Assembly: GCA_031446085.1 (NCBI GenBank)
Contig: CP132901.1
Location: 1-64,000, forward strand
DNA from: Arsenophonus sp.
Lineage (GTDB): Bacteria > Pseudomonadota > Gammaproteobacteria > Enterobacterales > Enterobacteriaceae
DNA: 64,000 bases
Reading direction: 5' to 3'
In this document: piece after piece, positions 1-64,000 of the stretch
Numbering within the stretch: the first letter of the stretch is position 1
Layout: the number at the start of each line of letters is the position of its first letter
The notes under the pieces: model-generated
Databases searched by the model: none
Told to the model about the DNA's origin: nothing
The model's input: only the letters and a program-made list of their open reading frames with translations
Position numbers and translations under genes: made by a program

Positions 1-2
1 TA

Positions 3-1064
3 TTAAAAAAAAAAGGATATGATGTTGTAGGTGTTTTTATGAAAAATTGGGAAGAAGATGATACAAATAAATACTGTCATTCAACAATTGATTTCAAAGA
101 TGCTTATACTATATGTCAATTTTTAAATATTAAATTATATACAGTCAATTTTTCTTATGAATATTGGAATTATGTATTTCAATATTTTTTAGATGATTTA
201 AACATGGGTTTTACACCAAATCCTGATGTGTTATGTAACAAAAAAATTAAATTTAAAATATTTTTAGAATATGCTTTAGATTATTTAAAAGCAGATTATA
301 TTGCAACTGGACATTATGTAAATAAATTAATTGTTAACGATGCTTATTATTTAATGCGTAGTTTAGATATTAAAAAAGATCAAAGTTATTTTTTATATTC
401 TTTAAATCAATATCAATTAAAAAAAAGTATATTTCCAATTGGAAATTTAACTAAATTTCAAGTTAGAAAAATTGCTAGTAAATTAGGATTAATTACTGCT
501 AATAAAAAAAATTCTGTAGGTATTTGTTTTATAGGGAAACGAAATTTTAAAAAATTTTTGGTAGAATATATTCCTCAAAAACCTGGATTAATTATTGATA
601 CTAATGGATTAGTAGTAGGTAAACATATTGGTATAATGTTTTATACTTTAGGTCAAAGAAAAGGTTTAGGTATTGGAGGAAGAAAAAATAAAAATAATAA
701 GCCATGGTATGTTTTAGATAAAGATTTTAAAAAAAATATTTTAATTGTTACACAAGAGCCTAATGATATTTTTTATATGGCTTGTGGATTTTTTATTAAA
801 AAAATCAATTGGATTAATCCAATTGATTTTTATTTAAAAAAGAAGATTAGTGTCAAAATTCGTTATAGACAAAGAGATTTGCCTTGTTTAATATCTAATT
901 CAAATTCACATAACAAAATGAAAGTGACATTATTTAATCCTGTTCCTTTTATTACTCCTGGACAATCTGCTGTATTTTATCAAGATCTTATATGCTTAGG
1001 TGGTGGAATAATTGAAAAAATAATATATAAGAATTATATTAAAAATAATATTATTAATGGTTAA
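3..1064 (+). CDS. mnmA: tRNA-specific 2-thiouridylase MnmA (5' end cut by window edge)
   Basis: MnmA thiolates U34 of tRNA Lys, Glu and Gln anticodons in the cytoplasm, using sulfur relayed by the Tus proteins. The reading frame is open from base 3, and the codons before the first internal ATG at 39 (KGYDVVGVF) continue the family sequence, so the gene begins upstream of the window. The N-terminal PP-loop is therefore missing from view. Visible family motifs are FMKNWEEDD, NPDVLCNKKIKF with the first catalytic Cys near base 234, the ATGHY motif, DQSYFLY, and GICFIG with the second catalytic Cys near base 524. The C-terminal beta-barrel ends TPGQSAVFY...GGGII. In E. coli hflD lies between mnmA and purB; here purB follows after 54 bases, so hflD is absent at this position. 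The tRNA-Lys(UUU) at 48128 is an expected substrate. Confidence 0.96.
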   Translation, partial: LKKKGYDVVGVFMKNWEEDDTNKYCHSTIDFKDAYTICQFLNIKLYTVNFSYEYWNYVFQYFLDDLNMGFTPNPDVLCNKKIKFKIFLEYALDYLKADYIATGHYVNKLIVNDAYYLMRSLDIKKDQSYFLYSLNQYQLKKSIFPIGNLTKFQVRKIASKLGLITANKKNSVGICFIGKRNFKKFLVEYIPQKPGLIIDTNGLVVGKHIGIMFYTLGQRKGLGIGGRKNKNNKPWYVLDKDFKKNILIVTQEPNDIFYMACGFFIKKINWINPIDFYLKKKISVKIRYRQRDLPCLISNSNSHNKMKVTLFNPVPFITPGQSAVFYQDLICLGGGIIEKIIYKNYIKNNIING

Positions 1065-1118
1065 ATTAAGTATAATTAAATTTAATATTAAATATTTAAT
1101 TATTATGGATAAATTGAA

Positions 1119-2486
1119 ATGAAATTTATTGCTTTATCTCCGATTGACGGTAGATATCATGATGATGTTATTTCTTTGAGATCAATTTTCAGTGAATTTT
1201 CATATTTTCGTTTTAGAATAAAAATTGAAATATTTTGGTTAAAATGGTTATCAAATTGTTTACAAATTAAAGAAATTGAAAAATTTTCAGAAATAGAGAA
1301 TAAATTACTTGATGATATCATCATAAATTTTAATCAAGATGATTTTAGAAGAATTAAAGAAATTGAAAAAAAAATAAATCACGATACAAAATCTATAGAA
1401 TTTTTTTTAAAAGAAAAGATTCAGTTAATTCCTAATTTAAAAATTAATTGCGAATTTATACATTTTGCATGCACTTCTGAAGATATTAATAATCTTGCAT
1501 ATTCTTTAATGTTAAAAAAATGTAGGAAACAAGTTTTAATTATATATTGGAAAAAAATTATTGATCAAATTAAAAAAATGGCATATCAATATCAGTATAT
1601 ACCATTATTGTCTAAAACTCATGGACAACCTGCAAGTTCATCAACTTTAGGTAAAGAATTTGCAAATTTTGTTTTTAGAATGTATAGACAATATAAACAA
1701 TTGAAAAATGTTGAAATATTAGGAAAATTTAATGGCGCTGTTGGAAATTACAATGCTCATTATGCGGCATATCCAAATATAGATTGGAATATTTTATGTA
1801 AAAAATTTGTCATGAGTTTTGGATTAAAGTGGAATCCTTACACTACACAAATAGAACCTCATGATTACATTTCTGAATTATTTCATTGTATATCTAGATT
1901 TAATACTATTTTAATAAATTTTAATCAAGATATTTGGGGATATATTTCGTGTGATTATTTTATACAAAAATGTACAAAGAATGAAATTGGTTCGTCTACT
2001 ATGCCACATAAAATAAATCCTATTTATTTTGAAAATTCAGAAGGAAATCTTGGTTTAGCTAATTCTTTTTTAATCTATATGGCTAATAAATTGCCTATTT
2101 CTCGTTGGCAAAGAGATCTAACTGATTCTACTATATTACGCAATATAGGAGTTTCTATGGGATATTGTTTAATTGCTTACAAATCCTTATTAAAAGGATT
2201 AAAAAAAATTACAGTCAATAAAAAAAGTATTTATAATGCGTTAAATGTAAATTGGCAAGTTTTAGCAGAACCAATACAAACAGTTATGCGTCGTTACAGT
2301 ATTGATGGATCTTATGAAAAATTAAGATATTTTTCTCAAGGTAAAAAAATTACAAGAAAAAAAATAATGAAATTTATTGATAGTTTACAATTACCAAAAT
2401 ATGAAAAAGCTAGATTAAAAAAAATTACTCCTTTTAATTATATAGGATATGCATCAGAAATGGTAAAATTTATTAAAAATAAATAA
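1119..2486 (+). CDS. purB: Adenylosuccinate lyase
   Basis: PurB carries out two fumarate-releasing steps of purine synthesis: SAICAR to AICAR, and adenylosuccinate to AMP. The protein is 455 residues, against 456 in E. coli, and is collinear throughout. The fumarase/aspartase-superfamily signature GSSTMPHKINPI is intact, followed by FENSEGNLGLAN, and the N-terminal LSPIDGRYHDD matches the family start, which supports the ATG at 1119. A KTHGQPAS motif carries the conserved His of the second signature. The gene is 3' of mnmA on the same strand, as in E. coli once the lost hflD is discounted, and is convergent with polA with only 30 bases between stops. With purM and purN at the other end of the window it points to a retained de novo purine route. 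Confidence 0.97.
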   Translation: MKFIALSPIDGRYHDDVISLRSIFSEFSYFRFRIKIEIFWLKWLSNCLQIKEIEKFSEIENKLLDDIIINFNQDDFRRIKEIEKKINHDTKSIEFFLKEKIQLIPNLKINCEFIHFACTSEDINNLAYSLMLKKCRKQVLIIYWKKIIDQIKKMAYQYQYIPLLSKTHGQPASSSTLGKEFANFVFRMYRQYKQLKNVEILGKFNGAVGNYNAHYAAYPNIDWNILCKKFVMSFGLKWNPYTTQIEPHDYISELFHCISRFNTILINFNQDIWGYISCDYFIQKCTKNEIGSSTMPHKINPIYFENSEGNLGLANSFLIYMANKLPISRWQRDLTDSTILRNIGVSMGYCLIAYKSLLKGLKKITVNKKSIYNALNVNWQVLAEPIQTVMRRYSIDGSYEKLRYFSQGKKITRKKIMKFIDSLQLPKYEKARLKKITPFNYIGYASEMVKFIKNK

Positions 2487-2516
2487 TAATAATAAAAGGA
2501 AACATATTTAAAGTTA

Positions 2517-4358
2517 TTAAATATTATGTGTTTCTCCCCAGTTATCACCAATACCAATATCTACTTTTAATGGTATATTTAATTGAATTATGTTTTCCAT
2601 TATTTCTTTAATTGTTTCTTTCGATTGAATCAACTCTGATTCTTTAATTTCGAATATTAATTCATCATGTACTTGTAATAACATATATGAATGAAGATTA
2701 TTTTTTTTAAAAAAATGATCTAATATGATCATTGCTTTTTTAATAATATCTGCTGCAGTTCCTTGTAATGGAGCATTTATAGCTTCTCTTTCTGAAGATT
2801 GTCTTTTGGTTTTGTTATGAGAATTTATAAAAGGTAAATATAATCTTCTTCCTTGTATTGTTTCTACATATCCTTTTTTTGATGCTCTTTTTTTTATATA
2901 TGTCATGTATTCTAATACACCTTGATATTTTTTGAAATATTTATTGATATAATTTTGTGCTTGTTTATGAGTAATATCTAATTGACGATACAATCCAAAT
3001 GTGCTCATGCCATATATTAAACCAAAGTTAATAGTTTTTGCACTATTTCTTTGTTCTTGAGTTACTTTATCAAGCGTAGTTTCAAATATCTCAGATGCTG
3101 TTATTTTATGAATATCTTGATTATTTTTAAAAGATTCAATTAATTTTTCATCATTTGATAAATGTGCCATAATTCGAAGTTCTATTTGAGAATAATCTGC
3201 AGATAATATTTTATATCCTTTTTGTGCTATAAAAGCTTTTCTAATTTTTCTTCCTTCTTTTGTTTTAACAGGAATATTTTGTAAATTTGGATTTCTAGAT
3301 GATAGTCTGCCAGTAGTTGTTACTGCTTGATAATATGAAGTATGAATTCTGTTTGTTTTTGGATTTATCATTAATGGTAACTTATCTATATAAGTAGATT
3401 TTAATTTAGATAATTTTCGATATTCTAATATAATATTTGGTAGATAATGCATATTTGAAAGTTTTTCTAGTACTTCTTCATTAGTTGAGGGAACTCCTTT
3501 TGAAGTTTTTTGGATAATTGGTAATTTAAGTTTATTAAATAGAATATATTGTAATTCTTTTGTAGATCCTAGATTGAATTTAATTCCAGTTTTCTTATAA
3601 GTTTCTTTTATAATTTTTTTTATTCGTATATTAATTTTTAGTGATTGTTTTAGTAGTTTTTCTGAGTTAATTAATATACCTCTATTTTCCATTCTAGCTA
3701 ATACTTTAATTAATGGCATTTCTATTTTTTCAAAAATCCATTTTATTTTTTTATTTTTTTTGATTTTTTTCCAGAAGAAATGATGTAAAGATAATATGAT
3801 TTGTGCTTCTTTATTTGTATAAAGAAATTGATTTTTTTTTATTTCTCGATATTTATTTTTTTTGAATTCTTCTTTTTTTATATAGTATTTAACAACACTA
3901 TATTTTTTCTTTTTGATATTTAAATATTGATCTACTAAACTGTATAAGTCATGTTTTTTAAAAGAGGAAACACTATTTAAAACATAAGATTCTAACATAG
4001 TATCAAATGCCATGTTATTTATATAAATATTATATTTTCTCATAATATTATAAAAAAATTTTAAATTTTGTCCTATTTTTTTAATATTTTTATTTTCTAA
4101 AATAGGTTTTATAGCTAGTAATATTTCACTTAATTTAATTTGATTTATATTATTTGTTTTTGATTTAATAGGGATATAAAAAGTTTGATTTGGATGGATA
4201 GAAAATGAAAATCCGTGTATTAAAAATTTTTCTATATTTAATAATTCTACTTCTATATAAAAGGATAAATAATTAGTTCTTTTTAATTTTTTTAATAATG
4301 ATTCTAAATCAAATTTATTTAAAATAAATTGAAAATTATTATTGGATAATGATTTCAT
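2517..4358 (-). CDS. polA: DNA polymerase I, Klenow part (inactive-looking 3'-5' exonuclease plus polymerase domain)
   Basis: This 613-residue protein corresponds to E. coli Pol I from about residue 324 to the end, the natural Klenow fragment. The C-terminal polymerase domain keeps motif A (SADYSQIELRIMAHL), motif B (RNSAKTINFGLIYGM) and motif C (QVHDELIFE), so nucleotide addition should work. The N-terminal exonuclease fold is recognisable (KKIGQNLK, FDTMLESYVLNS), but the metal ligands are lost. D355 aligns with Tyr in SFYIEVE, D424 with Phe in NLKFFYN and D501 with Glu in LYTNKEAQ; E357 and Y497 remain. The ATG at 4358 has a weak purine-rich upstream stretch. The gene lies 45 bases downstream of the separate 5'-nuclease gene on the same strand, so the two are probably co-transcribed. 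A pseudogene is unlikely because the polymerase frame is long and intact. Confidence 0.93.
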   Translation of the reverse strand: MKSLSNNNFQFILNKFDLESLLKKLKRTNYLSFYIEVELLNIEKFLIHGFSFSIHPNQTFYIPIKSKTNNINQIKLSEILLAIKPILENKNIKKIGQNLKFFYNIMRKYNIYINNMAFDTMLESYVLNSVSSFKKHDLYSLVDQYLNIKKKKYSVVKYYIKKEEFKKNKYREIKKNQFLYTNKEAQIILSLHHFFWKKIKKNKKIKWIFEKIEMPLIKVLARMENRGILINSEKLLKQSLKINIRIKKIIKETYKKTGIKFNLGSTKELQYILFNKLKLPIIQKTSKGVPSTNEEVLEKLSNMHYLPNIILEYRKLSKLKSTYIDKLPLMINPKTNRIHTSYYQAVTTTGRLSSRNPNLQNIPVKTKEGRKIRKAFIAQKGYKILSADYSQIELRIMAHLSNDEKLIESFKNNQDIHKITASEIFETTLDKVTQEQRNSAKTINFGLIYGMSTFGLYRQLDITHKQAQNYINKYFKKYQGVLEYMTYIKKRASKKGYVETIQGRRLYLPFINSHNKTKRQSSEREAINAPLQGTAADIIKKAMIILDHFFKKNNLHSYMLLQVHDELIFEIKESELIQSKETIKEIMENIIQLNIPLKVDIGIGDNWGETHNI

Positions 4359-4403
4359 ATTTCTTATTTTTAAATTTTAAAATATAAAAATTGGAATTAA
4401 AAG

Positions 4404-5264
4404 TCATTTAAAAAAGTTTTTAATTTTATAATAATTAAGTAGATTCAATAATTTTTTTTGATTTGTCTTTCTTTTTTTTAATTTTTTATATTTAATTTTT
4501 ATATTTAAATTAGTTTTAATTTTTGCAAGTTGATAAGATAAAAAGGCATTATTTTTATTTTTTAATAGTTTTTGAATAATTATATCTGAATGATAAAAAT
4601 TTAATTGTTTAATTTTTATTAAATTATTATATATAGTATTAATATTGCCAATTTTTTGTATTAAATTTAATGCAGTTTTTTTCCCTATACCACAAACTCC
4701 TGGTATTCCATCTGTTTTATCTCCCATTAAAGCAATTAAATCAATGATTAATTTTGGTTGAATACCATATTTATTCATAATTATTTTAAAATCTATGATG
4801 TTTTTTGTTATAGTGTTAATAATTTTTATATTATTATTGATCAATTGTTCCATATCTTTATCTCCTGTACTAATATAAACAGAATATTTTTTATTAGAAA
4901 ATTGATTTGATATTGTACCAATAACATCGTCTGCTTCGACATTAGGAATGATAAAAATTGGATATCCTAAATAATATAAAATTTTATATAACGGTAATAT
5001 TTGTTTTGATAAATCTTGTGGCATTGGTGGTCTATGTGCTTTATATTTTGAAAATAATTTATTTCTAAATTTTTTTCCTTTTGCATCAAATACTAATATT
5101 AAATTTTCTGATTTATATTTTTTTATTAAACTATTTAACATTTTTAATACGCCGTAAATAGCACCACTTGGATCACCAAAACTATTTGTTAGTTTTGGAA
5201 ATGCATAAAAAGCACGATAAAGATAAAAAGAACCATCTATTAAAATAATATGTTTTTTTTTAAT
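4404..5264 (-). CDS. polA: DNA polymerase I, 5'-3' exonuclease (flap nuclease) domain as a separate protein; apparent ATT start
   Basis: This is the N-terminal nuclease domain of Pol I, which removes RNA primers and flaps. All acidic metal ligands of the family are visible: LIDGSFYLYR, VFDAKGKKFR, VEADDVIG, STGDKDMEQL and ALMGDKTDGIPG. The first ATG in the frame (5141) would drop LIDGSFYLYRAF, with the essential first Asp. The frame stays open upstream and conserved for another 41 codons until a TAA at 5267-5265. The only plausible initiator there is ATT at 5264-5262, preceded by an AAGG about 8-10 bases away; there is no ATG, GTG or TTG. The protein would be 286 residues and ends near E. coli residue 290, at the domain boundary. 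The alternative is a lost base in the A9 run after the ATT. The ATT start is inference; the conserved upstream codons are seen directly. Confidence 0.88.
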   Translation of the reverse strand: MKKKHIILIDGSFYLYRAFYAFPKLTNSFGDPSGAIYGVLKMLNSLIKKYKSENLILVFDAKGKKFRNKLFSKYKAHRPPMPQDLSKQILPLYKILYYLGYPIFIIPNVEADDVIGTISNQFSNKKYSVYISTGDKDMEQLINNNIKIINTITKNIIDFKIIMNKYGIQPKLIIDLIALMGDKTDGIPGVCGIGKKTALNLIQKIGNINTIYNNLIKIKQLNFYHSDIIIQKLLKNKNNAFLSYQLAKIKTNLNIKIKYKKLKKRKTNQKKLLNLLNYYKIKNFFK

Positions 5265-5330
5265 TTATTTTTTCCTTTTTTATTAGTGTAAATTTTATTT
5301 AAATATATTGTATTGATCTATTGATATTTT

Positions 5331-7151
5331 TTAATCATCTAAAAAACTTCGTAATAATTCTGATCTACTTGGATGTCTTAATTTTCGTAATGCTTTTGCT
5401 TCTATTTGTCTAATTCTTTCACGCGTTACATCAAATTGTTTACCTACTTCTTCTAAAGTATGATCCGTATTCATATCGATTCCAAAGCGCATTCTTAAAA
5501 CTTTTGCTTCTCTACTAGTTAGTCCAGATAAAACTTCATTTGTGGCGTTTTTTAAACTTTCCGAAGTTGCTGAATCCAAAGGTAAATCTAGTGTAGTATC
5601 TTCTATAAAATCACCAAGATGAGAATCTTCGTCGTCTCCTATTGGAGTTTCCATAGATATAGGTTCTTTAGCTATTTTTAAAACTTTTCTAATTTTTTCT
5701 TCAGGTATTAACATTCTTTCTGCTAATTCTTCTGGATAAGGTTCTCTGCCTATTTCTTGTAACATTTGTCTTGAAATTCGATTTAATTTATTAATAGTTT
5801 CAATCATATGTACAGGAATTCTTATTGTTCTAGCTTGATCTGCAATAGATCTTGTAATTGCTTGACGTATCCACCAAGTAGCATAAGTTGAAAATTTATA
5901 TCCTCTTCGATATTCAAATTTATCCACTGCTTTCATTAATCCGATGTTTCCTTCTTGTATAAGATCTAGAAATTGTAATCCTCTGTTGGTATATTTTTTT
6001 GCAATAGAAATTACTAATCTTAAATTTGCTTCAACCATTTCTTTTTTTGCACGTCTTGCTTTTGCTTCTCCGATAGACATACGACGGTTAATATCTTTGA
6101 CATGTTCAATGCTAAGTCCAGTTTCTTTTTCAATTTGCTGAAGTTTTTGTAAAGAACGTTGTATATCTTTTTCGATATATATTAATTGATTAGACCATGT
6201 TTTTTTCATGTTCTTTGCAGTTAATAACCATTGATAACTTGTTTCATTTCCTAAAAATAATTTTATAAAATTATTTTTAGGCATATTACACTTTTCAGTA
6301 CATAATTTCATGATAATTCTTTCTTGAATTCTTACACGATTCATCATATGACGCATATTTGAAACTAGGTAATCAAATTGTTTAGGAACTAATTTAAATT
6401 GTTTGAATATTTCAGATAATTGTTCTATTTCAATAATAGATGTAACATGATTTCTTCCATTTTTTTTAATTTTTTTTCTTGTTTTTTTATATTGTTTTTT
6501 AAGTTCTAAAAATTTTTTTTGTGCTATTTCTGGATCAATATTATGTTCATCGTTATCATTCTGATTAACATCATTTAATGCATCTTTTGGTAATATTGAA
6601 CCTATATGTGTTATAGGTGTATTAGAATTTTCTTCATTAGGATCAATAAATCCAATAATGATATCTGATAAGCGTATTTTTCCTTTTTTTACACGTTTAT
6701 ATTGTTCTAATAAATAGGATATAGCTTTTGGATATTCTGCTACAGAAGATTGCACTTGATTAATGCCTTCTTCTATTCTTTTAGCTATATTTATTTCGCC
6801 TTCTCTTGTTAATAATTCTACTGTACCCATTTCTCTCATATACATTCTAACTGGATCTGTTGTTCTTCCTATTTCTGTTTCAACATTAGATAGAACTTGA
6901 GCAGTTTCCTCTACAGTATCTTCATCAGTTGTATGAGCAGTAGTTTCTGCTAAAATTAAATCATCAGCATCAGGAGTTTTTTCCATAACTTGAATTCCCA
7001 TATCATTAATCATTTGAATGATATCTTCAATTTGATCAGAATCTACAATATCTTCAGGTAAATGATCATTTACTTCAGAATATGTAAGATATCCTTTTTC
7101 CTTCCCTTTAGTAACTAATATTTTTAATTGTGATTGTGGCTTATGCTCCAT
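5331..7151 (-). CDS. rpoD: RNA polymerase sigma-70 factor RpoD
   Basis: Primary sigma factor, 606 residues against 613 in E. coli, and the most E. coli-like protein in the window. Region 1.1 starts [20 protein letters not shown]; region 1.2 is [19 protein letters not shown]. The acidic non-conserved stretch is shortened, which explains the length difference. Region 2 (about residues 375-450) has the [16 protein letters not shown] and [15 protein letters not shown] blocks for core binding, -10 recognition and melting. Region 4 has the [20 protein letters not shown] helix-turn-helix for the -35 box, ending LLRSFLDD. It is the last gene of the rpsU-dnaG-rpoD block, as in E. coli, 151 bases after dnaG. 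The sigma-32-like promoter before ibpA implies that a second sigma factor is encoded elsewhere. Confidence 0.98.
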
Positions 7152-7302
7152 AAAAATATCCAGATATGTATAATATTTATTTTTTTAACTTATTAAATAT
7201 AATTGATCAATTAATATTTTGATATTTATTGATAATTTTCTAATGTATTTAATCATATTATATATCATGAAATAATTTTTAAAAAAAAAAATAAAGATTT
7301 TA

Positions 7303-9060
7303 TTAATTATTTTTTTTTGTTTTAATATTTTTTTTTTCTAAAGTAAGTAAACAAACTTGGTTTTTTTCTTCTTTATTTAGTCCTGTTGTTTTTTCTTTAT
7401 AAATTAAGAGTTCAATTTTTTTATTTAAAAGTATGTAATATAAATGTTTTAAAGCATCTTGAAATATTTTTTTGTTTTTTTTATTATCTATAGGAATATT
7501 CCATATGAGTAATTTTTCTAGTTGTCTTTTGTATTTTGTATTTCTATATATTTCTAATATTTGATGAGTATTAATTTGAGGGTATTTTTTACAAATTTTT
7601 ATTAATTCTAAAAATAGTTTTAATCCTGGATAATTATATTTTTCAATTTTTTGATCATAATCAAAAATCAAATTTACAAATTTTGGATTTTTGATTAATA
7701 AATTAATCAAAATACGCATTGTTGTTGGTTTAATATTAACTGTATTATAATTTATTTTTTTTATATTTTTATTATTTACAAGATTTAATATCGTTGAGAT
7801 ATCTATCATATTAACTAAATATGATATTTTTTTAATTAAAAATAAACGTAAATTTTTTCCAGGTATTTTTTGTATTAAAGGAATTATTAATGAAGTAAAT
7901 TTTGCTTTACCTTCTATGTCACCTATATAAGTATTCTTAAGTAGTTTTTTAATTAAAAAACTACTTAAAGGAATTGCATTATTTATTCTATTTTCAAATT
8001 TTTTTTTCCCTTCATTTCTAATGATTGAGTCAGGATCTTCATTTTTTGGTAAAAAAATGAATTTTACTATATATTTATCTTTTAAAAAAGGAAGTATAAT
8101 ATTTAATGATTTCCATGCTGTTTTTTGTCCAGCAGAGTCTCCATCATAACAAAAAATAATAGTTCTTGTAATTTTGAAAAGTAATTTAATGTGATAAGCA
8201 TTAATTGCTGTTCCTAATAATGCAACTACATTTTTAATTCCAAATTGTACAAGAGTAATAACATCCATATATCCTTCTACTAAAAGTATTTGATCAATTT
8301 TTTTATTTTTTTTGGTTAATTCATAAAGTCCGTAAAGATTTTGATTTTTGTGAAACAATTTTGTTTCTTTTGAATTAATATATTTTGGATTAGTTTGATT
8401 GATTGTTCTACCACCAAATCCAATAACATTTCCTTTTTCATTATGTATCGGGAAAATAATTCTATTATAAAACAGATAATATATGCTGTTTTTTTGATAT
8501 GTGACAATTCCTAATTCTTGTATTATTTGAAGTTCGTTTTTTGAAAAATCTTTTTTAAAATAATCTATTTGATTTGGTGCAAAACCTATTGAATAATAAT
8601 CAATTATTTTTTTATTTAAACCACGTTTTTTTAAAAAATATCTTGCATTATATCCAATTTCACTATACAAAGATTTTTGATAATTTTTTTTTATTTTTTC
8701 CATCACTTTAAAATATATTTTTTTTTTTTGATTTTTATCGTCTAATTTAAATATTTCTTTTTGGAATGGAATTTTTAATCCACAATAACAAGATAATTCT
8801 TGAATAGTTTCAACGAAATTTAGTTTATTAAAACTCATCATGAAATCAATTATATTACCACTAATTCCACATCCAAAACAATAATAGTATTGTTGTTGAT
8901 GATTTACTATGAAAGAAGGAGTTTTTTCATCGTGAAAGGGACAAGATGCATAAAAATTTTTCCCAATTTTTTTTAATTTTATTTCTTTGCTAATTATTTC
9001 TAAGATATCGATTTTTGATAATAAATTATTAATAAACGAGCTCGGAATTTTCCTATACAT
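7303..9060 (-). CDS. dnaG: DNA primase DnaG
   Basis: Makes the RNA primers for lagging-strand synthesis. The protein has 585 residues (E. coli 581) and all three parts. The N-terminal zinc-binding domain shows CPFHDEKTPSF and YYCFGCGISGN, giving the Cys-His-Cys-Cys ligand set. The central RNA polymerase/TOPRIM core shows GFGGRTINQ, the acidic motif LLVEGYMDVI and the FCYDGDSAGQ motif. The C-terminal helical DnaB-interaction domain (TTMRILINLLIKNP onward) is retained, though Lys/Asn-rich. It sits between rpsU and rpoD in the conserved macromolecular-synthesis operon. The start at 9060 (MYRKIPSSFINNLL) corresponds to the E. coli start region. Confidence 0.97.
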   Translation of the reverse strand: MYRKIPSSFINNLLSKIDILEIISKEIKLKKIGKNFYASCPFHDEKTPSFIVNHQQQYYYCFGCGISGNIIDFMMSFNKLNFVETIQELSCYCGLKIPFQKEIFKLDDKNQKKKIYFKVMEKIKKNYQKSLYSEIGYNARYFLKKRGLNKKIIDYYSIGFAPNQIDYFKKDFSKNELQIIQELGIVTYQKNSIYYLFYNRIIFPIHNEKGNVIGFGGRTINQTNPKYINSKETKLFHKNQNLYGLYELTKKNKKIDQILLVEGYMDVITLVQFGIKNVVALLGTAINAYHIKLLFKITRTIIFCYDGDSAGQKTAWKSLNIILPFLKDKYIVKFIFLPKNEDPDSIIRNEGKKKFENRINNAIPLSSFLIKKLLKNTYIGDIEGKAKFTSLIIPLIQKIPGKNLRLFLIKKISYLVNMIDISTILNLVNNKNIKKINYNTVNIKPTTMRILINLLIKNPKFVNLIFDYDQKIEKYNYPGLKLFLELIKICKKYPQINTHQILEIYRNTKYKRQLEKLLIWNIPIDNKKNKKIFQDALKHLYYILLNKKIELLIYKEKTTGLNKEEKNQVCLLTLEKKNIKTKKNN

Positions 9061-9120
9061 AGGATTTAAAGTTAATTAAACATAATATAATAATTGAATG
9101 ATTTTTTTTAGAGTTTTTAA

Positions 9121-9336
9121 TTAATAAAATTTAGTATTTTTTGCATTTTCTCTTGCTATTTTTTTTGCTAGTCTTTTAATAGCAGACGCTTTTTCTCTTT
9201 TTCTTATTGTAGTTGGTTTTTCATAAAATTCACGTTTTCTAACTTCTGCTAAGATCCCAGCTTTTTCACAAGATCTTTTAAATCTACGAAGTGCTATATC
9301 AAAAGATTCATTTTCTCGTATTTTTACTATTGGCAT
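9121..9336 (-). CDS. rpsU: 30S ribosomal protein bS21
   Basis: Small basic ribosomal protein of 71 residues, the same length as in E. coli, and almost unchanged: it starts [27 protein letters not shown] in family order and contains [14 protein letters not shown]. It belongs to the 30S platform near the anti-Shine-Dalgarno region of 16S rRNA. First gene of the rpsU-dnaG-rpoD operon, divergent from tsaD as in E. coli. A sigma-70-like promoter is visible 40-75 bases upstream. The final residues are altered (AKNTKFY). Confidence 0.98.
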
Positions 9337-9382
9337 TTTAAGATACTCATATTTAAAATTGTTGTTTATTTATATACAATAT

Positions 9383-9411
9383 ATGATAATCTATTTTAAA
9401 ATTTTATGCAA
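9383..9411 (-). promoter_or_regulatory. Candidate sigma-70 promoter for rpsU-dnaG-rpoD
   Basis: Read on the minus strand, TTGCAT (9411-9406) and TATCAT (9388-9383) are separated by exactly 17 bases, close to the TTGACA-N17-TATAAT consensus. The predicted transcription start would lie about 40 bases before the rpsU ATG. The site is in the divergent rpsU/tsaD spacer, where E. coli also has its macromolecular-synthesis promoters. A+T-rich spacers give chance matches easily, so this is a candidate only. Confidence 0.45.
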
Positions 9412-9460
9412 AAAAGTGATATAAGATTTATATATAAAATATTATTTTTTATAAAAAAAT

Positions 9461-10492
9461 ATGAATAAAGATTTCTCTTTATTAGGTATAGAAACATCTT
9501 GTGATGAAACTGGAGTTGCTATCTATAATAATAAAAAAGGTTTATTATCGAATCAAGTATATAGTCAAACAAAATTACATGCTATTTATGGTGGTATAGT
9601 ACCTGAACTTGCATCCAGAGATCATATTAGGAAAATTATTCCTATATTAAATCAAGCTTTTTGTGAATCAGGAATAAAAAACAAAAAAGATATTCATGCT
9701 ATAGCATATACTGCTGGTCCTGGATTAATTGGATCATTATTAGTTGGAGCAACTATTAGTGCTGCTTTATCATTTTCATGGAATGTTCCATTAATTCCAA
9801 TAAATCATATAGAAGGACATTTATTATCAATTTTTTTAGAAGATAATTATCCTAAATTTCCATTTATAGCTTTATTAGTTTCTGGAGGCCATACACAATT
9901 AATTCATGCTATTAAAATTGGAAAATATAAAATATTAGGAGAGTCTGTTGATGATTCTGCAGGAGAAGCATTTGATAAAATAGGAAAATTATTGGGATTA
10001 GGCTATCCGGGTGGTCCTGCTATAGAAAAAATAGCTAAAAATGGAAATAGAGGAAAATTTGTTTTTCCTAGACCAATGAGAAATAAAAAAAATTTTAATT
10101 TTAGTTTTTCTGGTTTAAAAACATTTGTTTCTAATATTATTCATTCAAGTAATATTAATAAACAAATGCAAGCTGATATTGCTTATGCATTTGAAGATGC
10201 AGTTGTTGATATTTTGATTATTAAATCTAAACGTGCTTTACAAAAAACAGGTATAAGACAATTAGTATTAGTTGGTGGAGTCAGTTCAAATAAACAATTA
10301 AGAATTAGAATGAAAAAAGAAATGTATAAAATTGGAAGTGAAGTTTTTTATCCTCGGATTGAATTTTGTACAGATAATGCTGCTATGATTGCATATGCCG
10401 GAATGATTTATTTAGAAAATGGTTTTATTAGTGATAAGGATATGAATATTTTCGTTAAAAATCGTTGGTCTATAGAAGATTTAAATATTTAA
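9461..10492 (+). CDS. tsaD: tRNA N6-threonylcarbamoyltransferase subunit TsaD
   Basis: Transfers the threonylcarbamoyl group to A37 of ANN-decoding tRNAs (t6A), together with TsaB, TsaC and TsaE. 343 residues against 337 in E. coli. The ASKHA-fold signatures are present: [11 protein letters not shown] at the N-terminus, the metal-binding NHIEGH (His116 and His120), [11 protein letters not shown], the nucleotide-binding [17 protein letters not shown] and [12 protein letters not shown], with a late [10 protein letters not shown] carrying the conserved Asp. Divergent from rpsU and followed by folB, the E. coli arrangement minus plsY. Confidence 0.97.
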
Positions 10493-10535
10493 TGCATAAA
10501 AATTTTGATTTTTTTTATTTTAAAGGAAATATCTT

Positions 10536-10898
10536 ATGGATGTAATTATAATTAAAAAATTAACAGTATTCACAATTATTGGCATTCATGATTGGGAAAA
10601 AAAAAATAGACAAAAATTAATTATTAATATAAAAATGAAAACAGATATTTCAAAAGCATTACAAAGTATAAATATCAAAGATTGCTTAGATTATGAAGTA
10701 GTGACAAAAACTGTAATAAATTTTGTTGAAAATAAAAAATTTTTACTTATTGAATCTGTCGCTCAAGAAATAGCAAAAATGATTTTAAAAAAATTTAAAA
10801 CTTCTTGGGTCCGAATTGAAATATTTAAATCAGGTATTATGTTAAACACGAAATATGTAGGTATTATGATTGAAAGATCAAGAAATATGGTTTTTTAA
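10536..10898 (+). CDS. folB: Dihydroneopterin aldolase
   Basis: Folate pathway enzyme that cleaves 7,8-dihydroneopterin to 6-hydroxymethyl-dihydropterin and glycolaldehyde. 120 residues, as in E. coli (about 122). Conserved features seen are IGIHDWEK with the pterin-anchoring Glu, CLDYEVV with the Tyr, VAQEIA, and WVRIEIFKSG with the catalytic Lys, followed by VGIMIER. It follows tsaD by 43 bases. An AAAGGAAAT stretch precedes the ATG at 10536. The stop codon overlaps the stop of convergent cca inside a TTAA palindrome. One of several B-vitamin genes in the window. Confidence 0.94.
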   Translation: MDVIIIKKLTVFTIIGIHDWEKKNRQKLIINIKMKTDISKALQSINIKDCLDYEVVTKTVINFVENKKFLLIESVAQEIAKMILKKFKTSWVRIEIFKSGIMLNTKYVGIMIERSRNMVF

Positions 10899-12112
10899 AA
10901 ATTTTTATTTTTTTTCCAAATAGAAAGTATATTAGTTCTTTTTTTAAGAATTTTATTAAAAATTTCAATTCCATTCAAATTTTTAATTTTGACTTTTTTT
11001 GATGTAATTGTTTTACATATATTATATGCTTCTAATAGAAATTTATTTTTTTTATATATATAAGGATTATTTATAATCTTATTATGTTTATCTGCATAAC
11101 AGATAATACACAAATATTGAATATGTTCTGGTTTTCTCCAACAATCTATATGATTTAATAACTGAATTAATTTTTTTACATTTAATTGATCAATTACATG
11201 TATTTTTTCATGAAAAAAAGAAATTAATTTAGTTATTTTTTTTATTTTTTTTGGAATTCTTAATCTTTGACACATTTTTTCAATCAAAATAGTTTTGTTC
11301 CTATAATTATTTTCTTTTTTTTTAAAATCTAAATAACAAGTAATATCATGACAAAGTGCTGCAAATCTTACACTAATTTTTTTTGTTAAAGATGAAGTAA
11401 TTTTTAATGTTAATAAAGAATGTTCTCCGAAGTTCATTACTTGATGATCTTTTTTTAAGTAAGGAATTTTAAACAATTGATGTATTTCTGGAAATAAAAT
11501 CTTTAATGCTCCGCATTTTTTTAATGTTATAAAAAAAATTTCTGGAGCAGGTGAATTTAATGCTTTTTCTGTTTCTTTCCATATTCTTTCTGCAGGAATA
11601 GTACTTAATTCTTTATTTAAAACTATTTTACGCATTAGATTAATTGTTTCATGAGCAATAGTAAATTTTTTTTTAAAAAGCATTGCTGCAAAACGTGCAA
11701 CTCGGAGTAATCTTAAAGGATCTTCAATAAATTTAGAAGATATATGACGTAATATTCTTTTTTTTATATCATTTATACCATTGTATGGATCAATAATTTT
11801 CCCATCTATTGATTGAGCAATAGCATTGATAGTTAAATCTCTTCTAAATAAGTCTTCTTCAATTTTAATATTTGAAGAAATTTGACAAGAAAATCCAGTG
11901 TATCCTATTCCATTTTTTTTTTCTTTTCTAGCTAATGCATATTCTTCTTTTGTAATAGGATGAATAAATACAGGAAAACTTTTACCAACTTGTTGAAATC
12001 CGAGATTAATTAATTCTTTTTGATTTGAGCCAACTACTACCCAATCTCTGTCAGTTATTGGTAAATTTAATAATTTATTTCTAATTGCACCACCAACTAA
12101 ATAAATTTTCAT
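10895..12112 (-). CDS. cca: CCA-adding multifunctional tRNA nucleotidyltransferase
   Basis: Adds or repairs the 3' CCA of tRNAs. The start was set to the ATG at 12112 (MKIYLVGGAIRN), which matches the family N-terminus. An upstream ATG at 12154 would add 14 unrelated residues and overlap aroC. The protein has 405 residues (E. coli 412). Nucleotidyltransferase motifs are intact: GGAIRN, and DRDWVV with Asp21 and Asp23, then RRDLTINAIA and DPLRLLRVARF. The C-terminal HD phosphohydrolase domain is eroded: LCHDITCY keeps His-Asp but loses the following Gly-Lys, and the HHGHG-type stretch of E. coli is replaced by Lys/Asn-rich residues. CCA addition should survive, while the 2',3'-cyclic phosphodiesterase/phosphatase activity is doubtful. 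Convergent with folB. Confidence 0.93.
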   Translation of the reverse strand: MKIYLVGGAIRNKLLNLPITDRDWVVVGSNQKELINLGFQQVGKSFPVFIHPITKEEYALARKEKKNGIGYTGFSCQISSNIKIEEDLFRRDLTINAIAQSIDGKIIDPYNGINDIKKRILRHISSKFIEDPLRLLRVARFAAMLFKKKFTIAHETINLMRKIVLNKELSTIPAERIWKETEKALNSPAPEIFFITLKKCGALKILFPEIHQLFKIPYLKKDHQVMNFGEHSLLTLKITSSLTKKISVRFAALCHDITCYLDFKKKENNYRNKTILIEKMCQRLRIPKKIKKITKLISFFHEKIHVIDQLNVKKLIQLLNHIDCWRKPEHIQYLCIICYADKHNKIINNPYIYKKNKFLLEAYNICKTITSKKVKIKNLNGIEIFNKILKKRTNILSIWKKNKNF

Positions 12113-12131
12113 TTTTTTTGACAAAATTTTT

Positions 12132-13199
12132 TTATATTTTGATACATTGTGCACGATAACGTAAAAAATGATCCATAATGATTATAGCTATCATAGATTC
12201 TACAATAGGAATTGCGCGTATTCCAATACAAGGATCATGGCGACCTGTTACGGATATTTTAATTTTTTCTCCTTTTGTATTAATAGTATTGATTGATTTT
12301 TTAATACTAGAAGTGGGTTTAAAACTAGTATGTACGATTATTGGTTGACCAGTGCTAATGCCTCCAAGTATTCCTCCTGAATAATTGCTATGAAAAACAT
12401 TATTAATATTTAATGTATCTCGATTTTTACTGCCTTTTTTTTTAACAACATTAACTCCATCTCCTATTTCAATTGCTTTTACTGCATTGATACTCATCAA
12501 GGCATATGCAATATTTGCATTTAATTTATCAAAAACAGGTTCTCCTAGTCCTATTGGAACATTTTCTACAATAGCTGTAACTTTTGAACCAATAGAATCT
12601 CCTTCTTTAATTAAAGTATTTAAAAGATTATTAATTTGTTTAATTTTTGTATGATCAGCACAAAAAAACGGATTTTTTTTTATAAAGTCCCAATTTTTTA
12701 ATTTACATTTAATATTTCCTATTTGACTTAAATAACCACGTATTTTAATTCCTGATGTTTCTTTAAGATATTTTTTTGCAACAGATCCGGCAGCTACACG
12801 CATTACTGTTTCTCTAGCTGATGCCCTTCCTCCACCTCTATAGTCTCGAATTCCATATTTTTTTTCATATGTAAAATCTGCATGTCCTGGACGATATATA
12901 TCTTTAATTGTTTCGTAATCTTTTGTTTTATGATCTATATTTTTTATAGATAATCCAATAGGAGTTCCAGTTGTAATACCATTGAATACTCCTGATAAAA
13001 TTTTAACTTTATCTAATTCTAATCTTTGTGAAACAAATTTATTTTTTCCTGGAATTCTTTTATTTAGATCATATTGTATATCTTTCTCAGATAATTTCAT
13101 ACCAGGGGGCATACCATCAATAATACATCCTAATTCAAGACCATGAGATTCTCCAAATGTTGTAACTTGAAACATTTTTCCTATAGAATTTCCAGGCAT
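12132..13199 (-). CDS. aroC: Chorismate synthase
   Basis: Last step of the shikimate pathway: EPSP to chorismate with reduced FMN as cofactor. Chorismate feeds aromatic amino acids, p-aminobenzoate/folate and ubiquinone. The start is placed at 13199 ([10 protein letters not shown]) because a clear GGAG sits 7 bases upstream; the ATG at 13211 overlaps that ribosome-binding site. 355 residues (E. coli 361). Signatures seen: [60 protein letters not shown] and the C-terminal [16 protein letters not shown]. prmB-aroC is the E. coli order; 22 bases separate prmB from this start. Confidence 0.96.
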
Positions 13200-13221
13200 T
13201 TTTTTCTCCAATAATTTTTTT

Positions 13222-14142
13222 TTAAAAAAAATACTTTTGATTTTTTATTAATTCTTCTTTAGTTATCATGAAAATATTACTTTCTTTATTTTCTATTTCA
13301 AACCAAATTAAAGGTATTTTTGAATACATTTTCATTATTTTTTCTTTATTGTATCCAGTTTCACATATAAGTATTCCATTGTCTTCTAGAAAAAAGCAAG
13401 ATGATTTTAATATTTTAATAATTATATTTAATCCATCTTTTCCACCTCCAATTAAGGATAATTTTGGTTCAGCATGATATTCAAGTGGTAATAATTTCAT
13501 TTTTTTTTTGCTTACATATGGAGGATTGCTAATGATTAAGTCATATTTATAATTTTTAATATTAGAAAATAGATTTGAATGAATCATTCGAATAGAATTT
13601 AATAAATTATGTTTTTTTAAATTTTTTTTAACCACTTTTAACGCATCAAGAGATATATCAGAAGCATCAATATTAGATTGAAAAAAAGTATAAGCGCAAG
13701 AAATTGCAATACATCCACTTCCTGTGCAAAGATCTAATATTTTTTTTGGTTCATTTTTTAATATGCCTTGAAATTTATTATCAATTAATATAGAAATAGA
13801 AGAACGAGGAATATGTACACGGCGATCAACGTAAAATTCGTGATTACAAAACCAAGATTTATTGATTAGATAAGGTACAGGAATTCTATTTTTTATTCTT
13901 TTTTTAATTTTTTTAAAAATTAATTTGCGTTCGTTTAACGTTAAATAAGCATTAAGCATATATTCAGGAATATTTAAGGGTAAAAATAATAAGGATAAAA
14001 TTAATTGTAATGCTTCATCCCATGCATTATCTGTACCATGTCCATAAAAAATTTTAGATCTATTAAATTGAGTTATTGTCCATCGTAATACATCTTTAAT
14101 TCTCAACAACTCAACATTTTGAGATAGGGTTTTTTTTATCAC
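13222..14142 (-). CDS. prmB: Ribosomal protein uL3 N5-glutamine methyltransferase PrmB
   Basis: S-adenosylmethionine-dependent methylation of a Gln in ribosomal protein uL3. 306 residues (E. coli 310). The Rossmann SAM-binding motif [11 protein letters not shown] lies at about residues 137-147 and the catalytic SNPPYVS at about 205-211; the N-terminal helical domain and [11 protein letters not shown] are also family-like. PrmC shares the NPPY motif, but the prmB-aroC adjacency and the N-terminal extension favour PrmB. The C-terminus is Lys/Asn-rich. First gene of the prmB-aroC pair. Confidence 0.93.
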
Positions 14143-14200
14143 TGTTAAACTCCTAATTTTAGTACTAAAATACTATTTTAGTAAATTGAGTGTATCTATT

Positions 14201-15505
14201 TTAAATATTTTTTTCTTGTTTCATAACTAAAAATAGTAAAATAATAGAAACTATTCCTCCTGCAATCATAAGTATAAAACCTCCATTCCAATTAAAATAT
14301 TGTACGGTATATCCAACAATTGCACTTGCTGCTACAGATCCTCCAAGATAGCCAAATAATCCAGTAAATCCTGCAGCAGTTCCTGCAGCATGTTTTGGTA
14401 CTAATTCAATTGCATATAATCCAATTAACATAACTGGACCATATATCAAAAATCCTATACTAATCATACAAATAATATCTATATAAATATTTCCTGGTGG
14501 ATTTATCCAAAATATTAATATAATTATTGTAACCAATAACATAAAACATAATCCTGTTGCTCCTCTATTACCTTTAAACATATGGTCTGATAACCATCCA
14601 CATAAAAGAGTTCCTGGTATTCCTGCATATTCATATAAAAAATATGTCCAAGATGATTGATCTAAGTTAAAAGATTTTATTTCATATAAATATGTTGGAG
14701 ACCAATCTAAAATGCCATATCTGATTAAGTATATAAAAATATTAGCAATTGCAATCATCCATAATTTTTTGTTATATAAAATATATTTTATAAAAATTTT
14801 TTTTTTATTTGTTGGATTTTTTGATTTATTGATATGATTTTTGTAATTAAAATATTTTTTTTTCATTTCTGGTAAAGTATGTGATTTTGGAATATCAAGC
14901 ATCAACCAAAATACAATAAAAGAAATAAAAATAGCTAAGAATGCTGGCATATAAAAAGCAGATTTCCAATTATTAAACCATAACATGCCATATATGAACA
15001 ATATAGGTGGAATTCCACCTCCTATATTGTGAGAACAATTCCATATAGAGATAATAGTTCCTCTTTCTTCTTTTGACCACCAATGTACTATTGTTTTGCC
15101 ACAAGGTGGCCAACCCATACCTTGAAACCATCCTAAAATAAAAAGAAAAATAAAAATTAGAAAAATATTAGATGTTGTCCATGGTATAAAACCTAGAATA
15201 AGCATAACAGAGGCAGACAAAATAAGTCCCAGAGATAAAAAAATTTTTGGATTTGATCTATCTGAAATAATTCCCATAATAAATTTTGAAATACCATATG
15301 CAATAGATATACCGGATAAAGCAAATCCTAATTCTCCTTTGTTAAATCCATTTTCAATTAAATATGGCATGGCTAATACAAAATTTTTTCTGACTAAATA
15401 ATACCCAGCATACCCTAAAAAAATTCCTAAAAATATTCTCCATTTTAATGGGAAATATATATTTTTTTTTTTTATTTGATTTAATAATTTTGAATTATTT
15501 GACAT
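14201..15505 (-). CDS. glpT: Glycerol-3-phosphate transporter GlpT (MFS antiporter)
   Basis: Inner-membrane major-facilitator protein of 434 residues with twelve hydrophobic segments, exchanging external glycerol-3-phosphate for inorganic phosphate. The sequence follows E. coli GlpT closely: [19 protein letters not shown] carries the first phosphate-binding Arg, [20 protein letters not shown] follows, and [16 protein letters not shown] carries the second substrate Arg. [18 protein letters not shown] marks the C-terminal half. This separates it from UhpT and UhpC. The central cytoplasmic loop is Lys/Asn-rich. It stands alone here without other glp genes. Possible role: supplying the phospholipid backbone from the host. 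pitA, in the opposite direction, handles phosphate. Confidence 0.94.
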
Positions 15506-16127
15506 AGATATTTCCTTAATTAAATAATTAAAAATAATTTAATATTTTATACCTTAAATAGTGATTAAGGTTCTAAAATAATAATTTTTAAATATCTTAA
15601 GATTTTTTTTAAAAAAAAGATTAATTGGAATATATTTTATAAAGAGAAAATATTATAAATTTTTTCATAGAAAATATAGATATATTTTACTATTACAAAA
15701 AATAATATGATGTCAAATTATAATATAATTGGTATTATTATGTATTTTGATATATAAATACTTTTGTAAATAATATTAAATTTTTTAAATTAGTATTTTT
15801 TTATGATGTGAATTTTTGGATATTTATTTACGTGATCAATTAAAAAAGACATAATAAAATGATGTTTATTTTAAAAAATTATTATTAAAGGTAAGATTCT
15901 TTAAAATTTGATATGTCAGTATTTTAATATTGAAATTGTCATTTATATATTAAAAAAATAATAGGAAAGTTAATGAAAATATTTTCGACAAACTAAAATA
16001 GTGAAAAAAAATAATAAAGTTAACCTATAAATATACGATAAATTATTATAATTGTCTTTGTGTAGAAAATAGGTATTTAAGAAAATTTTTGTTTTTTTAT
16101 TTTAAATAATTAATTGGATTAAATATT
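15506..16127. other. Gene-free A+T-rich gap between glpT and pitA
   Basis: About 620 bases between divergent glpT and pitA. All six frames are broken by frequent stops, and no tRNA-like or strong hairpin structure was recognised. It must hold the promoters of both genes, but no convincing -35/-10 pair stands out. It is probably the residue of genes lost by erosion; no remnant could be assigned. Confidence 0.6.
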
Positions 16128-17615
16128 ATGTTTCATTTATTTAATGAGTTAGATTTCTACACTATGTTTTTATTAGTATTAGCACTTCTTTTTTCAATTT
16201 TATATGAAGTTATTAACGGATTTCATGATACAGCAAATGCTGTAGCAACAGTAATATATACTAGAGCTATAAAAGAAAAGTTTGCTGTTTTTCTTTCTGC
16301 TATTTTTAATTTTTTTGGTGTTATTTTTGGAGGATTAAGTGTTGCTTATACTATTGTATATTTAATACCAACTAATTTACTATTAAATATTACATCTTTT
16401 TATCATAAATTAGCAATGATATTTTCTATGTTGTTGTCTGCTATTATTTGGAATTTAACAACTTGGTATTTTGGTTTACCAGCATCCAGTTCTCATACAT
16501 TGATTGGTTCTATTATCGGAGTATGTTTAAGTAATGCTTTATTAAGAAATACTTCTATTTTGGAAGCTTTAAATATTCCAAAAATGACAGAAATTTGTTT
16601 TTCTTTATTTTTTTCTCCTCCTATAGGTTTTTTGATTTCTGGATTACTTGTCTTTTTTTTATACCTTGTTAAAAAAAAAACTATAAAAAAGTTAAATATT
16701 CATTTAACACCTTATGAACAAGAAAAAAGATACGGAAAAAAAAATCCTCCATTTTGGACTAGAATAGCATTAATTTTATCTTCTATAGGTGTTAGTTTTT
16801 CACATGGATCTAATGATGGACAAAAAGGTATTGGATTAATCATGTTAGTATTAATATGTCTTGCCCCTACTGGTTTTTTATTAAATATGAATGCTACTAA
16901 TGATGATATAGTACAAACACATAATACAATTAAATATTTGCAAAATTATTCTAAAATTCATAAAGAAGATATATTATATTTAATAAAAAAAAATGATAAA
17001 CAAAATAAATTTAAAGTTTTAAATAAAGAATTTTATTGTGATTACATGTATCCAGTTGATATTTTAAACAAAACATCTTTAATGTTATCTAGTATTAAAA
17101 ATTACTATTCTCTTAACTTAGAACAACGTTATCAAATTAGAAGATCTTTAATATGTTTATCAGATTTTACTTTAGAATTAACACGTATTGCAGAAATAAA
17201 AAAGAGTGATATATTACTTTTAGGTCGTTTACGAAAAAACTTATTAAAAACGGTGGAATATGCACCTTTATGGATTATTGTATCTATTGCTTTAGCTATA
17301 TCTATCGGTACTATTTTTGGATGGCGTCGTGTTTCTGTAACTATAGGAGAAAAAATTGGAAAAAAACACATGACATACGCTCAAGGATTATCTGCACAGT
17401 TAACAGCCGCTATTTGTATATTTTTTGCTAGCTATACAGGAATGGCTGTTTCTACTACCCAGCTTTTATCTTCAGCAGTTGCAGGAAGTATGGTTTTTAA
17501 TGGAGGATTACAAAATAAAACTATTAAAAATATATTATTAGCTTGGCTATTTACTTTACCTGTTTCTATTATTCTTTCTGGATTTTTTTATTGGATAGCT
17601 TTAAAATGTGTGTAG
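16128..17615 (+). CDS. pitA: Low-affinity inorganic phosphate transporter PitA
   Basis: Proton-coupled metal-phosphate symporter of the inner membrane, 495 residues (E. coli 499). The PiT-family duplicated signatures are clear: the N-terminal NGFHDTANAVATVIYTRA, the ASSSHTLIGSIIG motif, and the second copy SFSHGSNDGQKGIGLIMLV, later mirrored by AQGLSAQLTAAI and VSTTQLLSSAVAG. Ten or more hydrophobic segments flank a large cytoplasmic loop at about residues 270-400, which is Lys/Asn-rich. With GlpT next door it suggests phosphate import by PitA and phosphate exchange by GlpT. gdhA follows on the same strand after about 115 bases. Confidence 0.95.
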   Translation: MFHLFNELDFYTMFLLVLALLFSILYEVINGFHDTANAVATVIYTRAIKEKFAVFLSAIFNFFGVIFGGLSVAYTIVYLIPTNLLLNITSFYHKLAMIFSMLLSAIIWNLTTWYFGLPASSSHTLIGSIIGVCLSNALLRNTSILEALNIPKMTEICFSLFFSPPIGFLISGLLVFFLYLVKKKTIKKLNIHLTPYEQEKRYGKKNPPFWTRIALILSSIGVSFSHGSNDGQKGIGLIMLVLICLAPTGFLLNMNATNDDIVQTHNTIKYLQNYSKIHKEDILYLIKKNDKQNKFKVLNKEFYCDYMYPVDILNKTSLMLSSIKNYYSLNLEQRYQIRRSLICLSDFTLELTRIAEIKKSDILLLGRLRKNLLKTVEYAPLWIIVSIALAISIGTIFGWRRVSVTIGEKIGKKHMTYAQGLSAQLTAAICIFFASYTGMAVSTTQLLSSAVAGSMVFNGGLQNKTIKNILLAWLFTLPVSIILSGFFYWIALKCV

Positions 17616-17731
17616 TTTTTATATAAAATAATTAGTTATTGGTGATAAAAATTAATTTATTTAATAGTACATGATACAAAAATGTCTATTTTAGACAGAT
17701 TTTAATTATAATTTATTGGAAATAGATTACC

Positions 17732-19072
17732 ATGTATAATAGATATGATTTAGATTTATTTTTAAGTTGTATTAAAAAACGTTATAAATATGAGCCTGAA
17801 TTTTTACAATCTGTAATTGAATTTATTAGTTCAATATCTTCTTTTTTAAATAAAAATCAAAAATATTTGAAACATTCTTTATTGGAAAGGATAGTAGAAC
17901 CTGAAAGAGTAATTCAATTTCGTGTTTCTTGGGTTAATGATTTAGGTGAGGTTATAGTTAATCGTGCTTGGCGTGTTCAGTTTAATTCATCTCTTGGCCC
18001 ATATAAAGGAGGAATGAGATTTCATCCTTCAGTTAATTTATCAATTTTAAAATTTCTTGGATTTGAGCAAACTTTTAAGAATGCATTAACTAATTTGCCA
18101 TTAGGAGGAGGAAAAGGGGGATCAGATTTCAATCCTAAAGGTAAAAGTAAAAGTGAGGTTATGAGATTTTGTCAATCTTTAATGATAGGGTTATTTCATT
18201 ATTTAGGTGCTTATACTGATGTTCCTGCAGGGGATATTGGAGTAGGAGAAAGAGAAATCGGTTTTATGAATGGAATGATGAAAAAATTGTCAAACAATAC
18301 TTCTTGTGTTTTTACGGGAAAGAGTTTGAGTTTTGGTGGAAGTTTAATTCGTCCTGAATCTACAGGTTATGGTTTAGTTTATTTTATCCAAGCTATGTTA
18401 AAATATCACAAAATGAATATTGAGGGGAAAAAAGTATCTGTTTCTGGTTCAGGAAATGTTGCTCAATATGCTATTGAAAAATGTATTTTATTAGGAGCAA
18501 AAGTACTTACTGCTTCAGATTCAAATGGAACTGTTTTTGATAAAGATGGATTTACATTAGAAAAATTGGAGATTTTAAAGAAAATTAAAAAAAAATATGG
18601 CAGAGTTAAAGATTATTCAGAAAAATTAGGATTAGTATATTTAAAAAATCAAAAGCCTTGGAATATACCTGTAGATATAGCATTACCATGTGCAACACAA
18701 AATGAACTAAATATTTTAGATGCAAAAAAATTAATAAAAAATGGTGTAAAGGTTGTTGCTGAAGGTGCGAATATGCCCACTACTAGTGAAGCCGTTGAAG
18801 AATTTATATCTTCAAAAATATTATTTGCTCCAGGAAAAGCTTCTAATGCAGGGGGAGTTGCTACTTCTGGTTTAGAAATGTCTCAAAATGCAACTTTTTC
18901 TTTTTGGGAAAAAGAAAAAGTTGAAAATCGTTTAAAAGAAATTATGTTTAATATTCATCAAAATTGTTTAAAATATGGTAAACAAAACAATTATGTAAAT
19001 TATTTACAAGGTTCTAATATTGCTTCATTTTTGAAAGTATCTAAATCAATTATAGAACAGGGTATTTTATGA
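17732..19072 (+). CDS. gdhA: NADP-dependent glutamate dehydrogenase
   Basis: Makes glutamate from 2-oxoglutarate and ammonia with NADPH, the main route when GOGAT is absent. 446 residues (E. coli 447), collinear. Seen: QFRVSWVNDLGEV, GPYKGGMRFHPSVN, the catalytic-Lys motif LPLGGGKGGSDFNPKGKS, DVPAGDIGVGEREI, the Rossmann motif VSGSGNVAQYA, and the C-terminal GKASNAGGVATSGLEM. A GGAAATAG stretch precedes the ATG. The gene ends in TGA, one of several genes here that need UGA termination. The region downstream is a 0.6 kb gap. Confidence 0.97.
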   Translation: MYNRYDLDLFLSCIKKRYKYEPEFLQSVIEFISSISSFLNKNQKYLKHSLLERIVEPERVIQFRVSWVNDLGEVIVNRAWRVQFNSSLGPYKGGMRFHPSVNLSILKFLGFEQTFKNALTNLPLGGGKGGSDFNPKGKSKSEVMRFCQSLMIGLFHYLGAYTDVPAGDIGVGEREIGFMNGMMKKLSNNTSCVFTGKSLSFGGSLIRPESTGYGLVYFIQAMLKYHKMNIEGKKVSVSGSGNVAQYAIEKCILLGAKVLTASDSNGTVFDKDGFTLEKLEILKKIKKKYGRVKDYSEKLGLVYLKNQKPWNIPVDIALPCATQNELNILDAKKLIKNGVKVVAEGANMPTTSEAVEEFISSKILFAPGKASNAGGVATSGLEMSQNATFSFWEKEKVENRLKEIMFNIHQNCLKYGKQNNYVNYLQGSNIASFLKVSKSIIEQGIL

Positions 19073-19676
19073 TGATTGATATAAAGTTACAGTGATTATA
19101 TATATATAACACAAAAATATTTTATATAAAAAATCTTTTTAAATAAAAATTATAGAAAAATATTATTAATATATCAAAATAGATTAAAAAAAATAGATTT
19201 TAGGTTAATCAATTTAACGGATATTTTTAAATAATTTGATTTAGTTTTTTTTAAAAAAAATAAATATTAATGAAATTTTCGATATTTTATTAATAAATTT
19301 TAATTTCGTAATAATTGATTTATTAAAAGATGAAAAAGTTAAAGATGAAATATTATAAAAATTTATTAAAAATAATATTAAAATTAATAAAGAATTAAAA
19401 AATAAATCAAAAGAATTTTTTTTGAATAAAATATTTATAAATTAGAATAAAAAATATTAATATTGATTTAAAAATTAATTTTATATAAAGAATTAATAGA
19501 TCAAATATTCATATTTAAGCAATAAAAAAATGTTTATAAAACAATAGTGGATTAATTTGTAGATTTTAAAAAAATTAAATAGAGTAATGAATATTTTAAA
19601 ATTTAAATCAATTAGTAAAAATATTAAATAAAAATTATTTATTAAAAATTTTTTTATTTTATTTTTTGGAGTATAA
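19073..19676. other. Gene-free gap with a possible eroded reading frame
   Basis: About 600 bases between gdhA and hldE. From about 19269 to 19436 one frame reads for 55 codons with a single internal TAA; the conceptual peptide includes DLLKDEKVKDEIL and KINKELKNKSKEFF. It has the look of a decayed gene, but I cannot assign it. In E. coli glnE neighbours hldE, yet no GlnE motif is visible. A 92-codon open frame on the minus strand at 19493-19771 is low complexity and runs into hldE, and I treat it as noise. Confidence 0.45.
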
Positions 19677-21104
19677 ATGAAATTAGTTCTTCCTGATTTT
19701 AAAAAAGCTAAAATTTTAGTTGTTGGTGATATTATGTTAGATAGATATTGGTATGGATTTACAAATCGCATATCTGTTGAGGCACCAGTACCTATTGTAA
19801 ATATAAAAAAAAAAGAAGATCGTCCTGGTGGAGCTGCAAATGTTGCAATGAATATTTCTTCTTTAGGTTCTATAGTTCGATTAATAGGATATACTGGAAT
19901 AGATAATGCTTCATCTATTTTAATAAAAAAATTAGAAGAAAATAATGTATTATGTGATTTTATCCAATTATCTACACATCCTACAATTACTAAATTAAGA
20001 ATTTTATCTCATAATCAGCAATTAATTCGAATAGATTTAGAAGAAAAATTTGATATTATTAATAGTTCTTTATTATATTCTCGAATTAAAAAATTTCTTG
20101 ATGTTGATGTCATTGTTTTATCAGATTATAACAAAGGAACATTATCAAATATTTCAGATATTATTAAATTAGCTAATAAGAAAAATATTCCTATATTAGT
20201 TGATCCTAAAAGTAATAATTTTAATTCTTATTATGGTTCCACATTAATAACACCAAATTTGTCTGAATTTGAAAAAATTGTTGGAAAATGCGTTAATAAT
20301 TTAGATATAGAATCAAAAGGTTTAAAATTATTAAAAAAATTAAATTTAAAAGGATTATTAATTACTCGTTCAGAAGAGGGGATGACTTTATTAGAAAAAG
20401 ATAAAAAGCCAGTTCATTTTCCAACTAAAGCTAAAGAGGTATATGATGTGACAGGAGGTGGGGATACAGTTATTGCAGTTTTAGCTTCTGTTTTAGCTGT
20501 AAAGTTTGATTTTTATTATGCTTGTATATTAGCTAATTTGGCAGCTGGATTAGTAGTTGGAAAATTAGGCACATCTACAGTTTCTATAAAAGAATTTGAA
20601 AAAGCATTAAATTTACATTTGAATAATAAATTTGGAATTATTAATTTAGTATCTCTTAAAAAAGAAGTAGAATCTGCTCGAAAAAGAGGAGAAAAAATAG
20701 TAATGACTAATGGTTGTTTTGATATTTTACATTCAGGACATGTAAAATATTTGGCAAATGCAAAAAAATTAGGTGATAGATTAATTGTATCAGTAAATAG
20801 TGATGAATCTATAAAACGTTTAAAAGGTAATGATAGACCCATTAATTCTTTAATGCAAAGAATGATTGTATTAAAGTCTTTAAGTTTTGTTGATTGGGTA
20901 ATAGCTTTTGATGAAGATACTCCAAAAGATTTAATTGTTGAAATTTTACCTGATATTTTAGTTAAAGGTGGAGATTATAAGTTAGAAGATATTGCAGGAA
21001 GTAAAGAAATAGTTAGAGCAGGAAGAAAAGTTAAAATTATTAATTTAGAAGATTCAATATCTACAACGAAAATTATTAATTCTGTTATTGATAATAAAAA
21101 ATAA
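19677..21104 (+). CDS. hldE: Bifunctional heptose 7-phosphate kinase / heptose 1-phosphate adenylyltransferase HldE
   Basis: Two steps toward ADP-L-glycero-D-manno-heptose for the lipopolysaccharide inner core. 475 residues (E. coli 477). The N-terminal ribokinase-like domain (about 1-318) shows VVGDIMLDRYWYG, RPGGAANVAMNIS and the anion-hole/catalytic DVTGGGDTVIAVL. The C-terminal nucleotidyltransferase domain (about 340-475) shows GCFDILHSGHVKYLANAKKLGD, with the HxGH-type motif, and VKGGDYK. Start MKLVLPDFKKAKILVVGD matches the family, and TTGGAG sits just upstream. With kdsD and lptABC it suggests at least a core-type LPS is still made. Confidence 0.97.
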   Translation: MKLVLPDFKKAKILVVGDIMLDRYWYGFTNRISVEAPVPIVNIKKKEDRPGGAANVAMNISSLGSIVRLIGYTGIDNASSILIKKLEENNVLCDFIQLSTHPTITKLRILSHNQQLIRIDLEEKFDIINSSLLYSRIKKFLDVDVIVLSDYNKGTLSNISDIIKLANKKNIPILVDPKSNNFNSYYGSTLITPNLSEFEKIVGKCVNNLDIESKGLKLLKKLNLKGLLITRSEEGMTLLEKDKKPVHFPTKAKEVYDVTGGGDTVIAVLASVLAVKFDFYYACILANLAAGLVVGKLGTSTVSIKEFEKALNLHLNNKFGIINLVSLKKEVESARKRGEKIVMTNGCFDILHSGHVKYLANAKKLGDRLIVSVNSDESIKRLKGNDRPINSLMQRMIVLKSLSFVDWVIAFDEDTPKDLIVEILPDILVKGGDYKLEDIAGSKEIVRAGRKVKIINLEDSISTTKIINSVIDNKK

Positions 21105-21134
21105 CTATCGATAAAGTTATATTTGAATAGTATA

Positions 21135-21389
21135 TTATTTTTTTTTAATTAGATAATTTTCCAATTTTTTTATTTTTTTTTCCATAAAAAAAATCTTTTT
21201 TTTCATTTTTTTTATTTTTTGAGTATGTGTGTTGAGTTCTTTTTTAGTTACAAAATTTAATTTGTTTAATTGTTTTTCTAAAAGATTTTTTATATTAATT
21301 TCTGTATTTTTAGATATTTTGTATATTTCTCGAAATATAATATGTTTTATATTTTTAATAATTTTTTCAAATTTATAGATTTCAAACAT
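21135..21389 (-). CDS. ubiK: Ubiquinone biosynthesis accessory factor UbiK
   Basis: Small helical protein (84 residues) matching the UbiK/YqiC family, an accessory factor for the soluble Ubi complex in ubiquinone synthesis. The recognisable core is LEKQLNKLNFVTKKELNTHT, against the E. coli pattern AQLTRLDLVSREEFDVQT, followed by a heptad-like coiled coil to the C-terminus. The Pro-rich E. coli tail is absent. Position supports the call: in E. coli ubiK lies close to hldE, separated by glgS. It is very Lys-rich and short, so the assignment rests on the motif, coiled coil and synteny. The cyo oxidase in the window needs ubiquinol. Confidence 0.8.
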   Translation of the reverse strand: MFEIYKFEKIIKNIKHIIFREIYKISKNTEINIKNLLEKQLNKLNFVTKKELNTHTQKIKKMKKKIFFMEKKIKKLENYLIKKK

Positions 21390-21481
21390 TTTTTATGAAA
21401 TATTTTTTTATTTAGAGTAAAGTATTTTAACATAATTCATTTAATTAATTAAATTTAAATTAACAATTTAATATATTTTTA

Positions 21482-21508
21482 TTGAAAAATCAAAAATAAT
21501 CCCAATAT
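21482..21508 (+). promoter_or_regulatory. Candidate sigma-32 (heat-shock) promoter of ibpA
   Basis: TTGAAA at 21482-21487, a 13-base spacer, then CCCAATAT at 21501-21508 fit the RpoH consensus CTTGAAA-N(11-16)-CCCATNT. The C triplet is conspicuous in such A+T-rich DNA. The site lies 36 bases before the ibpA ATG, which has a strong AAGGAG ribosome-binding site at 21532-21537. In E. coli ibpA is transcribed from a sigma-32 promoter. Confidence 0.6.
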
Positions 21509-21543
21509 TCGATTGTATCATAGTACTATTTAAGGAGTTTAAT

Positions 21544-22038
21544 ATGGCTTACCGTTCTTCTTTTTCTTTATTTCCTATGCTTAATGATAATATCTTATCT
21601 GACAGATTTGCTCAAATGGATAGATTATTTAGCAGAATAACTGGAGAAAAACCTTTATCTGATACTCCTTCTTATAATTTATTACAAAAAGATAAAAATA
21701 AATTCTTTTTAACTATTAGTGTACCAGGGTACACAAGAAAAGAATTAGATATTTCTGTATTAAATACTAAGTTGACTATAAGTGGAAAAAAATTGATTAA
21801 AAAAAATTTAGAATCTGAAAAGAAAGATCAAATAAGATGGTTACATAAAGGTATAAAAAAAAGAGATTTTTCAATGAGTTTTGATTTAGATCATCGTATT
21901 AAAATAAATTCTGCAAATTTGTCTGATGGTTTATTAACTTTATCCTTTAATTATGAAATACCAGAAGCAGATAAACCTAAAAAAATTTCTATTGGTTTAG
22001 AATCTAATCAAGATATTATTGAACATAAAATAGATTAA
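21544..22038 (+). CDS. ibpA: Small heat-shock protein IbpA
   Basis: ATP-independent chaperone of the alpha-crystallin family that holds unfolding proteins for DnaK/ClpB. 164 residues, longer than E. coli IbpA (137) because of an N-terminal extension and a 14-residue tail after the family end. The alpha-crystallin domain occupies about residues 45-145: PSYNLLQKDKNKFFLTISVPGY, LTISGKK, LHKGIKKRDFSMSFDL, ANLSDGLLTLSF and IPEADKPKKISIG, the last containing the I-x-I C-terminal anchor. A sigma-32-like promoter, a strong Shine-Dalgarno and a perfect terminator make it a self-contained heat-shock unit. Many endosymbionts express chaperones at high levels. Confidence 0.93.
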   Translation: MAYRSSFSLFPMLNDNILSDRFAQMDRLFSRITGEKPLSDTPSYNLLQKDKNKFFLTISVPGYTRKELDISVLNTKLTISGKKLIKKNLESEKKDQIRWLHKGIKKRDFSMSFDLDHRIKINSANLSDGLLTLSFNYEIPEADKPKKISIGLESNQDIIEHKID

Positions 22039-22062
22039 ATTTAATTAAATATTTAATAGATA

Positions 22063-22098
22063 AAGTCCAACAATAATAATTTTATTGTTGGATTTTTT
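22063..22098 (+). terminator. Rho-independent terminator of ibpA
   Basis: Perfect 11-base stem TCCAACAATAA (22066-22076) and TTATTGTTGGA (22082-22092), a 5-base loop, and six Ts directly after. It lies 28 bases after the ibpA stop and before recB. This is the clearest intrinsic terminator in the window. Confidence 0.88.
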
Positions 22099-22193
22099 AT
22101 TTTATTAGGTACTAAAAAATATATTGTATATTATTAATGTATAATACAAAATTATAATTAATTTAAATAATTTATTATTGATTTTTAAATTTA

Positions 22194-25100
22194 ATGAATA
22201 TTAATTATCTAAACCCTTTTACTCTTTCTTTAAAGAAAAGAGTTTTAATTGAAGCTTCAGCAGGAACAGGAAAAACATATAATATTGTTATTATATATTT
22301 GCGTTTACTTTTAGGTCAAAGGGAAAGTAGTAGTTTATTTAAATTTAATGTTCCATTAGATGTGTCAGAAATTTTAGTTTTAACTTTTACAGAAAATGCT
22401 AAAGATGAATTATTAGTACGAATAAAAAAAAGTATAAGAAAGTTAAGAAAAGCATGTATTAATGAAACAAAATGTTTTGATGAATCAATTTATCAAACTA
22501 TTTTATCTAAAATTAGAAATAAAAAAATTGCTTTTCAATTATTATCTTTAGCAGAGATAAATATTAGTCATGCATCTATTTATACTATTCATGGCTTTTG
22601 TAGACGTATTTTATCAGAATTTTTTTTTGAATTGAAAATACCTTCTAAATATTCAATATTAAATAATGAAGAACATATTGAAAAACAAGCATGTATGGAT
22701 TTTTGGAGGCGTTTTTTATATCCTTTAGATTATTCTATATGCAATAATGTTTTTCAATGTTTTAAAAATCCTCAAGAATTATTATCTGTAATTAAGCCAT
22801 ATTTATATGGGGAGTTACCTTTATTTTTTAATAAAGAATTAATTTATGAAAGCATAGAAAAATATCATATTAGAATTATTAATAATATAAATAAATTTAA
22901 AAAAACATGGCTAAAGTATTCATCTAAAATGATTGATATATTAATGAATGTGTTAATTTTAAATAGACGTATTTATAATTTACATAATTTAAATATTTGG
23001 ATAGAAAATATTAATATTTGGGCGAAACAAAATACATTAGATTATAATATTCCTTCGATTTTATTTTATTTTTCTAAAACTAAAATTTCTACTTTAATAA
23101 AAGAAAATTTTTCTGATCTTAATCAGTATCATATTTTTTCTGAAATTGATCATATTTTAAAAAAAAAATATACATTAAAAAATATTTTAATTGTAAAATC
23201 TATTTTTTTTGTTAGAAAAAAAATATATCAAAAAAAAATATCTAATAGAACATTTGGATTTGATGATCTTTTATCTATTTTAGATTACAATTTATTAGAT
23301 AAAAAAAATAATTTAGGCAAAATTATTCAAAGAAAATATCCAATGATTATTGTAGATGAATTTCAAGATACAGATTTAAGACAATATAGAATATTGAGTA
23401 ATATTTATCAGAATAAAGAATATACAGGGTTGTTTTTATTTGCAGATCCTAAACAATCTATTTATTCATTTAGAGACGCTAATATATTCGTATATATAAA
23501 AGCAAAAAAAGAGATAAAAAATGTATATTTTCTTAAAGAGAATTGGCGTTCTTCTAAAGATATGATTGAATCTATTAATAAATTATTTATGTATAAAAAA
23601 AATGTTTTTTTATTTCAGGATATACCCTTTTATAAAGTATATCCTTCTAATTTAAGTAAAAAATTAAAAATATATTCAAAAAATAACAAAATATCAGCAT
23701 TAAATTTTTATTATTTAGATTATAAAAAATATAAAAATATAGATTTAAAAGAAATAATAGCTGATTATTGTGCCAGTCATATATATAATTATTTATATTT
23801 TAATAACAATGATATTGTTTTGTGTAAAAACAATATCAGTAATAAAATTAAACATTCTGATATTATTATTTTAGTTAGAAACTATAGTGAAAGTTTAATT
23901 ATAAAAAAATCTTTAGAAAAATTTAATATCACTACACAAATCATTTCAGAAATAGTTAATATTTTTCAAACTGCTGAGGCTTATGATTTAGTTTTAATAT
24001 TAAATGCTATTATTTATCCAGATAATAATAATTTTTTACGTACTGCTTTAGCTACTAGATTAATAGGATTAAGTATAAATGAAATATGTTATTTAAATGA
24101 AAATGAAATTGCATGGTCTAAAAAAATTAGTAATTTTTTTAATTATTTAAATTTATGGAATGAAAATGGAATTTCAATAATGTTAAAAACTATAATATCC
24201 GATTATGAAATAGTTTCAAATTTATTAAAAGATGAAATTAATGGTAAGAAACGTTTAATGAATTTATTTCAATTAATTGAAATATTAGAAGAACAATCTT
24301 TATTATTCTATGATAAATATTCTTTAATACAATGGTTAATAAAAAAAATATATAATTCTGAATTTGATGAAAAATATCAACAAATATTTTCAGAAGAAAG
24401 TAATAAAAAAATAATACGTATTACCACAATACATAAATCAAAGGGTTTAGAATTTCCAATAGTTTGGATTCCGTTTGGATGTTCTGTATTTAAAAAAAAT
24501 ATTTGTTCTTTTCATCAAAAAGATAATCTAAGATCTACAATTGATTTTTATCCATCTCAAGATGAATTATCTATATCTTATAAAGAATATTTATCAGAAG
24601 AAATACGTTTATTATATGTAGCAATGACTCGATCTATTTTTTGTTGTCATGTTGGTATATTATTTAATATAAAAAAAAAAAATAGAACACTTCTATTTTA
24701 TAGAAATGTTTTAGAATATATATTTAATTTTAATTTAAATGATCAAAATAAATCATTTGAAAAATCAATTAAAAAATTGAGTTCTGATGTAATTTCTTTT
24801 TTTTCTATTCAAGAACAAGATATTAAATTGATTTCTTTAATAAATAAAAAAATAAATTTGAATCAAAAAAATAAATTTAAGCATAATACTTTTATAAAAG
24901 ATAATTTAAGTAAATTTTTATCAGAAAAAAAATTTTCAAGGTTTATAGATAATGATTCTCAAATAATCAGTTATTCAAAATTAAAAAATGATACTAATTT
25001 AAATATTTTAAATGAAAAAAATCTTTTTTCTTCGGAAATCTCTTATTTTTTTAAAAATAGTTTCAAAAAAAAACAAATAAAAAAAAATAATTTATACAGT

Positions 25101-25808
25101 ATACATACTTTTCCGAAAGGTTTACATACTGGAATTTTTTTTCATCATTTATTAGAAAAAATATATTTTAATAAAAGAGTAAATAAATTTTGGTTATTAA
25201 AAAAAATAAAAATTTTTGGGTTTGAAATAAATTGGATTTCTATTTTAAAAAGATGGTTATTTAATATTTTAAATACTCCGTTATTAAAAAACGGATTAAT
25301 GTTATCAAAAATTAAATCTAATGAAAAATTAAAAGAAATTTTTTTTCATTTTTCTATTAATAATCAAATTGAATGTAATGAATTGAATAAAATTATTAAA
25401 AAATATGATCATTTATCTAGATTAGCTTCTTTACTAACTTTTAAAAAAGTTAGTGGTATTCTTAAAGGATCAATAGATCTTATATGTTTATGGAAAAATA
25501 AATTTTATATTATAGACTATAAAACTAATTGGTTAGGTGATAATACATTGAAATATAATTTTAAAAATATTAAATCAGAAATGATTAAAAATCGATATGA
25601 CATACAATATCAATTTTATACTTTAGCATTACATCGTTACTTACAATATAGATTAAAAAAATATTCTTACAACAAAAATTTTGGAGGAGTTATATATGTT
25701 TTTTTGAGAGGTATTAATCCTAAATATTTAGGTTATGGTATTTATCACGTTATTCCTTCATTTAAATTAATTAAAGAATTGGATATTTTTTTTAAAAATA
25801 GGATATAG
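22194..25808 (+). CDS. recB: Exodeoxyribonuclease V beta subunit RecB
   Basis: 3'-5' SF1 helicase and nuclease subunit of RecBCD, which processes double-strand ends and loads RecA. 1204 residues (E. coli 1180). Walker A EASAGTGKTYN is at about residues 20-30, helicase motif II is IIVDEFQDTD, then FADPKQSIYSFRDA, ENWRSS, TTIHKSKGLEFPIV and LLYVAMTR. The C-terminal nuclease is intact: GSIDLICL (Asp about 1095), then IDYKTNW (Asp 1108, Lys 1110), followed by YDIQYQFYTLALHRYL. The middle is Lys/Asn/Ile-rich. recD follows 1 base after the stop. In E. coli recC and ptrA precede recB; here the ibpA terminator does, so recC is not at its usual place. Confidence 0.96.
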   Translation: MNINYLNPFTLSLKKRVLIEASAGTGKTYNIVIIYLRLLLGQRESSSLFKFNVPLDVSEILVLTFTENAKDELLVRIKKSIRKLRKACINETKCFDESIYQTILSKIRNKKIAFQLLSLAEINISHASIYTIHGFCRRILSEFFFELKIPSKYSILNNEEHIEKQACMDFWRRFLYPLDYSICNNVFQCFKNPQELLSVIKPYLYGELPLFFNKELIYESIEKYHIRIINNINKFKKTWLKYSSKMIDILMNVLILNRRIYNLHNLNIWIENINIWAKQNTLDYNIPSILFYFSKTKISTLIKENFSDLNQYHIFSEIDHILKKKYTLKNILIVKSIFFVRKKIYQKKISNRTFGFDDLLSILDYNLLDKKNNLGKIIQRKYPMIIVDEFQDTDLRQYRILSNIYQNKEYTGLFLFADPKQSIYSFRDANIFVYIKAKKEIKNVYFLKENWRSSKDMIESINKLFMYKKNVFLFQDIPFYKVYPSNLSKKLKIYSKNNKISALNFYYLDYKKYKNIDLKEIIADYCASHIYNYLYFNNNDIVLCKNNISNKIKHSDIIILVRNYSESLIIKKSLEKFNITTQIISEIVNIFQTAEAYDLVLILNAIIYPDNNNFLRTALATRLIGLSINEICYLNENEIAWSKKISNFFNYLNLWNENGISIMLKTIISDYEIVSNLLKDEINGKKRLMNLFQLIEILEEQSLLFYDKYSLIQWLIKKIYNSEFDEKYQQIFSEESNKKIIRITTIHKSKGLEFPIVWIPFGCSVFKKNICSFHQKDNLRSTIDFYPSQDELSISYKEYLSEEIRLLYVAMTRSIFCCHVGILFNIKKKNRTLLFYRNVLEYIFNFNLNDQNKSFEKSIKKLSSDVISFFSIQEQDIKLISLINKKINLNQKNKFKHNTFIKDNLSKFLSEKKFSRFIDNDSQIISYSKLKNDTNLNILNEKNLFSSEISYFFKNSFKKKQIKKNNLYSIHTFPKGLHTGIFFHHLLEKIYFNKRVNKFWLLKKIKIFGFEINWISILKRWLFNILNTPLLKNGLMLSKIKSNEKLKEIFFHFSINNQIECNELNKIIKKYDHLSRLASLLTFKKVSGILKGSIDLICLWKNKFYIIDYKTNWLGDNTLKYNFKNIKSEMIKNRYDIQYQFYTLALHRYLQYRLKKYSYNKNFGGVIYVFLRGINPKYLGYGIYHVIPSFKLIKELDIFFKNRI

Positions 25809-25809
25809 A

Positions 25810-27675
25810 TTGCCATATATAATGAAAAAATTATTGAAATCTGCAATTGATTTAAATTTATTTACTAATACTGATGTATACCTATCTTTATTATTATCTG
25901 AAAAAAATAATTTATTATTAATCGTAATATTTTCTTTGTTAAGTGCTCAAATTCGTTTAGGTCATGTTTGTTTATCATTTGATTTACTTCATGATCCAAA
26001 TAATTTCTTTCATGATAGTAATCAAATAAATTTTGCTTTTTTCTTATGGAAAAAAGCAAAATTATTTGATTTTCATTTAATATATAATGAGATTTATAAG
26101 TCTTATTCTATATCCTTTAATAAGGATCAAATTAAACCTTTATTTTTTGAAAAAAATAAACTTTATTTTTATAATATGTGGTTAAATGAAGAAATTATTG
26201 TGAATTTTTTTTACAAAAATAAAAAAAAAAAAATTAATGAAAAAAAATTAGTTAAAATTTTGAATTTCGTTTTTCCAAAAAAAAATATTTTAGATTGGCA
26301 AAAAATAGCAGTACTTACTGCAATTACTAATAAAATTTCAATTATTATAGGTGAAGCTGGAACAGGAAAAACTACAATTATTGCTCGATTTTTATTAATT
26401 TTACTAAGATTATATAATAATCAACTAAATATTCAATTAGTTGCACCTACAGGAAAGGCAGCTGTTAGATTAACGGAATCTATTAATTTATATTTTGATA
26501 AAAATAAATATAAAAAGAAATCTTTTAAAGCTAAAACTATTCATCGTTTATTAGGATTTCAAAAAAATAATCAATCTTTTTTATATAATAAAAATAATAA
26601 ATTAATTTTAGATGTATTAATTATTGATGAATCTTCAATGATAGATTTATCAGTAATGGCTAAATTAATTGAATCTATACCTAATCATGCTTATGTAATT
26701 TTTTTAGGAGATCCTAATCAATTATTTTCAGTAGGACCAGGATCAATTTTAGATAATTTGTCTTACTTTTCAAATATTGGATATAGTCAAAAGAAAATAA
26801 AACAATTTAAAAAACTTAGTGGATTAGATTTATCTTACTTACAATCAAACTGTAAGTATAAAATTAAAGATAGTATATGTTTATTAAAAGAAAATTATCG
26901 TTTTAAAAAAAAATCTAAAATTTATGAGTTAGCTAATTTAGTTAAAGAAAAAAAAATTAAAGAAATTAAAAAATTTTTATTTATTAAAAATAATGAAGTT
27001 AAATTTTATTCAATTTGTTCTTTTAAAACATATAAGGATTTTATTTTAGAAATTATAAAACCATATTTAAAATATTTTAAAATGATTAAAAAAACGAATA
27101 TTAATTATAAATTAATATTATCTTATTTTAATCAATATCGTATTCTTACACCCATTAAAACTGGACCATTTGGTGTAAAAAAACTAAACTTTTATTTAGA
27201 AAAAATACTTTCTGATCAAAATTTAATAAAATATAAGACAAATAATATAATGTATAATTATTATGAAGGTTGTCCTATTATGATTAAAAAAAATGATTAT
27301 AATTTAAAATTGTTTAATGGAGATTTAGGTATTGTTTTAAATGATAATGAGAATGGATTAAAAGCATATTTCATGTCCCATAAAAATCATTTAAGAAAAA
27401 TTGCTTTAAATTTGTTACCTGAACATGAAACTAGTTTTGTAATGACAATACATAAGTCACAGGGTTCAGAATTTAAAAAAATTACTTTAATTATCCCACC
27501 TAGTATAAAAGAATTTTCTGATAAGAACTTAATTTATACTGCTATTACAAGAGCTAAAGATAAGTTAAATATATTTTCAGATATTAATGTTTTTATTCAA
27601 GGTATTTTAAAAAATACAAAAAGAAATAGTGGATTAATTGATAAATTAATATCAAAATATAAGAGATTGATTTAA
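25810..27675 (+). CDS. recD: Exodeoxyribonuclease V alpha subunit RecD
   Basis: 5'-3' SF1B helicase subunit of RecBCD. 621 residues from a TTG at 25810 (E. coli 608). An AGG lies 7 bases before this TTG, whereas the ATG at 25822 has no properly spaced ribosome-binding site; both starts fit the family N-terminus, and the choice affects 4 residues only. Walker A GEAGTGKTTI is at about 181-190, followed by LVAPTGKAAVRLTES, the helicase DEAD-like LIIDESSMID, FLGDPNQLFSVGPG, and C-terminal MTIHKSQGSEF and YTAITRAKDKL. Translationally coupled to recB, as in E. coli. Confidence 0.95.
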   Translation: MPYIMKKLLKSAIDLNLFTNTDVYLSLLLSEKNNLLLIVIFSLLSAQIRLGHVCLSFDLLHDPNNFFHDSNQINFAFFLWKKAKLFDFHLIYNEIYKSYSISFNKDQIKPLFFEKNKLYFYNMWLNEEIIVNFFYKNKKKKINEKKLVKILNFVFPKKNILDWQKIAVLTAITNKISIIIGEAGTGKTTIIARFLLILLRLYNNQLNIQLVAPTGKAAVRLTESINLYFDKNKYKKKSFKAKTIHRLLGFQKNNQSFLYNKNNKLILDVLIIDESSMIDLSVMAKLIESIPNHAYVIFLGDPNQLFSVGPGSILDNLSYFSNIGYSQKKIKQFKKLSGLDLSYLQSNCKYKIKDSICLLKENYRFKKKSKIYELANLVKEKKIKEIKKFLFIKNNEVKFYSICSFKTYKDFILEIIKPYLKYFKMIKKTNINYKLILSYFNQYRILTPIKTGPFGVKKLNFYLEKILSDQNLIKYKTNNIMYNYYEGCPIMIKKNDYNLKLFNGDLGIVLNDNENGLKAYFMSHKNHLRKIALNLLPEHETSFVMTIHKSQGSEFKKITLIIPPSIKEFSDKNLIYTAITRAKDKLNIFSDINVFIQGILKNTKRNSGLIDKLISKYKRLI

Positions 27676-27694
27676 AAAAATATTTAATAATTTA

Positions 27695-28477
27695 TTATTC
27701 TAATAAATTCATTGTTGTTATATGAAATCCTCCATCAACGTGTATAATTTCTCCAGTGATACCTTTAGACAGATCAGAACATAAAAATGTAGCACAATTA
27801 CCTATATCTTCAGAATTAATTATAATTTTTAAAGGTGTAACATTTTTATAAAACGATAACATTTTTCTAAAATTTTTAATACGAGAAGAAGCTAGTGTTT
27901 TAATTGGTCCTGAAGAAATACCATTTACTCTAATATTTTTTTCTCCCATATAATTTGCCATGTATTTTACATTTGCTTCTAGGGATGCTTTGGCAGGTCC
28001 CATAACATTATAATTTGGTACTACTCTTTCTGCACCTAAATATGTCAATGTTACTATTGAAGAATAAGGATTTAACATATTTCTACAAAATTTTGCAAGT
28101 GCTACAAGACTATATGAACTAATAGAATGAGAAATTATAAATCCTTTTCTTGTTACCGTATTAATATAATCATCTTTTAATTCTTCTGTTGGTGCATATG
28201 CAATTGAATGAATAAAACCATCAAAAGTCTTCCATTTTTTTTTTAATTGGATAAACAAATTTTGAATACTTTCATCTGAAGAAACATCACATGGTAAGAC
28301 AATATCAGAATTAAAATCTTGAGCTATTTTTAAAATTTTATTTTTTATTTTTTCATTTTGGTATGTAAATGCTAATTTTGCACCATACTTATATAGGCAA
28401 TTTGCAATTCCAAATGAAATAGAATATTTATTACTTAATCCAGTAATTAAAATTTTTTTTTTATTTACTATATTCAT
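27695..28477 (-). CDS. fabI: Enoyl-[acyl-carrier-protein] reductase (NADH) FabI
   Basis: Last reduction of each type II fatty-acid elongation cycle. 260 residues (E. coli 262). Short-chain dehydrogenase fold with the FabI version of the nucleotide motif (ITGLSNKYSISFGIA), PCDVSSDESI, FDGFIHSIAYAP, and the Tyr-(x6)-Lys catalytic pair in NYNVMGPAKASLEANVKYMA. The C-terminus is GEIIHVDGGFHITTMN. The usual Leu after NVMG is Pro. Convergent with recD with 19 bases between stops; divergent from prfB. Confidence 0.96.
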   Translation of the reverse strand: MNIVNKKKILITGLSNKYSISFGIANCLYKYGAKLAFTYQNEKIKNKILKIAQDFNSDIVLPCDVSSDESIQNLFIQLKKKWKTFDGFIHSIAYAPTEELKDDYINTVTRKGFIISHSISSYSLVALAKFCRNMLNPYSSIVTLTYLGAERVVPNYNVMGPAKASLEANVKYMANYMGEKNIRVNGISSGPIKTLASSRIKNFRKMLSFYKNVTPLKIIINSEDIGNCATFLCSDLSKGITGEIIHVDGGFHITTMNLLE

Positions 28478-28659
28478 ATATTTCCCTTGATAGCTATATA
28501 ACTAATATATGTTAATATATAATGTATATTTTTGATATAATATTTTAAATATGAGTAACTTTATATTAGTTTTTGATTTGAAACAACATTTATTTAGAAT
28601 TTTTATAATTTTATATTTTGATTACATAATAATAATTTATATTTGAGAAATTAATTATA

Positions 28660-29746
28660 ATGGACATTAATATACTTAATAAAAAAATTAAATCTTTATT
28701 TAAAAAAATTATTTTACTAAAAAATTTACTTTGACTATGAAAATAAAAAAGAACAATTGAAATTAATTAACCTAGAATTGGAAAAACATTGTAATTGGAA
28801 TAAAGTTTCTTCTTTAAAAAAGAAGTTTATTTCTTTAAATCATATTATTCAACCTATTCAGAATTTTATTAATGATTTAAATGATATTAAAGAGCTACTA
28901 AATATTAGTATTCAAAATTCTGATTATAATTTTTTAAATGAAATATATTTAGAGTTAAAAAAATATAAAAAAAAATTAAAAGAAATAGAGACGAAAATTT
29001 TTTTTCCAAATAAAGTTGATTCTTTAAATTGTTATTTAGATTTACAATCTGGATCTGGAGGGTTTGATGCACAAGATTGGAGTCATATGTTATTAAAAAT
29101 GTATTTACGTTGGGGTTATTTAAAAGGTTTTAAAACAGACATCACTCATATCAATGCAGGAGATTTTTGTGGGTTAAAATCAGCTACTATAAAAATATTG
29201 GGTAAATATGCTTATGGATGGTTTAGAACAGAAACTGGAGTACATAGATTAGTAAGAAAAAGTAAATTTGATTATGGTAATAAGCGTCATACTTCTTTTA
29301 GTTCTGTATTTGTTTATCCAGAAATCAGTGATAATATAAAAATTGATATTAATAATTCTGATTTAAGAATTGATGTCTATAGATCTTCAGGTTCTGGAGG
29401 GCAACATGTGAATACTACTGAATCTGCTGTACGTATCATTCATATTCCTACTGGAATAATATCACAATGTCAAAATGAAAGATCTCAACATAAAAATAAA
29501 AAATATGCGTTAAAACAATTAAGATCAAAATTGTATAAATTAGAATTAGAAAAAAAACAACAGATCAAAAAAAAAATTGAAAGTAATAAATCTAATATTA
29601 CATGGGGATATCAAATTCGTTCATATATATTAGATGATTCTAGAATTAAAGATTTACGTACTGGTTTAGAAACTAGAGACGTGCAATCTATTTTAGATGG
29701 AAACTTAGATTTTTTTATAGAAAATAATTTGAGATTAGGTCTATAA
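28660..29746 (+). CDS. prfB: Peptide chain release factor 2, with +1 programmed frameshift at codon 25
   Basis: RF2 terminates at UAA and UGA. Translation starts at ATG 28660 (MDINILNKKI); 24 codons later CTT (28729-28731) is followed by in-frame TGA and C. Shifting +1 continues directly as DYENKKEQLKLINLELE, matching E. coli RF2 after its own CUU-UGA-C site. The frames are 28660-28731 and 28733-29746, giving about 362 residues (E. coli 365). The catalytic GGQ is in SGSGGQHVNTTESAVRI. The codon-recognition tripeptide SPF is SKF here (VRKSKFDYG). The SD-like AGGGGG that stimulates the E. coli shift is missing. Several neighbours end in TGA, so a working RF2 is expected. lysS follows, as in E. 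coli. Confidence 0.94.
28729..28735 (+). promoter_or_regulatory. Programmed +1 frameshift (recoding) site in prfB
   Basis: CTT TGA C, the canonical RF2 autoregulatory site: at low RF2 the ribosome pauses at UGA and the CUU-decoding tRNA slips +1 onto UUU. The slippery heptamer is exact. The upstream nine bases are AAAAATTTA with no G, so the internal Shine-Dalgarno-like stimulator of E. coli is not present. Confidence 0.9.
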
Positions 29747-29760
29747 ATAAGTAGGTTAAA

Positions 29761-31263
29761 ATGTTAAAAAAAAAAAATGGTCAACAAATTTTGGATAAAA
29801 AGAATAAAAATAAAAAAAATCAGAAAATAAGTAAAAATGGTATTTTTTTATATCCAGATAATTTTTATAAAGAAGATTTATCTAGTACACTACATTCAAA
29901 ATATAGTTATAAGACTGCCCAAGAACTTGTTAATTTAAATGTAAATGTTAGTTTTGCTGGACGTATAATGAGTCGTAGAATTATGGGTAAGGCATCTTTT
30001 GCACATATTCAAGATTATGAAGGACAGATTCAGATTTATGTTACACAAAATAATATTTCAGATTCATTATACAATGATCATTTTAAATCTTGGAATATAG
30101 GAGATATTATCGGAGTTAAAGGTATTTTATTTAAAACAAAGAGAGGTGAGTTAACAATAAATTGTTATGAAGTTTTGTTATTATCAAAAGTATTAAAGTC
30201 TTTTCCTGATAAATTTCATGGATTAGTAAATAAAGAAATTAGGTATAGAAAACGTTATCTTGATTTAATTTCAAATTCTCGAACTCGTAAAACTTTTTTA
30301 ACTCGTTCAAAAATTATTTCTTGTATACGTGATTTTATGATTAAAAAAAATTTTTTAGAAGTTGAAACGCCTATGATGCAAAATATTCCCGGTGGTGCTT
30401 TAGCTAAACCTTTTATAACTCATCATAATTCATTAAATATGAAAATGTATTTGAGAATATCTCCAGAGTTATATTTAAAACGTTTAATCGTTGGGGGGTT
30501 TGAAAAAATTTTTGAAATTAATAAAAATTTTCGTAATGAAGGATTATCTTCATATCATAATCCTGAATTTACTATGATGGAACTTTATATGGCTTATTCT
30601 AATTATAAGGATCTTATGATTCTTATTAAAGAATTATTTTGTGATGTTACTAATAAAATTTTTGGTTCTCCAATTATTAAATGTGGTTGCCAAGAATTAG
30701 ATTTTTCAAAATCATTTTTTTCTATGACTATGATAGAATCTATTTTAAAATATATTCCAAATATTAATTCTAATGACTTAAAATCATTACCAAGATTAAA
30801 AAAAATAGCACAGAAATTAGATATTAAAATAGAAAAAAAATGGGGAATAGGAAAAATACAATTTGAAATTTTTGAAAAGATAGTGCCAAAAAATTTAATA
30901 CAACCTACTTTCATTACAGAGTATCCAATTGAAGTTTCTCCTTTAGCTCGTTCTAATGATTTAAATTCATCAATTACTGATAGATTTGAATTATATATTA
31001 ATGGATGTGAGATTGGAAATGGATTTTCTGAGTTAAGTGATCCTATAGAACAAAAAAATCGTTTTTTAAATCAAATTCAAAATAAAGATATAAAAAAAAG
31101 TTCAGTAAATTTTTTTGATAAAGATTATATTACTGCATTAAAATATGGATTACCTCCTACTGCTGGATTGGGAATCGGAATTGATCGTGTTGTTATGCTT
31201 TTAACAAATCATGATAATATTAAAGATGTAATTTTATTTCCAACTTTTAAAAAAGATACTTAA
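29761..31263 (+). CDS. lysS: Lysyl-tRNA synthetase (class II)
   Basis: Charges tRNA-Lys, of which one gene (UUU) is in this window. 500 residues (E. coli 505). The N-terminal OB-fold anticodon-binding domain includes VSFAGRIMSRRIMGKASFAHIQD. Class II motif 2 is FEINKNFRNEGLSSYHNPEFTMMELYMAY and motif 3 is GLPPTAGLGIGIDRVVMLLT. The N-terminal 35 residues are Lys/Asn-rich and divergent. Follows prfB by 14 bases with AGGT before the ATG, and is probably co-transcribed with it. A hairpin terminator follows. Confidence 0.97.
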   Translation: MLKKKNGQQILDKKNKNKKNQKISKNGIFLYPDNFYKEDLSSTLHSKYSYKTAQELVNLNVNVSFAGRIMSRRIMGKASFAHIQDYEGQIQIYVTQNNISDSLYNDHFKSWNIGDIIGVKGILFKTKRGELTINCYEVLLLSKVLKSFPDKFHGLVNKEIRYRKRYLDLISNSRTRKTFLTRSKIISCIRDFMIKKNFLEVETPMMQNIPGGALAKPFITHHNSLNMKMYLRISPELYLKRLIVGGFEKIFEINKNFRNEGLSSYHNPEFTMMELYMAYSNYKDLMILIKELFCDVTNKIFGSPIIKCGCQELDFSKSFFSMTMIESILKYIPNINSNDLKSLPRLKKIAQKLDIKIEKKWGIGKIQFEIFEKIVPKNLIQPTFITEYPIEVSPLARSNDLNSSITDRFELYINGCEIGNGFSELSDPIEQKNRFLNQIQNKDIKKSSVNFFDKDYITALKYGLPPTAGLGIGIDRVVMLLTNHDNIKDVILFPTFKKDT

Positions 31264-31314
31264 TTAATATTAGATAGGAAAACTTTTTTTTTAGAATCAT
31301 TTATTATTTTTTAT

Positions 31315-31338
31315 TTAGCATTTTAAATGCTAATTTTT
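31315..31338 (+). terminator. Rho-independent terminator after lysS
   Basis: Stem TTAGCAT (31315-31321) and ATGCTAA (31327-31333), a 5-base loop and five Ts. It lies about 50 bases after the lysS stop and 70 bases before cyoA, separating the prfB-lysS and cyo transcription units. Confidence 0.65.
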
Positions 31339-31408
31339 GCAACGTTTATCATTAATCATTTATTTTTCTATTTAATTTATTTACAAAAAATAAATTTAGG
31401 GTTTTTTA

Positions 31409-32311
31409 ATGAAATTTTTTAAATTAAAAAAAAAGATAAAAATAATTGAATTATTAACTTATCTTATTATTCTAAGTAATTGTAAAATGGTATTAATGAA
31501 TCCAAAAGGGTTAATTAGTTCTGAACAAAAAGAAATTATAATATTTTCATTATTTTTATTATTGCTTATAATCATTCCTGTAATATTAATGACTATTATT
31601 TTTTCTATAAAATATAATGAAAATAATAAAAAATCTATTTATAAACCAGATTGGGATTATTCTGCTAAAATTGAAATAATTTGTTGGGTTATTCCTGTTA
31701 TTATAATCAGTCTTTTATCTTTTATTGCTTGGAAAAGTACACATAAATTAGATCCATATATTGAGTTAAATAATATTAAATCAAAAAATAATCCAATAAC
31801 AATTCAAGTCATTTCATCTGATTGGAAATGGATTTTTATCTATCCAGAATACAATATTGCAACTATTAATGAAATATCGTTTCCAGTTGATGTTCCTATT
31901 AATTTTCGTATTACTTCTGCTTCTGTTATGAATTCTTTTTTTATTCCTGCGTTAGGTGGACAAATTTATTCTATGGCTGGAATGCAAACAAAATTGCATT
32001 TAATGGCTGATACAATTGGTGTTTATAAAGGATTTTCTTCTAGTTACAGTGGGCATGGTTTTTCAAATATGAAATTTAAAGTGATAGTTTGTAATAATGA
32101 AGATTATTATAAATGGATTAAAAATGTGCAGCATTCTTCAAGAAAAATTGATAAGATGGAATCTTTTAATAAGATACTAAAGGAAAATAATCATAATTAT
32201 TATACAATGCATTTTTCATATTTTAGCCCTAATATTTATAAAGATTTAATATTAAGTTTTGCACATCATCATCATAAAAAAGATAATCAAATTAAAAATA
32301 ATAATCATTAA
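31409..32311 (+). CDS. cyoA: Cytochrome bo(3) ubiquinol oxidase subunit 2
   Basis: Subunit II of the bo3 quinol oxidase in the inner membrane, 300 residues (E. coli 315). It has a signal-type N-terminus, two hydrophobic helices (about residues 42-65 and 85-110), and a periplasmic cupredoxin domain with DWKWIFIYPEYNIATINEI, ITSASVMNSFFIPALGGQIYSMAGMQT and SYSGHGFSNMKFK. As in other quinol oxidases the CuA Cys ligands are missing. The lipobox reads ILSNC, with Asn where the family has Gly, Ala or Ser at -1; lipid attachment at Cys25 is therefore uncertain. The C-terminus is His/Asn-rich. First gene of cyoABCDE. Confidence 0.95.
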   Translation: MKFFKLKKKIKIIELLTYLIILSNCKMVLMNPKGLISSEQKEIIIFSLFLLLLIIIPVILMTIIFSIKYNENNKKSIYKPDWDYSAKIEIICWVIPVIIISLLSFIAWKSTHKLDPYIELNNIKSKNNPITIQVISSDWKWIFIYPEYNIATINEISFPVDVPINFRITSASVMNSFFIPALGGQIYSMAGMQTKLHLMADTIGVYKGFSSSYSGHGFSNMKFKVIVCNNEDYYKWIKNVQHSSRKIDKMESFNKILKENNHNYYTMHFSYFSPNIYKDLILSFAHHHHKKDNQIKNNNH

Positions 32312-32328
32312 CAGATTAAGGAGAAAAT

Positions 32329-34314
32329 ATGTGGGGAAAATTAACATTAGATGCTATTCCTTTCAATGAACCAATTATTATTTATACTTTAATTTGTATT
32401 ATGTTTTTTGGATTATGTTTGTGTATTTATCTTACTTATTTTTCAAAATGGAAATGGTTATGGAATAACTGGTTAACAAGTTTGGATCATAAAAAAATAG
32501 GAATAATGTATATCATTGTTTCTATTTTAATGTTAATTCGTGGTTTTGCAGATGCTCTGATGATGAGAGGACAACAATTTTTATCTTCTGGTGGAAAAGT
32601 TGGATTTTTACCTCCTCATCATTATGATCAAATTTTTACTGCACATGGAGTTATAATGATCTTTTTTGTTGCTATGCCTCTAATTATCGGATTAATGAAT
32701 TTTGTTATTCCTTTACAAATTGGTGCACGTGATGTTGCATTTCCATTTTTAAATTCTTTAAGTTTTTGGTTGTTTTTTTCAAGTGTTATTTTGATGAATC
32801 TTTCTTTAGGATTTGGTGAATTTGCTCAAACTGGGTGGTTAGCATATCCACCATTATCTGAAAAAGAATATAGTCCTGGAGTAGGTGTAGATTATTGGAT
32901 ATGGAGTATTCAAATTTCTGGAATTGGCACTATGTTAACAGGTATTAATTTATTAGTAACCATTTTAAAAATGCGAATTTCAGGTATGTCTATGATGAAA
33001 ATGCCAATTTTTACTTGGACTACATTATGTAGTAATATCTTAATTATTGCTGCTTTTCCTATTCTTACAGTTACAATTTTATTATTAACTATGGATCGAT
33101 ATTTAGGTACCCATTTTTTTACAAATGATATGGGTGGTAATATGATGATGTACGTAAATTTAATATGGGCATGGGGACATCCAGAAGTCTATATATTGGT
33201 ATTACCTGCTTTTGGGATATTTTCTGAAATTACAGCAACTTTTTGCAGAAAGAAAATATTTGGTTATAAATCATTAATTTGGGCTACTATTGTAATTACT
33301 TTTTTATCATTTATAGTTTGGTTACATCATTTCTTTACAATGGGTTCTGGGGCTAATGTGAATACTTTTTTTGGAATTGCTACAATGATTATTGCAATTC
33401 CTACTGGATTAAAAATATTTAATTGGTTATTCACAATGTATCATGGAAAAATTAGCTTTAAAACTCCTATGTTATGGACTGTAGGATTTATTATTTTATT
33501 TTCAATTGGTGGTATGACAGGTGTTTTATTGGCTATACCAAGTATTAATTATGTATTACATAATAGCGTATTTTTAATAGGGCATTTTCATAATGTTATT
33601 ATTACTGGAGTAGTGTTTGGATGTTTTGCTGGAATAACTTATTGGTTTTCTAAAGCTTTTGGATTTTTATTAAATGAAAAATGGGGATTAATTAGTTTTA
33701 TTTTTTGGATTGTTGGTTTTTTATTAGCATTTATGCCACTTTATATTTTAGGTTTTATGGGAATGACGAGAAGATTAAGTCAAAATATTGATGAACAATA
33801 TCATTTCATGTTGACTATTGCTTTTGTTGGATCTATTTTTATATTATTTGGTATTATATCACAAGTAATACAATTTATTGTTAGTATCAGAGATCGTTCT
33901 CACAATTTAGATAAAAATGGTGATCCTTGGAATGGTCGTACTTTAGAATGGTCTATTATTTCTCCAGCTCCTTCATATAATTTTGCTATTCTTCCGGTTG
34001 TTAATCATCGTGATGCATGGTGGAGTATAAAAAACAAAAAAAATATATTTGGAAATAGAATGAAGTTATATCAACCTATTTATATTCCATCTAATAATTA
34101 TATTGGAATATTAATCGGGTTATTTTCTCTATTTTTTAGTTTTGCAATGGTTTGGCATATCTGGTGGTTATCTATTTTGAGTATATTATCTATATTATTG
34201 ATCTGTATTTTAAAATTTTTAGATAATGAAACGAAACATTATTGTATATCTATTAAAAAAATAATAGAAATTGAAAATAAAAATGTTGATTTTTTAAAAA
34301 AAATAAAGGAATAA
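32329..34314 (+). CDS. cyoB: Cytochrome bo(3) ubiquinol oxidase subunit 1
   Basis: Catalytic proton-pumping subunit, 661 residues (E. coli 663), about 15 membrane helices. Haem and copper ligands are in place: FTAHGVIM with His106 for low-spin haem, [17 protein letters not shown] with the CuB His cross-linked to Tyr, WLHHFFT with two CuB His, and [12 protein letters not shown] with the haem O and low-spin haem His. A clear AAGGAG precedes the ATG. It needs haem O from CyoE downstream and ubiquinol. It implies aerobic respiration by this organism. Confidence 0.98.
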
Positions 34315-34323
34315 AATATTGCA

Positions 34324-34926
34324 ATGAATTCAATAATAAAAAGGCATTTATTAAATAATGAAGATTTTTATAAGGATAAAAATTCAATTACAGTATTTGG
34401 ATTTTGGATTTATTTGATGAGTGATTTAATTGTTTTTTCTTGTTTATTTTCTATTTATTTTGTTTTATCAGATTTTAAATCGTACCAAATGATTGAAAAA
34501 TATTTTTTTAATATTTCTGTTGTTATAGAGACATTTATTTTATTAATTAGTAGTGTAACTTGTAGTTTTTCTATATTTTTTTTATATACTAAAAAAAAAA
34601 AGATAGTTAATTTTTGGTTATTTATTACTTTTATTTTAGGATTATTATTTTTTTTAATGGAGTTTTTCCATTTTTTTCAATTGATTAATTTAGGATATAC
34701 TCCAAAATTAAATGCATTTTTATCATCTTGGTTTATTTTATTAGGAACACATTTATTACATATTTTTTTTGCTCTAATATGGATTATATTTATGTTTATT
34801 AGTTTTAAAACGAAAGGTTTTAATCAAACTAATCGTATTAGATTACATTGCTTAGGGTATTTTTGGCATTTTTTAGATATCATTTGGATTTTAATTTTTA
34901 ATTTTATTTTTTTATTAGGATTGTAA
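34324..34926 (+). CDS. cyoC: Cytochrome bo(3) ubiquinol oxidase subunit 3
   Basis: Subunit III, 200 residues (E. coli 204), five hydrophobic helices. FGFWIYLMSDLIVFSCLF at about residues 22-40 is the family signature, followed by ETFILLISSVTCSFS and GTHLLHIFFALIWI; LHCLGYFWHFLDIIWI closes the protein. It follows cyoB by 9 bases and ends 2 bases before cyoD. The Phe/Ile/Lys-rich loops reflect base composition. Confidence 0.95.
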   Translation: MNSIIKRHLLNNEDFYKDKNSITVFGFWIYLMSDLIVFSCLFSIYFVLSDFKSYQMIEKYFFNISVVIETFILLISSVTCSFSIFFLYTKKKKIVNFWLFITFILGLLFFLMEFFHFFQLINLGYTPKLNAFLSSWFILLGTHLLHIFFALIWIIFMFISFKTKGFNQTNRIRLHCLGYFWHFLDIIWILIFNFIFLLGL

Positions 34927-34928
34927 TT

Positions 34929-35261
34929 ATGAAAAAAAAAATAAATGATTATTTATATTTGAAGTGCATTAAATCTTATTTAATAGGATTTTTTTTACTA
35001 TTCTTCTCTATATTTTTTTCCATTTTATTTAAAATAAATTTGTGGGGTAAATATAATTTATTTTTTATTAGTATAATTACAATTTATCAAATTATTGTTC
35101 ATTTTATTTATTTTTTAGATATAAATTTAGATGTAGAAAATCGTTTACATTTATTTTCATTTATTTTTGCAATATCTATTGCAATGATTCTTATTTTTGG
35201 ATCATTGTGGATTATGTATCATTTAAATTATAATATGATTCTTGATCATTCTTCTAATTAA
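34929..35261 (+). CDS. cyoD: Cytochrome bo(3) ubiquinol oxidase subunit 4
   Basis: Small accessory membrane subunit of 110 residues (E. coli 109), three hydrophobic helices. The core YLIGFFLLFFSIFFSIL, the HFIYFLDIN segment and LWIMYHLNYNM at the end match the family in spacing. The sequence is poorly conserved, so position between cyoC and cyoE is the stronger argument. Its stop codon abuts the cyoE ATG. Confidence 0.9.
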   Translation: MKKKINDYLYLKCIKSYLIGFFLLFFSIFFSILFKINLWGKYNLFFISIITIYQIIVHFIYFLDINLDVENRLHLFSFIFAISIAMILIFGSLWIMYHLNYNMILDHSSN

Positions 35262-36140
35262 ATGCATAGTTTAATTAGTTCATATATTGAAATTATAAAA
35301 CCTCGAATAGTTTTTGGAAATTTAATTTCTTTAATAGCTGGTTTTTTTGTAGCATTAAAAGGAGAAATAAGCTATTCGTTATTAGTTAATGTTTTATTAG
35401 GTGTTTTTTTTATTACTGCTTCTGCTTCTATTTTTAATAATTATTTTGATAGAAATATTGATTCTTTGATGAAGAGAACAAAAAACAGAGTGTTAGTAAC
35501 AAAAGAGATTAATACTAATTTTGCATTAATATATGGAATTTTGTTATTTTTAATTGGTTTTATATGGTTATTGTTAAAAACAAATAAATTAGTATTATTT
35601 TTTACTTTATTTGGTTTTATTTTTTATGCATTGATCTATACTTATACAAAACGTGTGACATCTTATAGTATTTTAATAGGAAGTTTATCTGGTGCTGTAC
35701 TTCCTTTAATAGGTTATTGTGCTTTATCATCTGCATTAAATCTAGAAATTATTATTTTATTTTTTATTTTTATTTTATGGCAAATGCCTCATTCTTACTG
35801 TATTATTTTATTACATTTAAATGATTATCGTTCTGCAAAAATTCCGGTTTTACCATTAATAAAAAGTATTTATATTACAAAAATTCATATTTTTATATAT
35901 ATATTTTTTTTTATAATTTTAAAATTCTTTTATTTTTTTAAATATATAAAGCATCATTTTTTCTTTATTCATAATTTTCTTGATATTTTATGGTTTTTTT
36001 TATCAATTATTGGTTTTAAAGATAATCTTAATGAGAAAATTTGGTCTCGTTCTATTTTTATTTTTTCTATCATTATTATTATGTTAACAAATATAATAAT
36101 AATTTATAATAAATTAGTTATTTTGTATTTTAATAACTAA
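35262..36140 (+). CDS. cyoE: Protohaem IX farnesyltransferase (haem O synthase)
   Basis: Membrane prenyltransferase that converts haem B to haem O for CyoB using farnesyl diphosphate, made by IspA whose gene is 2 kb downstream. 292 residues (E. coli 296), eight to nine helices. The Asp-rich prenyl-diphosphate motif NNYFDRNIDSLMKRTKNR and the second conserved loop YTKRVTSYSILIGSLSGAVLP are intact, as is LNDYRSAKIPVLP. The ATG directly follows the cyoD stop with no Shine-Dalgarno, so translation is presumably coupled. Confidence 0.95.
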   Translation: MHSLISSYIEIIKPRIVFGNLISLIAGFFVALKGEISYSLLVNVLLGVFFITASASIFNNYFDRNIDSLMKRTKNRVLVTKEINTNFALIYGILLFLIGFIWLLLKTNKLVLFFTLFGFIFYALIYTYTKRVTSYSILIGSLSGAVLPLIGYCALSSALNLEIIILFFIFILWQMPHSYCIILLHLNDYRSAKIPVLPLIKSIYITKIHIFIYIFFFIILKFFYFFKYIKHHFFFIHNFLDILWFFLSIIGFKDNLNEKIWSRSIFIFSIIIIMLTNIIIIYNKLVILYFNN

Positions 36141-36169
36141 AATAAAAAATATACTATACAAATATTTTT

Positions 36170-37513
36170 ATGTTTAAAAAAGAATTAAAAATAGTTTTTA
36201 TATTAGCATTTGTTTTATTATTTCGCGTTTTTGGTATTTCTATAATATTTCCAATATTTACTAATTATTTATTAACTTTAAAAACAGTTAATAAAATATT
36301 AATTTCTTTAACAATTGGTATTTATGGATTTAGTCAATCATTTTTTCAAATTCCATTGGGGATATTATCAGATTTTTTTGGTCGTAAAAAAGTAATTATT
36401 TTTGGTTTATGTATTTTTATTTTAGGATGTTTAGTTGTTGTCATAGAAAAATCTATTTATGGAATTATGATTGGTCGTTTTTTACAAGGATCAGGTGCAA
36501 TTTCTTCTGTTATATTAGCTTTAGCATCAGATTCTATCTCTGAAAAAAATAGAACTATTTTGATGGCCTTAATAGGTATTATTTTTGGAATTAGTTTTAG
36601 TATAGGAATTGCAATGAGTCCAATTATATATGATTTATTTGGATTAAATAATGTACTTTTTTTGATTTCATTTTTTTCTTTTTTGTCAATATTAATGATT
36701 TTTTATTACATTCCTAAAGATAATCCTATTAATATGAATTTTAGTTTTTACATTGTTAAAAATGTAATTAAAAAAATTTTGATCAATAAAAATATTTTAA
36801 AACTAAATTGTAGTATATTTTTATTACATATGTTATTGATGTCAAATTTTATTATTTTATTTCCGATTATAAAAAAATTTGGAATTTCATCTATACAACA
36901 GACAAAAATTTATTTTTTTGTTTTATTTTTTTCTTTAATTATATCTTTTATATTATTGTATCAATTTAAACCTTCTAAAAAAATTTTACAAAATTCTATA
37001 ATACTTTTATTTATTTCAATATTATTTTTTTTATTTTATAAACAGCATATTTATTTTTTTTTATTTGGATTACAGATTTTTTTTATAGGTTTTAATATAA
37101 TTGAATCTATTTTACCAGCTATATTAGTAAGAATAGCATCTTTTCCTTATAAAGGAACTACAATGAGTTTATTTTTAACTAGTCAATTTTTTGGTCTTGG
37201 TTTTGGTGGAATAATATTTGGATATCTTTATTCTATTGTGGATAATCTTCTATTATTATTAATAATAGAATTAATTATTCTTATTTTATGGTTTTTGATT
37301 GTTTTTCATTTAGATGATGGTTTATATTTAACTAATTTTAATTACTTAATGAAAAATAAAAATATAAATATTGATATTTTAATCAAGGATTTAATGAATA
37401 TTAAAGGAATAAAAGAAGTTTTTTTATCAAAAAATAAAGACGTTATTTACATTAAAGTAAATAACTTAATATTAAGTAAAAATAAAGTAATTAATTTTAT
37501 AGATAAATATTAA
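36170..37513 (+). CDS. yajR: Major facilitator superfamily transporter YajR
   Basis: Twelve-helix inner-membrane transporter of unknown substrate, 447 residues (E. coli about 455). MFS motif A is IPLGILSDFFGRKKVIIFG between helices 2 and 3. After the last helix comes a C-terminal cytoplasmic domain of about 70 residues (ILIKDLMNIKGIKEVFLSKN...VIYIKVNN), the ferredoxin-like domain peculiar to YajR. Position next to cyoE and before thiI agrees with E. coli once yajL, panE and yajQ are removed. It is odd that a transporter of unknown function persists in so reduced a genome. Confidence 0.88.
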   Translation: MFKKELKIVFILAFVLLFRVFGISIIFPIFTNYLLTLKTVNKILISLTIGIYGFSQSFFQIPLGILSDFFGRKKVIIFGLCIFILGCLVVVIEKSIYGIMIGRFLQGSGAISSVILALASDSISEKNRTILMALIGIIFGISFSIGIAMSPIIYDLFGLNNVLFLISFFSFLSILMIFYYIPKDNPINMNFSFYIVKNVIKKILINKNILKLNCSIFLLHMLLMSNFIILFPIIKKFGISSIQQTKIYFFVLFFSLIISFILLYQFKPSKKILQNSIILLFISILFFLFYKQHIYFFLFGLQIFFIGFNIIESILPAILVRIASFPYKGTTMSLFLTSQFFGLGFGGIIFGYLYSIVDNLLLLLIIELIILILWFLIVFHLDDGLYLTNFNYLMKNKNINIDILIKDLMNIKGIKEVFLSKNKDVIYIKVNNLILSKNKVINFIDKY

Positions 37514-37522
37514 TTACTTTAT

Positions 37523-37810
37523 TTATTTTTTTAAAATCTTAATTTTTTTGAAGCCTTTTTCTATCAAAAAGAAGGCTTGTAATCGACTCATAATTCCTTT
37601 TTCACAATATAATAAATAACTTTTTTCTTTTGATAATTGATGATATTCTGATTGAATTTTATAAAATGGCATTAATTTTATTTTTGTTTTTTTCAAGATA
37701 AGTGGATTTTTTTTTTGATCATACGTAGATCGTACATCTAAAATTGTGTCTTCTTTAGAATTTTTTTGAACAATTTTTAAAGAAAAAATATTTTTTATAT
37801 TTTTTTTCAT
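37523..37810 (-). CDS. thiI: Stand-alone rhodanese domain of ThiI (thiazole-forming part only)
   Basis: 95 residues that match only the last quarter of E. coli ThiI. DTILDVRSTYDQ, KLMPFYKIQSEY, YLLYCEKGIMSRLQAF and FLIEKGFKKIKIL align in order with the C-terminal rhodanese domain, including the persulfide-carrying Cys (Cys69; E. coli Cys456). The THUMP and PP-loop domains needed for 4-thiouridine in tRNA are absent: only about 160 bases separate this ATG from ispA. In Salmonella the rhodanese domain alone is known to suffice for thiamin thiazole synthesis. The location, opposite to ispA-dxs, is that of E. coli thiI, with xseB lost. An unrelated GlpE/PspE-type rhodanese is less likely given the matched motifs and position. 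Confidence 0.88.
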   Translation of the reverse strand: MKKNIKNIFSLKIVQKNSKEDTILDVRSTYDQKKNPLILKKTKIKLMPFYKIQSEYHQLSKEKSYLLYCEKGIMSRLQAFFLIEKGFKKIKILKK

Positions 37811-37974
37811 ATAAAATATTTATCTATAATAATTAATAAAATTATATTATATATAGATTTGTTTTTCAATATTTTATGTCATAATAGATAAAGATTTACA
37901 ACAATGCATTTTTTTTATTAAAAATTCTAAAAAAACAAAATTACAAATATATTAATTTTTATTTAAAATAATTT

Positions 37975-38880
37975 ATGATTTCTTTTTATGATCAATTAAT
38001 TTGGGTTAAAAAACATGTTGATGATATATTATCATTACAATTTGAAAAAAAATATCCTAAAAAAACAAAACTTATTTCTGCTATAAAATATAGTTTATTA
38101 TTTGGTGGAAAACGTTTTCGACCATTTTTAGCATATGCGATTGGTTCAATATTAAATATTTCAGAAAAAGTTTTAGATGTACTTGCAATTTCAGTTGAAT
38201 GTATTCATACATATTCCTTAATTCATGATGATTTACCTGCAATGGATAATGATATTTTAAGAAGAGGGAAAAAGACTTGTCATGTTGTTTTTGGAGAAGC
38301 ACATGCTATTTTAGCAGGAGATGCATTACATAATCTTGCTTTTGAACTTTTATCTTCTACATACATGCCTGGAATTAATGATAAAATGAAATTACTCTTT
38401 ATAAGAGAATTATCTAGTGCTATAGGGATAAATGGAATGTGTCTTGGACAAGCATTAGATATAGAATTAGAAAATAATACAATTGATAAAAAAATGTTGA
38501 AATTTATTCATTTAAATAAAACTGGTGCATTAATTCGAGCAACAATAAGAATGACAGCATTTGCGGGTGGTTATTTAGGAAAAAAAATTTTACCTTTACT
38601 AGATAAATATGCTGATATTATTGGATTATTATTTCAAATTCATGATGATGTTTTAGATACTATAGGAGATATTAAAAAAATAGGAAAAACTACTAAAATT
38701 GATCAAAGAAATAAAAAAAACACTTATGTTTCATTATTAGGTTTAAAAAAAACTCAAAATATAATTTTTTTTTTACATAAAAAAGCATTATTTATTTTAA
38801 ATAAAATTGAAAAAAAATACGATATAAATGTTATGATATTAAAAGATTTAACTAATTTTATTATTCAAAGAGATCATTAA
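37975..38880 (+). CDS. ispA: Farnesyl diphosphate synthase IspA
   Basis: Condenses isopentenyl diphosphate with DMAPP/GPP to farnesyl diphosphate, precursor of undecaprenyl- and octaprenyl-diphosphates and of haem O. 301 residues (E. coli 299). First Asp-rich motif is [10 protein letters not shown] (about 84-93), second is [18 protein letters not shown] (about 44-50) binds IPP, and KTGALI is present. Upstream of dxs, as in E. coli, though xseB is missing. Confidence 0.96.
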
Positions 38881-38927
38881 AAACTTTTTATCTAATAATT
38901 TATATTAAAATTAAAAAAAATATAAAG

Positions 38928-40772
38928 ATGAATATTAAAAAAGATTGTTATCCAATACTTTCATTAATAAATAATCCTAAAGATTTGCGTCGTTTATCCA
39001 AAATTAAATTACCTCAATTATGTAATGAATTACGTTTTTTTTTGTTAAAAAGTGTTAGTAAATCTAGTGGACATTTTGCTTCAGGTTTAGGTGTAATTGA
39101 ATTAACAGTTGCTTTACATTATATTTATAATACTCCATTTGATAATATTATATGGGATGTTGGCCATCAAGCATATCCTCATAAGATTTTAACTGAAAGG
39201 AAAAAAAAAATTTACACTATAAGAAAAGATCATGGACTACATCCTTTTCCATGTCGCGAAGAAAGTATATATGATACGTTTAGTGTTGGACATTCTTCTA
39301 CTTCTATTAGTGCAGGTTTAGGTATGGCTGTAGCAGCAGAATATGAAAAAAAAAATAGAAAAACTATTTGCGTTATAGGAGATGGCGGAATAACATCAGG
39401 TATGGCTTATGAAGCAATGAATCATGCCGGGTATATTAATAAAGACATATTAGTTATCTTAAATGATAATCAAATGTCAATTTCAGAAAATGTTGGTTAT
39501 TTAAGTAAATACTTAAATAAATTGTTTTTTTCTTATTTTAATTTGAATTCAAAAAATAAAAAAACTAAATTTTTATTTAAAATACCTTTTATTAAAAGAT
39601 TCTTTGAAAAGGCATTAAGTTCAAATACTATATTTGAAGCATTAGGTTTTAATTATATTGGTATTATTGATGGTCATGATATTAAAAAATTATTAAAAAT
39701 TTTAAGTAAAATTAAAAAAATAAAAGGACCACATTTTTTACATTTAATTACAAAAAAAGGAAAAGGTTATAAACCTGCAGAAGAAGATCCGATTTCTTGG
39801 CATGCAGTACCTAAATTTAATTTAAAATCTTTTGTTTTTCCTAAAAAAACAAACAAAAAAACTTTTTCTGAATTTTTTGGAAAATGGTTATGTCAACAAG
39901 CTAGTCAAGATAAAAAATTAATTGTTATTACTCCAGCTATGCGAGAAGGTTCATGTTTAGTAAAATTTTCTGAATTATATCCAAGACAATTTTTTGATGT
40001 TGCTATTGCAGAACAACATGCTATTACGTTCGCTGCTGGTTTATCTATTGGTGGATATAATCCGATTATTTCAATTTATTCTTCTTTTTTACAAAGAGCT
40101 TATGATCAAGTAATACACGATATTGCAATTCAGAAAATTCCTGTTTTATTTGCAATTGATAGATCTGGCATAGTTGGTGCTGATGGACGTACACATCAAG
40201 GAGTATTCGATATTTCTTTTTTACGTTGTATACCAAATATAATTATTATGGTTCCTAGTGATGAAAATGAATTCAGACAAATGTTATATACAGGTTATTT
40301 TTATAAAAAATTTCCAGTATTTATACGATATCCTAAAAGAGAAATATTTGGTGTAAATTTAAAAAAAATATCTTCTATTCCAATAGGAAAAGCAAGAATA
40401 TTACGTATAGGACAAAAGATCTCTATATTAAATTTTGGACCATTAGTCTTTGAAGCTATAAAAGCTGCTAAAATATTAAATGCAACTGTAATAGATATGC
40501 GTTTTGTAAAACCTTTAGATCAAAAAATTATATTAGAAACTGTCAAAAAACACGAATTTTTAGTAACTTTAGAAGAAAATTCTATTTATGGTGGAGCTGG
40601 AAGTGCTGTTAATGAATTTTTAATGAAAAAAAAATGTCTTATTCCTATTTTAAATCTTGGTATACCGGATTATTATATTGATCATGGTAATCAAAATAAA
40701 ATTTTATCTAAATTAGGATTAGATTCACAAGGTATTTTGAATTCAATAAAAGAATATGTTAATTCTATTTAA
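38928..40772 (+). CDS. dxs: 1-deoxy-D-xylulose-5-phosphate synthase
   Basis: Thiamin-diphosphate enzyme joining pyruvate and glyceraldehyde-3-phosphate to DXP, used for isoprenoids (MEP pathway), thiamin thiazole and pyridoxal phosphate. 614 residues (E. coli 620). ThDP motif [18 protein letters not shown]...[22 protein letters not shown] and [10 protein letters not shown] near the N-terminus; catalytic Glu in [31 protein letters not shown]. The end overlaps convergent pgpA in a TTAA shared by both stops. Its product links ispA with the thiI rhodanese and thiL genes nearby. Confidence 0.97.
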
Positions 40773-41257
40773 AATATTTTAATCATATGTATTAAATTTA
40801 TTAATATGATTGTTATAGACGATGCTACAATATCATCTAACATAATTCCTAATCCTCCTTTTATATTTTTTTCTATCCATTTTATAGGATGTGGTTTGAA
40901 AATATCTAATATTCTGAAAATAATAATACTAGTTATTATTATTTTATAGTTAATAAAGTTAGAAGTCATTATTAAAATTAACCACATTCCTACAAATTCA
41001 TCCCATATAATACATTTATCATCATGTTTTTTAGTTATTTGTACTGTTTTATTACATATGAATATTCCTATTAAAAAAGTTATAATAATAAAAATCCAGT
41101 AGTAATTTTTAGGTAAAACTATTGTAATTATAGACCATATAAAAATTGATAAAATAGTACCAATAGTTCCTGGAAAGATAAATATTTTTCCAAATCCAAA
41201 TCCAGTTGCTAAAAAATAATAAAAATAAGAAATATTTAATTTATTTTTTTTGTTCAT
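40769..41257 (-). CDS. pgpA: Phosphatidylglycerophosphatase A
   Basis: Dephosphorylates phosphatidylglycerophosphate to phosphatidylglycerol in the inner membrane. 162 residues (E. coli 172). [33 protein letters not shown] and [15 protein letters not shown] are the family blocks, with the acidic metal-binding residues in WDEF and LDD. Three to four hydrophobic segments. The ATG overlaps the thiL stop by 4 bases (ATGA), as expected for translational coupling. With glpT it concerns glycerophospholipid supply. Confidence 0.93.
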
Positions 41258-42231
41258 TGATTAAAATGTTCAAATTTATTAATATTTAGTAATAATTGTT
41301 TTTTTTTATAAAAAAATTTTATTGTTCTAAAATTTTTATTTATTTTCCCGATACAAAAAGCTTTTAAGTTATTTTTTTTTAATAAAATTTCCAATTTTTT
41401 TTGTTTTTTTTTAGGTACAGTAAAACAAAGTTCATAATCTTCTCCTCCAGATACTGCTAGTTCAAAAATATTTTTTTTAGATATTTGTTTTTTAATAGAT
41501 TTTGATAATGGTATTAAATCTAATTGAATTTCAGCACCACAATTGCTTTTATTTAAAATATGACTTAAATCAGAATATAGTCCATCTGATATATCAATAT
41601 TTGATGAAGCAATAGATCTAATAATGATACCGTGTAAGATTTTTGGATCAGGTTTTAAATGTTTCTTAATAAAAAAATTATAATCATGTTTGTTTTTAAT
41701 ATATATTTTTTTATCAAGTAGTAATAATCCTACTGCACTATCTCCTAATGGTCCTGTTATATAGATTTTATCATTATGCATAGCACCTGATCTCGTTAGA
41801 GCTTTTCCATATGGAACAAATCCATATGCTGTATATGTTAGGCTCATAGGACCTTTTGTTGTATCTCCTCCAATTAGTTGAATTTTGTAAAAGTTTAATA
41901 GTTTAAATAAAGTGTTACTAAATTTTTTTAACCATATATGATTAATTTTAGGTAATGTAATTGCTAATGATATCCAAGTTGGGTGTGCACCCATTGCAGC
42001 TAAATCACTAAGATTTACACATAAAGATTTATGCGCTAAATATTCTGGTTTTATATTTGAAAAGAAATGAGTATTCTCTACTAGAGAATCTGTTGTTACT
42101 ACTAATTGTTGTTTTTTTGGTATGGTTAATACAGCACCATCATCTCCTATTCCGATATTTGCTGTATATCTAATATTTTTTTTATTTTTTTTATTAAAAA
42201 AATATTTTATTACGTCAAATTCAGTATACAT
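41254..42231 (-). CDS. thiL: Thiamine-monophosphate kinase
   Basis: Phosphorylates thiamin monophosphate to thiamin diphosphate, the active cofactor used by Dxs and AceE. 325 residues, the same as E. coli. PurM/ThiL superfamily fold with GIGDDGAVLTIP near residue 30, VVTTDSLVENTHF, LAAMGAHPTWISLA, GGDTTKGPMSLTYTAYG, the GPLGDSAVGLLLL loop, and NIDISDGLYSDLSHI. Between nusB and pgpA, as in E. coli. Retention beside a ThiI rhodanese gene suggests a thiamin pathway rather than salvage only. Confidence 0.96.
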   Translation of the reverse strand: MYTEFDVIKYFFNKKNKKNIRYTANIGIGDDGAVLTIPKKQQLVVTTDSLVENTHFFSNIKPEYLAHKSLCVNLSDLAAMGAHPTWISLAITLPKINHIWLKKFSNTLFKLLNFYKIQLIGGDTTKGPMSLTYTAYGFVPYGKALTRSGAMHNDKIYITGPLGDSAVGLLLLDKKIYIKNKHDYNFFIKKHLKPDPKILHGIIIRSIASSNIDISDGLYSDLSHILNKSNCGAEIQLDLIPLSKSIKKQISKKNIFELAVSGGEDYELCFTVPKKKQKKLEILLKKNNLKAFCIGKINKNFRTIKFFYKKKQLLLNINKFEHFNQ

Positions 42232-42262
42232 AGATTATTTATTAGATTTAACAATATATTTT

Positions 42263-42676
42263 TTATTTTTTTAATAAAAAAATAGCTACTTTATCTAGTA
42301 CTCCATTGATAAATTTGTAACTTTTTTCTGATCCAAAAATTTTTACTAATTCTATTGCCTCATTTATAATCACTTTATATGGAATTTCATGTCGAAAGTT
42401 AAGTTCAAAAATTGCTAATCTTAATACAGCTTTTTCTATTTGTCCTAATTGATTAATTTTTTTAGATATAAATGGATAAACTATATTATCTATAGTAGCA
42501 ATGTTATTTGATACCCCAATAACTAATTCATGAAAATATTCTTTATCTATTTTTGATTTATTTTTTGAAGATAACATCTCTAATTCGATATCAGAAATTT
42601 TATTTCCTGATAATTCCAAAGAATAAATTGCTTGTAAAGCAAATTTTCTTGCGCGCTGACGATAAGATAATTTCAC
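42263..42676 (-). CDS. nusB: Transcription antitermination protein NusB
   Basis: All-helical RNA-binding factor that joins NusE/S10 on boxA of rRNA operons. 137 residues (E. coli 139). RQRARKFALQAIYSLELSG at the N-terminus, IDNIVYPFI, LRLAIFELNFRHEIPYKVIINEAIELVKIFGSEKSYKFINGVL split over helices 5-7. Operon position ribD-ribH-nusB-thiL-pgpA matches E. coli. Confidence 0.95.
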   Translation of the reverse strand: MKLSYRQRARKFALQAIYSLELSGNKISDIELEMLSSKNKSKIDKEYFHELVIGVSNNIATIDNIVYPFISKKINQLGQIEKAVLRLAIFELNFRHEIPYKVIINEAIELVKIFGSEKSYKFINGVLDKVAIFLLKK

Positions 42677-42705
42677 TAATAATCCTACTTAATAGAAAAT
42701 AAATA

Positions 42706-43185
42706 TTATTTATTTTTAATATTTTTTATAATATTAATTGTTTCTAAAATTGCTAATGCAGATTCTGATCCTTTATTTCCATATTTCATTCCCGCTCTAT
42801 CAATAGCCTGTTGAACATTTTTAGTAATTAAAATTCCAAATCCAATAGGAATATTGTGATCAAGGCTAATTTTAGATAAACTTTGGCAACAATGATCTGC
42901 AATATATTTAAAATGTTTTGTTTCTCCTTTAATAATTGCACCTAAAGTTATTAGTCCATCATATTTACGATGATTATTTTTTAATAAGGATTGTGAAATT
43001 AAAGGTATTTCAAATGCTCCTGGAACCCAAATAACAGTAATATTGTTATCTTTGATTTTCCCAACACGTTTTAAAATATCTAATGCACCGATGAGTAAAG
43101 AATTTGTAATATAATGATTGAATCTTGAAACTATAATAGCTATTTGAGTATTTATACTATTCAATTTATTTGTAACCATGTTCAT
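42706..43185 (-). CDS. ribH: 6,7-dimethyl-8-ribityllumazine synthase
   Basis: Penultimate riboflavin step, joining 3,4-dihydroxybutanone 4-phosphate to the ribitylamino-pyrimidine. 159 residues (E. coli 156). IVSRFNHYITNSLL holds the substrate Phe, VPGAFEIPL follows, the catalytic His lies in IKGETKHFKYIAD, and GNKGSESALAILE closes the protein. A second ATG two codons in (43179) is possible; no clear Shine-Dalgarno precedes either. Next to ribD, as in E. coli. Confidence 0.95.
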   Translation of the reverse strand: MNMVTNKLNSINTQIAIIVSRFNHYITNSLLIGALDILKRVGKIKDNNITVIWVPGAFEIPLISQSLLKNNHRKYDGLITLGAIIKGETKHFKYIADHCCQSLSKISLDHNIPIGFGILITKNVQQAIDRAGMKYGNKGSESALAILETINIIKNIKNK

Positions 43186-43230
43186 AAATTTTTAATATTT
43201 TTGTAATTTCAATTATTAATTTAAAAATCT

Positions 43231-44343
43231 TTATTTTTTTGGATGTAATATGATTTTTAAATCAGGATTGATAAATTTAACACTAACAAATTTTAATTTT
43301 ATTACATTTTTTAAATCTTGTATAGTTGGAACTGTAATTAATTCTTTTGCTTTTAATCCAATAATTTTAGGTGCAATATAAACAATAAGTTCATCTACTA
43401 AATTAGATTTTAAAAATGCACCACTTAATGTTGGCCCACTTTCTATTAAAACAGAGTTGATATTTTTTTTTGCAATATTCTTTAAAAGAGAGACTAAATT
43501 TATTTCATTTTTAAATTTTGGATATATTATTTGTTTAACTTTTCCAATCCATTTTGAATTTTTATAAATTGTTCTAATGAGCCAACATTCTCCTTTATTT
43601 TTTGTAATATTATGTTCTGGATTCACTTGATTTTGTCTATCTAAAACAATTCTAATTGGTTGACGGATATCTTTTTTTAAATATTGATTTTTTAGTTTTT
43701 TAGAAAAATTTGTCCATCTTACATTTAAATTAGGATTATCTTTGAGTATTGTTTTGCTACTAGTTAAAATAGCACTGACTTTCGATCTAATTTCTTGTAC
43801 GTCTTGTCTAGATCGTGTAGAAGTAATCCATTGACTAATTCCTGATTGAAGAGCAGTTTTCCCATCTAATGATGAAGCTAATTTTAATATAATATATGGA
43901 AAACCAGTACGCATTCTTTTTATAAAGAATTTATTTAATTTTTCTGCTTTTTTTTGTAATAAACCACAATAAATTTCAATCCCAGCTTTTTCAAGTTCTA
44001 ATAATCCTTTTCCTGAAATTTTAGGATTTGGATCTTGCATAGCAACTATTACATATTTTACTTTTGCTTTAATTAAAGCTTGTGTACAAGGAGGTGTTTG
44101 TCCATAGTGATTGCATGGTTCTAAAGTGATATAGACAGTCGATCCTTTTGCTTTTTCTTTTGCAATTTTTAATGCGTGTTGTTCAGCGTGTTTATTTCCT
44201 CTTTTATAATGGAATCCTTCTCCTACAATGAGATTATTTTTTACAATTACACATCCTACATTTGGATTAGGAGACGTAGTAAATTCTCCTTTTTTTGCAA
44301 GTTTTAAAGCTCTTTCCATATATTTTATATCATATTTGATCAT
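43231..44343 (-). CDS. ribD: Bifunctional riboflavin deaminase/reductase RibD
   Basis: Deaminates and then reduces the pyrimidine intermediate in riboflavin synthesis. 370 residues (E. coli 367). The N-terminal deaminase domain (about 1-145) has the zinc site: KHAEQHALKIA with His/Glu and EPCNHYGQTPPCTQAL with two Cys. The C-terminal reductase domain shows PYIILKLASSLDGKTAL, QWITSTRSRQDVQ, RIVLDRQ and LIESGPTLSGAFLK. nrdR, upstream in E. coli, is missing here. First gene of the ribD-ribH-nusB-thiL-pgpA run. No FMN riboswitch was recognised upstream. Confidence 0.96.
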   Translation of the reverse strand: MIKYDIKYMERALKLAKKGEFTTSPNPNVGCVIVKNNLIVGEGFHYKRGNKHAEQHALKIAKEKAKGSTVYITLEPCNHYGQTPPCTQALIKAKVKYVIVAMQDPNPKISGKGLLELEKAGIEIYCGLLQKKAEKLNKFFIKRMRTGFPYIILKLASSLDGKTALQSGISQWITSTRSRQDVQEIRSKVSAILTSSKTILKDNPNLNVRWTNFSKKLKNQYLKKDIRQPIRIVLDRQNQVNPEHNITKNKGECWLIRTIYKNSKWIGKVKQIIYPKFKNEINLVSLLKNIAKKNINSVLIESGPTLSGAFLKSNLVDELIVYIAPKIIGLKAKELITVPTIQDLKNVIKLKFVSVKFINPDLKIILHPKK

Positions 44344-44766
44344 AAAAATATAGTTTTTTTCATATTTTTAACATTATATTGATATAATTAATACAATTGC
44401 TATGTTAAAATATAAATAAGATTGTTTTGTTTGAAATATACATAAAACAAAATATTTTGTCTATATTTAAATTAAAGATACTATTTTTATTTTTTTAGTT
44501 TTCAATTGTATGGTTTTTAATAATTTTAGTTGATAATATTTTTTTTTGTTAAAGTGTTTTTTTGTATATATAAAAAACCTTTTTTTACGTATAAAAAATT
44601 CATCTCAATATCAAAAGATTTATATTTTTTATATTTAAAATTTCATAGCTCTTTTAAAAATTTATCAAATAATCATATTTATTTTTCAAAAAAAAAATTG
44701 AATGATCAAAAATTTTTGTAAATTAGATTTACATTCGTAAAATCTGTAATAAACACATTTATATTA
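44344..44766. other. Gene-free gap where secD, secF and nrdR stand in E. coli
   Basis: About 420 bases between ribD and yajC. In E. coli this interval holds secD-secF, several accessory genes and nrdR. Here the only open frame is a 63-codon low-complexity one (44530-44721, +), on the opposite strand to the flanking genes and without SecD/SecF or NrdR motifs. I see no RNA gene. It must include the promoter of ribD. Confidence 0.6.
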
Positions 44767-45111
44767 CTATTGTATTGATTTGATTGTTCCTTTAGGTAAA
44801 ATAGTAGCTATAAAATCTTGTTTTATAATAATTTCGTTATTTTCATTTATAGAGATAGTAATATAATTTGTTTCAGATACTTTTGTAACTCGTCCAATTA
44901 TTCCTCCTGTTGTTAAAACTTCATCTCCTTTAGAAATGGATTCCATTAGTTTTTTATGTTCTTTATTTCTTTTTTGTTGAGGTCTTAAGATCATAAAATA
45001 AAAAATTAATCCAAAAATAATAAACATAAAAATAAAAGAATATGATGTTCCTTGTTCTTGAATAATTTTATTTGCACTATTTGCAAATATTTCTTTTATA
45101 AAGAAATTCAT
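44767..45111 (-). CDS. yajC: Sec translocon accessory protein YajC
   Basis: Small single-pass inner-membrane protein that associates with SecDF and the Sec translocon. 114 residues (E. coli 110). The start is set at 45111 (MNFFIKEIF), where AAGGTGA lies 5-7 bases upstream; the upstream frame extension to 45213 is unrelated. The helix FIFMFIIFGLIFYFMIL is followed by the signature RPQQKRNKEHKKLMESISKG and DEVLTTGGIIGRVTKV. In E. coli it is followed by secD-secF; those are absent here, so its partner must be elsewhere or lost. Confidence 0.94.
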   Translation of the reverse strand: MNFFIKEIFANSANKIIQEQGTSYSFIFMFIIFGLIFYFMILRPQQKRNKEHKKLMESISKGDEVLTTGGIIGRVTKVSETNYITISINENNEIIIKQDFIATILPKGTIKSIQ

Positions 45112-46000
45112 TTTTTCACCTTTTTTTATTGAAATTTTATATTTATGTACTACTATTTTTTTAACGCTATTGTATTTAGTATTACAGTACATTATACTAC
45201 TTTTTGATATCAAAATTTACTTTTTCATTTAAGTTTTAGATATTTCCTGATCTTAAATTAACTTAATTTTTAAAAAATGGTATTTTCTGTATTATTTTTT
45301 TATAAAGGTATATATAACAATTTTATTTATTTTTCAATAAAAAAATAAAAAAGGTAAATAATGAGATATAAGTATTTTTTTATTTTTCTATTCTTTTAAA
45401 GTTTTTAATATAAATTTTTTTTATTTATGTATTTATTTTTTTTTAAAAAATATTATAAATTGTATTAACTAATTTTTAATTAATATAAGATTAGTTATAA
45501 ACTTTGTGTATTAATAATGTAGAAAATAAAAAAAATAGAGTAATAAAAATCTAATATTGATACATTTACACTCTTTTTAAAGAATTTTTGATAAAATTTT
45601 AAATATATTTTTATTAAAAAAATGATACAATAAAATTTATATCTTACAGATATCAAAATTAGTTAAGAAACATTTGATATAAATAAATTTTATTTAATAA
45701 GATGATCACCATGTAATTTATAAAAAATATAAATTTTTTAATTTTTTTTGAGAAAATTAAAATGTATTATAAAGATTATTTTTACAATGTTTAATTGTAA
45801 AATTTGATTTTTTTAAATATTTTAAAAGATAGGTATTTTTTAAATAATATTTTTTTTGAAGAGTGTTTTTAAATAAAATATGTTATTATTTATATTTTTT
45901 TTTGAAAAAAAAATATAAATTGCTGGTTTTGTATATTTACTTTTGTTAAACTTATAATTGATAATTAGATACTACTAAAATATAGTAATGGAAATCTAAA
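45112..46000. other. Largest gene-free gap, between yajC and tolB
   Basis: About 890 bases between divergent yajC and tolB, very A+T-rich with stops in all frames. In E. coli tgt/queA flank yajC and ybgC-tolQRA precede tolB; none is recognisable here. Minor features: AAGG at 45351 before a 12-codon frame MRYKYFFIFLFF (45361-45399), possibly the start of a dead membrane-protein gene, and a 6-base hairpin at 45639-45653. The tolB promoter must be near the right end. Confidence 0.6.
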
Positions 46001-47287
46001 ATGAAGAGAATATCAATATTTTTCTTTGTATTTTTAGTGTTATTACTAAATCTATCGGAAGCTAAACAAAAAAATAAAGAATATGTTAGATCTAAAACCA
46101 AAACTATTGCAATTTTTCCTTTTCAAACGAAAGATCATATTTCTCTATCAAGAGAGATAACAAAAATCATTGCAAATGATTTAAGTAATAGTGGTCAATT
46201 CAATATAGTTTTTATGGATCAGTTATTAAAAAATTCTAATTTTAATTCTAAAATAAACTTATTTAAGCATTTTAAAATTGATATGTTTTTAACTGGAAAA
46301 ATTCAATCGGATAAAAAACATAAAAATTTCATTCATTATGAACTATTTAGTATAGTAGATTCAAACAAAAAAAATATTATTAAAAATATTATAAATATTA
46401 CTGATAAAATTAGATATGATGCTCATACTATTAGTGATGAGATATTTAAAAAAATAACTAATATTCCTGGTTTATTTAGAACAAAAATTGCATATGTTGT
46501 AAAACGAAATGATAAAGAAAATTTGTATGAATTACGTATTTCAGATTATGATGGATTTAATAAAACTACTATAGCTAAATTATCTAATCCATTAATGTCT
46601 CCTGCTTGGTCTCCAGATGGTCAAAAGATAGTTTACGTTATGTTCGAAAAAAATCGTTCTGTTTTAGTAATGAAAAATCTTTTAAATGGATTAACAAAAA
46701 AGATAACTAATTTTAAACAACATAATGGTTCACCATCTTTTTCTCCTGATGGAAGAAAATTAGCGTTCGTTCTTTCAAAATCAGGTACATTAAATATCTA
46801 TGTTTTAGATTTAATAAATGGTAAAATAAATCAAATTACAAATTCTAAAAAGAATAATACTGAGCCTTCTTGGATGCCAGATAATAAAACTATTGTATAT
46901 ACTTCTGACCAAGAAGGTTATCCTCAAATTTATAAAATAAACATTTATGGTGGTATGTCAAAACGTATTACTAATAATGGTTATCAAAATCAAAATGCTG
47001 TTATTAGTTCTAGTGGAGCATTTATGGTCATGGTAAGTATTCATAGTGGTCAGCAACATATTACCAAACAAAATTTAGTAACTAATTCCGTAGAGTATTT
47101 AACGGATACGTTTCTAGATGAAACACCTAGTATTGCTCCAAACGATACTATGATTATTTATAGTTGTTCTTCTAAAGAAAATTTAAATAATATATTGCGT
47201 TTGGTATCAGTGGATGGATGTTTTAATATGCGTTTCCCGGAGTATGATGGACAGGTCAAATTTCCTGCTTGGTCTCCGTTATTATGA
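46001..47287 (+). CDS. tolB: Tol-Pal system periplasmic protein TolB
   Basis: Periplasmic protein of the Tol-Pal envelope-constriction system, 428 residues (E. coli 430). Signal peptide at about 1-21 ([21 protein letters not shown]). The N-terminal domain is followed by a beta-propeller with WD40-like repeats: [40 protein letters not shown], then [17 protein letters not shown] and FPAWSP at the end. The mature N-terminus, the TolA-binding EVRIVIDSG in E. coli, is [14 protein letters not shown] and is not conserved. pal follows; tolQRA are not upstream. The gene ends in TGA. Confidence 0.95.
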
Positions 47288-47340
47288 TGTATCATAAAAT
47301 TAGTATAACAAACACTATTATATTAAAGGATCAAAAAAAA

Positions 47341-47838
47341 ATGAAATTAAATAAAAAATTCCAACGCTTATTGTTAATATTACCAATATTATTTGTAGTT
47401 GGATGTAATTCAAAAAAAAGTAGCGAACAAGTTCCTGGAGAAAACGCTGTTAATGATAGCAATTCTAATTTGATGACTGAGCAATTAGAAAATCAACAAA
47501 TGCAAGAATTGCAAAATAATAATACTGTTTACTTTGGTTTTGACAAGTACGATTTATTGCCAGAATATGAACAGATTTTAGATCAAGATGTTGCGTTTTT
47601 AAACAGTAATCCATCGGTTAATGTAACAATTGAAGGTCATACTGATGAACGTGGCACTTCAGAATATAATATTGCTCTTGGAGAACGTCGTGCAAATGCA
47701 GTTAAATCATATTTAGAAAGTAAAGGAGTTAATAGCGAGCAAATTTCTATCGTGTCATACGGAAAAGAAAAACCTGTTATGTTAGGTCATGATGAATCAG
47801 CTTATTCTAAAAATCGTCGTGCTGTTTTAGTATATTAA
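47341..47838 (+). CDS. pal: Peptidoglycan-associated lipoprotein Pal
   Basis: Outer-membrane lipoprotein that ties the outer membrane to peptidoglycan. 165 residues (E. coli 173). The start is at 47341 ([11 protein letters not shown]), with AAGGA about 8 bases upstream; an upstream ATG at 47269 would overlap tolB and is not family-like. Lipobox FVVGC with Cys22. The OmpA-like domain (about 60-165) shows [15 protein letters not shown], the diaminopimelate-binding [35 protein letters not shown] and [11 protein letters not shown] at the terminus. Downstream cpoB of E. coli is missing, and tRNA-Lys comes next. Confidence 0.97.
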
Positions 47839-47857
47839 ATTTTTTTAATATTTGTTT

Positions 47858-47883
47858 TCTTTTTCTTTTTTCGAAGAAAAAGA
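47858..47883 (+). terminator. Possible terminator of pal (A/T hairpin)
   Basis: Arms TCTTTTTCTT (47858-47867) and AAGAAAAAGA (47874-47883) around a TTTTCG loop, 20 bases after the pal stop. There is no uninterrupted T-run immediately after, so activity as an intrinsic terminator is uncertain. Confidence 0.4.
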
Positions 47884-47940
47884 TTAAAGTTTTTAATTGT
47901 TATTTAGTGTATTATAATTAATAAGAAATATTTATTTTTT

Positions 47941-47971
47941 TGGAGTAGCGAAGATTTTATACGCTACTCCA
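47941..47971. repeat. Perfect 10-base inverted repeat of unknown role
   Basis: TGGAGTAGCG (47941-47950) and CGCTACTCCA (47962-47971) around an 11-base loop, between pal and tRNA-Lys. The stem is 60% G+C in DNA that is otherwise nearly all A and T, which suggests selection. No T-run follows on either strand in the right place: the T-run is on the left of the plus strand. The strand of action is unknown. Confidence 0.6.
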
Positions 47972-48127
47972 TAAAGTTTATTGCTAAATATTATTTTTTT
48001 ATATTTAATATTTATAAATTTTAAGTAAAAATTAATTTTTAATTATTTTATTTTTCATTTAGTTCTAAGAAAGCAGGTTGCATAATAAAATTGTTTCGTC
48101 GTATATAAAAATAAGATTGATAAAAGT

Positions 48128-48203
48128 GGGTCGTTAGCTCAGTAGGTAGAGCAATTGACTTTTAATCAATTGGTCACAGGTTCGAATCCTGTACGACCCA
48201 CCA
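48128..48203 (+). tRNA. lysT: tRNA-Lys (anticodon UUU)
   Basis: A full 76-base cloverleaf with encoded CCA. Acceptor GGGTCGT pairs with ACGACCC; the D arm is GCTC-AGTAGGTA-GAGC; the anticodon arm is ATTGA-CTTTTAA-TCAAT with anticodon TTT at 48161-48163; the T arm is ACAGG-TTCGAAT-CCTGT; discriminator A then CCA. Position after pal corresponds to the E. coli lysT-valT cluster, here reduced to one tRNA. Its wobble U is a substrate of MnmA. Confidence 0.98.
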
Positions 48204-48617
48204 GTATCATTATATTAATATTATTAATTAGAATATTTTTTTATATTTATTAAATATTAAATATATTTAATATTTAATAAATATCTTTTGTTAAGATTTG
48301 TATAAACTAATTAAAATATTTTTTTAAAAAAATGTAATTAATAGGTTGAAAATAGTTTAAATCTGATTAGCAATTAATGAGATTTTTTAAAATGAATAGT
48401 TTTTAATATTTTTAATTGTAATATAAATTCAGTATAAATTATTAAGGTATAAACTTAAAATTTTTTTTATAGATTATTTAATATAAAAGAATAATTATAT
48501 TTTTTTTGAAAAATCTTTGAATAAGAATTCTTTTTTAATAAAAGATATCTTTATTTAAAGAAAATAATGTTGAATTTATGTTGTATTTAATTTTTAATAA
48601 AAAATTAGGAAATTGCC
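48204..48617. other. Gene-free gap between tRNA-Lys and aceE
   Basis: About 410 bases without a plausible gene. It contains a 42-base palindrome listed separately. pdhR, the regulator before aceE in E. coli, is not here, and I see no PdhR-type operator (ATTGGT-ACCAAT). It must carry the promoter of aceEF. Confidence 0.6.
48243..48284. repeat. Perfect 42-base all-A/T palindrome
   Basis: Read from the centre (between 48263 and 48264), 21 bases on each side are exact complements with no spacer, so either strand reads the same. It begins ATATTTATTAAATATT and lies 39 bases after tRNA-Lys. It could fold as a terminator hairpin for the tRNA transcript or extrude as a cruciform. No long T-run follows. 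Confidence 0.7.
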
Positions 48618-51278
48618 ATGTCAAATATATTAGTAAATGACGTGGATCCAATTGAAACTAATGAATGGTTAGATTCATTAGAATCGGTTATACGTAGAGA
48701 TGGTCCTGATCGTGCTAAATTTCTTATTGAAAAAGTGCTTCAACAGGCTTATAAAAGTGGTATCAAAGTTCAGTTCAATAAAAATAATGATTATGTAAAT
48801 ACAATATCAGTAGAAAAAGAACCATTATATCCAGGAAATATTCAATTAGAAAAACGTATTAAATCTGTAATACGTTGGAATGCGGCAATGATGGTTTTAC
48901 GTGCTTCAAAAAAAAAATTAGATCTCGGTGGTCATATATCTTCTTTTCAATCTTCTTCTGATTTATACGAAGTATGTTTTAACCATTTTTTTCGAGCTTC
49001 TTCAAAGAAGGGTGAAGGTGATTTAGTGTATTTTCAAGGACATAGTTCTCCAGGAATATATGCTCGTGCTTTTTTAGAAGGAAGAATTACAGAAGAACAA
49101 TTAAATAATTTTCGTCAAGAAATTAATGGGAATGGATTATCTTCATATCCTCATCCAAAATTGATGCCCAATTTTTGGCAATTTCCAACTGTTTCAATGG
49201 GTTTGGGACCAATATGTTCTATTTATCAAGCAAAATTTTTAAAATTTTTACAAAATAGAAAATTAAAAAATACTAATAATCAGTTAGTATACACTTTTAT
49301 AGGTGATGGTGAAATGGATGAACCAGAATCTAAAGGTGCAATTACTATAGCTAGTAGAGAAAAATTAGATAATTTAATTTTTATTATAAATTGCAATTTA
49401 CAACGTTTGGATGGTCCAGTATTTGGTAATGGGAAAATTATTAATGAATTAGAAAATGTTTTTAATGGAGCTGGTTGGAAGGTAATTAAAGTTTTATGGG
49501 GTAATAAATGGGATGAGCTTTTAAAAAAAGATAAATCTGGAAAATTAATCCAACTTATGAATGAAACTCTTGATGGAGAATATCAGAGATTAAAATCAAA
49601 AGATGGAGCTTATATCAGAAAGTATTTTTTTAATCGCTATCCTGAAACAAGTATGTTAGTAAAAAATATGACAGATAATCAAATATGGTCTTTAAATTAT
49701 GGAGGACATGATTTAAAAAAGATTTATGCAGCTTTAAAAAAGGCTGTAGAGGTTAAAGAAAAACCTACTGTTATTTTAGCACAAACGATTAAAGGATATG
49801 GTTTAGGAAAATTAGCCGAAAGTCAAAATATTGCACATCAAATTAAACAAATGGATTTAGAAACTATTAAACATTTTCGAGATCATTTGAAATTATCTAT
49901 TAATGATGAAGATTTAAATAGATTTCCTTTTATTACATTTCCAAAAAATTCAGACGAATATAGATATTTACATGAAAGAAGAAAAATTTTAGGTGGTTAT
50001 TTACCAATAAGAAATCCTAAATTTAGTGAATATTTAGAACTTCCTAAATTACAAGATTTCTCTTCTCTCTTTAAAAAAGAAGAGAAAAAGATTTCTACTA
50101 TGATCGCATTTATTCGTATTATTAATGTATTATTAAGAAATAAGATTCTAAAAGATAGAATAGTTCTTATTATTCCTGATGAAGGTAGAACATTTGGAAT
50201 GGAAGGATTATTTCGTCAAATTGGTATATATAATTCATATGGACAAAAATATACTCCTCAAGATAAAGAACAATTTGCATATTATAAAGAATCCATAAAT
50301 GGTCAAATTCTTCAAGAAGGAATCAGTGAATTGGGAGCAGGTTCATCTTGGTTAGCTGCAGCTACGTCCTATAGTACTAATAATTTAGTCATGATACCAT
50401 TTTATGTATATTATTCAATATTTGGTTTTCAAAGGATAGGTGATTTATTATGGGCAGCTGGTGATCAACAGGCTCGTGGTTTTTTAATTGGAGCTACTTC
50501 AGGTCGTACTACATTAAATGGTGAAGGGTTGCAACATGAGGATGGACATAGTCATATTCAATCTTTAGTAGTGCCAAATTGTATTTCTTACGATCCCGCA
50601 TATGCATATGAGGTAGCTGTTATTGTACACGATGGTTTACGTAGAATGTATGGAAATAAACAAGAGAATATTTATTATTACATTACTACATTAAATGAAA
50701 ATTATTCAATGCCTAAAATGCCCATTGGTGTTGAAGACGGGATACGAAAAGGGATTTATAAATTTAAATCAGTAGGTGATGAAAGAGGTAAAGTACAATT
50801 ATTAGGTTCAGGTGCAATGATGCGTCATATTAATTATGCTGCAGATATTTTATTTTCAGATTATTCAATTACATCCGATGTATATAGTGTTACCTCGTTT
50901 ACTGAGATAGCACGAGAAGGAGAAGAATGTAAGCGTTGGAATATGTTAAATCCATTAAAAGAAAAAAAAGTACCATATATTTCTCAGATAATGCATGAAG
51001 CACCTGCAGTTGTGTCAACAGATTATATGAAATTATTTGCAGAACAGATAAGATCTTATATTCCAACAAATAGTTATTATGTATTAGGAACTGATGGTTA
51101 TGGACGTTCAGATAGTCGTAAAAATTTACGTAGATATTTTGAAATAGATGCATATTATATTGTAGTTGCAGCTTTAAGTGAATTAGCTAAATGTGGTGAT
51201 GTAAATTTCAGTTTAGTAGAAAAAGCAATTAAAAAATATGATATAGATCCAAAAAAAATTAATCCTCGTTTGTCATGA
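48618..51278 (+). CDS. aceE: Pyruvate dehydrogenase E1 component
   Basis: Thiamin-diphosphate-dependent E1 of the pyruvate dehydrogenase complex: decarboxylates pyruvate and acetylates the E2 lipoyl group. 886 residues (E. coli 887), collinear. Seen: ETNEWLDSLESVIRRDGPDR near the start, GGHISSFQSSSDLYEVCFNHF, FQGHSSPGIYARAFLEGR, the ThDP motif GDGEMDEPES...NCNLQRLDGPV, GRTFGMEGLFRQIGIY, and LNGEGLQHEDGHSH with catalytic His. AGGAAATTGCC precedes the ATG. Stop is TGA; aceF follows. Confidence 0.98.
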   Translation: MSNILVNDVDPIETNEWLDSLESVIRRDGPDRAKFLIEKVLQQAYKSGIKVQFNKNNDYVNTISVEKEPLYPGNIQLEKRIKSVIRWNAAMMVLRASKKKLDLGGHISSFQSSSDLYEVCFNHFFRASSKKGEGDLVYFQGHSSPGIYARAFLEGRITEEQLNNFRQEINGNGLSSYPHPKLMPNFWQFPTVSMGLGPICSIYQAKFLKFLQNRKLKNTNNQLVYTFIGDGEMDEPESKGAITIASREKLDNLIFIINCNLQRLDGPVFGNGKIINELENVFNGAGWKVIKVLWGNKWDELLKKDKSGKLIQLMNETLDGEYQRLKSKDGAYIRKYFFNRYPETSMLVKNMTDNQIWSLNYGGHDLKKIYAALKKAVEVKEKPTVILAQTIKGYGLGKLAESQNIAHQIKQMDLETIKHFRDHLKLSINDEDLNRFPFITFPKNSDEYRYLHERRKILGGYLPIRNPKFSEYLELPKLQDFSSLFKKEEKKISTMIAFIRIINVLLRNKILKDRIVLIIPDEGRTFGMEGLFRQIGIYNSYGQKYTPQDKEQFAYYKESINGQILQEGISELGAGSSWLAAATSYSTNNLVMIPFYVYYSIFGFQRIGDLLWAAGDQQARGFLIGATSGRTTLNGEGLQHEDGHSHIQSLVVPNCISYDPAYAYEVAVIVHDGLRRMYGNKQENIYYYITTLNENYSMPKMPIGVEDGIRKGIYKFKSVGDERGKVQLLGSGAMMRHINYAADILFSDYSITSDVYSVTSFTEIAREGEECKRWNMLNPLKEKKVPYISQIMHEAPAVVSTDYMKLFAEQIRSYIPTNSYYVLGTDGYGRSDSRKNLRRYFEIDAYYIVVAALSELAKCGDVNFSLVEKAIKKYDIDPKKINPRLS

Positions 51279-51287
51279 AAGGTAAAA

Positions 51288-52553
51288 TTGATTATGCTTG
51301 AAATTCGAGTTCCTGATATTGGTAAAAATGAAATGGAAGTAATAGAAATCTTTATTAAAGAAGGAGATTTTGTTAATGTTAAACAGTCTTTAATGACAAT
51401 AGAAGGAGATAAAGTTTCTATGGAAGTTCCTGCAGATAAGTCTGGTTTTATTAGAAAAATAAATGTTTTAAAAGGAGATAAAATTAAAAGTGGAGATCTA
51501 ATTTTATTATTAGATGAAAAAAAAATACATGATGTATCTCATTTAACTAAAAATGAAAAAGAAAAGACAAAAATTACTAATGAAATTAAAGATATTTTAA
51601 CAAAAAAAGTTAATTTTATCAGTAATCATGATATGATTAGTTATGCAACTCCTTTAATACGAAGATTAGCTTATAAGTATAATATAGATTTATTAAAAAT
51701 TAAAGGTACTGGAAGAAAACAAAGAATTATAAGAGAAGACATTTTAAATTATATAAAAAAAGCAATTAATTATTTTCAATCTTTTAACAAAGAAGAAAAT
51801 TTATATTTTGAAAAAGAATATTCATCTTCTACAATAGATTTTAAAAAATCTGATAATCATAAAACTATTACATTAACTAAGTTACAAAAAAATATTGCAT
51901 TAAAATTAACATATAATTGGCAGAATATACCTCATGTTACTATTATGGAAAATGCTGATGTTACTGAATTAGAAAAATTTCGTTATAAGCAAAATGATGA
52001 AATAAAAAAAACAAAGATAGGATTTAAAATTACACCATTAGTTTTCGTAATAAAAGCTGTAGCATGTGTATTAGAGGAAATGCCAAAATTTAAAAGTTTT
52101 ATTGCTGAAGATTTTAAAAAATTAATTATAAATAAACATACTAATATAGGTGTTGCTATTGAAATTCAGGATGGTCTCATTGTTCCTGTAATTTTTTCTG
52201 TTGAAAGAAAAAAAATTATGGAAATTTCAAAGGAATTAAAAATATTAGTTCAAAAAGCGAAAAGTAATAAATTACTTCCTTCAGAAGTCAAAGGTAGTAA
52301 TTTTACTATTTCAAGTTTAGGGAACATTGGTAGTACTGGATTTACACCTATTATTAATGGTTCTGAAGTTGCTATTATTGGTGTATCTCGTTTATCATAT
52401 CAACCATATTGGAATGGTAATAAATTTGTTAAACGTACTATTTTACCATTATCTTTATCATTTGATCATAGAGTAATTAATGGTGCAGATGGAGCTAGAT
52501 TTATAAATAGAATATCAGTTTTGTTAAGTGATATTCGTCGTTTAATTTTATAA
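51288..52553 (+). CDS. aceF: Pyruvate dehydrogenase E2 (dihydrolipoyl acetyltransferase), single lipoyl domain
   Basis: Core acetyltransferase of PDH, only 421 residues against 630 in E. coli. One lipoyl domain instead of three accounts for the difference: residues about 2-76, with lipoyl-Lys42 in EGDKVSMEV. A peripheral-subunit-binding domain (ATPLIRRLAYKYNIDLLKIKGTG) follows at about 120-160, then the catalytic domain. The conserved active-site motif DHRxxDG reads DHRVING, with His394 kept but the Asp replaced by Asn398; codon AAT is seen directly. NFTISSLGNIGSTGFTPIIN is intact. In the aceE-aceF-lpd order of E. coli. Confidence 0.95.
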   Translation: MIMLEIRVPDIGKNEMEVIEIFIKEGDFVNVKQSLMTIEGDKVSMEVPADKSGFIRKINVLKGDKIKSGDLILLLDEKKIHDVSHLTKNEKEKTKITNEIKDILTKKVNFISNHDMISYATPLIRRLAYKYNIDLLKIKGTGRKQRIIREDILNYIKKAINYFQSFNKEENLYFEKEYSSSTIDFKKSDNHKTITLTKLQKNIALKLTYNWQNIPHVTIMENADVTELEKFRYKQNDEIKKTKIGFKITPLVFVIKAVACVLEEMPKFKSFIAEDFKKLIINKHTNIGVAIEIQDGLIVPVIFSVERKKIMEISKELKILVQKAKSNKLLPSEVKGSNFTISSLGNIGSTGFTPIINGSEVAIIGVSRLSYQPYWNGNKFVKRTILPLSLSFDHRVINGADGARFINRISVLLSDIRRLIL

Positions 52554-52599
52554 ATTTTATACGATATAAATCGTAATTTTATTTAAAATTATTTTTTTA

Positions 52600-52630
52600 A
52601 CAATCATTATATAGTGCGTATAATGATTGT
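52600..52630. repeat. 12-base inverted repeat upstream of lpd
   Basis: ACAATCATTATA (52600-52611) and TATAATGATTGT (52619-52630) around a 7-base loop TAGTGCG, lying between aceF and lpd, 20 bases before the lpd start. No T-run follows, so it is not an obvious terminator; it might be an mRNA processing or stability hairpin, or a binding site for a regulator. A smaller hairpin (TACGAT/ATCGTA) lies just before it at 52560-52575. Confidence 0.6.
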
Positions 52631-52650
52631 CTTATAATTAAGAGGATATG

Positions 52651-54093
52651 ATGATTAAATCAAAAAAAACTCAAGTAGTTGTAATTGGAGGAGGACCCAG
52701 TGGTTATTCTTCTGCTTTTCGTAGTGCAGATTTAGGATTAAAAACAACATTAGTAGAACGTTATCCTAATTTAGGAGGTGTTTGTTTAAATGTAGGTTGT
52801 ATTCCTTCTAAAGCATTATTACACGTTTCAAAAGTTATTGAAGATTTTAATTTTTTAACTTCAATTGGTATTACATCTAGAAAATCTACTATAGATATTC
52901 ATGCACTGTCTACATGGAAAAATAAAATTGTTAATAGATTGGTCAATGGTTTGACAGATATGGTAAAACATAGAAATATTAATTTTATCAATGGTTTAGC
53001 TAGATTTAAGGATAAAAATACTATTTTAGTATATGATACTAAAAAAAATCTAAACATTGAAATTGATTTTGATTATGCTATTATTGCAGCAGGTTCTCAT
53101 TCCATAACTCTTCCAATTTTTTCAAAAAATAGTGTTCGTGTTTGGAATTCTACTGATGCATTAGAAATAAAATATATTCCTAAAAAATTATTAATAGTTG
53201 GAGGTGGAATTATAGGATTAGAAATGGCAACTTTATATCATACATTAGGTTCAAATATTGATATAGTTGAAATTTTTGATCAATTAATTCCATCATTGGA
53301 TGATGATATTATAAATTTTTATAATAAACAAATTAATAAAAAATTTAATATAATGTTAAAAACAAAAATATTAAATGTTTTAGAGACAAATAATCATATT
53401 AATGTAACATTAAAGAATGAAGATAAAAGAACTTTTAATAAAAATTATGATGCTGTTTTGGTTGCTATTGGAAGAAAGCCAAATACTCATTTAATTGATT
53501 ATAAAAATGCAGGTATAATGCTTGATAAACATGGATTTATTGAAGTTGATAAACAAATGAGAACTAATATTTCTAATATTTATGCAGTTGGAGATATCGT
53601 AGGTCATCCTATGTTAGCACATAAAGGTATTCATGAAGGACATATTGCTGCAGAAGTTATTTCAGGATTACAACATTATTTTGATCCAAGAGTGATACCT
53701 TTTGTTTCTTATACAAATCCAGAAATTTCATGGATTGGATTAAGTGAAAAAAATATAAAAAAACAAAAATTAGATTATGAATATGAGATTTCAATTTTTC
53801 CATGGATTGCATCTGGAAGAGCTGTAGCTTCTGCTGCTCATCAGGGAATGACAAAAATTATTTTTGATAAAAAAACAAAAAAAATTCTTGGTGCTTCTAT
53901 AATTGGTAATAATTCTAGTGAATTAATTGGAGAACTTGTTTTAGCTATGGAAATGGGATGTGAAGCAGAAGATGTTGCTTTGACTATACACCCTCATCCT
54001 ACTTTATCAGAATCTATAGGTATGAGTGCTGCAATCTTTCAAGGTAGTATAACAGATATAATTAATGTGAAAAGTAAAAATAAGCGAATTTAA
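52651..54093 (+). CDS. lpd: Dihydrolipoyl dehydrogenase (E3)
   Basis: Flavoenzyme that reoxidises the dihydrolipoyl groups of PDH (and of 2-oxoglutarate dehydrogenase and glycine cleavage if present). Two ATGs are adjacent; the second (52651) is chosen because AGAGGA is better spaced from it and MIKSKKTQVVV then aligns with the E. coli start. 480 residues (E. coli 474). FAD motif VIGGGPSGYSSA, redox disulfide GGVCLNVGCIPSK (Cys45/Cys50), NAD motif VGGGIIGLEMAT, YAVGDIVGHPMLAHKG, and C-terminal HPHPTLSES with the catalytic His and Glu. Confidence 0.96.
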   Translation: MIKSKKTQVVVIGGGPSGYSSAFRSADLGLKTTLVERYPNLGGVCLNVGCIPSKALLHVSKVIEDFNFLTSIGITSRKSTIDIHALSTWKNKIVNRLVNGLTDMVKHRNINFINGLARFKDKNTILVYDTKKNLNIEIDFDYAIIAAGSHSITLPIFSKNSVRVWNSTDALEIKYIPKKLLIVGGGIIGLEMATLYHTLGSNIDIVEIFDQLIPSLDDDIINFYNKQINKKFNIMLKTKILNVLETNNHINVTLKNEDKRTFNKNYDAVLVAIGRKPNTHLIDYKNAGIMLDKHGFIEVDKQMRTNISNIYAVGDIVGHPMLAHKGIHEGHIAAEVISGLQHYFDPRVIPFVSYTNPEISWIGLSEKNIKKQKLDYEYEISIFPWIASGRAVASAAHQGMTKIIFDKKTKKILGASIIGNNSSELIGELVLAMEMGCEAEDVALTIHPHPTLSESIGMSAAIFQGSITDIINVKSKNKRI

Positions 54094-54266
54094 ATGATAG
54101 TTAAAAATAAAATAAATTAATATATGTAATATTACACATAAAAAAAATTTTAAAAAATATTATATTATTAGTATTTTTTTTATTGATCTTTTATCAGTTA
54201 ATGTTATTAGTTTATAATTTGCAATTAATATATTATAACAATTATAAAAATAGAGAATTTAATTTT

Positions 54267-55709
54267 ATGATTAAAAAACGTATATTTTTTTTAAATTTAT
54301 TTTTTTTCATTAGTTTTTTAGGATATTCTAATATTAGTTATTCTGGTTCCATACCATTTTCTATTCATAGTATTTCTTCTCATTATCATGATAGTAAAAA
54401 AGAATTACCAAGTTTGGCACCAATGTTAGAAAAAGTATTGCCTGCAGTTGTGAGTATTCATGTTTCTGGTACTAAAATTCATAATCAACAATTGCCAGAA
54501 GAATTTAAATTTTTTTTTGGTCCTAATTTTCCATCTCAACAACAAAGTGTCAGACCATTTGAAGGTTTAGGTTCTGGAGTTATAATAGATTCTGAAAAAG
54601 GTTATATTATTACTAATAATCATGTTATAGACAATGCTGATAAAATTCAAATACAATTAAATGATGGTAGAGAGATTGAAGTAAAATTGATTGGTCGGGA
54701 TATTCAAACAGATATTGCTTTATTACAAATTAAACATTCGAACAATTTTGAATCTAATTTTAAAAATCTTAATTTGACTGCTATAAAAATAGCAGATTCA
54801 GATAAGTTACGTGTTGGTGATTTTGCTATTGCGATAGGTAATCCATTTGGTTTAGGACAAACTTCTACATCTGGTATTATTTCAGCATTAGGAAGAGGAG
54901 GGTTAAATATAGAAGGATTGGAAAATTTTATTCAGACAGATGCTTCTATTAATAGAGGTAATTCAGGTGGTGCATTAATTAATCTTCATGGTGAATTAAT
55001 AGGAATTAATACAGCTATATTAACTCCTGGTGGTGGAAATATTGGAATTGGATTTGCTATTCCTTCTAATATGGCAAAGTCATTAAGTGATCAAATTATA
55101 AAATATGGATCTGTAAAAAGAGGTTTTTTGGGTATCAAAGGAACCGAAATGAATGCAGATATAGCAAAAGCTTTAGATTTTAATATACAAAAAGGTGCCT
55201 TTGTTAGTGAAGTGATACCAAAATCTGCTGCAGATATTGCAGGAATTCAATCTGGTGATGTAATAATTTCTATTAATAAAAAAAATATTAATAGTTTTGC
55301 AGAATTAAAAGCAAAAATTGGTACAAGTGAAATTGATAAAGAAATAAAAATTGGATTATTACGTAAAGGAAAATTTATAGAAGTATCTGTTTTCCTTAAA
55401 GATAGTGATTTATCTAGCGTAAAAAAAGCTGAATTATTGACTACATCTTTGATGGGTGCTACATTAAGTAATGGCGTATTAAAAGGAGAGAAAGGTGTGA
55501 CAGTAGATAGTGTTAATCCTAATTCACCTGCCTTTTTACTTGGATTATTAAAAGGAGATTTTATTATTAATGTTAATGGAAAACGTGTAGAAAATATTGG
55601 TCAATTAAGAAAAATAGTTGAAACTAAACCAAGTACTTTAGCATTAAATATTATTCGAGGAGATCAAAAAATATATTTGTTACTTCGCGGAAATCATCTA
55701 ACTAATTAG
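54267..55709 (+). CDS. degP: Periplasmic serine protease/chaperone of the DegP/DegQ family
   Basis: Periplasmic quality-control protease. The start at 54267 (MIKKRIFFLNLFFFISFLGY) gives a signal peptide and 480 residues (E. coli DegP 474); an upstream in-frame start at 54183 adds non-family sequence. The catalytic triad is His119 (ITNNHVID), Asp149 (QTDIALLQI) and Ser233 (NRGNSGGALIN). Two PDZ domains follow (about 285-375 and 390-475). The loop after the signal peptide is shorter than in DegP and lacks the Cys-rich LA-loop stretch, which makes it DegQ-like there. The ending GDQKIYLLLRG matches DegP/DegQ. I cannot separate DegP from DegQ firmly. Confidence 0.92.
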   Translation: MIKKRIFFLNLFFFISFLGYSNISYSGSIPFSIHSISSHYHDSKKELPSLAPMLEKVLPAVVSIHVSGTKIHNQQLPEEFKFFFGPNFPSQQQSVRPFEGLGSGVIIDSEKGYIITNNHVIDNADKIQIQLNDGREIEVKLIGRDIQTDIALLQIKHSNNFESNFKNLNLTAIKIADSDKLRVGDFAIAIGNPFGLGQTSTSGIISALGRGGLNIEGLENFIQTDASINRGNSGGALINLHGELIGINTAILTPGGGNIGIGFAIPSNMAKSLSDQIIKYGSVKRGFLGIKGTEMNADIAKALDFNIQKGAFVSEVIPKSAADIAGIQSGDVIISINKKNINSFAELKAKIGTSEIDKEIKIGLLRKGKFIEVSVFLKDSDLSSVKKAELLTTSLMGATLSNGVLKGEKGVTVDSVNPNSPAFLLGLLKGDFIINVNGKRVENIGQLRKIVETKPSTLALNIIRGDQKIYLLLRGNHLTN

Positions 55710-55773
55710 TAAAGATAATATCAATGTTTTTTTATGATAAAAAAATTAAGAATAAAAAATATTATGAACTAAT

Positions 55774-57081
<1,308 letters not shown>

Positions 57082-57345
57082 TTATTTTTTATTTTTTTTG
57101 TGTAATAAATTAATATTGTTCCATTCTGTTGGTGTATATGTTTTAATAGAAACAGAATGAATTTTATTTTCTAAAATATATTTAGAAATAGGTTTATAAA
57201 TAATTTGTTGTCGTTTAACTTGATTTATTCCATTAAATTTTTTATGTATAGCGGTAATTTGTAAGTTTTTTTCGTCTCCATTAATAAAAACCATTTTTGT
57301 TTTTAAATGATCAATCAATTCTTTTTTAATTTTATTTATATTCAT
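57082..57345 (-). CDS. ibaG: BolA-family protein IbaG
   Basis: Small BolA-like protein (87 residues from 57345; E. coli IbaG 84), of the family that partners monothiol glutaredoxins in iron-sulfur trafficking and acid response. The core NGINQVKRQQIIYKPISKYI and KIHSVSIKTYTPTEWN correspond to the E. coli pattern MSRVKKQQTVYGPLMEYI and IHAVSIKAYTPAEW. The second of two ATGs (57345) is preferred since an AGG is 9 bases upstream; the first at 57354 abuts that AGG. Upstream of murA, as in E. coli; the mla genes that follow in E. coli are absent. Confidence 0.9.
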   Translation of the reverse strand: MNINKIKKELIDHLKTKMVFINGDEKNLQITAIHKKFNGINQVKRQQIIYKPISKYILENKIHSVSIKTYTPTEWNNINLLHKKNKK

Positions 57346-57476
57346 AATGTACATCCTAAGTTTTTAATATTTTTGAAACAAAAAAGTATATGTATAGTAT
57401 ATATTTTAAAATGTTTAGAATTATATTGGAAATTATTTAATTATTAATTAATTTTTTTTAAAAAGATTAAATGTTT

Positions 57477-57941
57477 TTATTCTGTAAAAATTTTATAAAG
57501 TTCTTCATCATTTTTTGCAAATCGTACTCGATATATTCGATATTTATCAGTTAATTCCTTTGCAATTAATGACAAAATATATAGATGTGATTTTATTTGA
57601 TCTACTGGTATTAATAATGCAAATAATAAAAATACGGTATCGTTATTAACGAAATTATAATTAATTGCTTCACTTAGATTTAGCAATATTCCAACAGGAT
57701 TAAAATTTTTTTTTTGACATAAAATACTATGTGGAATAGCAATACCATTACCAATATTGGTTGACCCTAATCTTTCTCTTTTTATAAGAGAATTAAATAT
57801 AATTCTTTTTGATATATTGAGTTTTTTTGAAGCTATATTACTAATAATTTCTAGTGCATGTTTTTTATTTTTGCATAAAACGTTGTTTTTGGTACATGAT
57901 AATGTTAATATTGATTTTAATAAAATTTTATTTTTATTCAT
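57477..57941 (-). CDS. ptsN: Nitrogen-regulatory PTS protein EIIA(Ntr)
   Basis: Regulatory phosphocarrier of the nitrogen PTS, influencing potassium and LPS-related regulation in E. coli. 154 residues (E. coli 163). The phosphorylatable His71 lies in GNGIAIPHS, preceded by RERLGSTNI; LLFALLIPVDQIKSHLYILSLIAKEL and NDEELYKIFTE complete the fold. In E. coli it lies in rpoN-hpf-ptsN-rapZ-npr; here rpoN, hpf, rapZ and npr are missing from this location, and whether its phosphate donors exist elsewhere is unknown. Confidence 0.94.
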   Translation of the reverse strand: MNKNKILLKSILTLSCTKNNVLCKNKKHALEIISNIASKKLNISKRIIFNSLIKRERLGSTNIGNGIAIPHSILCQKKNFNPVGILLNLSEAINYNFVNNDTVFLLFALLIPVDQIKSHLYILSLIAKELTDKYRIYRVRFAKNDEELYKIFTE

Positions 57942-58026
57942 AAAATTTTTTCATTTTAAAAAAAGTAAATATTAATTTACTAGTTAGTAAATTTATTAAT
58001 TTAATCAAAAAAGATCAATTTTTTTT

Positions 58027-58748
58027 TTATAGATAAAAATTTTTTCCTAAGTAAATTTTTTTTACATAATCATTCTTTAAAATTGTACTTGGAGATCCAG
58101 AAGCTATAATTTTACCTTGATTTAAAATATAAGCATATTCACATATTTTTAATGTTTCTTTAACGTTATGATCGGTAATCAATATTCCTAATCCTTGATT
58201 TTTTAAAAAAGTTATATTTTTTTTTATATCTTCTATAGATATAGGATCAACTCCTGCAAAAGGTTCATCTAAAAGAATGAATTTTGGACTTGCTGCAAGA
58301 GCTCGAGCTATTTCTACTCGACGACGTTCTCCACCAGAAAGCGTATAACCTATGTTTTTTTGTATATTTTTTATTTTAAATATTTCTAGTAATTCTTCTA
58401 TTTTTTTCTTTTTTTTATAAAATCTTATTTTTTTATTGATTTCTAATACTGACATTATATTATTATATACACTTAATCCTCTAAAAATTGAAGATTCTTG
58501 TGGTAAATATCCAATACCTTTTTGAGCACGTTTATAAATTTGAAAACTACTAATATCTTCATTATCTAATAGTATTTTTCCGTTACTATGAAAGAATATT
58601 CCTATTATTGTATAAAATATCGTTGTTTTTCCTGCTCCGTTTGGTCCTAATAATCCGACAATTTGATTAGAATTAATTTCTAAATTAATATCTTCAAAAA
58701 ATTTTTTTTTTTATATTTTTTACTTAATTTTTCAATTTTTAATTTCAT
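58027..58748 (-). CDS. lptB: LPS export ATPase LptB, interrupted by a one-base frameshift in an A11 run
   Basis: Cytoplasmic ATPase of the LptB2FG lipopolysaccharide extractor. ATG at 58748 starts [15 protein letters not shown], then the frame breaks in an 11-base A-run (58712-58702, minus strand). One more A restores [19 protein letters not shown] and everything after. With 12 As the product would be 240 residues (E. coli 241). Walker A is [10 protein letters not shown]-loop [10 protein letters not shown], signature [16 protein letters not shown], Walker [13 protein letters not shown], switch His in ITDHN. All motifs are intact, so decay is at most very recent. It may be rescued by RNA polymerase slippage on the A-run, as described for other endosymbionts; a sequencing error is also possible. 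rpoN does not follow. Confidence 0.9.
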
Positions 58749-58791
58749 TTTTAAGAATTTTAAAATAATTAATATTTTTTTGTACTAATAC

Positions 58792-59294
58792 TTATGGTAG
58801 AAATAAAGTTGTTCTTGTTAATTTATTTTTTTTAGATAGTGCTTGTATTTTATTTTTTAATATAGAATAGATTATTCTATCACTTATTATGTAATTATCA
58901 AGTTGTTTTATAATGACATTGTTATCAAATATGACAGATTGTTGTTTGGTATTATATATTATTGTGTTACTAGATCCTTTTATGATATGATTCGGTTTAT
59001 TTTGAAAAAATTTTACTGGTTTTCCATATGCTTTCATAATAATTTCTTTAAAATTATTATTGATAGGGATGATAGTTACATAATCAGCTTGAATAGTAAT
59101 AAATTCACTTTTAATACAAACTTTTTTTTTAAAAAAATTTTGTTTTTTTTAAAATCATATTCTTGTTGTTTTGCATAAATAAAGATTGATTTATTATCAA
59201 ATTTTAATGAATAAGAAAAATTCAATAAATTAATCAAAATAAAGAATAAATAGATAAAATAGACTATATTTTTTTTTCTGAATTGTTTTTTCAT
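58792..59294 (-). CDS. lptA: LPS transport periplasmic protein LptA, interrupted by a one-base frameshift in an A9 run
   Basis: Periplasmic bridge protein for lipopolysaccharide transport. ATG at 59294 follows the lptC stop by 2 bases. The signal-type N-terminus (KKNIVYFIYLFFILINLLNFSYS) leads into IFIYAKQQEYDFKKNKIFLKKK; the frame then breaks in an A9 run (59130-59122, minus strand). With one more A the reading continues VCIKSEFITIQADYVTII and on through MKAYGKPVKFFQ, YIISDRIIYSILKNKIQALS to the stop at 58792. The product would be 167 residues (E. coli 185). The frame error is in the same direction as in lptB. Same options: transcriptional slippage, early pseudogene or sequencing error. Confidence 0.85.
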
Positions 59295-59296
59295 GT

Positions 59297-59857
59297 TTAT
59301 TGTTTAAAAAAAAATAAATTGTAATATAATTTTGTATCTTCCATATATTCTATAATATTTTTTTTAAAATTTACTTTTATATTCTTACCAGTAATTTTAA
59401 AATTTTTTCCAATAATGATAATTTCTTCATTTGAAGAAAGGCTTTTTTTTGAAATGTTAATAATTGCACAGTGCATTAATATTTTTTGGACTAGATTTTT
59501 TTTATTTAAATTATATGCTGTTACTTTATTATATAAAAAAATGGTATCTTTTTTAATTTTGGCATTTTTTGCTTTTATTTTCCAAATAGCAAAATCTTGA
59601 TTTTCATAATATAATATTATTATGTCAGAACATAGAGTTATTTTATTTTTTTCATTATATACAATGTTTCCAGAAATAATTTGATAATCTAATTTTCCTT
59701 TTTCATTATAATAATAATGATTCATTTTTTTACTAATGTGATTAACATTGTAATAGTTTTTGTTGTTTTTATTTTTTAAAAAAGGATTAAAAATTTTAAA
59801 TAAATAAAAAGTAATGAAAATTATAAAAATAATAAATATGATTTTTTTAAATAACAT
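59297..59857 (-). CDS. lptC: LPS export protein LptC
   Basis: Bitopic inner-membrane protein that passes LPS from LptFG to LptA. 186 residues (E. coli 191): an N-terminal helix (KKIIFIIFIIFITFYLFKIF) then a periplasmic beta-jellyroll. Family-like segments are KLDYQIISGNIVYNEKNKITLC, FAIWKIKAKNAKIKKDTIFLYNKV and the late TGKNIKVNFKKNIIEYMEDT, near the end. Conservation is low, as usual for LptC; the kdsD-lptC-lptA-lptB order confirms it. kdsC, which precedes lptC in E. coli, is gone: only 43 bases separate kdsD from lptC. Confidence 0.88.
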   Translation of the reverse strand: MLFKKIIFIIFIIFITFYLFKIFNPFLKNKNNKNYYNVNHISKKMNHYYYNEKGKLDYQIISGNIVYNEKNKITLCSDIIILYYENQDFAIWKIKAKNAKIKKDTIFLYNKVTAYNLNKKNLVQKILMHCAIINISKKSLSSNEEIIIIGKNFKITGKNIKVNFKKNIIEYMEDTKLYYNLFFFKQ

Positions 59858-59900
59858 TGCAGTTTATATTTTTTTAAATTAATTTAATTTAAATTATTTT

Positions 59901-60896
59901 TTATAGAATACCTAGTTTAAAAAAATCACAAATGTTAATAATTCCAATTAAAGTATTTTTTTTTTCTACTAACAAAAAATTAGTCTTATATGTTTTCATA
60001 ATTTTAAGTGCATCTATTGCTAACATATCAGGTTTAATTTTAATTATTTTCATATTCATAATTTTTTTGATTTTAGTACGATTTAAATCAATATTAGTAT
60101 TTAAAACATGTATCATATCTTTATAAGTAAATATACCTTCTATTTTCATTTTTTTATCACAAATGACTACTATTCCTAATTTTTTTTGAACAATTTCTAT
60201 TAATGCTTCTTTTATTGTTGCATTTTTTTTAATTACAGGCATTTTTCTATCAGTATTAGTGTTTATTAGATCAGATACATGTAACGATAACTTTTTACCT
60301 AATATTCCTCCTGGATGTGATAATGCAAAATCTTTTTTTGTAAATCCTCTTGCTTTTAATAAAGAAACTGCTATTGCATCTCCCATGATTAACATTGCTG
60401 TTGTACTAGTTGTTGGAGTTAGTCCTAATGGACATGATTCATATGGTACTTTAATACATAAATGTATATTAGCTGCTTTACCCATGCTACTAGATGGATT
60501 TTTTGTCATACATATTAAATTAATTAATTGACGTTTTAATATTGGTATAATTGTCAAGATTTCTTTTGATTCTCCTGAATTAGAAATTGCAAGTACTATG
60601 TCTTGGCTAGTAATCATTCCTAGATCTCCATGACTTGCCTCTCCTGGATGTACGAAAAATGCTGGAGTTCCAGTACTAGCTAAAGTTGCTGCAATTTTGT
60701 TTCCAATATGTCCGGATTTACCCATACCCATTACAACTATTTTACCTTTGCATGAAAAGATATTATTACAAGCTTTATCAAAATCATCATTAAAGTATTT
60801 TTTTAGGTATGACAATCCATTTAGTTGAATATCTAGTACTTTTTTAGCAGTTTTTTTAAAATTAATTTTTTCATTTTTTATTTTATTATTTTGCAT
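59901..60896 (-). CDS. kdsD: Arabinose-5-phosphate isomerase KdsD
   Basis: Interconverts ribulose-5-phosphate and arabinose-5-phosphate, precursor of KDO. 331 residues (E. coli 328). N-terminal SIS domain (about 40-180): GKIVVMGMGKSGHIGNKIAATLASTG, FFVHPGEASHGDLGM, LAISNSGESKEI and TPTTSTTAMLIMGDA. Two C-terminal CBS domains (about 210-325): VSDLINT...GIFTYKDM and IMNMKIIKIKP...GIINICDF. ALSHPGGILGK is intact. First gene of kdsD-lptC-lptA-lptB. Confidence 0.96.
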   Translation of the reverse strand: MQNNKIKNEKINFKKTAKKVLDIQLNGLSYLKKYFNDDFDKACNNIFSCKGKIVVMGMGKSGHIGNKIAATLASTGTPAFFVHPGEASHGDLGMITSQDIVLAISNSGESKEILTIIPILKRQLINLICMTKNPSSSMGKAANIHLCIKVPYESCPLGLTPTTSTTAMLIMGDAIAVSLLKARGFTKKDFALSHPGGILGKKLSLHVSDLINTNTDRKMPVIKKNATIKEALIEIVQKKLGIVVICDKKMKIEGIFTYKDMIHVLNTNIDLNRTKIKKIMNMKIIKIKPDMLAIDALKIMKTYKTNFLLVEKKNTLIGIINICDFFKLGIL

Positions 60897-61163
60897 AATA
60901 TGAAATTCTATTATCTAATAAATAGTTAGAATATTTAATAAAAATATAGACATTTTTTATACTTGAATTTTAAATCAATAAAATATTTTTTTAGTAATTT
61001 TAAAAAAAATAATTAAAAGTATTTATATATTATTGATATAATTTTTTTATTTTATTTTTATATTGTGATCGATCTAATTATAAATTGTTTTGAAAATAAA
61101 TATTAAATGTAGGATAAAAGATTTTTTTAAATTTATTTATTTTTTTGAAAAAATTAAAAAAGA

Positions 61164-61790
61164 TTATTTTGTTCCGAATATTTTATCTCCAGCGTCACCA
61201 AATCCAGGAATGATATATCCTGAATGATTTAAAGATAAATCAATAGAGGCAGTATATAATTTAATATCCGGGTGTTTTTTTTCTAATGCTTGTAATCCTT
61301 CTGGAGCTGCCACTAATACGAGTACGGTAATTGATTTACATCCTGCTTGTTTTAATAAATTTATAACTGCAATCATTGATCCTCCTGTTGCTAACATTGG
61401 ATCTAATACTAGTGCCATTCTTTGATTAATATTTGATGTTAATTTATGAAAATAGAAAATTGGTTCTAATGTTTTTTCATTTCGATAACATCCAACGACG
61501 CTAATTTTTGCACTTGGAATATTTTCTAAAACACCATTAATCATTCCTAATCCAGCACGTAGAATAGGAACAATAGTTATTTTTTTACCTTTTATTTTTG
61601 TTATTTTTACAGGACCACACCATCCTTCAATAATTATTGTTTCTGTTTCTAAATTAGCTGTTGCTTCATATGTCAATAAACATCCAACTTCTGAAGCTAA
61701 TTCTCTAAAATGTTTAGTATTAATATTTTTATTTCTCATTAAACCTAGTTTATGTTGAATTAAAGGATGTTTTACTTCAATGATTTCCAT
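61164..61790 (-). CDS. upp: Uracil phosphoribosyltransferase
   Basis: Pyrimidine salvage: uracil plus PRPP to UMP. 208 residues, as in E. coli. It begins [34 protein letters not shown], the PRPP loop [21 protein letters not shown], and the C-terminal uracil-binding [18 protein letters not shown] are intact. CGGAGAT precedes the ATG. Divergent from purM, as in E. coli. Its 5' leader carries the nested inverted repeats listed separately. Confidence 0.97.
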
Positions 61791-61800
61791 ATTATCTCCG

Positions 61801-61880
61801 TAAACAATAAAAAAAATTATTTTTTTATTGATTAAATATACTACTATTTTTTTAAAAAATAGTAGTATATTTATTGTTTA
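61801..61880. promoter_or_regulatory. Nested and overlapping inverted repeats in the upp-purM spacer
   Basis: Three pairings are visible. (1) A near-palindrome at 61833-61873: 20 complementary bases on each side of a single T at 61853. (2) A hairpin at 61805-61830: CAATAAAAAAA with TTTTTTTATTG around ATTA. (3) A long-range pair TAAACAATAAA (61801-61811) with TTTATTGTTTA (61870-61880). Pairings 2 and 3 share the left arm, and 1 and 3 overlap at 61870-61873, so they exclude each other. The element ends 10 bases before the upp ATG, next to its Shine-Dalgarno. An attenuator-like or bidirectional role is speculative. Confidence 0.5.
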
Positions 61881-62075
61881 TAAAAAATTTATTTTATATA
61901 TTTTAAAATTTATATGAAATTAATTATATATTTAATTCAGTTTTGTATCAATTTTTTAATTTTTTTTGTATCAGTAAAATTTACATTAATTTTTTTTATA
62001 AAAAACTAATTTTTTTGTAAAGTATAATATATATTTAGAAATATTAAATTTAATATATTAATTCGGATATGCAAT

Positions 62076-63119
62076 ATGTCATTAACTTATAAAAAATCTG
62101 GTGTTGATATTTATAGAAGTAGTCAAATTATAAAAAATATCCAAAAAAATTTAAAAAATATGAATATAAAATGTTCAGAATTAATTTTAGGAATTGGCGG
62201 TTTTTCTGCTTTAATTAAAATACCTAAAAATTATCAAAATCCAATATTAGTTACTTCAGTTGATGGAGTAGGCAGTAAGTTAAATTTATCTATAAAATAT
62301 AAATTATATCAATCAATAGGAATCGATTTAGTTGCTATGGTTGTAAATGATATTATTGTATATGGTGCTAAACCATGGATTTTTTTTGATTATTATTCTG
62401 CTAATCAATTACATATTAAAATTTCTAATACTATTATGAAAAGTATTATTCAAGGATGTAAAAAATCTCAATGTACTTTAGTTGGAGGTGAAACATCTGA
62501 AATTCCTACTGCATCTTTAAAAAAAACAAAAAATGTTCATTTAGCTGGTTTTGGTATAGGATTAGTAGAAAAAAAAGATATTATAGATGGATCAAAAATT
62601 CAAATTGGAGATGTATTAATTGGACTAAAATCAAGTGGTATCCATTCTAATGGATATACATTAATTAAAAAAATTTTAGATATTAATTTAATTAATATTA
62701 AATCATTTCAGATTAATAATCGTTTATTGAAAGAATATTTATTTATTCCAACTAAAATTTATGTGAAAGATGTATTATTTTTAGTTAAAAAATATCATAT
62801 TCACGGTATTGTTCATATTACAGGAGGTGGAATATTAAAAAATATTATTCGTATAGTTCCAAAAAATGGTTATAAAATTATTATTAATACTTCATCATGG
62901 GAGTGGCCTTTTTTATTTAAATGGATACAAAAACAAGGGAAAATAACAACTCAAGAAATGTATAATGTATTTAATTGTGGAATAGGTATGATAATAATCG
63001 TACCAAAATATGAATCAAATAGTATTTTGAAAGAGTTAAATATTTTAGGACAAAAGGCTTGGGAAATAGGTAATGTTATTCATAATTCATTTAATCAATC
63101 TAAAGTAGTATTATATTAA
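62076..63119 (+). CDS. purM: Phosphoribosylformylglycinamidine cyclo-ligase (AIR synthase)
   Basis: Fifth step of purine synthesis: ATP-dependent ring closure of FGAM to AIR. 347 residues (E. coli 345). LTYKKSGVDI at the N-terminus, LGIGGFSALI, SVDGVGSKLNLSI, GIDLVAMVVNDIIVYGAKPWIFFDYY, LVGGETSEIP, LKSSGIHSNGYTLI, HITGGGILKNI and FNCGIGMIIIVP are the family blocks in order. purN follows 9 bases later, as in E. coli; upp is divergent. Confidence 0.97.
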   Translation: MSLTYKKSGVDIYRSSQIIKNIQKNLKNMNIKCSELILGIGGFSALIKIPKNYQNPILVTSVDGVGSKLNLSIKYKLYQSIGIDLVAMVVNDIIVYGAKPWIFFDYYSANQLHIKISNTIMKSIIQGCKKSQCTLVGGETSEIPTASLKKTKNVHLAGFGIGLVEKKDIIDGSKIQIGDVLIGLKSSGIHSNGYTLIKKILDINLINIKSFQINNRLLKEYLFIPTKIYVKDVLFLVKKYHIHGIVHITGGGILKNIIRIVPKNGYKIIINTSSWEWPFLFKWIQKQGKITTQEMYNVFNCGIGMIIIVPKYESNSILKELNILGQKAWEIGNVIHNSFNQSKVVLY

Positions 63120-63128
63120 TGATTTATA

Positions 63129-63815
63129 ATGAAAAAAATTTTTATTTTAATGTCAGGACAAGGAAATCTTTTAAAATATATTTTAAATTATTTTAAAAAA
63201 AATAATAGTAAAAATATTTCGATTTCTGGAGTATTTAGTAATAAGTTTAATGTTTCTGCTATTAAAATAGCAGAAAAAGAAAAAATGCCTTTTTTCTTTT
63301 TTAAAGAAAATACTTCATATAATAATGATTATTTAAATGAATATTTATATAATTTGATAAAATTATATGAACCAGATTTAATTATATTAGCTGGATATAT
63401 GAAAAAAATATCTTCATTTATTACAAAAAAATATTTTGGCAAGATTATTAATATTCATCCTTCATTATTGCCAAAATATCCTGGATTAAATACATATAAG
63501 AGAGCATTATTTAATAATGAAAAGAATCACGGAACGTCTATTCATTTTGTTACAAGTAAAATTGATGCAGGTCCTATTATATTTCAGTATGAAATACCAA
63601 TTTTATCAAAAGATAATATATTTAGTTTAAAAAATAAAGTGAAGAAAATAGAATATATTTATTATCCATTAATTATCGATTTAATTTTAAAAAAAAAAAT
63701 CATAATAGAAAATAACAAAGTATTTTTTGAAAAATCAATTTTTTTCTTTTTTAAAAATTTTACTATAAAAAATAATATAATGATTAATATTAGGAATTCA
63801 AATAAATGTTTATAA
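63129..63815 (+). CDS. purN: Phosphoribosylglycinamide formyltransferase 1
   Basis: Third step of purine synthesis, using 10-formyl-THF. 228 residues (E. coli 212). The catalytic stretch is conserved: [27 protein letters not shown] with catalytic Asn and His, [18 protein letters not shown] with the Asp. The N-terminal phosphate-binding loop differs: SGQGNLLKY stands where E. coli has SGNGSNLQA, so the Ser and Asn that contact the GAR phosphate are Asn and Leu. The C-terminus is a Lys/Asn/Phe-rich extension. The last 10 bases overlap the speG start. Confidence 0.92.
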
Positions 63816-64000
63816 AAGGTAGTGACAATAGTATTAAATTACGTCCTTTAGAACGGGAAGATTTGCATTTTGTACATCAATTAGATAATAACGCTAGCAT
63901 AATGAGATATTGGTTTGAAGAGCCATATGAGGCTTTCGTAGAATTAAGTGATTTATATAATAAACATATTCATGATCAATTAGAAAGACGTTTTATTATT
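63806..64000 (+). CDS. speG: Spermidine N1-acetyltransferase SpeG (3' end outside window)
   Basis: GNAT-family acetyltransferase that inactivates excess spermidine/spermine. ATG at 63806 overlaps the end of purN; AGGA lies about 10 bases upstream. The 65 visible codons read [20 protein letters not shown] and on through [20 protein letters not shown] and [14 protein letters not shown], almost identical to E. coli SpeG after the first seven residues. This is far closer than purN or purM next door, and the codons look slightly richer in G+C (hand count about 29%). The gene runs past the window end, so the acetyl-CoA site is not seen. speG is not next to purN in E. coli. Confidence 0.9.

Follow-up and report, generated by a model that had tools for sequence, protein, structure and literature searches.

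What does a ThiI protein reduced to its last 95 residues still do, and for whose benefit has it been kept? The question is raised by a 64-kb stretch of DNA (the window; 22.4% G+C) from a genome assembled as one contig of 599,419 bp, which was identified as belonging to an Arsenophonus symbiont found in the louse fly Ornithoica turdi. Both the truncation and its reading in terms of thiazole synthesis are already in print for this genome. A 2023 report (PMC10654098), which gives 23.6% G+C for the whole genome, described thiI of the O. turdi symbiont as only 288 bp long, corresponding to the rhodanese domain, and as probably sufficient for the thiamine pathway. The original prediction, made from the window, held that the gene had been pruned to its vitamin B1 function under selection for thiamin supply to a host. 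As a whole, this reading is partly supported by the analysis presented here.

Identity of the 95-aa thiI product and its locus

The thiI ORF starts with ATG, with just three in-frame codons open 5′ of it, and runs for 95 codons to a stop (Table 1). The encoded protein scored 100.8 bits (E value, 3.6e-29) against the NCBIfam model TIGR04271 (ThiI_C_thiazole; curated cut-off, 70 bits), aligning over model positions 10 to 100 of 101, and 27.2 bits against Pfam Rhodanese PF00581 (cut-off, 22.2). Judged from these sequence comparisons, the TIGR04271 match cannot be chance. The two matches confirmed the ORF as a genuine rhodanese-only ThiI, as originally predicted. The sulfur-carrying cysteine, expected to be intact, is indeed present. 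Cys69 lies within the motif LLYCEKGIMS, aligns with the persulfide cysteine of ThiI, and occupies a column that is invariant in two alignments, one of 13 family- and order-level relatives and the other of 16 ThiI domains from named genomes. We take it to be the equivalent of E. coli ThiI Cys456. The AlphaFold model of the protein, built from a 17-sequence alignment (mean pLDDT, 88.0), has an alpha/beta rhodanese-like fold, in which the Cys69 loop is placed between strand 64-68 and helix 73-84. Foldseek matched this model to solved rhodanese-related proteins with TM-scores (query) of about 0.6 to 0.7. The model is of low confidence at residues 1 to 6, which are probably disordered.

The part of ThiI devoted to tRNA 4-thiouridine synthesis is missing. 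No THUMP domain was found within the 95-aa ORF, which is filled by the rhodanese domain, and the 164 bases that separate the ORF from ispA leave no space for the missing ∼390 residues. Consistently with the predicted lack of room for these domains, searches of the whole genome for the ThiI synthetase (PP-loop) domain PF02568 returned no match at E≤0.001 nor at E≤10; the control search gave a match at E≤0.001 in 12 of 14 genomes. Neither a second full thiI nor a detached N-terminal part elsewhere in the genome, for which a check had been proposed, came to light in these searches.

The order yajR-thiI-ispA-dxs also occurs in relatives with full-length ThiI, some of which lack thiG (G062, G078, and G254). 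The nearness of dxs, initially offered as evidence of pruning, therefore carries no weight, and we rejected it as a sign of pruning because the locus is inherited.

Table 1. Position and supporting evidence of the features discussed (window coordinates unless stated otherwise)
Feature	Coordinates	Strand	Evidence
yajR-like MFS transporter, conserved neighbor in the native thiI locus	36170..37513	+	
thiI remnant, stand-alone ThiI C-terminal rhodanese domain (95 aa, 288 bp)	37523..37810	-	ORF, TIGR04271, PF00581, fold model
Cys69 codon, persulfide-carrying Cys of the rhodanese loop	37604..37606	-	Sequence and invariant alignment column
Gap between thiI remnant and ispA (164 bases), too small for THUMP/PP-loop domains	37811..37974	.	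ORF map; genome without PF02568
ispA, conserved divergent neighbor of thiI	37975..38880	+	Protein sequence and synteny; homologues adjoin thiI in relatives
dxs (DXP synthase), DXP for thiazole and isoprenoid synthesis	38928..40772	+	TIGR00204, 860.3 bits
thiL (thiamin-phosphate kinase)	41254..42231	-	TIGR01379, 323.2 bits
thiE, split over two frames	L107:9824-10473 (genome, about 434823-435472)	-	Halves join at ten consecutive A

Thiamin genes of the same genome

The genome carries thiC, thiF, thiS, thiG, thiH, thiD, thiL, dxs, and iscS, so that the partner genes of TIGR04271 (thiS, thiF, thiG, and iscS) are all found. ThiS ends in the required GG, and thiD lies at position 108,899 of the genome (TIGR00097; 259.9 bits). 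The sulfur donor IscS is intact (TIGR02006; 705.6 bits), and its gene is adjoined by iscU, iscA, hscB, and fdx, these four being named from their sequences. Thus, the expectation of further thi genes in the genome held for thiS, thiF, thiG, thiC, and thiD, but it did not hold for thiE, which is frame-broken. Both thiE halves match thiamin phosphate synthase. Runs of at least ten A number 22 in 53 kb of window coding DNA and are common inside intact genes, and the frame break could possibly be rescued by slippage, come from an error in the assembly, or mark the onset of decay. With thiE split in the assembly, the thiamin pathway is not demonstrably complete; barring slippage or an assembly error as the cause of the split, it may be broken.

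Two further observations concern the thi region. ThiG (L107:8094-8855, minus strand), like that of G072, aligns to its family model no further than position 229 of 247, and its C-terminal end seems to have diverged. Rfam searches of the thi region and of the window yielded no hit for a TPP riboswitch. Riboswitch-controlled thiC was rejected because no TPP match reached the Rfam threshold near this gene, and riboswitch control of the thi operon may have been lost.

ThiI form and thiG in reduced and free-living genomes

The family scan comprised 392 genomes with a rhodanese alignment, 45 mostly small genomes inspected in detail, and 80 searched for PF02568 and ThiG. Rhodanese-only ThiI was found in 17 reduced genomes of nine genera, namely the window genome (G000) and G017, G028, G060, G061, G198, G144, G247, G377, G318, G124, G234, G307, G133, G240, G312, and G086. 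Intact thiG accompanies it in 16 of the 17, the sole exception being G318, where thiG survives as a broken remnant. Full-length ThiI was found in 20 genomes of 12 genera, only three of which have thiG (G139, G243, and G407). Another 35 genomes gave no ThiI match, and thiG is present in three of these (G012, G072, and G118; loci L181, L182, and L183). The distribution of short and full-length ThiI by thiG departs from independence (Fisher test, p=1.3e-6 with genomes as units and 2.2e-4 with genera), with part of the kinship among genomes being ignored in both values. In a tree pairing test, all differing pairs go in the expected direction, the independent pairs being too few for significance.

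Homology to full ThiI starts at about residues 395 to 424 of the 496-residue query in the short copies examined, with matches in G377 and G247 that are shorter than in the others. Every examined copy except that of G060 sits in the native thiI locus, beside ispA or dxs. The dN/dS ratios of the short forms ranged from 0.16 to 0.48 in 12 congeneric pairs (dS was saturated in one further pair); the window copy is outside these pairs, as the set contains no second genome of its genus. Such values indicate that the short forms are under purifying selection. Genome G028 (L109, G028:C5:539000-549000) shows ThiI in mid-decay: the N-terminal and synthetase regions are recognizable and contain five stops, and the rhodanese domain is an open 92-codon frame, so that the N-terminal part is going and the rhodanese domain is kept. 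In G060 (L172:3287-9246; contig C4, 73 kb), the rhodanese-only thiI directly follows thiC-E-F-S-G-H as the last gene of the cluster, possibly a transferred vitamin cluster.

Five changes are required to place the short form on the dxs protein tree, three of them forced by well-supported branches, and the window genome groups with two genomes that have full-length ThiI (G407 and G204). A single truncation in a common ancestor was rejected, since the AU test on dxs does not accept one clade of all short forms (p 1e-59). The tree thus suggests some five independent truncations, of which three or more lie on well-supported branches. A test of G000 with the G017/G086/g125/g134 cluster gave a p value of 0.033 for a group that was picked after inspection of the tree, and we are unsure how the most AT-rich lineages group at the finer level.

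Stand-alone ThiI rhodanese ORFs also emerged from a scan of named genomes, which took in no other insect symbionts. They belong to marine bacteria of the SAR92 clade, i.e., HTCC2207, MOLA455, and Porticoccaceae bins (loci L033, L034, L035, L036, L037, L038, L040, L041, and L043). Full ThiI was not found with PF02568 in these genomes, several of which are bins and may be incomplete; the only hits were weak ones (∼35 bits at most), to PP-loop proteins other than ThiI. Rhodanese-only reduction would hence not be specific to host-associated life.

Function of the short gene and comparison with known systems

We consider it very probable that thiI lost the THUMP and PP-loop domains and kept the rhodanese domain for thiazole sulfur transfer in a cell that still makes thiamin. 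IscS would load a persulfide onto Cys69, and the rhodanese domain would hand the sulfur to ThiF-activated, adenylated ThiS, giving ThiS thiocarboxylate. From the latter, DXP, and the ThiH product, ThiG would form thiazole phosphate. The s4U8 modification of tRNA would be lost, and the rhodanese domain would be kept by selection as long as the cell makes thiamin. The presence of the thiazole genes and IscS, the absence of PF02568, and the tracking of thiG by the short form all favor the predicted pruning to the vitamin B1 function. Counting against this reading are the split thiE, the lack of TusA in this genome, and the three reduced genomes (G012, G072, and G118) that have thiG but no ThiI rhodanese, from which it follows that the domain is not indispensable everywhere.

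The ORF might instead be a fading pseudogene, the last piece of a ThiI being lost, open by accident and without function. A frame-broken gene of the same pathway would fit this explanation, as would the marginal nature of some short copies (48 to 64 aa in G377; no clear start codon in G133) and the broken remnant of G279, a genome whose genus includes two of the short-form ones. However, the 95-aa ORF encodes the full domain with all conserved residues, and nearly the same truncation boundary recurs across nine genera. Together with the purifying selection on the short forms and the co-retention of thiG in 16 of 17 genomes, this makes decay a very improbable account. Rhodaneses are versatile sulfur carriers, and the domain could serve another sulfur relay instead of thiazole synthesis, e.g., by feeding MnmA (tRNA s2U34) as a substitute for the TusA relay. 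The window genome yielded no TusA, although IscS is intact, which leaves room for such a role. Yet TusA is present in 6 of the 17 short-form genomes and is missing also among full-length ones, the form of ThiI is predicted by thiG and not by TusA, and the rhodanese gene of G060 stands at the end of a thi cluster. TusA replacement, showing no association with the short form, was discarded as the driver, and we regard a relay other than that to thiazole as highly unlikely. If kept, an s2U34 sulfur relay without TusA would have to be direct.

Retention of the domain as a means of provisioning the blood-feeding host with thiamin is compatible with the proposed mechanism, and Wigglesworthia, a tsetse symbiont reported to feed thiamine to its host, has the rhodanese-only form, as cited in PMC10654098. 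Nonetheless, the O. turdi strain is reported to have no thiamine transporter (PMC10654098), so that its own need for thiamin diphosphate, e.g., for DXS, is sufficient. Most sister louse-fly symbionts have lost the pathway, and thiamine is "obviously not crucial" in this host group according to the same authors. The same lone domain, with no full ThiI, occurs in free-living bacteria of the SAR92 clade, and host supply is accordingly not required as an explanation. The originally predicted selection for host provisioning is not sustained by the transporter and SAR92 evidence, and we hold it to be possible but doubtful.

Loss of the s4U8 half with retention of sulfur transfer to thiazole, our preferred reading, likely extends beyond this genome. 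Rhodanese pruning would be a general and repeated outcome of genome reduction, reached at least three to five times in insect symbionts and once more in free-living SAR92, that reflects dispensability of s4U8 and not host provisioning; stated as a rule, which is part of the same claim, genomes that keep thiazole synthesis while s4U8 is dispensable would lose the synthetase half at the same boundary. ThiI domain content would accordingly predict thiazole synthesis in reduced genomes. The recurrent domain-level rule, the case caught in the act, and the free-living examples are new here and may interest specialists. They correct annotation that discards a short thiI as non-functional, name organisms in which s4U8 loss can be checked by tRNA analysis, and, through the free-living cases, argue against taking rhodanese-only ThiI as a sign of host feeding.

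The closest known case is that of the O. turdi symbiont itself (PMC10654098), which concerns the same genome, the same 288-bp gene, and the same reading; the gene is no different, whereas the main text of that report, unlike our analysis, contains neither the thiE frame break nor a family-wide pattern. Among the precedents cited there, Wigglesworthia glossinidia and the Pantoea symbiont of the brown marmorated stink bug are likewise obligate symbionts with a rhodanese-only ThiI, but they live in other hosts, and their taxonomy makes the truncations separate. HTCC2207 and MOLA455 of the SAR92 clade resemble the window genome in having one ThiI-type rhodanese, encoded by an open frame of ∼100 to 140 codons, and no full ThiI. 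They differ in being free-living and in that the rhodanese gene adjoins a glutamine synthetase-like gene (named from its sequence) instead of ispA, with the comparison made on thiI and its neighbor only. Full-length gammaproteobacterial ThiI, composed of THUMP, PP-loop, and rhodanese domains, has a homologous C-terminal domain and the same chromosomal neighbors, whereas the tRNA-binding and adenylating domains are missing from the window gene. Finally, thiazole synthesis in Salmonella enterica requires the rhodanese domain of ThiI and no other part of the protein (Martinez-Gomez 2011, cited through PMC10654098), but the lone domain was engineered in the laboratory. The window gene is the natural counterpart of that experiment, which separated the two jobs of ThiI.
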